From contig NC_088300.1 of the NCBI RefSeq assembly GCF_032854445.1, forward strand, positions 60,982,984-61,046,983: 64,000 nt of DNA. Reading direction: 5' to 3'. Under the pieces are notes generated by a model that did no database searches, had not been told where the DNA came from, and worked only from the letters and a program-made list of their open reading frames with translations. Of the stretch, positions 1 to 64,000 are shown in pieces. Source of the stretch: Liolophura sinensis. Lineage: Eukaryota > Mollusca > Polyplacophora > Chitonida > Chitonidae. Within the stretch, counting starts at the first letter, position 1; every line of letters starts with the position of its first letter. A program made the position numbers and the translations under genes.

Positions 1-67
1 CAGGCTCCATAACTCCTAATTCAGCTGTTGATGTAAGTTATTGGTGAGCTGTATTTTCACAAGTATT

Positions 68-270
68 ACTACAGTACTTCAACATTTTCACATGTTTGCA
101 AGGTGTTTATTCAAGCATATTCTGTGTTGAATGAATACTTTAATTATACTTTTTGTGAAGCTCAGAAACTGGCCAATCCAACCAATGTAGTTTTGTCTCC
201 AAAACAAAAATGTGCATGAATTGCACTGAACGTTGGTCTTTCACATTCGAAAAGGTTGAGGAATTAGCCT
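68..270 (+). mobile_element. MITE-like element, family 1
   Basis: This is one of at least seven copies in the window of a roughly 200-bp element with inverted ends close to TAATTCTTCAACCTTTTCA. The body carries GTTTGCAAGGTGTTTATTCA near the left end and GGCCAATCCAACCAATGTAG in the middle. This copy lies in the first visible intron of the coiled-coil gene. Confidence 0.75.
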
Positions 271-483
271 ACATAATAATTCCTTTATTTCTGTGATTAA
301 CAAAGCTGAAAACTACCTAAAATTACTGTGATAACATGATGTGGTAAATATAATAAGGGTAAGTTAAATATAACAAGGAGTCTCGATCACTTCAAATGTT
401 AATTGTTTAGGTTTATTTAGACAATTTCTATTATTGTTTATGCTTTTTTTTTCTTTCAACATATACTCTTTTTTTTCCCTCAG

Positions 484-3400
484 GACATGGTGAAAGACAA
501 AGGAAATCGTCTGTTAGTTGATTCCTCGTACATGAGAAAAGGTGGCAATACCATAACTGATTTAAGGTAAAACAACAAAACAGAATGAAAAGTGGTGTAT
601 AAGGAAGGGTAGATCGAAATGTTAATAGACAAATAGGCACATTGTAAAATCATTTGACCTGATCATAGACCAAGCGATATAAAGCATTGTTCCTAAAGAC
701 CCTTAGCTGAGGTCACTGCTTCCAAATCTAACTCAGTCATCCATGCTCAGCTTTGCATTGAGATGTTAGTATATGTAATAGAAAATACAAAGATAAAAAA
801 AAAAGAGTTTTCTTCATCTGCAAATCTGTTGATGGCTAAATACATTTTACACGGATTTCAGTTTTAGTTAGGCAGTCTCATGGAAAGAACTTATTCTGGG
901 AGTTGTTTAATTGCCAGCTGGATATAAAGTTATATAAATGACATTGTTATCTTTGTTTCAGCATGGTTGGAGTAAATGATAGCATTGTTTCAGTTCTGGC
1001 ACTGAAGGATAAATTACAGATGTACAGAGAAATTGACAAGTGAGTTAAAAATTAATCACATCTTATATATTTACACTTTGCAAAGATGTCATGTGGTTTA
1101 GAAGGTGCCAAAAGGAGTAGTACCCAAATTTGCTGAGTAGAAAATATATTGGTATTATTTTTTTTGGTGATTTATCGCCCTCTACCCATAAGTCTGACTT
1201 CCATTGTAAAGGTGAAAAATTCTTGAGAATATCAAATATTAAAAAAAGGTGAATGTTTCCGTCTCTAGGATTTTGTGCTCTTGCCAAAGAAAATATCAGA
1301 AACAGTGTAAAATGACTTTAAAATAAAGATAAATTCCCTTGCCCCAAGCCTGGATATCCTGAGTACGATAACCGTGGATACAGAGATAGAGGCCGAGCGT
1401 AACAAATCCATGAATGACGCCAGCGTGTTACTGATCCGGGGATTGAGAGTCAACAACGATATCACCAAGGACACAGAGGACAAAGCAGTAGGGATGTTTC
1501 AAGCTAATGAGCGCAACCTTGAAAAGAGGTTAGCAGAGGAATACAGACTGGACTCAAATATTATCTTCAAGGATATCAGCATAAAAAACAAGGTTAGTTT
1601 TTTTAAATATTATGGCTGTGATCTATGGCTGAGTTTTAATTAAGACGTGATCCCTTTCACTAAATCACAATATAAAACTCTGTGAAAGTGATGTTTTCAG
1701 GTTGTTTAGTCCTGTTTTGGGGTAAAAAAAAATCATGTACAATAACCTTTGATTCTGTTGAGAAATTTTTAGAATAAAATGTCCAATAATTTTAATAGGC
1801 TGAACGTAGTGACCATTTGATTGATGGTAAAAAAAAATGGATGATGAGCAAAAAAAAAAAGGATTTTGCTAAATATCTGTATGTAGTCATAGATTTTGTA
1901 TCAGTCAGTGTTATATACATAGTTGTGTTGTTTCTACAGCAGTGTGTGATATCTTATGTGATGTACATCATTCTTTGATAGAATAAGTTGTCTGAGTTGA
2001 TCAAGCATCAGAGTGAAGAGAAGCGGAGAGTGGTGGAGGAGACAGCTGCCATGGAGGAGAAGGTGAGAGGCATTAAAGTCAGAAATGGTTAGAAATATAA
2101 TTATCCGATCAACCATGGTTATATTAACTTTGATTTTGAAGGAGGACCCTTTACTGACCAAGTACAATTATGGGATTTCTCAGAAGAGTATTCTTTAACT
2201 GGTGAGGTGAAGTAGTCTTTAGAGCCCGTTAGGAAGGTACCTGGTGAAGATTTGTTGTTTTTTAATCCATGAACCTGATCGTCATCACATACCTGAAATG
2301 TTTTTGTAGTGCAGATTGAAACAAAGAAATAAATACATAAACTGATTGGCAGGATCGCCGTGAGCTGATGGATATGATGGACCAGCAGCATGAGTCAGAA
2401 CAAAACGAGGTCACCTATAAGCTGAAATTGGAGCAGGACGAGTTAACAGAGAAACTGAGAAAGGTAAAAAACATGAAGCTAGCTGACAATTTCTTTGTGA
2501 GCTTTTAGTGTTTTTAGATGTGCACAAGGTGTACCAAGAAAACCTCCTACATATATTTTGCTATTAAGATTCAAATTCTCAACTCTGTAACTCTTTGGCT
2601 TCTTTATTATTTTTGTACAATATTAATAACATTAAGAGATCAGCATTCAGGATTTTCCTAAGTGTTTTTAAGTGTTTCACATAAAATAATCCGCTTTTAA
2701 CATTATATTGTGATTATTTGACACAGGATAAGTGATTGTCTTTTCAGTGATTCAAGGAAAAGAATGTATATGTAGTATCTGTGTAATATATGAAGTATAT
2801 AAAAATATGGTTTTATAATTATGTACATTATTACACAGTGCATGTGCAATTACATCTACCTTCCAACATATGATGTTGATATACCCATAATCGTTCGTGA
2901 CCATATGTGGCATTAACGCATCTTTTTCATTGGTTTATCCAGGAATATGCTGTTAGGAAGAGAATGGGTTTGAAAGAATTACAGCAGCAGCTTATCAACG
3001 AAACGGTCAGCCAGGGTAAGCTGAACGAGCAGCAAGCTGATTGGTTGATAAAGGAGCACCAGAAGGTGCAGGCGGCCATAGACAAGATGTATGACGATGA
3101 GATTTCCAGACAGAGAATGAGTCTGGAGGAGAAACTAGCAAGGAGGAGGGCACTTGCTCATGCCAGTGTGAGTTTTACCTGCTCTCAAATAATTAGGTTG
3201 CGTTAAAATGGGTGTTACTCTGCAAACATACACAGATCATTAAGTTTAAACATGTAGTTAACATATTTTAGGTAATAACTGTATTTATAATAGTGTTTGT
3301 GTAGGTTTTTTTCCTTCAATTTCAGGAATGCACAGGTAGTTATTTGAACTTGAATTTGCTTAGACTTTCATCAAACATTACTACTTAGACATTCACCATA

Positions 3401-6400
3401 TTATTTAGATTTAAATGTTAATGATTCTAATTTACTCCTTCATGGTTATGATTTGTTAAGATTTTCATCATGATTGTTGATTACTTTATACATCTTCTCA
3501 GTAGACGGCGTGCAAACGTTTCTTCCATGAACTGACTGAATCCTGAATCTCCGTAAGAGTAATTTCTTTTCCAGCAGTCCTCGATGCATGCTTTTTAGTC
3601 ATCCTCAGTGAATTTTTCCCTGTACGACCCTTATGACACTTGACAGGTGATGCAATGTAGGTCCTCGAAACGTGCATTTTTGAGGCTATGTTTTCATTTT
3701 AATCCTGTGTACAGTCTACTTAAGCTATGACCTTGAAAATTGGTCAGTGTATTAACAAAATCATGCCATTTGAATGTCTAAAGTTTGAAAGGGTTTGAAC
3801 AAAGGATATTGGAGCAAAGCAGCATCAAAGTACGGCCCATTTTTTTATGGCCACCCGATATATATAGTGATTACTGTTTAGACTCTGTTTAGACATTGTT
3901 ATTTAGACTTTGATTGTGATAATTGCTTGGACTTTCATTTTAACCATTGTTTACACTTTCATGCTGATTGTTAAGATTTTAATCATGATATTTGTTTAGA
4001 CTTTCATGCAGAAGTGATAGTTGTTTATGGACTCATTGTCACTTTGAGTTAGACCTTTCATAGGGTTAATGCTCAGACTTTCATTACCGTCATTGTTAAC
4101 ACAGGTTAATGCTCAGACTTTCATTGCCATCATTGTTAACATTGAGGTTAATGCTCAGACCATCGTTGTTAACATTGAGGTTAATGCTCAGACTTTCATA
4201 GCCATCATTGTTAACATTGAGGTTAATGCTCAGACTTTCATTGCCATCATTGTTAACTTTTGACCAGGATATGCAGGAGGATGATGAGAGTGATATCCTG
4301 AACACCATGGCCGGTCACCAGTTACAGACCATCAAGGACATAAAAAAGTATGTCTCTTGTGCTGTTTTCATGTGTTGATACTATGGTGTGTTTTCATAAA
4401 ATGTTGGAGTCCTTCCTGGCTTGGCCTGAATTGTTCATTTGGTGTGTTCACCCACACCAATTGGCAGAATAAATCCTCCTCAGTTTTGGGGCTGGGTATA
4501 AAAATAAAACTGAAAGTCAAATAATTTGTGAGAAATGCGGACGGTACTAGTAGTTGATTCTGTTAAAGACAATATTGATGTGATCGGAAATCCTTGAAAA
4601 GCAGGAAAATCTCTGAAGACATCATAATCTGACAAAAGATGGATTTTCAGTTTTATTTGTATTCTATTTTTGGACTTGTTAGAATAGACTCGTCCATAAA
4701 ACAATAATTTTATTAAACTGGTGTTGTCAAATGCATCATCATTACTTCTACTGTTGTCAGTGAAAAAATCAACTGATTTTGTTGTAGTCAATGTGTATTT
4801 TTAATATTTTCAGAAATAGTATCTGTGTGTTAATTAGTTTAACTTTGATGTTTGACAGGAAGAGAGCCATGTCTGCAGCATCAGCCGAGCAGTACATTGA
4901 GAAGCTGAAGTCTGACATGTTACAGCTGAAGAATCAGATGGACAGGGAGCGGACAAAGCAGGAGCAGGAACTGCATCAGAGGCTGAGTGCCCTCAAGGCC
5001 AAGAAACTAGCTGAACTGGTAGACCTTTATTGTTACAGTTGTAGTTAATATGTGAAATACAGTATTTGATGGTGTACATAACAAACAAATTTATTCTTAC
5101 TGGGTTGCCTTGAAAGATGATTTAAGCCATCTAGTTTACCTACATGTAGGAACATTATTTTAAGAGAAACACAAAATACGATCAAATTATAATACCACAT
5201 CATATTCAGATCTGTAAATATTTATTTATTTATTTGATTGGTGTTTTACGCAGTACTCAAGAATATTTCAGTTATATGATGGCGGCCAGCATTATGGTGG
5301 GTGGAAACCGGGCAGAGCCCGGGGGAAACCCATGACCATCCGCAGGTTGCTGGCAGACCTTCCCACATACGACCGGAGAGAAAGCCAGCTTGAGCTGGAC
5401 TTGAACTCACAGCGACTGCATTGGTGAGAGACTGCTGGGTCATTATGCCGCGCTAGCAATCTAACCGTGCCACAAAGATCCCTAGATCTGTAAATATGAC
5501 AGGTTTTCTATGATGCTGAAAGTGTCATATGTATTTCATTGTACTGTGTTACTGGTTGGTAACTTGTGTGTAAATAAATAACCTAAAATTTCATGCATTA
5601 CTAAGTTGCTCATTTTTCCGGATTCTGAGAGTTCTATTAAGTTTAGAAAGGTGATTTGAGAGGTGTTTGGAAGGTGGGATGATATTCCACTAGGAAAATG
5701 TAAGTTTAAGCACCAGAATTAATCTCATGACATTTATTTGCCTCTAAAAATGCTCTTTTGTGGTGGAATTTTTAGGTGATTTAGGGCATTGTATGTGGAA
5801 TATGACATTTACATGTAGGTCAAAGGCAAATGTCATTCCTACAACACCAAAATGACACTATTGTACTGTGGTAAATGACACACCTTTTCTAGTTTCTCAG
5901 TCATTTCATTTGTATTTATAGGCTAAAAAACAGGAAGAAGAACTGAATAATTTCAACAAGAAGAATCAAGAACAGCAAACAGATGGTCCTGTGGGTAAGT
6001 CCATTTGAAAACCTTACCATTTCAGGCACAATTGATTCATTAACCTAACTGATAAAAGAATAGACTAATACATGGTTACCATTGAAAAGGATTTCTTGCC
6101 CTATATCTTTGTTTGTGCCTCAAATTTACTATTGGAAAGTTATAAACTTAATCAAGTATCATAAGATGGACTATTTCTACATATATCTTTGATTTTTTTG
6201 ATATTTGAATATAAAAATGTTTTTGTGGGAATTAATGCGGAAATCAAGCTAAAATGGTCCAGAGGAATGAGAATGTTACATCAGAAAAGGTATGCTGTGA
6301 CAGTGTTTACTGGTATGTTTTTGTATATTGTGCAATTCTGTTCTTCACTGAAGATCCGCTGTCATACATCGGAGCACGGCAGCAGAAGATGTCAGAGATC

Positions 6401-9400
6401 CGCAGTGAGAAAGATGAAATAGAGAGTGAGATGGACATGGAACATGCGGCTGAACTCCAGAGTCTAAGGAAATCACTGGGTCAGCAGACAGAGAGGCAGA
6501 TGCAAACTATGGAGGACCAGACACTAGAGAAACTCAAGGCAGAAACAGGTAAAAAGATCAGCGCAAAGGAATTACTGTATTTGCTCCAAAATATGGCACG
6601 AAAAGCACATTTTTAAAACCAATCACAGTGTGATGAGTCTTTAGACTTTCCAGTAGGGTATGATCTTTTTTTTCCAAGCAGTTCTCATGATACCATGGAA
6701 AATAATGAACCTGTCAAACATGACAGCTCCTTATAAATAAACCCAAGTTGAGATGGAAGCAGGGTGTGGCTCAGTGGTTAACCACTGACCATTGACATAT
6801 GGGGTGAGGGTTTTATCCTAACCTGGGACAGGGGATTTCTAGATTTCCTCGCTCTCGTTGTTCCATGTAGCATTTGACATCACTGCTGGGGCTGGTCTTT
6901 CGTTCCATTGAACTTGTCTTCTGCCAATGAGTCATGTAAAGACTGCACCTCACAATTAAGTGAGAAGTTCATCCGTCATTTATCAATGGCAGCCTGTTTA
7001 TCCCGGCTACTCCGATTTCCTCCACGTGTAAAACTAACTCCCACCGCATACACAAGAATATGTAGGTGAAGTTATGTGTGGTTTACTGTTAGTGACAATA
7101 ACTTGACGGCATTTTTCACCTAAGTACTGTTGTTAGGTGATCAGTTAGTGAAAAACTCAATGATTTGTACATTTTGTAAATCCAGACCTAACAGATGACC
7201 AGGTGAGGAAAATCCTGAAACAACATGAACAAGACACAGAGAGAATGAAGAATAGTCAGCAAGCAGAGAGAGAGGCTCAGAGACAAAAACTCAGGGTGAG
7301 TGAATGAGTGGAAAAAGTAAATTATTGTCATTTATTTTCTCTTCAGAATTCACATCTACTTCATTTAACTATTTATGTATTTAATTGGTGTTGAACATGA
7401 TGCTCAAGAATTTTTCACTTAAATGACGATGGTCAGGACCCATAGACACCAAACGTCTTAAGGCTTCAGTCAAAATTTCAACCACATTTACAGCTAAAAT
7501 ATTTTGCTCTAGGAAGTTTAAAATTTATACACTGACTCTTTATCAAATACAAGAGTTGTGTCTCGTTCTGAGTTTGGCCTTTATACCACTTGCAATTGAT
7601 GACTTAAGTCATAGATTGGATGATAAATATGAGACCAGGTTTATAGGGGGAGGAAACCATTGACCCATCGGGCACAGAACAAACCTCCAGACTAAAAGCT
7701 GCAGCCAAGACAGATTATTCAAAGGTTGTTACTGATCAAAAGTTGTTACTGATGGTTTTACGTTTAAGCATTGTTGCAAAGACAAGAGAATATCTCAGTT
7801 TTAGAAATTTCAATTTAGAATAAGGCAAATTGAGAATAAACATAATCCTGGATGACATCATTTTTGCAAAAATTAATACAGCAGTTGGAAAATAATGAAC
7901 CTGTCAAACGTGACAGCTCCATATAAATAGACCCAAGTTGAGATGGAAGCAGGGTGTGGCTCAATGGTTAACCACTGACCATTGACACATGGGGTGAGGG
8001 TTTTATCCTTACCTGGGACAGGGGATTTTTAGATTGACCATTGACCCATCGGGCACAGAATAAACCTCCAGATTTAAAATTGCAAAGACGAGAATATCTC
8101 ACTTTTAGTAATTTAAATTTAGAATAAGGCAAATTGACTAAGCTAGCACAGTCAAAACTAAAACCACATGAGGCATTCAGCTTTCTGAAATAAATTCCCT
8201 TGTATTCGCTGACTTGGAAATGGATTGAAGAAATGGATCTGGTTAATTGGTACCTTATCCTTCTTGCAGTGACATATATCATGGTTGTGTTTTGTTTTGT
8301 TTTTTCAGGAAAAATTGATTAAGAATAAACAGGAAGCCTCACAGAGAAGAGAAGAGGAGCGGTTAGAACAAGAACAGCTCAGAGAACATGAAACAAATGT
8401 GGTTCAGTTAGTACTAAGCATTTATTTATCTTACATTCTCTTTTCTCTTTCTATAATTTGATATGGAAAGTACATCATGCAACAACACAACCGTTACAAA
8501 TCCCACCAATTTTAAGTCGGAAATGCTGAAGATCATGTGGAATTTGTGGAACAAAATTACAGGTAAATTGTATGGAATTTTTCACCATTTAATTCCCCTG
8601 CTGTGCAAATTTTAGCAGACAACAGTGATTAGTTAGTGAAAAATTATTAAAAAAAAAAAATTATGTAATTTACTATTAATCAAATAAAATTTCACGACTT
8701 TTGCTGACTTAGTACAGCAGGGTGATCGGTGAAACATTCAATGAAATTATAGATTATTTACTGTAATTTGACGATTTTTATATCTGCATGTAATTTTATG
8801 GCTTGTGAAACTCGCATATATTTTCATCGGAGTCTATCACCTTAAATGATAATCCTCTTTTTGAACCATTATATATAGTGTTAACTCTGACTAGGCATTA
8901 TATGAATTGTATTATTAATGTTTCTAAACTATGAAGTGTTTACACCGCACAGAAAACTCATCAACAATCAGCTGTCAATGAGTGAAGCTGAACGAGACAA
9001 AATTCTGAAAGAACATGAAAAACAGATGGTTCAGTTGGAGAACAGGTGAGTTTATACATGTATTTTTCTATTATATACCTATACAATGTTTATTTATTTC
9101 CTGTTAATTAATGCTTGAGTGCTTTTTCACTAGTTTTTACTTTGCGTATTCTTCAAATATTTATCTAGTTATGTATCAGTTGGCAGTCGTAAGTTGTGTA
9201 CATTACCAGATTTTGATGGGAAGATTATTGTTATCTTTTCATTTTCAGTCTTACGCTGAATAAATTACGACAGAAAAAAAATGTTGGAAGAGAAATTGCA
9301 GAAAAAAGGTCACAGCAAATGGAAAAGCTTCAAATGAAACAGAATAGAGAATATAAGGTATGTAAAATCCAATTTTTATTTTGACCAGATGGATTTTGTG

Positions 9401-12400
9401 AGATTTTTGTCACCAAATGATGTACATACATGTAAGTTACATGTAAGAAACTGTTATCACATAATTTGTGCATAAATATTATTCCTGGCTTATGTAAAAA
9501 CCTAGAAACTAAACTAAAGACAAAACTGCTGTCTTTTAATTTTATAACAATATTATAAATCAAATCCGTTTTAATTTGAACAGAAATTGAGACAAACACT
9601 GGAGAACAATGGAGAAGAATCTGATGAAGAAGGCGTGAAAGTTCAGCTGGCCATGATGAAAACGTCACACTGAGCAGAAACTGGCTGTGATACAGGGCCA
9701 GAGGATGGACATTGATACAGAATTAGAGGGGGTAAGGCATGGGTGGGTAAGGTGTGGGTGGGAGTGTGGGTAAGGTGTGGTTGGGGATGTGGGTAAGGTG
9801 TGGGTGGGAATGTGGGTAAGGCATGGGTGGGAATGTGGGTATGTAGATAATGTTTAGGCTGGAATGTAGGTAGGGTTTGGGTGGGAATGTGGGTAAGTTG
9901 TGCAGATGTGGATTCGGCATATGGTTTACATGGGCGAGAGAGGGTATGTGTGACTGGGTTTGATACAGAGGCAAAGTATAGCCTTGATACAGTGTTAATT
10001 GTTGGTGTGGAGTGAAGTTTAGGAGTAAACAATATACATGTACGTGAATGCTTTTTTGTTGTTGTTTATTTTGTTTAGATTCGTATAGAAATGATGAAGG
10101 AAAGAGCTGTAGCTTTGAAAGAGCAAGAGGAGCAACTTGGTGCCATGTTAGCCACTTTGCAGATGGAGAAGGCCAGAGAGGTGGGTTATGTTGCTGCTCA
10201 GAATATGGAAATGTTTATTTTGCTTTTTGGCTAGCGATGAAGACCAAATGATGAAGAATATCACAAAAATGTTTCACTTCTGAATTACATTCATGTACTT
10301 TGTGCTCAGTATTGAGAGGATATATTATATTTATATATTTTATATTTGATTGGTGTTTTATGCCTTACTCAAGAATATTTCGCTTATACGACGGAAACCG
10401 GGCAGAGGCCGGGGGAAACTCAGGACCATCTGCAGGTTGCTGGGAGCTGGGATATATTATAAGAACTGGTCAGACTGGTGTTAGTAAAATGTGGAATGCC
10501 CTCTCTGGGGACTTCAGCAAGATAGCTGAGTGAGGTGCCGCTGTGTGATATTTCCAAAATAAAGTTGAAATGAGAAAAAAGGGCAGGTTCAGAGATGTAG
10601 ATGTGCAGTGAGGTTCTCCGTCTGAATTCATCTTCCCTCTAGCTGGGTCACTGTGTTACATCAAAAGTTTGTTAGGTGGATTAATATAATGTTGCACAAA
10701 ATCAGGGTTTTTTTTAACAGAAAGAATAGCTGTCAGTTTGAGATGTAGTTGAAAATCGAATTCCGCACATTGCACATGCACAAATGTAGTTATAAAGTTT
10801 GTTATGCAGCTCATGCTTGCTTCCTCTCCAGTCATGCATGGAAAGGTCTGTCAAGAAATGAATAAATTAATATGTATGTATGTCTCAAGCAATGTATTGA
10901 CTGTTTATTGCACTGTTGTGTCCACAGTTGGCAAAGATAGAGCAGCAACAAAAGGCCATCAACAACCTGAAGCTGAACCTGATGGATGATCTGACTGATA
11001 GGGGTGTACTCTCTAACCCAGAGTGCCAGAGGGTCATTGACGTTCATAAACAGGCAGGACAGTTTTCTCTACATCCACAAATTCATATGTTACACTTCAA
11101 AATGAATTCCCAAGTTGCTAGTACTCACTACTTGTTTTCTTTATTAAAGTGAGCAACAGTTTGTAGGTTTCTGAAGGTTTTTTCTGTGTATTTTTTTAGT
11201 TTCCATCAAATACATATAACATGTCCTTGTTATCTGACTTACATGTACTTTTGCACATGCAATTCTTTATTAAATTATGAACCGTTCATGTTTTGTTAAT
11301 GACTGATCAGTATTTTTTTGTTTCTCAGGAGCAAGAAAATTTGCAGAAAAAGCTTGATTCCCAGAGAATCAAACAAGAGAAGGTAAGAAAGTTTGTAAAG
11401 TTTTCACTTTTGTGAATATGTTTTTTTTTAATGATAAACCTCTTTATTTAGTTTATTAAATATTCAATAGACACTCGCTCTTTTCAGATCTATACATAAT
11501 GAGTTGCTTCATGTTATGCATGTGTTATGTTTAGGTGTTACGCCAGCGTCTTCAACAGCGCCTGCAGGAAAGAGAGCAATTGATTGGTCAGCTGCAAGAA
11601 AAGGAAATAGAATCTGCATCACGCACACTACGCAACAAAACCTCAATAAAAGTGAAGAAGATGCTGATGATGACAAAACACATGGTAGCTTCAGAGAAAT
11701 TCAGGTATATGACACTTGAGAATAGTTCTTTAATAAACTCTAAAGCACTGTAACCAGTTATGGCATGTTAAGTCTATTTACATGTACTGTAGTTCTTTTT
11801 GCATGTTTACAAGGTGTTTATCCAAGCATATTCCAAAAGCATTATTCTGTGTTGACTGATAAAATTATACAATTGGTGAAGCCCTGAAACTGGACAATCC
11901 CACCAGTGTAATTTCGTTTCCAAAATCAAATTAAAAAAGTGCATTAATTGCGCTGAAAGTTGCACTTTTATATGCAAAAAGGTTGAGGAATTAGGGTATC
12001 ATATAATGAAAGGGCATAATTTTGGAGGAACAAATCACTTTTAAGGTCTTTTCATGGCAATGAAGGTAAAACTTATTAAGGTATAACGATCATATTGCTT
12101 TAATAGGTCAGTCAGAGTGGTGTACTTTTTTGTCACTGTTTCTGTATAGTTTGTAATGCTAGCTCACTAGCACTGTACAGTGTAACTGCAGAGAATAATG
12201 TATTTTTACTCAACTTGGAATCAACTTGAGTAAGCGGAAAATGTTTTGTGGGCGTTCACAGCCATAACAAAAGTAAGTTCTTTTACGTGGAATGGTGCCT
12301 GTTTTATACGATCAGCTTACCCAAAAGTCTCTCATATCAAAGTATGCTGGTGAAGATTGTTAACGGGTCGTGTTTAACAGGAACCAGATGGAGCGTGAGC

Positions 12401-14594
12401 GTGACCAGACATTAGAGAGTCTCAGACAGCAGTATGAGGTGATGAAGATGAAGGCCATGCAGGAACAGGTAAGACTTCTCTAAATTTAGCTCTTTCCGAA
12501 TTACGTTTATGCACATTTCTTTCCAGACATGGCATCAGCCCCATTCTTGAACATGGAATTATTTAATTCGCTCTCATTGTTCTTGGGGCTCTGATTGGCT
12601 CATTGGCAGTAAGCAGTTCTCTTTGTGTGGTCTTACATAAAGTTTGCTACGTGGAAACCTCCTGTGTCTCCCACCAATATGAAGCTTGTGAAACATGGGA
12701 GAGTTTGCCAGTAATGTGCCAAAGGTCGATAGTTTACTATGGGCATACTACCCATAAACGTATTTACCCTTGTACAGCGCAAGTAAATAATTCTGCAGTA
12801 TATGGCATTGAACGACAATCAAATGAAGAAATAAACAAATCATCATTTCATTTCAAGCCACATTATGGCCTGTTGGGTTTTTGTGATAAAAACTGTGTCA
12901 CTCTAAAGTGTTTATGTAGAATAGGATGTTGATTTTAGGGAAACCTTTTCCTCTGCTCCAACAGTTAGTTGTTACCGTTACAGCATGGTAGGCCTAGTTG
13001 TTCATTCATATTTCCAATATTAAAAATAACTCGACAAATAGAAAAAAAGAAAAGTTTTCTTGATACATCACAAGTTTAACTAATTTATTGTGTGTTTCAG
13101 GAGTTGAAGTTTATATCAGGTCTGATTCGTCTGGGGCGATTCAGAAAGTCTGAGTTGTCCAATGTGGTCAAGTTACTGTTCCCTGGTCGATCTCCTGACG
13201 AGGCCAACAGACTACTACAGATCATGTGTGAGCATGCCGACATGGAGAAGACTGATCTGGATAAAGATGACACAAGTCTGTAAGTAGACACTGCTAGGTT
13301 GTGAGTTCAAATCCACTACATGCTGATTTGTGGCAGACTAATATATGACTTCCTGAATTCTCAAATTTTGGCTTTGATATCATTATGCAAAACACTGTTT
13401 GTCCTACTGATAAAAGTTATATTTTGAGATGTGATAGTTGAAAATTTGAAAACAATTAAGAGAATTATTGATATTTTATAGGAAGACCATGCCTTCAGTG
13501 TTCTTGGGGCTTTCATAAGACAACAAGAGGTCAACAACACTTGTGTGGCCATTTGCCAGTCACAGGTTTGCTCAAAACCATGATCTATAACCAGTGTGGT
13601 GTGAATACATTGTAACTGTATGTTTCTTGGGGAAAAGTTTGTCAGTAATTTGCCAAAGGTCAGTGGTTTACCCCGTAGTGCTCTGGTTTCTTCCACCAAG
13701 AAAACTGACTGGCATCATATGAAATCAAAATTCCCTGGGTATTAAAAACCTTTCTCATATTTATCATCTTTCAACCTGACCTTGATATCCTCTGATCCAG
13801 TTTGAGTGACACAGCCACCAGCCGATTGGAGGAGAGAATCAGAGTTGCAACCTTGACCTCCCCAATGAACTCAACAATGAATTCTACCTCTGGATCAATG
13901 TATGGTGATCTACGCAAAGGGTATGTTAGCAATGTTGTTTTTGTTTCTCATTGAATATATTACCACTGCAGGTGATAGTGTCTCAGAAAGTGAAAATCTG
14001 AAAAAATGGATTAATTGAGACTAATTAAAGTATTGCCGTGATTGTGAAAGCAAAGCCTGCTATTGCAGTCTGTGACAAATATTTCATCATTCAGCTACTG
14101 TTTAAACAGGTAATGTGAATTACTCTTAAAAGTTACAAACTGCAAGTTCTTGATGACGCTTAGCTTTCATATTATGGCTAAAAGAAGTACATATATGTGA
14201 AGAAATAACAGACTCATAGATTCATTTATTCTTTTTCAGAAGCATGAAGTCTACTGGAAGAAAAGCCAGTCGAGCTAAGCTACGTCGACCTCAGTTGAAA
14301 GATGACAACTTTGATTATGATGATGATGATACTGATGATCTGAACATGTCGTACAAAAGTTTAAGCCGACCAGAGCCCCTAGGACAGGATCATAATGAGG
14401 GTTACGTAGAAGCGACGCTTACATATGATGATGAGTCGTTCCTGAACAGAAGACGGTTACCCGTTCCTCCCCAAGGGGCTTTGGAGCCCATTGAAGTCAA
14501 ACCAAAACGCAAGAAAAAGAAGAGCACATTAAAGAAGTTAGCAAATCGTAATGCTGGTTTTCGTGGGGAGGACGAAGCAGAATACTCAGTGTAA
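484..14594 (+). CDS. Large coiled-coil protein, C-terminal 23 coding exons (5' end outside window)
   Basis: Spliced by eye from exons 484-566, 962-1039, 1349-1592, 1982-2062, 2353-2463, 2943-3167, 4268-4347, 4859-5018, 5922-5994, 6354-6548, 7186-7295, 8309-8406, 8953-9045, 9249-9357, 9584-9731, 10079-10180, 10928-11053, 11329-11382, 11535-11704, 12381-12468, 13101-13279, 13801-13920 and 14240-14594 (stop included). All phases agree except in exon 9584-9731, which has one extra base. About 1,026 residues are visible. Nearly all are charged, heptad-like helix rich in E, K, Q, R and L, so a long coiled coil is the main visible property. The last exons are different: a segment with the core FISGLIRLGRFRKSELSNVV, then an S/T-rich linker, an acidic run (YDDDDTDD), a basic run (KPKRKKKKSTLKK) and the end DEAEYSV. 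No signal peptide or membrane segment is visible in this part. The intron after 11053 would use a GC donor. I do not recognise the family firmly. An EVC2 (limbin)-like ciliary protein is one candidate, because that family is a long coiled coil, but this is a guess. Confidence 0.85.
3340..4258. repeat. Degenerate minisatellite ending in five clean units
   Basis: From about 4065 to 4258 a unit of about 42 bp (GGTTAATGCTCAGACTTTCA then TTGCCATCATTGTTAACATT) repeats five times, one unit being shorter. Upstream, to about 3340, looser TTTAGACTTTCAT pieces suggest an older array, interrupted at 3490-3860. Confidence 0.8.
3490..3860 (-). mobile_element. Possible mariner/Tc1-like remnant
   Basis: The right end reads CCCATTTTTTTATGGCCACC, which resembles transposon ends of the mariner type as I remember them. 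A minus-strand piece reads GRTGKNSLRMTKKHASRTAG, loosely like the linker of a transposase. No matching second end was found. The segment interrupts a degenerate minisatellite in the intron before exon 4268. The assignment is weak. Confidence 0.25.
5218..5475 (-). repeat. SINE family A, near full length
   Basis: On the minus strand it has a tRNA-like head with a B-box-like GAGTTCAAGTCC, then a body (TTTCCACCCACCATAATGC), and a tail (AAACACCAATCAAATAAATA). This is the family's most complete minus-strand copy in the window. Confidence 0.85.
5577..5788 (+). mobile_element. MITE-like element, family 2
   Basis: First of three copies of a roughly 215-bp element with inverted ends near CTAAATGACCT and AGGTCATTTAG. 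All copies share TCATGACATTTATTTGCCTC. This copy lies in an intron of the coiled-coil gene. Confidence 0.75.
6690..6846 (+). repeat. SINE family B with flank, first copy of a local duplication
   Basis: The tRNA-like head GGCTCAGTGGTTAACCACTG is followed by GGGTTTTATCCTAACCTGGG. The whole 157-bp block, including upstream sequence TGGAAAATAATGAACCTGTC, recurs at 7877-8036 with only a few differences. Confidence 0.75.
7655..8140 (+). repeat. Nested local duplication around the SINE block
   Basis: GACCCATCGGGCACAGAA occurs at about 7662 and 8043, and TAGAATAAGGCAAATTGA occurs at about 7817 and 8118. The pieces flank the second SINE-B block, showing at least two rounds of rearrangement. Confidence 0.6.
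7877..8036 (+). repeat. SINE family B with flank, second copy of a local duplication
   Basis: Near-identical to 6690-6846. It lies in the next intron of the coiled-coil gene, so the copying event crossed exon 7186-7295 without duplicating it. Confidence 0.75.
9584..9731 (+). pseudogene. Frameshifted exon of the coiled-coil gene
   Basis: This exon is 148 bp, yet both flanking junctions are phase 0, so it is one base too long. Read from its start, the frame runs through VKVQLAMMK and meets TGA after TSH. Read back from its donor, another frame gives HTEQKLAVIQGQRMDIDTELE, which is good coiled-coil sequence. The switch lies in the AAAA run at about 9659-9662, where three A's would restore one frame. 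Either the assembly has a homopolymer error here or the allele is broken. Neighbouring exons look intact, which favours an error. Confidence 0.85.
9732..9902 (+). repeat. GT-rich minisatellite starting at a splice donor
   Basis: Units of about 22 bp, built on GGGTAAGGTGTGGGTGGGAA, begin exactly at the donor of exon 9584-9731 and run for about 170 bp. Several units repeat the donor-like GGTAAGG. Confidence 0.8.
10335..10450 (-). repeat. SINE family A, truncated
   Basis: Tail and body only. The head is missing, and a short internal deletion removes the CATAATGCTGGC block. Confidence 0.75.
11786..11998 (+). mobile_element. MITE-like element, family 1
   Basis: The body is well preserved (GCAAAAAGGTTGAGGAATTA at the right end), but the left inverted end has decayed to GTAGTTCTTTTTGCATG. 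Confidence 0.75.
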
Positions 14595-14715
14595 CCCAAT
14601 ATTAAAAGATTTTGTGTGGTTTGAATTGTTTGCTACCCTAGTTTTGCAACTTGTTATATAAATTTTATATACGTGTACATGTGGAACTGTTTCATGTACC
14701 CAGATAATTTAATTT

Positions 14716-14735
14716 AATAAATAATAAATAAATCA
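14716..14735 (+). terminator. Polyadenylation signals of the coiled-coil gene
   Basis: Overlapping AATAAA hexamers start about 120 bp after the stop codon at 14592-14594. They are the first such signals after the stop, so a short 3' UTR ending near 14,750 is likely. Confidence 0.6.
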
Positions 14736-14964
14736 GAAATATTGTATATTTTATGCCTTGAATGCTGAGAAAGGATCATAGATTTTTTTAAAATCATGAT
14801 CACGTCATATGGCAGCAGCAAAATATTTTTGGTCATTCCACTTGGCTTAATTATGCCCTATACTGTTATTTCTGTTTTATATTTTCTAAGATGTGGTACT
14901 TTATATGCCCCTATTTTCTTATACACTATTAATATAATTATTTTGCCCTATATTTACCTGCACT

Positions 14965-15187
14965 TACCCTAATTCTTCAACCTTTTCAACCATGACTGCG
15001 ACTTATTATTTGAAACATTTTAAGATAACTACAGAGCAGGTGTACAGAAATAATTTGCACTGTTCTTGGAAAATCTGCATCTTCAGTGACAAAAACAAAT
15101 CATTTTTTTTCATCACTTTCGTAATTATTGTATGCATAAATTCCACTGAATTTCTTTAGTGATTGAAAAGGTTGAAGATTTACAGTA
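14965..15187. mobile_element. MITE-like element, family 1 ends with a different body
   Basis: Both inverted ends are clear (CTAATTCTTCAACCTTTTCA and GAAAAGGTTGAAGATTTACA). The interior does not share the GCAAGGTGTTTATTCAAGC block, so this is a diverged or related subfamily. Confidence 0.6.
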
Positions 15188-16177
15188 GTTCAAATTTCAA
15201 AATCGGTGTGCAGCATTTTGAGTAGCCAGGTGCATGTACATGTGAGGCAGACCATTTTTCTTCTCTTTAACCATGTTAGATTATTTGGCATCTAAACAAG
15301 ACTCAGATCAGGCTGTTGTTTAATATGGCTTGTTTTCAGAGAATGGCTACAGGTATTTTGTTTTCTGTCAAGTAACCCTGCCCACACAGGAAAACAAGCC
15401 GAACTTTTAGTCAAATATTCTTCTGTATTTTGTCCTATGTTTTCCTGTTGATCAGTGGACGCCCTTTATTCTGTTGACTAACTATCTATCAAAAGCATTA
15501 TTTAGCTGTAATTTATATTGTATATTTAATGCTTAATTTATAAAGAGGAACAGATGTTTCCTACATCACCAGCATGTTTGTTTGTGCATATCTTTAATTG
15601 TTCATTAATTTAATAACATGTTTGACAAAATTAAGATTATGTATGTGTTGCTCATATCAGATTACATTAATAGTTGTTTTTTGTGTCACATTTTAACATA
15701 TCCAACAGTGACAATCGGTTCAGTGGATCTCCACATATTTCAAAAGTGCTTGTGATCTTAATTATATGCCATGTTCACTATGAAATCAGTTCCAGATCAA
15801 ATTCCCCAGAGCGCTTTGTGCTGTGCATTTCTGAATTAATCATCAGTTTCAAACAATTGTGATGCGCTTTCAGTTATTCACACTCAAAGCGATTTGTGTT
15901 TAGCACGTGCTAACTATGATCTCATCGGCCCAGTACTGTCCCTTTGTATGGATGAAGGTTACCTGATCCAAGATGGATGCATTCACAAGTGCGTGTACAA
16001 AGCATTATCCAGACTATCATTGCTTTACACTATAATCCTTGTACCGCACATGTTTATCCTGATAATGTCTTGTGTAGTTATAATATGTTGAAAATAACTG
16101 ACACAGGCTACATAAAATTGATTTATCATTATGTCATGATGGGTAAGTATATATATATTTACAATATATATGATGGC

Positions 16178-16290
16178 TGTGGGTTTTCCCCAGGCTCTGC
16201 CCAGTTTCCTCCCACTATAATGCTGGCTCTCTAAGTGAAATATTCATGAGTACAGTGTAAATCACCAATCAAATAAATAAATATTTATAT
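16178..16290 (+). repeat. SINE family A, truncated
   Basis: Body from GGGTTTTCCCCAGGCTCTGC to the CACCAATCAAATAAATAAAT tail. The tRNA-like head is absent. Confidence 0.75.
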
Positions 16291-17119
16291 ATATTTGTGT
16301 GTGATGATCTGTGGTATTATTTTTATACATTCAGACCTTGATGTGCACATCTGTGATACGAGAAAAATGGCATTTTACTGTTTTGTTAAAGGATATTCTT
16401 TTTATGTGTATTCTGCATGTATATTCATTATTATTTTTTTTTTTCCTTATTTATTTCTTTTTGGGGGGGGGGGCGGTGTTGGGGGGAAAGTTTCTATTTG
16501 TAGCATCTTTACTTGAGTCCATTACAATGTTGCTCGTTAGACTGGTAGGAGAGCTATTGAAGCCTCCACGTGCATGTAGATTATATCCTAGATTATACAT
16601 GTAGAACTTATATGTTGTTTATATCTTATCTGTATTCTATATACAGCACATGTGTGTATATTCATGGATATAAATATATGAAAATATGTACATCAGGCTT
16701 TCATTTCATTTGTTTTACTGGTGTTCAGAAGTCCACAATGAAGATTGAGTTTCACCAACTTGATGAAAGTCAAGTTTGTGTTATTTAGATATTTACTTGA
16801 TTGGAAAGTACAGGGCAAAATGAGTTTACATGTGTACTGTTTGCACACCAAGATAAAAAAAATATTGATATCATGGCTGTTTAAATCCATACTCAAGATC
16901 ATTCTAGTTATGCACAATATATATTGCTGGGTTTAGCTCTGAGAAAATCCATACGGTTTCTACCCCATCACTACTCCACAAAATCATACAGTTTTACATG
17001 TAAATAATATGCGTTTACCTCTACATGTGTTTGTCAGGAAAGGAATCATAGAACTTTAACATGTGAAGTGCTGCTAAGGCAAGAATAAGTGGTAGGATTG
17101 CAGAGTTCAAACCTAATCT

Positions 17120-17230
17120 CTTCAGGACTGATTTTAATTGTTGTTAAGCACCATACTCGAGAATATTTCACTTACACAAAAAGCAGTCCATGATATGGGT
17201 GGAGGAAACTGAAGCGCCATTCAAACACCA
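17120..17230 (-). repeat. SINE family A, diverged fragment
   Basis: Weak match: CATACTCGAGAATATTTCAC followed by GGTGGAGGAAACTG. Confidence 0.45.
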
Positions 17231-17411
17231 ACATTTGGCAAGTTACTGATAAACTTTCTCAGTCATCATGTCCTACTGGTGAATGACAAGTAGTCTTCCA
17301 CACATGTTAAATTCCCGTGAGCATTACCGACAGCTTATCCTGGGGAAATCCACAAATTCCTTGCCTAAGGCCAGATTTGAACCTGCACTTTTATGTCCTA
17401 GCCACTGAGTT

Positions 17412-17585
17412 GTTGTTTGATTGGTGTTTTACACCATACTCAGACAAGAAACAAGTTGCTGGAACACTTTCCCACGTACTGCTGGAGAGGAATCCAGCAT
17501 CAGCTAGACTTGAACTCCTAGTCACCGCGTTGGTTAGAGGTACCTGGGTCATTGCACTGTGCTCACAGGCTAACCACTGAGTCCC
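17412..17585 (-). repeat. SINE family A, internally deleted
   Basis: The tail (TTGATTGGTGTTTTACACCA) and the tRNA-like head (GACTTGAACTC, GGTTAGAGGTACCTGGGTCA) are present, but the middle is missing. Confidence 0.7.
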
Positions 17586-20500
17586 ATTATATTCTGTTCA
17601 TTGAAAATGCGAGTACAAGCACATGGATGCAAACAGTAACACCCCATATACATTGCTTAATTTTCTTTTAATAACAAAAACAACTTCTATACATGTACCC
17701 AATATCCAGGTACTTTTACAGATGTGAAGCCATCTGAGATAACAACACATGACAGATGAACAACGACAACAGGCTTAGCCTTATCTTGCCAGGTGCACAA
17801 CTGGCTTTTCTCGGGAAAGAGAATGGTACCTTCTCTGTTGGTTAAAGTATACATCACATATTCAAGATGACTGCAGTTAACCTACAATACCAGAAATGCC
17901 ACTTGTGCACAAGACTAGGCTATTAAAGCATATATAGTTAAGTAGATTTCTGGCAATTTCAGACATAATATGACAGGTACAGTGATTACTGATATAAAAT
18001 AGGATGTTCTGCCCCTCCCCCCCCCCCCCCCCCCACAAAAGGAAATAAAGATCTATAAATCAAGAAACATATGACAGTTGAAACGTAGTAATTTGTTTGA
18101 ATAAATTAAGTAATAACCATATTTCTGAAATAAGTATCATGTCAAAAACAAATTGAGCAGCAGGCCCACTTTCTTGTGAGATAATTTTTCAGAAGTATCA
18201 TAAACAGAATCACCAGAAACATTTCTTTTTTGAAGCTGAGTGAATATAAGCAGTATGACCTCATTTTGAAGAGCTCTGGTTGGTCTGCCAGATATCAGCT
18301 GACAGTCATCACATATATGTCGTACGGGTAAACTATATGTACGTGTTGTTAGCTTTACATAATATTAGACAGTAAGATACTTTACAAAAACAAGATGTCA
18401 GATAAGAGAACCATAGTTCAGACACCAAAACAATAAAAACAGAAAAAACACAAAGATGTAAACATAGAAAGATCCCTTATACACATAAAATACATATTCA
18501 TAACAAACTGTTCATGTCATGATGAACTGTTCACAACCACGTGCAAGAGATGAAAATTTTGTAGGACTAGAAACAGAGATAGCCAATCAACATGTTCTTT
18601 TTTCACATCAATGGAGGGACTTCACGAGTCATGATTTAGTTACGCAGCATATAATTAGCTATACAAAACACACACACCAGATTTGCACCTGGAATAACTT
18701 CCATGACAACACACAAGAGACACGTCACCATGGTAACTGTGCTTGGTATAGATTTGTAAAATGCTGTGACTGTACTCTGTATATGTATGTTAGCTGTGTT
18801 ATGGTAATTCCATATTTCACCTAAAGTTTGGCATGTAAAAATGCCCTTTCAAAAGCAGGTACATGTAAAGGCCTTAAAATAATACTTTTGATGCCGACAC
18901 TGAAGTTTTTCTAATAAGAAATTAATCAAATTTGACAAAAAATGCTCTTTGGTGGCAATATAAGATGGATGAATAAATCAGAATCAAAGGCCACCTGAAA
19001 AATGCTAAGCTTTACCCGAAACACAGTAATTCCTGTGTTCATCAGTGATAAGATGGACAATGGACTGAAAGATAACAATCTAGCTCACACATCTTCTAAA
19101 GCTAAATCCACAACTTTCTCACAGCAATTAAAGATGGAATTCCTCCAAAGCCAAAATCCCATGTCTGCCAGTTACTTCTTAAGTCCACTTGTATTGATTC
19201 TGTGAAGTTGATTTGAAAACTAAGACAGTTGGTGTTCTGACAAAACAGTGTCACACTCCCTAGTATAGTTTACAATCTAACACCTAAACACAGGCCATAT
19301 GTTTATTTACATAATGATCATGAATGAAACAAATAAACATACAGAAATAACAAAAATGCATGTACAAACAAACTTGAGCAGTCATCTTTCTTATGTACAC
19401 AAAAGTAAAAGAAAACAAATCTTGAGAGAAAAATAAGAATCTCTTCTGTAATGGAATGAAACTTTTGGGCTAGAATTTCTTCTGCCATGTTTGTACTGAT
19501 GGGACTGAGTACAACATCGCATCTAAAAGTCCCCAGAATGTGTAAGTGAAAAACATCAGGAAAAATATGCTATAGTGTGCACACATATATAACTCTCAGT
19601 TACAACAAACTTTATGCAAGCTTCATGGTTGAAACTACATACATATCAGAAACAGTTTAGTACATGTACCTGCAGGAATGATTCACAAGGACAGATTCTT
19701 ATATCATAATATGAAAAGTGTAAGTATACAGAGCGCCCAACGTAGCTTTTAGAAAACAAATGTAACTTGTGATAATTTGTATTGTAAAAGGTTCAGACAG
19801 AAAATATGCTTTATGAAAACTTATTCACCACCACTATTTACCAAAATAAAAATTCATATGATATGAATGTATGCATGTTTGGGGTTTTATGCTGAACTTC
19901 CCATAATGGAGTTTTGCTGAAGGTGTCAGAATTGTATAACAGACAGTATGACACAAAGTGGACTCCTTATGGATAAATAATGGGTCTAAGATAAATAATC
20001 TCATCAGCCAATAAGAATAACACGTATTTTAAAGTCTTAAAAATGATTACATGACGATTTACTCTACTTCACAACACTGATTGAAATTTGAAATTTTTAA
20101 ATGCAGACCACCGTTAGTTTGAGATTTCTTTCAATGCTTTGTTAGCATTTTATTTACACGGGATCCCTTGGAATATTTCTTTCTTTTTTCTGTACCGATA
20201 CTGAAGGTACAAATGGAAGACCAAGCACAGGAATGTAATCGAGTCAACAGATGAAGACATGACTTTATACATAATGTGTAGACATACAACAATTATTGAC
20301 TTCTTTTGAGTGCTGTCTAGGTCACAATAGTCTGTTTTAAGAGTAGAGGAATTTGGGAGATTCCAGGGCCGTATCATATCCTGTACCCTGTATATATCCT
20401 ATACATCTGACACCACCTTCCTTTGCAGAAATCTACTTCATGCTCACGACATATTCCTTCTGTACTAAATTCCCGTTTGACATGAATTCTTGATGATCAG

Positions 20501-20725
20501 ATATGGATACATTTCATAAAATTATTGACATGGCATCAAATAATTTTGGTTTAATCTATATGTAGATTGGGCTTTTGAATATCAGCAGAAGTTTATCAGC
20601 CAGGAGTTAGTTCCACGAAACATACTTAAGTCGGTGTTGTAACTTGGTGCCCTTAACAAAGTGCATTTTATACCTGTAGAATTAACATATGTTGTCTTGG
20701 TAGTACCACAAAGCAATTATAGGAT

Positions 20726-20930
20726 AGTTCCTCAACTTGTTGACACATGAAAGAGCAACTTGCAGTGCAATTTATGCACCTTTCTAATTTGATTTTGTAA
20801 ACAAAATTACATTGGTAGGGGATTTCAGGGATTCACAAAAGTATAATTTCATCAGTCTGACAGATTAACGCCCTCAGAATATAGCTGAATAAATATCTTT
20901 CCAACATGTGAAAAGGTTGAAGAATGACAG
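20726..20930 (-). mobile_element. MITE-like element, family 1
   Basis: Reverse-orientation copy ending CATGTGAAAAGGTTGAAGAA. It lies in the presumed 3' UTR of CCDC149. Confidence 0.75.
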
Positions 20931-21351
20931 TCCCATGGTAGCTTTTCTTGAACATACTTAGTCATGGTAATTACAATCAACTTTAGCCTACAATAACTTT
21001 GTGGGATGAGGTTCAAAAGTGCACAATTTGTGATTTAATGTATCAGCAATTAATTTGTCCTCTGGAATTCCAAGGCATAATGATGGGAATAATTCACATC
21101 ATGGCAACAAAAACAACGTTTGATGTGTTTCAATGCAATCATCAGCTAAATTATCTCCGATACATGCACCAATCTCTTTTTTTTGTATACTACATGTGAT
21201 CATAAAATATCTGTACACCGGGATATAGACATTCTGAATCTGTCACTATCCAATACAGCCACAAGTGCAAGCCATCTACATCAGGTGTCACAATAGGCTT
21301 TTTGATCCCACAGCTAACAAGCCTGGGTTATGTCCACCATGTTTATACACA

Positions 21352-21478
21352 TCTGGGGCCACTTTCACAAAGATGTCGTACTTGTAACAGTTCTACGTTA
21401 ACAGCGATGTACAAAATATTGTACAACAAATATATGATAAAAAATTGTTGTACGCTGCTTTGTGAAACTGGAGCCAGG
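21352..21478. mobile_element. Short inverted-repeat element, MITE-like family 3
   Basis: The left end CTGGGGCCACTTTCACAAAG is inverted, with a few changes, at the right end (CTTTGTGAAACTGGAGCCAG). The interior contains GTACAACAAATATATGATAA and its partial inverse. Only one copy was seen in the window. Confidence 0.65.
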
Positions 21479-21630
21479 ACAATGGACCACATGTCTTTGC
21501 ACCAGTATCAGCATTTATACATGAAGATTCTCATCCAGTTACCAATCTAAGAATTTAAGTAGAATGAGCTTGATTTAGAGAGGCAAATTTAATCACATGT
21601 AAAAAGTGTTGCATTAAAGCCACCACTACA

Positions 21631-31880
<10,250 letters not shown>

Positions 31881-32397
31881 AATGACAGATTCTGCTCTCT
31901 GTGGAAACTGTCAAAGATGGTTGTTCTCAAAATGTGGATTGAGCATTCTGTAGGTGACAGGTAGAGAATGAAAGATAGAATGAACGATAGTTCGTAGACA
32001 GATGATAAACTGAGTTTGGGGCATATCTTAGAACACTTCTGTCCATTAGACATTGAACATTAAAACATTTTAACAACTATCAAACTGAAAACCATTGGCA
32101 AACTAAATAAGACTTTAATTATGGGAGGTAAAGTAGCTGTATAGTTTAATTTACTAAATCAGTTTCTACTATTTGATATTATGGAGCAAAATGGCAAATT
32201 CAACAAGGTGTATTAGGGACTCAACAAGGTGTATTAGGGATACGAAAAACAAATACAAAAAAATGTGAAAAAAATACGGACTGCCACCGAGATTCTCCAA
32301 AACAAGTTGGCATTTTTACTACAGCCTGATACGTGGCACAGCGTGCGCATGTGTAGCGAGATTCTGTCTTTCCAAGCTGCACAGCGAAACTTTCAAC
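31881..32397. promoter_or_regulatory. Divergent promoter region between CCDC149 and the p24 gene
   Basis: Only 517 bp separate the two start codons, so both promoters and 5' UTRs must lie here or overlap, unless untranslated exons exist elsewhere. A 20-bp unit (TCAACAAGGTGTATTAGGGA) occurs twice with a 21-bp period at 32200-32240. I see no clear TATA box that I would assign to either gene. Confidence 0.6.
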
Positions 32398-35300
32398 ATG
32401 CAAAGTCTGGGTGTTCTCTTAGTTTTCTTGATTTCAGCCTGCCATGGGCTTTATTTTCATATTGGGGAAACACAGAAGAAGTGTTTCATTGAAGAAATTC
32501 CGGACGAAACTATGGTAGTTGGTGGGTATTGTGCCATGAAAGGGGCTACAGACGACGTTGTTGTTGTTATTACTTGTCAGATTCTGCCGGGTGTCCACAT
32601 GTAGACGTGTACAACACATATGTGATTTGTAAAATTCATTTTTCTTGACTAGATGGTGAAAGTAAAACTAAACCTGTACAGCTATATTCCATCAAGTATA
32701 TAACATTTTTAACTTTGTATTTATTTCAGTTTGTCAGCATTTAGTTTTAGTAAAGATTTCACGTGAAAATCACCCTTCAGTAATAATGTTACTTTCTGCC
32801 GTGAGCTTAGTTAGGAAATTAGATGCTTGTTGCAGATTGTTCATTTTCTTAGTGCTACCATTTGGCTCTAAAAATTTCTGAATAGTTTTGAGAAATAAAG
32901 TGTCAAATTTCAAAGTACTTACATGTATGTAACTAGAGTTAGTCCGAATACCTGGCGCCAAGGACACATATATTTCATGTTGGGTCTGTCATTGGTGCCA
33001 GAACCCACTCAGCCCAAAAATTGTCAGGTGGGTTGTTCACTTCAAGCGGTGAAAATCAACATTTAATACTGGCCAAACATGTTAATACATCCTTCACCAC
33101 AAACCTGAATGAGTTATTTTTGCACACATGCCTCAAACACAGTCTGACACAGAGCATATTGATCGCTACTGGCCACTGAATCTCGAATTTGACACACACA
33201 TCTCTTCCCTCGCCCTAACTCATGCCAGCAGTGACATAGTTGAATGTGTACACAGATTCTCAATAAGTCTCGTTTGCTTATGGCAGCATGACAGGAAAGC
33301 TTCAACCTACCACATGACACAAACAGCATGCCGGTGGTCAAACTAATGTTGTGCGAACAATAATTTTGGATAAGGATGAGAAATTTGAGTTAAAAGGGAA
33401 GCGTTTGAGAATTACAACCATTTTCACTAAGTGGAACGGGGCCACGGTTCAGATGAAACCCTTGAACATAGTCTTCCATCTCCAGTTACACCAGAACAAC
33501 AGTCCATGTCATACATGCCATGTAGACAGGCTGTTAATAAAAAATAGGTGTGTAGATGTTAAAACCGAGCAACTACATGAGGCTGAAGAAAAGTTCCAAA
33601 AGTCTGCAAACCCAAAACCTACATAGCAAAAAAAAGTTGCCATTACTTCGTGTAAAACAATTACCATGATAGGGCCGCATAGTTTCATGCGTAATCTGCA
33701 TAGCCAAGGTTCATGGGGTTTTATCAAGCCCCCAGAAAAAAGCAAACGATGGAAATGTAAGTTTAACTGATTCTTTCATTTTTTTCAGAAGTAAGTTTTA
33801 GATTTAAATAAATCTTTTTTTCTTTGAGATGTGGTAGGTGGCTTGTGCCGAATGCAGAGCTAAATGTTGTAGGTTGACCTTTCCTGTCATGCAGACGTAA
33901 GCAAACAAGACTCATAGAGCATGTGTGTACTACATCACTGCTGGCGTGAGTTATGGCGATGGAAGAGAACTGAGTGTCAAATTTGAGATTCAGTGACAGG
34001 TGGTGATCGATATACTCGGTGTCAGACTCTTTTTGAGGCATGTGTGCAAAAATTCAGGCATGTTGGTGAATGTTGTTTTAATGTGGTTGGACAGTATTAA
34101 ATGTGGATTTTCGTCGCTCTAAGGGTACTACCCACAGACACCTTCAAGGGCCACTTTTTGGCCTGAGTGGGTTCTGACTCCAGTGACAACCCCAACAAAA
34201 AAGACATGTTGTCCTTGGCGTCAGGTATTTGGACTAAATTAGAGCAGGCCTTCCTTGTGCTTGTTATTGTTTATTATGTTCATTCATTATCCTTTTGTAG
34301 GCAGGTATAAGGTTGAGATGTTTGACAGGAACACCAATAGTTATGTGGCAACATATGCCTATGGTTTGGGAATGCATGTCACTGTCAGGGACCCTGATGA
34401 ATCTGTGATAATGTCAAGGGTAAGCTGTGTGTCAGAATGGCAAAGCAGCATGTTGCAGAAGCCCAGATCTGAAGGAATGCTGTATGTGAAATAGTGTGTG
34501 TGTGAAACTGGAGAAAACAACAGGTTAAAGACAGTTACTGCACACCAAAATGTCTATGGATGTCTGACCTTGAGTTGGAGATGATTAGATTCTGTTAGCT
34601 GTTAAATTGTCTACTATTGACAAACACTACAGATTCATGAGTCTTGAGCTCTGTTGTTTTCCCAGGGTTTCACAAGGTCTGGTGCTTTTATCGCTAATCT
34701 GAATTAATTGTAGAAATGAATGTGTTCTAATTGATGTGTTTTCCAGGTAATTATAAAGTACAAGTGTTTGACTATTCTGTAAAAGCGTACATGCCTACTG
34801 CTCCCGGTGTGGGCATGCATGTTGAAGTAAAAGATCCAGTGAATAGCGTGGTTTTGTCAAGGGTGAGTTATGCCCCTTTGATCAAGTGGAGCTTCCATAG
34901 TTCACCTTGTATTTAATTATTTGTGTGGTATGGGGCAAGTTTTTTGTGTTGTAATGCTTTTTAGTGTTTTATTTTAGCAGTAGTTTTTGTGAGAATGTTT
35001 TCCTGTTCATCATTTTGTAGTTAACAGTACACTTCAGCTTGAGTACTGATTTTGCTTGTATGCATATAAATGAACCAATTGAATTTCATGGGTTTTCAAA
35101 GTCACTGCATAAGGGAATGTCCCGGTATAAATCACGGAAGTAAATTGGATGTTTCTGGCATAGTTTTTGGGGGAAAGATGAGAGATGTCAATAATTTCAG
35201 ATGCATTGTAAGCATTACTGCACATTGGTTGTTGTAAGGGTGGAAACCAAGTACAGTATTCATTTTCTGTGAAATTGGGTTTTTTGTGTGGTGGTGGGGA

Positions 35301-38261
35301 GTCCATTGCTTTTGGAAAGTACTTGATAATTTCATTACTACAGAAAATAGGAAACAAATGACAGTCTTAGTTACATTACAGGTCTGCAGAAGTCTTCTGT
35401 ACTGTCATAACTTAACAGCTTTTTAAAACAATATCTGGTCTGGTTTAATTTTTATATGTTTAATGTAGTCAACATTCTTACTGTATTATCAAATACTAAC
35501 TCATGGATTTGGTGCATTTACACAAGATATGGCTTTCCATAATTTAGCTTTAGCATTAATTTTTACACGTCTACAAGTGTACATATATGAGTTTGTTTGT
35601 CTTTGGATAGCTCTCTGTGAATGAAGGTGTGTTTGATAATGTAAAATTTGTTTCATTCCTCTCTACAGTGTACGAAAATGTGCTCTGTTATTGTTTTGTG
35701 TGTTTTAGGTTTTGGCTCTAATAAAATGTTTTTAGGTGGAGTTTTCTTGGCATGTCTTTTATGTGATTTATTTTCCCAAGACAATGTTTAGAAATACTAA
35801 TGGACTTTTGGTCTTCATTCTTATGTCAATAAATACTGGTTTTCATGCATAATTTAGCATCCTCATAACGCATTACTTAAAATCTGTAGAGACAAAGAGA
35901 AAACTGTCTGAGCATAATGAATTGTCAACTTGTACACAACTTCAGTACAGAATGTAGCCTGTATGAGTCATAAATTGTAGACAATAGCTCAACTTCTGTT
36001 TTCTAATTTTTTTTGATTCTTGTGCATGTAGATCATATAAATGAAGCAACCATTTTCGTACCTTCACTGATCCATTTATTTTAAAGTTTTTTTTGAAGAT
36101 ACATACGAAGACCATGTAGTATTTAGTTGTGTGTGAGTAATTCTTTCTATTCTAATTGATGAGGACTGTCATTACAGACGTATGCATCTGAGGGTCGGTT
36201 CACCTTCACCTCCCATTCAGCAGGAGAACATGTCATCTGCCTCCACTCCAACTCCTCAGCATGGTTCTCAAGTGGACAGCTGGTAAATACATGCAGTTTT
36301 GACACAAATTTGTAACTTCTGATGTCATATTTCATTTCTGAATTGTTTTTATTTTTGAGCCGTAGATGGAACTTATCTAGTATGAAGTAGATTTAAAGCC
36401 AAGCCCTATTTGATATATACTACTGCATTACATGAATTTCCCCACAACTTTTTGATATTGTGCAGCCAAGTGAAAAGTATACACTTGCGATTAAAGACAG
36501 ACCTGTAATTTTATGGTATATCTTTATCCATAAAATAAACAGTTTTCTTACAAGTATAAAAATTTTTGAGTAAAGCGTTAAACAACATTCAGTTAAGTGA
36601 CCATTTTGGTATACGGTTTTATATCCATACAGAGTCCATTCAGTGCTCATATACTTAGAACAGACCCAGAAGCCTATTAAATACATGGATCCTGATTTGA
36701 GAGTTTTCATCATATGATGCATTGCTTTTTTTTTCACATAGAACCTTTAAACCAGAACGGCTTATATACATATATGTACAATTATTACAGAAGTGTATTC
36801 AGAATGGATTTTGATGGTCACATCTTGAATTTCCAAGATTTTGTTTTGTGTATTAACCTGTCAGTGCATTCCAGTGACATTACAACTGGACTAATGCTAA
36901 AGTGTACTAGTTTTGCATTCTGTCTGACCTTCTTCCTTTCAGAGAGTGCACCTGGACATCCAGGTAGGAGAACATGCTGTGGACTATCAGCAGATCCAGG
37001 CCAAGGATAAGCTGAGCGAGCTTCAGTTACGGGTACGGCAGCTATTGGATCAGGTTGAGCAGATCACAAAGGAGCAGAATTATCAAAGGGTAAGCGTTAT
37101 GAAAGGTACGGGTTACTCTAAATGACCTGAAATTTCGTCCATGACCGAGTTGCTCATTTTTCCATATTTTTGGGAGTTCTATGGATTTTAGAAGGGTGCT
37201 TTGAGAGAGGTTTGGAAGTCAGATGATATTCTACTGGGAAAATGTAAATGTTAGCTCCAGAAGTAATATCTCATGACATTTATTTGCCTCCAGAAATGTT
37301 CTTTTATGGTTAATTTTATAGGTCATTTAGGGTAGATGTATATATGGTTAAAAGAAATGGAAACTGGTTCTAACCGTTTTGATGTGGTAAGCTTTCCTCA
37401 TAGTGAAATAAATGCAATCAAATGCTGAGTGATAGAAATAACCATGGTGTCAGGGAGATAACTGTCCTTGTAACATTGACGACCAAAACAAACAAAAAGA
37501 AAATATAGCAAACAAACTACAAAAGGCTCCCACATTTAAGTGGGACATGAAATCTCTCTGGAGTTTGCAGTGAATTTGGATGAAATGGAGAATTTTTCTT
37601 TGCTTTTGACCCTGTATCCATCTGAGATTTCTGTTCCAATTTGTAAGACATTGTTACTCCACAGGTACACTGACCCGTTTTTGAATAGGAAGAAATGTTG
37701 TTCCAGTCCAAAAAAAAAGCCTTATTTGTATCAAATTTAGATAATTCTAAAGAATTCCAAACAAGTGACAGTTTAGATGTTTGTCCCAGGAGTGTTTCTT
37801 GTAGAGAAATACATGGATAGAGGTTGCCAGAACTGAAGCCCATACTTGTCGGCAGTGATATCTAGGTTTACGAGCAGGGGCAGATTTACAATCTTCATAA
37901 TTTGTTAAATGGTCAGCAATCTTACAGAATATTAATACAGATGTTTTAGTACAAGTTTTTATGACAGACATTTGCTTCTTTATTACAGTGTTGTTGACTT
38001 TGTTTGGGTTGTATCTCATGATTGTTACAATATACTCGGGTGGTGGGGGTGGGGATGCTTGTGTCAGTATAATTGGGAGTTCTTATGGATTGTTTGCCTT
38101 GTTGGTTTCAGTATCGTGAGGAGCGTTTCCGTCAAACCAGTGAGAGTACCAACCAGCGAGTTTTGTGGTGGTCCATTTCACAGACCGTCATTCTTCTAGT
38201 TACAGGCTTTTGGCAAATGAAACATCTTAAAAGTTTCTTTGAGGCCAAAAAATTGGTCTAA
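32398..38261 (+). CDS. TMED9: p24-family transmembrane emp24 domain protein, TMED4/TMED9 type
   Basis: Exons 32398-32521, then 34301-34419 or 34747-34862, then 36178-36282, 36943-37089 and 38112-38261, give 214 or 213 residues. p24 proteins are ER-Golgi cargo receptors of COPI and COPII vesicles. Residues 1-17 are a signal peptide (ending SACHG). The lumenal GOLD domain follows, with Cys29 ([12 protein letters not shown]) and a second cysteine in [11 protein letters not shown] as the expected disulfide pair. Next come a coiled-coil region ([19 protein letters not shown], then [10 protein letters not shown]), one membrane helix ([17 protein letters not shown]) and a short cytosolic tail ending SFFEAKKLV. 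The tail has the FF pair for COPII and KKxx for COPI. The C-terminal half is nearly identical to vertebrate TMED9/TMED4, which marks the alpha subfamily. I cannot separate TMED4 from TMED9 orthology, so the symbol is provisional. Exon 2 is duplicated (separate entries). Confidence 0.95.
32939..34237. mobile_element. Foldback-type element with about 400-bp inverted arms
   Basis: The left end reads TTAGTCCGAATACCTGGCG and the right end is its near-perfect inverse (CGTCAGGTATTTGGACTAA). The inverted similarity runs inward for about 400 bp on each side, to roughly 33330 and 33830, with small indels. For example, 33115-33330 (GCATGCCTCAAACACAGTCTG region) matches the reverse of 33830-34040. The loop of about 500 bp has no recognisable transposase. 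Flanks ACTAGAG and ATTAGAG could be a 7-bp target duplication with one mismatch. The element ends about 60 bp before p24 exon 2a. Confidence 0.82.
34301..34419 (+). CDS. TMED9: p24 gene exon 2a (alternative copy)
   Basis: This 119-bp exon lies between TTTTGTAG and AGG|GTAAGC. It encodes [20 protein letters not shown] followed by [20 protein letters not shown], with the first glycine split from exon 1. It corresponds to the same part of the GOLD domain as exon 2b but differs most at the tip (YVATYAYG against YMPTAPG) and is one codon longer. It keeps the frame when used alone. Confidence 0.88.
34747..34862 (+). CDS. TMED9: p24 gene exon 2b (canonical-like copy)
   Basis: This 116-bp exon lies between TTTCCAG and AGG|GTGAGT. 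It encodes [19 protein letters not shown] followed by [19 protein letters not shown]. The length and the P-x-x-PG-x-GM-x-VEVKDP pattern are those of vertebrate TMED9, so this is probably the ancestral version. It lies 327 bp downstream of exon 2a. Confidence 0.92.
37116..37333 (+). mobile_element. MITE-like element, family 2
   Basis: Best-preserved copy, with CTCTAAATGACCTGAAATTT at the left and AGGTCATTTAGGGTAG at the right. It begins 27 bp after the donor of the fourth p24 coding exon. Confidence 0.8.
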
Positions 38262-38401
38262 TAGGAAATAATTCTGTACCCTCAACCGTAAGCATTTCAG
38301 AGCACATAGCCTGTGCGTAGAAGCCCCTATTGCTGAAGTAACAGGCTTTTTGTTGTACAACTTAGCCAGTCTATTGAACATATTTGTTCAAATATTGACT
38401 A

Positions 38402-38615
38402 CTGTAATTCTTCAGACTTTTCGTAAGTTTGCAAGGTGTTTATTCAAGCATATTCTGAACGCATCATTCTGTGTTGACTGATATAAATATTTTTTGCGAA
38501 GCCCTGAAACTGGCTCGTTCAACCAGTGTAGTTTTATCTCCAAAATCAAATTTAAAGTGTGGATGAATTTCACCGCAATTTGCCTTTTTATATGCGAAAA
38601 GATTGAGGAATTAAG
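38402..38615 (+). mobile_element. MITE-like element, family 1
   Basis: Nearly complete copy about 140 bp after the p24 stop codon, so it may be transcribed as part of the 3' UTR. Confidence 0.8.
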
Positions 38616-40359
38616 ATACATTAAATTTTTTCAAGCAGTGCACATAAAAATTTGATGTATTGTGTTCATGTCAGAGGTATGCTTAGTGTTATGGTTCAAC
38701 TTTGACATAGTGAATATCATTACATTTTGGTACTGAACCATATTTTAGCACTTGGATCAAGGAATTGAAAATTTCTCAAGTGTGGCAGTAAAGATCAATC
38801 ATGTCATGTATAAAGTTTCAAGAAATATCAGGAACTTGTGAATTTAACTTATTGAAAAAGGTGTTAGTCTAGTACCTTTACTCAAAGTTCACTTCATCAA
38901 GATTCAAGATTAGAATATTATTCACTATCAGCTTGTGAAAGGTTTACTGCTGAGGGTACTTGTATAAATATACATCTCACAAACCATTATCATTCATCTT
39001 CATTGTCACAACTCTTATCAATATTTTATCTTTTTATTGGAGATCTAGACTAACATCTTGGCATTGTGTTTTATCACCATCTGTTTCCATCATAAACTGG
39101 ATTACCAAATTCTTCTAATTTTTCGGACATCTGGCCTGTTCTTTTTAGCCAGTATACATGTAATTGTAGCAGGACCATTTAGTTTCCTTTTGTTATGCAT
39201 GGTTAGTCCATCTCATTGACAGTATATTCATATCTATACTTTTCCCAAAATCTGGGAGAGAAATATGTCTAACTGCTAACATATGTCCTAAAAATTAGAA
39301 GAATCAGGGTATACATGAACATGTACCAAGGTCAAAATTGAAAATGTACTGTACTTTAGATAACCTGATATGGTCATGTAGCAAGGTTTGTATTGTGGTG
39401 AACATGTTTAATTGAGTGTTTAAAGTAGACAAGCTTGGTTAATTTAGGTTGAATATTTGACATCACACCCTTGTGTAAAAAAATACAGATTTTAATGTAT
39501 TAGCATGACAGTTAGGGTATAAGTTTAGATGACTTGTACTTACTTCCTGTCAGCAATTTTAGAGATGTTCACTCAAGTATTTGGTGTTAAGACTTTCGAA
39601 GAGTTGTAATTTATTTGTTTCCTTTTCTTTCACGGAATGATGGTTTGGTATGATAGTAAAAATATTGTTCATTTACGTGTATGCTGTGTAACAAAAAAAA
39701 AAAAAGAAGACTAATCAGTGTGTATTTAATGTGTTTCTATGAATGTAATTATTCAAGATGTACATGTGTAATACATTAATACTGTTTATATAAATAAATC
39801 ACTCTGTAAATATTTTCTGTGGTGGTAGGAATTTGTACATGTGTATAAAATATAACTTTATTCCATAATTGGACTATCCATGTGAGTCCTTAACTCCTGT
39901 ATGTTTTATACGCCCCTATATGCTAATTTGACCGTATTCGTACCCGGGATAGAACTCCAACAGTTTTCCCCATAGAATTTTAACTTTTGGTGCATACATA
40001 GACGACGATGTGTCACGACTCACATTTGTCCAAATTTGTGGTTGTCATGGTTACCAGAGTGCCATTTTTCCTTATATTGCTATATAAAGAGAACTGATTT
40101 TGTGTCCTGGTTACAACTCCCAACAGTTTTTCTCCATAAAGTTTTCATTTTTGGTGGACACAGTTGTCCACTTGCACATTTGTCGTGGTAATCTCATACC
40201 TATCATCAACACACATGAAGATTCCCCTCAGTGGTTATACTCACCACAATGCTGGTTGGATTCTTTTATACATTTCAAAGATATGCATTTGTTGGTGCGT
40301 ATGTTATGTTCACCTGAACTCATTTCAAATTATAATAAGCTCAGTGTAAATTAAAAGCA

Positions 40360-40505
40360 GTCTGTCAGCAACTTGCGCATGATTGTGGGTTTCTCCCGGA
40401 CTCTGCCCAGTTTCATCCTACCATAATGCTGGCTACCGTAATATAAGTGAAATATTCTTGAGTGTGGTGTAAAACACCACACTCAATAAATAATAAATAA
40501 AATAA
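40360..40505 (+). repeat. SINE family A, 5' truncated
   Basis: Body TTTCATCCTACCATAATGCT, then the tail GTGTGGTGTAAAACACCACA, with local slippage in the AT-rich end. Confidence 0.75.
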
Positions 40506-40792
40506 CGAGAAATGAGAAAAGCAAAAAAGGTGTGTTAACTCATTACCCACCATGAATATTTCTTCTAAATTTAACTCATTCATACCAAAGGGCCACTAGC
40601 AGTAATAGCAAAATGATTTTAAAAATAAACAACAGTGCAATTTGGCAGGTTTTCTTGTATGCAGAAATGATTCAAACTAACGGCTTTGTCAAAAAACTTT
40701 ATGGTGGATGTAAACATTTACACTTGTATATAATCAGTAAAAACCCAGTTGTTACCTCTAACATTAATGATCTTTTACTTGCCCAAGTACTG

Positions 40793-40977
40793 TAAATCAA
40801 CCTTTTTGACCTCTGAAACACTTTGGTGGAATTTAAGCAGAAAATTTGTTTCAAAACAGTGCTAAAATGATTTATTTTTTGTCACTAAAGATGCAAGCTT
40901 CATAAAACTTCTCATTCAGTTCTCTCATAATGTCTCAAGATATTGCTTGGGGAGTTGGTTGAAGAATTAGGGTACAC
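40793..40977. mobile_element. Diverged MITE-like element, family 1 ends
   Basis: It begins GTAAATCAACCTTTTTGACC and ends GGTTGAAGAATTAGGGTAC. The interior is too diverged to align by eye with the other copies. Confidence 0.4.
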
Positions 40978-41244
40978 ACAAGGGACAGCAGGCCTACATG
41001 GATAAAGATTGATTGTTCAATACAAGATGTATTAGTTGACACTTCCAGTCTTGGACAAACGACTCCTTGTTGTCAGTGGGCCCTGCATTTTAGACCACTT
41101 CACTTGTTTTCCATGATATACCAGACTGTATGTCGCATGTGGGAAGGATTGTCAGTAACATTTTAGACTTTTTTGGTTTACCTCCAGCCCCCCAGTGTCA
41201 CACACCAATAAATAATTTTGTAACAACAGTCAATTAACTCACAA

Positions 41245-41385
41245 TACTAGTGGCCTGGTGAGTGAGCACTCGGGGTTTAAGGTTGTGCTCCCGGCCTGGT
41301 GTCAGTATAACTGTGACTGGGTGTGCAGGGAAGTATTCCAGTGAGGCAGCACTATATCTGTCAACACTTCACCAGTCTGTTACAA
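41245..41385 (+). repeat. SINE family C, middle fragment
   Basis: CTGGTGTCAGTATAACTGTG and CCAGTGAGGCAGCACTATAT match the middle of the copy at 45075-45412. Head and tail are missing. Confidence 0.6.
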
Positions 41386-41639
41386 GAAAGCAGTATTGAT
41401 ATGACAAAAGTAATGTTGATAACCATATTAAACCCCATAATGAACTAACAGCAATACATACAAATTGGTCCTCAATTTGCTTCCTTGCCAACTTTTTTAA
41501 AACATAATTTGGTGGCCTTTTACAATATTTGTTGAAGAATACTTTTCTGCCAGTACATATCTGTATCTGTGAAAGGCTCTTTAGTAAGAACTTTCCTATA
41601 GACAGTAGTTTACTAAAGTCAGTAGTTTAAAATTTGGTT

Positions 41640-41700
41640 TCCTCCACTGTAAGATTGACCGTAATGTAAGTAAAAAATTCTTGAGAAATGAAAAAAATAT
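41640..41700 (+). repeat. SINE family A, tail fragment
   Basis: TTTCCTCCACTGTAAGATTG and AAAAAATTCTTGAGAAATG resemble the 3' half of the family. Confidence 0.4.
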
Positions 41701-41784
41701 AACTGTTTTAAATATTTTAACCATTTAACCATCATACACTGAGAAATTGCAGCAGGCCTAGTAGTATTAGCTACATGTATGCAA

Positions 41785-41985
41785 TGATGCACAGACAGTT
41801 GACTGAAATGGGGAGGGGGGGGGGGATTTCAGTAGATCGACATTTGACCGGATGGGTGTTGTCAGTGCACACACAGTTGACTGAAGGGGAGCGGACAGTG
41901 CACGTACATTTGACTGAAGGTGGGAGTGGGGTGATAGTGCACGCACAGTTGGCTGAAGAGGTGGGGTGGGGCGTTGACAGTTGCG
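41785..41985. repeat. G-rich minisatellite
   Basis: About five units of roughly 32-40 bp share GTGCACACACAGTTGACTGA followed by a G-rich spacer, including an 11-G run at about 41815-41825. Confidence 0.7.
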
Positions 41986-42329
41986 GTAGTCCTGGAGGAT
42001 GAAAAAGATACCGTTAGATAAATAGCTGAGGCAGCTGGAGAGATAGACTGCATGCAGCTGGGTGGTCGATGGTAGATTGTGTGGTTAGGTTTTCATCCAT
42101 TTCATTGGATTCATTTGGATGGGTGCAGTGTTTTTAAACAAGTGTTCATCAAAGATCGATATTTCACCATCTGCTGTACATCACATACTCACTCCTGGCT
42201 GGTCGGATATCCCTCATGCATTAGCTTTACTCCATGTAAATAATAAATGATATATCTTTGATTACTACTGCATTTTATCTACATTCATTCGATGAGTTTT
42301 CATGAAGGTGAGACAAGGATAAATTTTGG

Positions 42330-42860
42330 CGTGATTAATGCGTGGGAGTGAAGTGCGTTGCAAACTAGCATCACGAGTTAAGTTGGTGGAAAACAGCTGA
42401 TCCCGACTTGTCAAAATGTTGGGAAAAGGTACGAGTCGGATGCGCGAAGTCTAAAATTAGACTGCGCGGGTTTGACGTATCGTAAACTGGCACACAAAAA
42501 AGACGACCACGAAGTGGCGTTGCGATGTTTACTTGGACTTGTGTTATATTTCGTCGTCTGCTGTTAGTTGGGCATCGTTCAGATGCGTTGCTCCTTTAAT
42601 TGCCAAGTCGTCTAGAGTTTTAAACGACAACTGTAAGCTTGTGTCGACGATGTAGGTGGCACAAAAGTGACACAGTTTTACTGAACTTGCATAACATCTG
42701 CCAAGCAGATGATCCTGCAATTTGTCATTTTCTTGCAAGATTTGAAATTGAGAAATTCTGCATTAATCTGCTTGACTGCGACAGAGAAGCTTTGACAGCG
42801 ACATCACTCTTGTTCTTGGACTAAACAGGATTTGTGTTTGGAACATACCACGGCTGTGTA
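42330..42860 (+). promoter_or_regulatory. CpG-rich patch, probable promoter and untranslated first exon of the 5'-nucleotidase gene
   Basis: More than 20 CpG dinucleotides fall in about 300 bp (42330-42650), while the surrounding DNA has very few. The patch is on the 5' side of the 5'-nucleotidase gene. A possible donor (CTGT|GTAAGA) occurs at about 42857. The first coding exon has a good acceptor (CTCTCTTAG at 49059) 37 bp before its ATG, so an upstream untranslated exon is needed. The patch is the best visible candidate for it. Confidence 0.45.
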
Positions 42861-43384
42861 AGATCTCCGACAATTTTGTTTATCTCTTTATACTTAGTGT
42901 AAAAAATCAGCTGTGCATGCATGTAACCTATATAATACAAACTGTATAAGCACTAACCTCTTTTTGTTCCTTGCCAAGTACGCATTTGTCGGCTGCTCCA
43001 CTTTTCTTATATCCGGTGAGGAAAATCTGTTTGCTCCAACTGAGTAAACATCACTCCATACAAAGTAAAGGAAACTTGTTGATGCAGCAATTGATTTGAT
43101 GATTTTGGTATGATTATGTACGATATTGCTTGCTTTGCACTACTGCTGGTTTTAATCCTTTGCTTAGGAAATTGTAGGCTTCATACACACTGTAACAGTT
43201 TTCAAAATAGTGTTGGCAAGACCACATGAAGAAAACAACACCAACATAGAAGTATCAACACGATACTGGTGGGAGATCCACCAGAGACTCATGGACAGTA
43301 ATATGAGACCAGACCCCTATTTATATAGTACACTGATATATAAATAGTACATATATAGTGCCAGTGTACATGTACATTACAGTT

Positions 43385-43560
43385 AGTTCCTTGTGGCTCA
43401 GTTAATTGCTCGCTATCTGGTCCTTTATCAATGAAGTTGCGAGTTCAAACCCCGCTCTCACTCATTCAGCTGCAGCTTTAAGTCACTTGTTTAAGGTTTG
43501 TCAGCTGCTCTCGTATTTGGGATAAATTTAGTACAACATAAAAAGACATCAAATAAATAA
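43385..43560 (+). repeat. SINE with tRNA-like head, family A relative
   Basis: The head TTGTGGCTCAGTTAATTGCT and B box GCGAGTTCAAACCCCGC are well kept. The body diverges and ends in CATCAAATAAATAAG. Because a decayed body follows, I read this as a SINE rather than a tRNA gene. Confidence 0.65.
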
Positions 43561-43702
43561 GTAAATGGATAACTGTTGCATGGCATGATTTTTCATGCTC
43601 TATAAATGTCCTACATTTATCTCAACTGGTTAGATGAAAGAATCAACATAGATTTCTTTTTGTACAATGTATATGTATAACATACCTACACATATATATA
43701 GA

Positions 43703-43722
43703 TAGATAGATAGATAGATACC
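43703..43722. repeat. GATA microsatellite
   Basis: About five GATA units follow a short ATATAT run. Confidence 0.9.
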
Positions 43723-43974
43723 CACTCTAGGCAGGTTTACAAGCCTGTGTATTTTTGGAATTGCTGATCTCAAATCAAACAGGCTCCTGCTGGCAACTTC
43801 AGAACAGGTCAACATTTACCGATGCCATGTGCAGATTGTCTGCTCCTGACTCCAACCTGGCTGCCTATCAGGTGATTCACGTACGTGTACCTGGTTTATT
43901 TGCAGTACCATGCAGGAACTTGAAGTTTAAAGATAAATCAATGCAGACACACCCAGTTGCATTTATATTTAACT

Positions 43975-44171
43975 CAATTCCTCAACCTTTTCATGTATGA
44001 AACAGCAACTTTTTTTGATTTGATTTTGGGGAAAAAATTACATTGGTTGGATTGACCAATTTCATGTCTTCACAAAAGGTATAATTTTATCAGTCTGCAA
44101 AGAATAATACTTTCAGAATATGCTTGAATAAACACCTTGCAGCATGTGAAAAAGTTGAAGAATTACAGTAC
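43975..44171 (-). mobile_element. MITE-like element, family 1
   Basis: Reverse-orientation copy with both ends present (CTCAACCTTTTCATGTATG and GTGAAAAAGTTGAAGAATTA). Confidence 0.8.
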
Positions 44172-44339
44172 CATTTATATTTCATATATATGTATTTACG
44201 ACCATTTTAATAGGTCCTCGTGAGAATTAAGACCTAGCTTAATAGGCTTTACATGTATTAAAGGAATTCAGTTTGTCCACATGTATGCTTACATATGAAC
44301 TTATGTACATTTACTTTTTTAAAACCTGGTTGGGATGTA

Positions 44340-44480
44340 AGTTGGGTGGAGTGGTTAGTGGTGCTTGCCTTTCAATCTCCAGCACCCCAGAGTTGCTGGT
44401 TAAAACCAGACCTTGGATAGGGAATTTCTAGTATTCCTCTCTCCCAGTGAATGTGGAACAAAAGTCAAATGATAAATTAT
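44340..44480 (+). repeat. SINE-like element with tRNA-like head
   Basis: GGAGTGGTTAGTGGTGCTTG and GGTTAAAACCAGACC look like A- and B-box regions, followed by GGGAATTTCTAGTATTCCTC as in SINE family B. A shorter related piece (GGGTTAAATACTGGCCTTGT) is at 60484-60550. Confidence 0.55.
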
Positions 44481-45074
44481 TTGCAGCTGGAAAGCCAATG
44501 CAGATACGTGCATCCACCTGCATTTTTATTTATTTATATTTTATATCATACATGTTCATTTTTTACTATTTTGATAAATCATTATGACAAGATGTAAATG
44601 TTACTAGTAGAGATCAGTCAGCTTGTCTTCCTGCTTAAAGCTGGTTGTGATGTACGTACATGAATTAGCCCTTTTTCAAACCAACAAAAATATTTGTGTA
44701 AGGTGAAGAATCATTGCGTTTCAACCTTATGCTGGAACTTTTCATAAAAGGATTGATCACAGGATGGTGATACCTAAAGAAAAAACCCCATAAAATTAGC
44801 ACAATCTGCATGTTAGACTATAGGCCAGTTCTGTCTGTACTGTACGTGAGCTTTATAATACATCAAAGTAACCCAAACTGGAAATAAATATTTGCAATTT
44901 CAATCTTGCAATTTTAACCATATCGTATCATTAATTCTAAAACCTTGGTATAACGAAGTTAACGTCCTAATTACTATTGTAATGTGTAACCCCTCCATGA
45001 GTTGCTGATGACGAATCATGCAAGACACACACAACAGGACCCCATAGTGGTATCTGCAAAAAGGTTTATTTATA

Positions 45075-45412
45075 GAATAAACCGGTAGATCCAGGATCAA
45101 TCCTTGATCGAGTCACACCTAAGACTTTAAAAGAGGAAGTTGTAACTTCCTCGCTTGGCGTTCAGCATGAAGGGGATAGTGCAATGACTGGTTGACCTGT
45201 ATCAGTATAATGGCTCGGGCGGGGCGGCTTACTTGCCTTCAGTGAGTCGTCTCAGTGAAGCAGCACTAAATAAAAGAGCGGTGGAAATCCGTCCTGCAAC
45301 AAGGAGGCACATTACACGTACATGCACCCTAAAGATTTCTTCGTCGTCATATGACTGAAAAAATGTTGAGTACGACGTTAAACCCCAAGCACTCACTCAC
45401 TCACTCCATCTC
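45075..45412 (+). repeat. SINE family C, near full length
   Basis: It begins near CCGGTAGATCCAGGATCAAT and contains TTCCTCGCTTGGCGTTCAGC, GTATCAGTATAATGGCTCGG and CTCAGTGAAGCAGCACTAAA. It ends GACGTTAAACCCCAAGCACT followed by CACTCACTCACTC. I know this end pattern from molluscan genomes. Confidence 0.8.
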
Positions 45413-46779
45413 GGACACACATGTTTTGGTTGAAGTCAGAACACTAACCCGCTCAAGCTACATGATATATTTAAATATAAATGCAAGTGGGTTTGTCTGC
45501 ATTCACCCAAAACACGAAAATCAGACTTTCGCTGGTAACATTTCTTTGAAAAACATCCAAAAGTTAATTCCTCTATGGTACCATTAGAAAAATACAATAA
45601 TATTATAGCTTGTGCTAGGACTTACAGTATGTAATGAATTACATGTATATGATACATGTGTGTTAATTCCCATGTATAATGTATTCACTTGCATGAAGTG
45701 GACTTTGGTATTTTGGGTTGGCACACAAAATACTGTAATATATTGTCATGAAATATGCTGGACTGTTTGCATAGCTATAACCTAATCTCATATTTGCCCA
45801 CATTATATAGGTCATACAAGCAGTCGCCCGAAGGGGTTTACTGTACATGTAGATGAAAGGTTCAGATTTTCAGATTATGGAGATTTGTTTGTGTTTATCT
45901 GTATGATTAGAATATCATATGCGCATACTTACATGCAGCAGAAATTCAGTATAAATTCAGATGGGCACTCACCACATTACGTTTAGTTTTGTTGGTTCCC
46001 GCGTATTTTGTGCCAGTACATGTACATGTAAGCAACGGGAAGCTAGTTATTGCTTTGGCTGGCTATAAGTTGTGTACATGTATACCCCAATACAGTATAG
46101 AGAGTTAGTGGCTAGGGGCTATGTAAGGCTTTGTTAAATAAAAAAGTTTGCTTGTTTCCCACCTCTTCATCTGCAGTTTAAGATTTGCTAAATATTTGTT
46201 ATGCCTTCAAAGCGTGTTTAGGCAAGTAAAGTTAGAATAAGTATGTTGTAAGAATGCATGAAACTGAGTACGGCTTCATTCTTTGTATTGCCTAGTATTT
46301 GTCAGAAAAAATAAATAAATAATATAAAGGAAAAAATGTCACTGGTCCAATGTTTCACAAGGTTTATAGGCCTACTGACAGAAAACATGTCATTGTTTTA
46401 TGTTTCTATTAGGCCACATAAGAAATTATTTGTTTCCTATAGTCGTCAGTAGTATTTAAATGTAAATTAGGCATCAAACTACCACATCAGCATGAGCTTT
46501 CTAATGAATTAATTTTGAAAACTATAGATGTTCCTATTGCTGCATATATTCAGTTTAGTGAACATACATATACTTAACATGCAGGACTGAATGCATGTTC
46601 AAGTCCACTGCTTGTATAGTTCTCCTTCATTTGATTTCTAAGGGAGAATTATCTGTATTTCTGTAAATCGTTCTTTGCATGTAGTTGTTGGTGTTAGTGC
46701 ATATATATACCTGTCTCGGTCTGACATGTCTGATGAAATGGAGTTTCCTCTTTACACCATTTCATACTGCTTAGTGTAT

Positions 46780-46890
46780 CCAAGAATATTTCGCTTATTG
46801 GATAGCAGCAAGCATTATGTTGGAAGGAGACAGTACCTGAACATGTACCTGGCAGACCCTGCGGGAAACCCAGTGACCATGCACATACAG
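46780..46890 (-). repeat. SINE family A, diverged fragment
   Basis: CAAGAATATTTCGCTTATTG and GCGGGAAACCCAGTGACCAT are recognisable pieces of the reversed body. Confidence 0.6.
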
Positions 46891-49096
46891 GTTTAATTCA
46901 GGTATGATGAGACATGGGCTATATTTCAGCCATATTATGTTGACAAGAACATACTAAAAGCAGGAAACATGAGAAACATCCAAAATAAAAATTAAATTGA
47001 ATGGATACTTGTGAAACCATCTTCAAAAAAAAAAAAAAAAAAAAGTAAGTTTAAAATTCCAACCCGATTTTAAATATTTTTTATTCATGTTAGGGTAGTA
47101 TATACACATGTACATTATATTTTATTATATTGGCCAGTCTAAATATTTAATGACCGCATCAACTGTAAAACTGTTGAAATTCATGTATGGAGTTTTTAAA
47201 CCACTCCATAAAAAATTTTATAAATTTTAAAATTCTGGTCGTCTCGTTTCCAATTTTTTCATAATTTTTCCACATTAATTTTGACAGAATAGGACGCCTC
47301 AAAGACACTGAGCTTCTCCCCCCCTCTCAACCACCATGGCGAAACTTATGTGAACTGTTCAAACCCTTGTTAAATAGACGATCAGGATATGTTTGATGCT
47401 GTATCAGTGTCATATGTGTGGAACACACTTGGGAGCAATGCTGCCAACAAGAGTAATCTGATCAAAACATACCAGAAGTGTAAGAAATCAGTTATAGCTA
47501 ATGATGGTGGATTTCATTGAGTTTAATCAGACTTACAGGTCTTATTTATACTAATGATCTATCTGATTATAATGTTTATCCTGGGAGTAAGATAGACATC
47601 TATCTTATCCCAACTTTATTTGAAATAATTAACTTTTTGATTCAGTCTAGTAATTAATGTACTCGTACTTCTGGTACACTGGATAGAAGTGTATTACCTG
47701 GTGCTCATATAGTCTGCAAAAAAGCTGATTTTAATATGTTTTAATGGTGATCTTCGGTAATAGTATTGTTACAAGTTTGAGAATATAGGATGTAGCAGGT
47801 AGGCCTATAGTCTACTGTACATGCCAGGGCACACGCACGCACATAATCATGGACCACATTTGATGTGACAAATTTGATCAAGGATATATGTAAACAAATC
47901 CTTTCTCAGAACTCCAACTTTTACTGCACCGGATCTCTAGTTTCTAGCTTGCCCTACCCTGGCCATGAATGACAAGAGACATTACATGAAGGCCTATGTG
48001 ACCTCTTCATTGTTGTGGACGGATGTCTGTAGTGCCTGTTGGCCTTTCACAGTTGTCAGATGTCCTTTATAGACTCCGCCCTTGTTTGGGAAGTTTAAAG
48101 GAGTGCACATTGTATACCAGGAAATGTGATGAGACACAACCTATTTCCGCACAAATTGCATTCTTTACCTGCATGTGCATGTCTTGTAGTTAACACTTGT
48201 TAATTTGACAGCACTTGTTGTGTTCAGTCTGGGACAGAATTTTCAGCTTATTTAGTGTGAAACACACATAGACTGGTATTAGAGACGTGAAAGTGTCAGG
48301 TATATGAGTTAGCTGTTAGTAACATGTTCTCTGGGTATGGCCATATAATAACCTGGACCGTAATATTGTCAGCTTTACAGACATGAAACCACAAATATTT
48401 TACCGTAGATAATTATTGCTCTGATGATATTAAGTGTATCGAGCGGCCTTTTAACACTAGTAGGAATTTACTCTGAGATTAATTGACTGATAATGTTTGT
48501 GTTTATTGCTATAGTATTATGTAGTATTTATTTATTTTTTTCATTTTTGATTGAACTTTAGTGGGTAGGATGTAAATAGTTTACCAGTGGAAGATATTGT
48601 TTATAAATCATTAGGACAAAAACTGCTTCCGGCGCTGAGAAATTAGGTCAGGTATTTCAGCAGACGGACGTGAAATCCTAGAACTGCATGTACTCATTCT
48701 ATCAGATTGAAGTCCAGAATATATATATGTATTGTGTGGGAAGAAAATTACTTGATAAACACGTAGGACCAGCAGAGGAGAAAGATCAGTTTACATTGAC
48801 TTATTGAGATACTATTGCACTGCAGTTTATAGTGTAGGAGAAATTTTATGATTTCTTGTAATTAATGCATCAGTCCAAGTGACAGCTGTGTATTTTTAGA
48901 TGTTTTTTAATTTTTTCTTTTTTTATTATTATTATTTGTTTTTGTTTTTTTTTGCTTATAGAGGGTTTGATTATAGCAATCGCCTCGCCTAATATGATTT
49001 CATAATTGGTAATTTACATACATGTAGAATTGTACATTTTCACTTTTTACCTCTCTTAGGTAAGCCTGTGTACAATATAACCTGTGATATAATAAG

Positions 49097-63924
<14,828 letters not shown>

Positions 63925-64000
63925 GTGAGTGGTAAATAATGTTGTGGAATGCAATTGGTACTTTTGGCATGTGCAAATTGACTTTTGTAACAGCAAGTTT

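Follow-up and report, generated by a model that had tools for sequence, protein, structure and literature searches.

Mutually exclusive tandem exons are a well-known device. Exons 4a and 4b of OGDH (PMC7969005) and the tandem exons surveyed in PMC9741552, as described in the available portions of these papers, are adjacent homologues that match in phase and are interchangeable in frame, and the combined length of OGDH 4a and 4b is not a multiple of 3. The pair considered here, exons 2a and 2b of a p24 gene of the mollusc Liolophura sinensis, exhibits all of these features, including that of combined length, but it differs from the mutually exclusive OGDH exons in that it resides in a p24 cargo receptor and is predicted from sequence.

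The p24 proteins are treated as general receptors, and their choice of cargo is poorly understood. Regulated splicing of a p24 gene is already known from mouse Tmed2, which encodes a beta-p24: according to the accessible text of the papers concerned, induction of CELF1 in the heart lowers inclusion of Tmed2 exon 3 from 79% to 13% (PMC4448682), and the gene also has a QKI-dependent muscle isoform and contributes to muscle physiology (PMC5840707, PMC10202634, PMC7532667). Unlike the mollusc gene, Tmed2 belongs to the beta class and, as described there, has a single alternative exon and no homologous pair. In Trypanosoma brucei, the p24 proteins TbERP3 and TbERP4 differ by life stage, and TbERP4 serves GPI-anchored cargo in the procyclic stage (PMC5506558, in the part available); separate genes are exchanged in that organism and exons in the mollusc, and the analogy is one of function only. 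The human alpha-p24 proteins TMED4 and TMED9 are likewise encoded by separate genes, as given in the excerpted text of PMC10620864, whereas in the mollusc a single gene carries one of its exons in two versions.

Among the literature matches listed, whose coverage is partial, none was seen to describe an alpha-p24 with mutually exclusive exons, and this absence is weak evidence. TMED and p24 are also absent from the main text of PMC9741552, a survey of events in human, fly and worm. In the parts of the splicing literature that were available, TMED4 is named, with no particulars, among human genes listed as differentially spliced, and TMED10 and TMED3 appear in other contexts. The novelty suggested by an earlier note on this DNA may hold for the exon arrangement, as no mutually exclusive TMED4/9 exons were found in the literature searched, but not for regulated p24 splicing as such, which mouse Tmed2 exemplifies. 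Judging from its sequence, the mollusc alpha-p24 gene is likely to be a new example of the device.

The gene was found in a stretch of 64,000 nt of the Liolophura sinensis genome (the window), where it is complete and occupies positions 32398-38261 of the + strand. Its features, with positions in the window, are as follows.

32398-32521, + strand: coding part of exon 1; signal peptide, start of the GOLD domain and first disulfide cysteine; ends in phase 1, donor TTG/GTGGGT
32939-34237, no strand assigned: fold-back repeat element of intron 1, about 1.3 kb; ends 63 nt before exon 2a
34301-34419, + strand: exon 2a, 119 nt; variant GOLD segment; first G codon shared with exon 1
34301-34304, + strand: bases of exon 2a between two acceptors, TAG/GCAG/; use of the second AG would shorten the exon to 115 nt and end translation after 75 residues
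34420-34746, + strand: intron between 2a and 2b, 327 nt; two separate UG runs, at 34426 and 34494
34747-34862, + strand: exon 2b, 116 nt; canonical GOLD segment; first G codon shared with exon 1
36178-36282, + strand: exon 3, 105 nt, phase 0; part of the GOLD domain, second disulfide cysteine and an N-S-S sequon
36943-37089, + strand: exon 4; end of the GOLD domain and coiled coil
38112-38261, + strand: exon 5; end of the coiled coil, membrane span, SFFEAKKLV tail and stop codon

The inverted-repeat arms of the fold-back element are about 77% identical over 377 bases, and a genome search with one arm finds another 18 partial matches, which are 65-91% identical to it.

Both predicted products resemble human TMED9 more closely than other p24 proteins. 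TMED9 is the top match in the PDB for the 2b form, with 338 bits (TMED10, 97.6; TMED2, 55.5; TMED5, 23.7), and the 2a form matches it with 323 bits (TMED10, 96.1; TMED2, 55.5; TMED5, 23.9). The Pfam family EMP24_GP25L (PF01105) scores 191.0 bits for the 2a form and 191.7 for the 2b form, against a curated cut-off of 25.9. The C49-C121 cysteine pair and the tail motifs of TMED9 are described in the accessible text of PMC11414720; in the alignment with TMED9, the product has both cysteines and a coat-binding tail of the FF...KK type, its C-terminus reading SFFEAKKLV. The domain order, the cysteines, and the FF and KK tail motifs are thus common to the mollusc protein and to human TMED9 (PDB 9cjk, 21gl) and TMED4, and on these matches the gene is an alpha-class p24 (TMED4/9).

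A search of the 609-Mb genome with the 2a-form protein gave 12 matches, six of which are the exons of this gene, while the remaining six have at most 44% identity and only partial coverage. The gene therefore appears to be the sole alpha-p24 gene found in the genome, DNA lying in gaps being invisible to such a search. None of the 12 matches is a retrocopy recording a splice form. Five other p24 loci were matched, comprising one delta (L005), one beta (L004) and three gamma-like loci (L001-L003), classed by eye. One of the gamma-like loci, L001 (G000:C6:37135871-37136401), is a distant but complete p24 without introns, with a single open frame of 227 codons, and is perhaps an old retrogene.

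We consider it probable that an old tandem duplication of exon 2 has given this gene, the only alpha-p24 gene found, a mutually exclusive pair, whose members would be used one at a time in mRNA. In the scheme that we infer, which extends to use in mRNA, exclusivity, decay, a regulator and altered partner or cargo preference, splicing of each pre-mRNA would place one of the two, 2a or 2b, between exons 1 and 3. The two resulting receptors would differ over 38-39 lumenal residues of the GOLD domain and would have in common the signal peptide, disulfide cysteines, coiled coil, membrane span and coat-binding tail, with 2b providing the canonical form and 2a a diverged, retained variant. Transcripts containing both exons or neither would be out of frame, would meet early stops and would be subject to nonsense-mediated decay; this frame incompatibility, together with a splicing regulator, for which a CELF-type protein is one candidate, would leave one exon in each productive mRNA.

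The homology of the two exons is clear. Both correspond to the same stretch of human TMED9, residues 63-100, and, with the shared preceding glycine included, 2a and 2b are identical at 21/39 positions, 2b and TMED9 at 20/39, and 2a and TMED9 at 15/39, with 13/39 columns identical across all three. Their alignment score of 106 compares with a maximum of 17 over 2000 shuffles of 2a, and in tblastn searches of the window each exon retrieves the other at 1.8e-10. The claim of the earlier note that they are alternative versions of one GOLD segment in a TMED4/9 gene is borne out. No third copy of exon 2 was found in the window with 2a or 2b at E values up to 1, and the 2b peptide has just two matches in the whole genome, 2b itself and 2a. 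The TMED9 segment gives one extra match in the window, at 48110-48166, which is at chance level (E 0.79). For exons 1, 3, 4 and 5, no second match in the window has an E value below 0.087. The search of the four paralogue loci that have introns, L002-L005, used exon peptides transcribed by eye for part of the exons, and its best second match within a locus has E 0.019.

Sequence divergence argues that exon 2a has been maintained. Between 2a and 2b, pS is 0.81, a saturated value with a rough 95% range of 0.61-0.94, and dN is 0.44. Over 39 codons, the differences at codon positions 1, 2 and 3 number 15, 10 and 26, respectively (position 2 vs position 3, Fisher P 0.0006). We let 2b drift neutrally, in a Jukes-Cantor simulation on one branch, and counted among 5000 replicates those in which the frame stayed open and the score was still 106 or higher. 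There were none at 0.6 substitutions per site, a level that amounts to roughly half of the lower limit of the synonymous distance; the corresponding counts were 0 at 0.75, 7/5000 at 0.5 and 83/5000 at 0.4. Exon 2a is thus very probably a real exon that has been kept for a long time. Both exons appear to be under protein-level selection, as judged from a pairwise comparison within one genome at saturated synonymous sites.

Comparison with TMED9 also gives some indication of age and polarity. Residues that two of the three sequences share to the exclusion of the third number eight for 2a with 2b, seven, plus a common gap, for 2b with TMED9, and two for 2a with TMED9. The estimated branch leading to 2a exceeds that leading to 2b in 1896/2000 bootstraps. 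With 39 sites and one outgroup, we tentatively suggest that the duplication postdates the split from the vertebrate line and is old within the mollusc line, and, with the same tentativeness on the same sites, that 2b may have retained the ancestral role.

The coordinates, lengths, phases and frame consequences given in the earlier note were all reproduced: exon 1 ends at 32521 in phase 1, exons 2a and 2b are 119 and 116 nt long, and exon 3 starts at 36178 in phase 0. Translated end to end, 1+2a+3+4+5 yields 214 aa and 1+2b+3+4+5 yields 213 aa. When 2a and 2b are joined, TAA is the 12th codon read in 2b; the predicted product has 92 residues, and the stop precedes the last junction by 332 nt. 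When exon 1 is joined to exon 3, TGA is the fifth codon counting the junction-spanning one; the predicted product has 45 residues, and the stop precedes the last junction by 238 nt. Among these four combinations, full p24 is obtained from the single-exon mRNAs only. As a rule, stops that lie upstream of the last junction by more than about 50-55 nt trigger nonsense-mediated decay, and those predicted for double inclusion and double skipping would both fit. The arithmetic of mutually exclusive splicing put forward in the earlier note is accordingly right in that only single-exon mRNAs are productive, but it adds no evidence of its own: every exon with a length of 2 mod 3 would show it once copied in tandem and in frame. 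It follows from the length of the duplicated exon and by itself is no proof of regulation. A duplication of this kind would have been tolerable only if the exons were spliced singly from early on, at least part-time.

Exon 2a has a tandem acceptor, in which the two AGs end at 34300 and 34304, 4 nt apart, and the second of which scores 9.07 as against 8.44 for the first; its use would yield the frameshifted 115-nt exon and would waste transcripts. The acceptors of 2a and 2b stand at the 98.5th and 98.1st percentiles of the 3787 AGs in the window and the donors at the 99.2nd and 99.6th percentiles of the 4086 GTs, according to tables that are vertebrate-type and untrained on Liolophura sinensis. 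The good splice sites claimed by the earlier note are confirmed to this extent, each of them ranking among the highest 2% of the AGs or GTs of the window. That both exons have strong sites would favour unproductive double inclusion unless this is prevented.

These same features could be read as those of a poison-exon switch, in which 2b makes the protein and 2a, included together with 2b or spliced through its second acceptor, yields decay-bound mRNA and so sets the dose of alpha-p24. The early stops in 1+2a+2b and with the alternative 2a acceptor are what such a switch would produce, and the strong sites on both exons, with no exclusion device found, suit it equally well. However, a poison exon requires no protein constraint, whereas 2a is held as a GOLD segment, with synonymous saturation and with codon position 2 conserved over position 3; moreover, 1+2a alone reads through to a full p24 with an equal profile score. 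We regard this switch as unlikely.

The branch-point region of 2a is weak, in that the best match to TACTAAC within 58 nt of the acceptor is 3/7, as compared with 5/7 for 2b, and the sole 5/7 match of 2a lies 64 nt off, on the border of the repeat element and farther out than the nearest upstream AG. This weakness, together with the repeat element ending 63 nt upstream and the longer branch of 2a in most bootstraps, which marks it as the faster-evolving copy, would fit the reading that 2a was functional for long and was recently retired, so that it is now unspliced in Liolophura sinensis. Nevertheless, 2a carries neither a stop nor a frameshift, and both of its splice sites are intact and high-scoring; recent retirement accordingly seems very improbable to us.

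Intron 1 up to exon 2a measures 1779 nt, and the sequence is also compatible with 2a and 2b belonging to separate transcripts with different first exons, that is, with alternative promoters. We give this little credence, as the least probable of the readings considered, because 2a starts in the phase of exon 1 and carries on its frame, and because the other exon-1-like matches in the window, at 16724-16792 and 62453-62497, are at chance level (E 0.087 and 0.36).

For the mutually exclusive pair that we prefer, several possible devices of exclusion were considered. Steric exclusion by a short intron or a branch point near the donor does not fit, because the 327 nt that separate 2a from 2b are too many if the branch point is near the 2b acceptor; the best branch-point-like match for 2b is predicted 17 nt before the exon, and the nearest upstream AG is 33 nt away. 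OGDH, by comparison, uses branch points 25-46 nt from the upstream donor (PMC7969005, in the portion available), an arrangement to which the mollusc intron does not conform. Incompatibility between U2- and U12-type sites does not fit either. The donors GTGGGT, GTAAGC and GTGAGT are all U2-like in comparison with the U12 consensus. Complementary stretches were sought in 28 pairs of gene regions, and one pair, with its best score in i1_5p near 32611 and i2b near 35564, was rarely reached by shuffles (1/60); with 28 tests, such a result can arise by chance and is unconvincing. Inverted repeats that touch the 2a donor region (33140-33158 with 34421-34439) belong to a region pair for which 29/60 shuffles reached the best score. 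The motif TGCATG was discarded as a discriminating element, as it is present in both exons, within the codons for the shared G-M-H-V.

UG runs are present at +7 and +75 past the 2a donor (34426 and 34494, within 34426-34504), and they resemble CELF/Bruno sites. This is a point of likeness to mouse Tmed2, as far as the available text on the latter goes: both are p24 genes, and alternative splicing is regulated in Tmed2 and a candidate here. These runs are a lead only, because 2.4% of the 327-nt stretches of the window contain at least two UG runs and because eight motif types were scanned in five regions, making 40 combinations. A CELF-type regulator would be a fair guess, since CELF1 controls exon 3 of mouse Tmed2. 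What is left standing, by our inference, would be a combination of frame incompatibility, decay of the wrong mRNAs and a trans-acting choice of exon.

The segment that would be exchanged shows less conservation than any other part of the mature protein. Identity to human TMED9 is 23/25 for mature residues of exon 1, 24/35 for exon 3, 42/49 for exon 4 and 41/49 for exon 5, whereas exon 2b has 19/38 and exon 2a 14/38; the earlier note had spoken of a normally invariant protein, a description that does not suit this segment. The largest difference between the two versions is found where TMED9 reads Q-P-A-T-P-G and 2b reads M-P-T-A-P-G, as against V-A-T-Y-A-Y-G in 2a, which is one residue longer and is devoid of both prolines of the canonical PxxPG.

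An effect on the face that binds cargo or partners, as proposed in the earlier note, is conjecture. In the accessible text of PMC11414720, prediction and mutants place the binding of frameshifted mucin-1 to human TMED9 at strand beta-2, and this binding depends on E52. TMED9 E52 aligns within exon 1 of the mollusc gene, so that the mapped cargo contact is encoded outside the alternative segment. Homo- and hetero-oligomerisation also involve GOLD domains, at sites that vary (PMC9888432), and so does binding of Tango1 (PMC10932740), in both cases according to the portions of those papers available. The exchanged segment might contact partners of these kinds.

It is possible, and we advance it with more reserve than the exclusive use of the two exons, that a cell-type- or stage-regulated exon switch, perhaps governed by a CELF-type protein, retunes the lumenal specificity of the only alpha-p24 and provides for two sets of cargo or partners. 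If this switch is true, other lineages would obtain such diversity by duplicating whole p24 genes. If the exon swap is real, diversity within one p24 class would arise via splicing as well as gene duplication. In addition, an exon swap in one GOLD segment, with the rest of the protein constant, would be a ready-made pair of constructs for examining the function of that segment.

Finally, some observations were made elsewhere in the window and genome. In the window, where the Pfam comparison covered eight of 46 open frames, two frames at 1311-3203 are weakly similar to an EVC2-like protein (Pfam E values of 0.0022 and 1.9e-5, neither match reaching the curated cut-off), an exon of a CCDC149-like gene lies on the - strand at 29308-29583 (Pfam E 9.6e-10), and a fragment of a Tc3-type transposase lies on the - strand at 57081-57506 (Pfam E 4.7e-10). 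In the genome, the contig G000:C99 (L006, L007), of 108,685 bp, contains seven COX1 matches spaced about 15.5 kb apart, and one more is found on C632; G000:C99 consists of head-to-tail copies of the mitochondrial genome, with a unit of about 15,537 nt. The mitochondrial genes, whose order was read from translations by eye, seem to be arranged as in the ancestral molluscan genome. Furthermore, eight mollusc haemocyanin beta-sandwich domains lie in a row on one contig of the genome.
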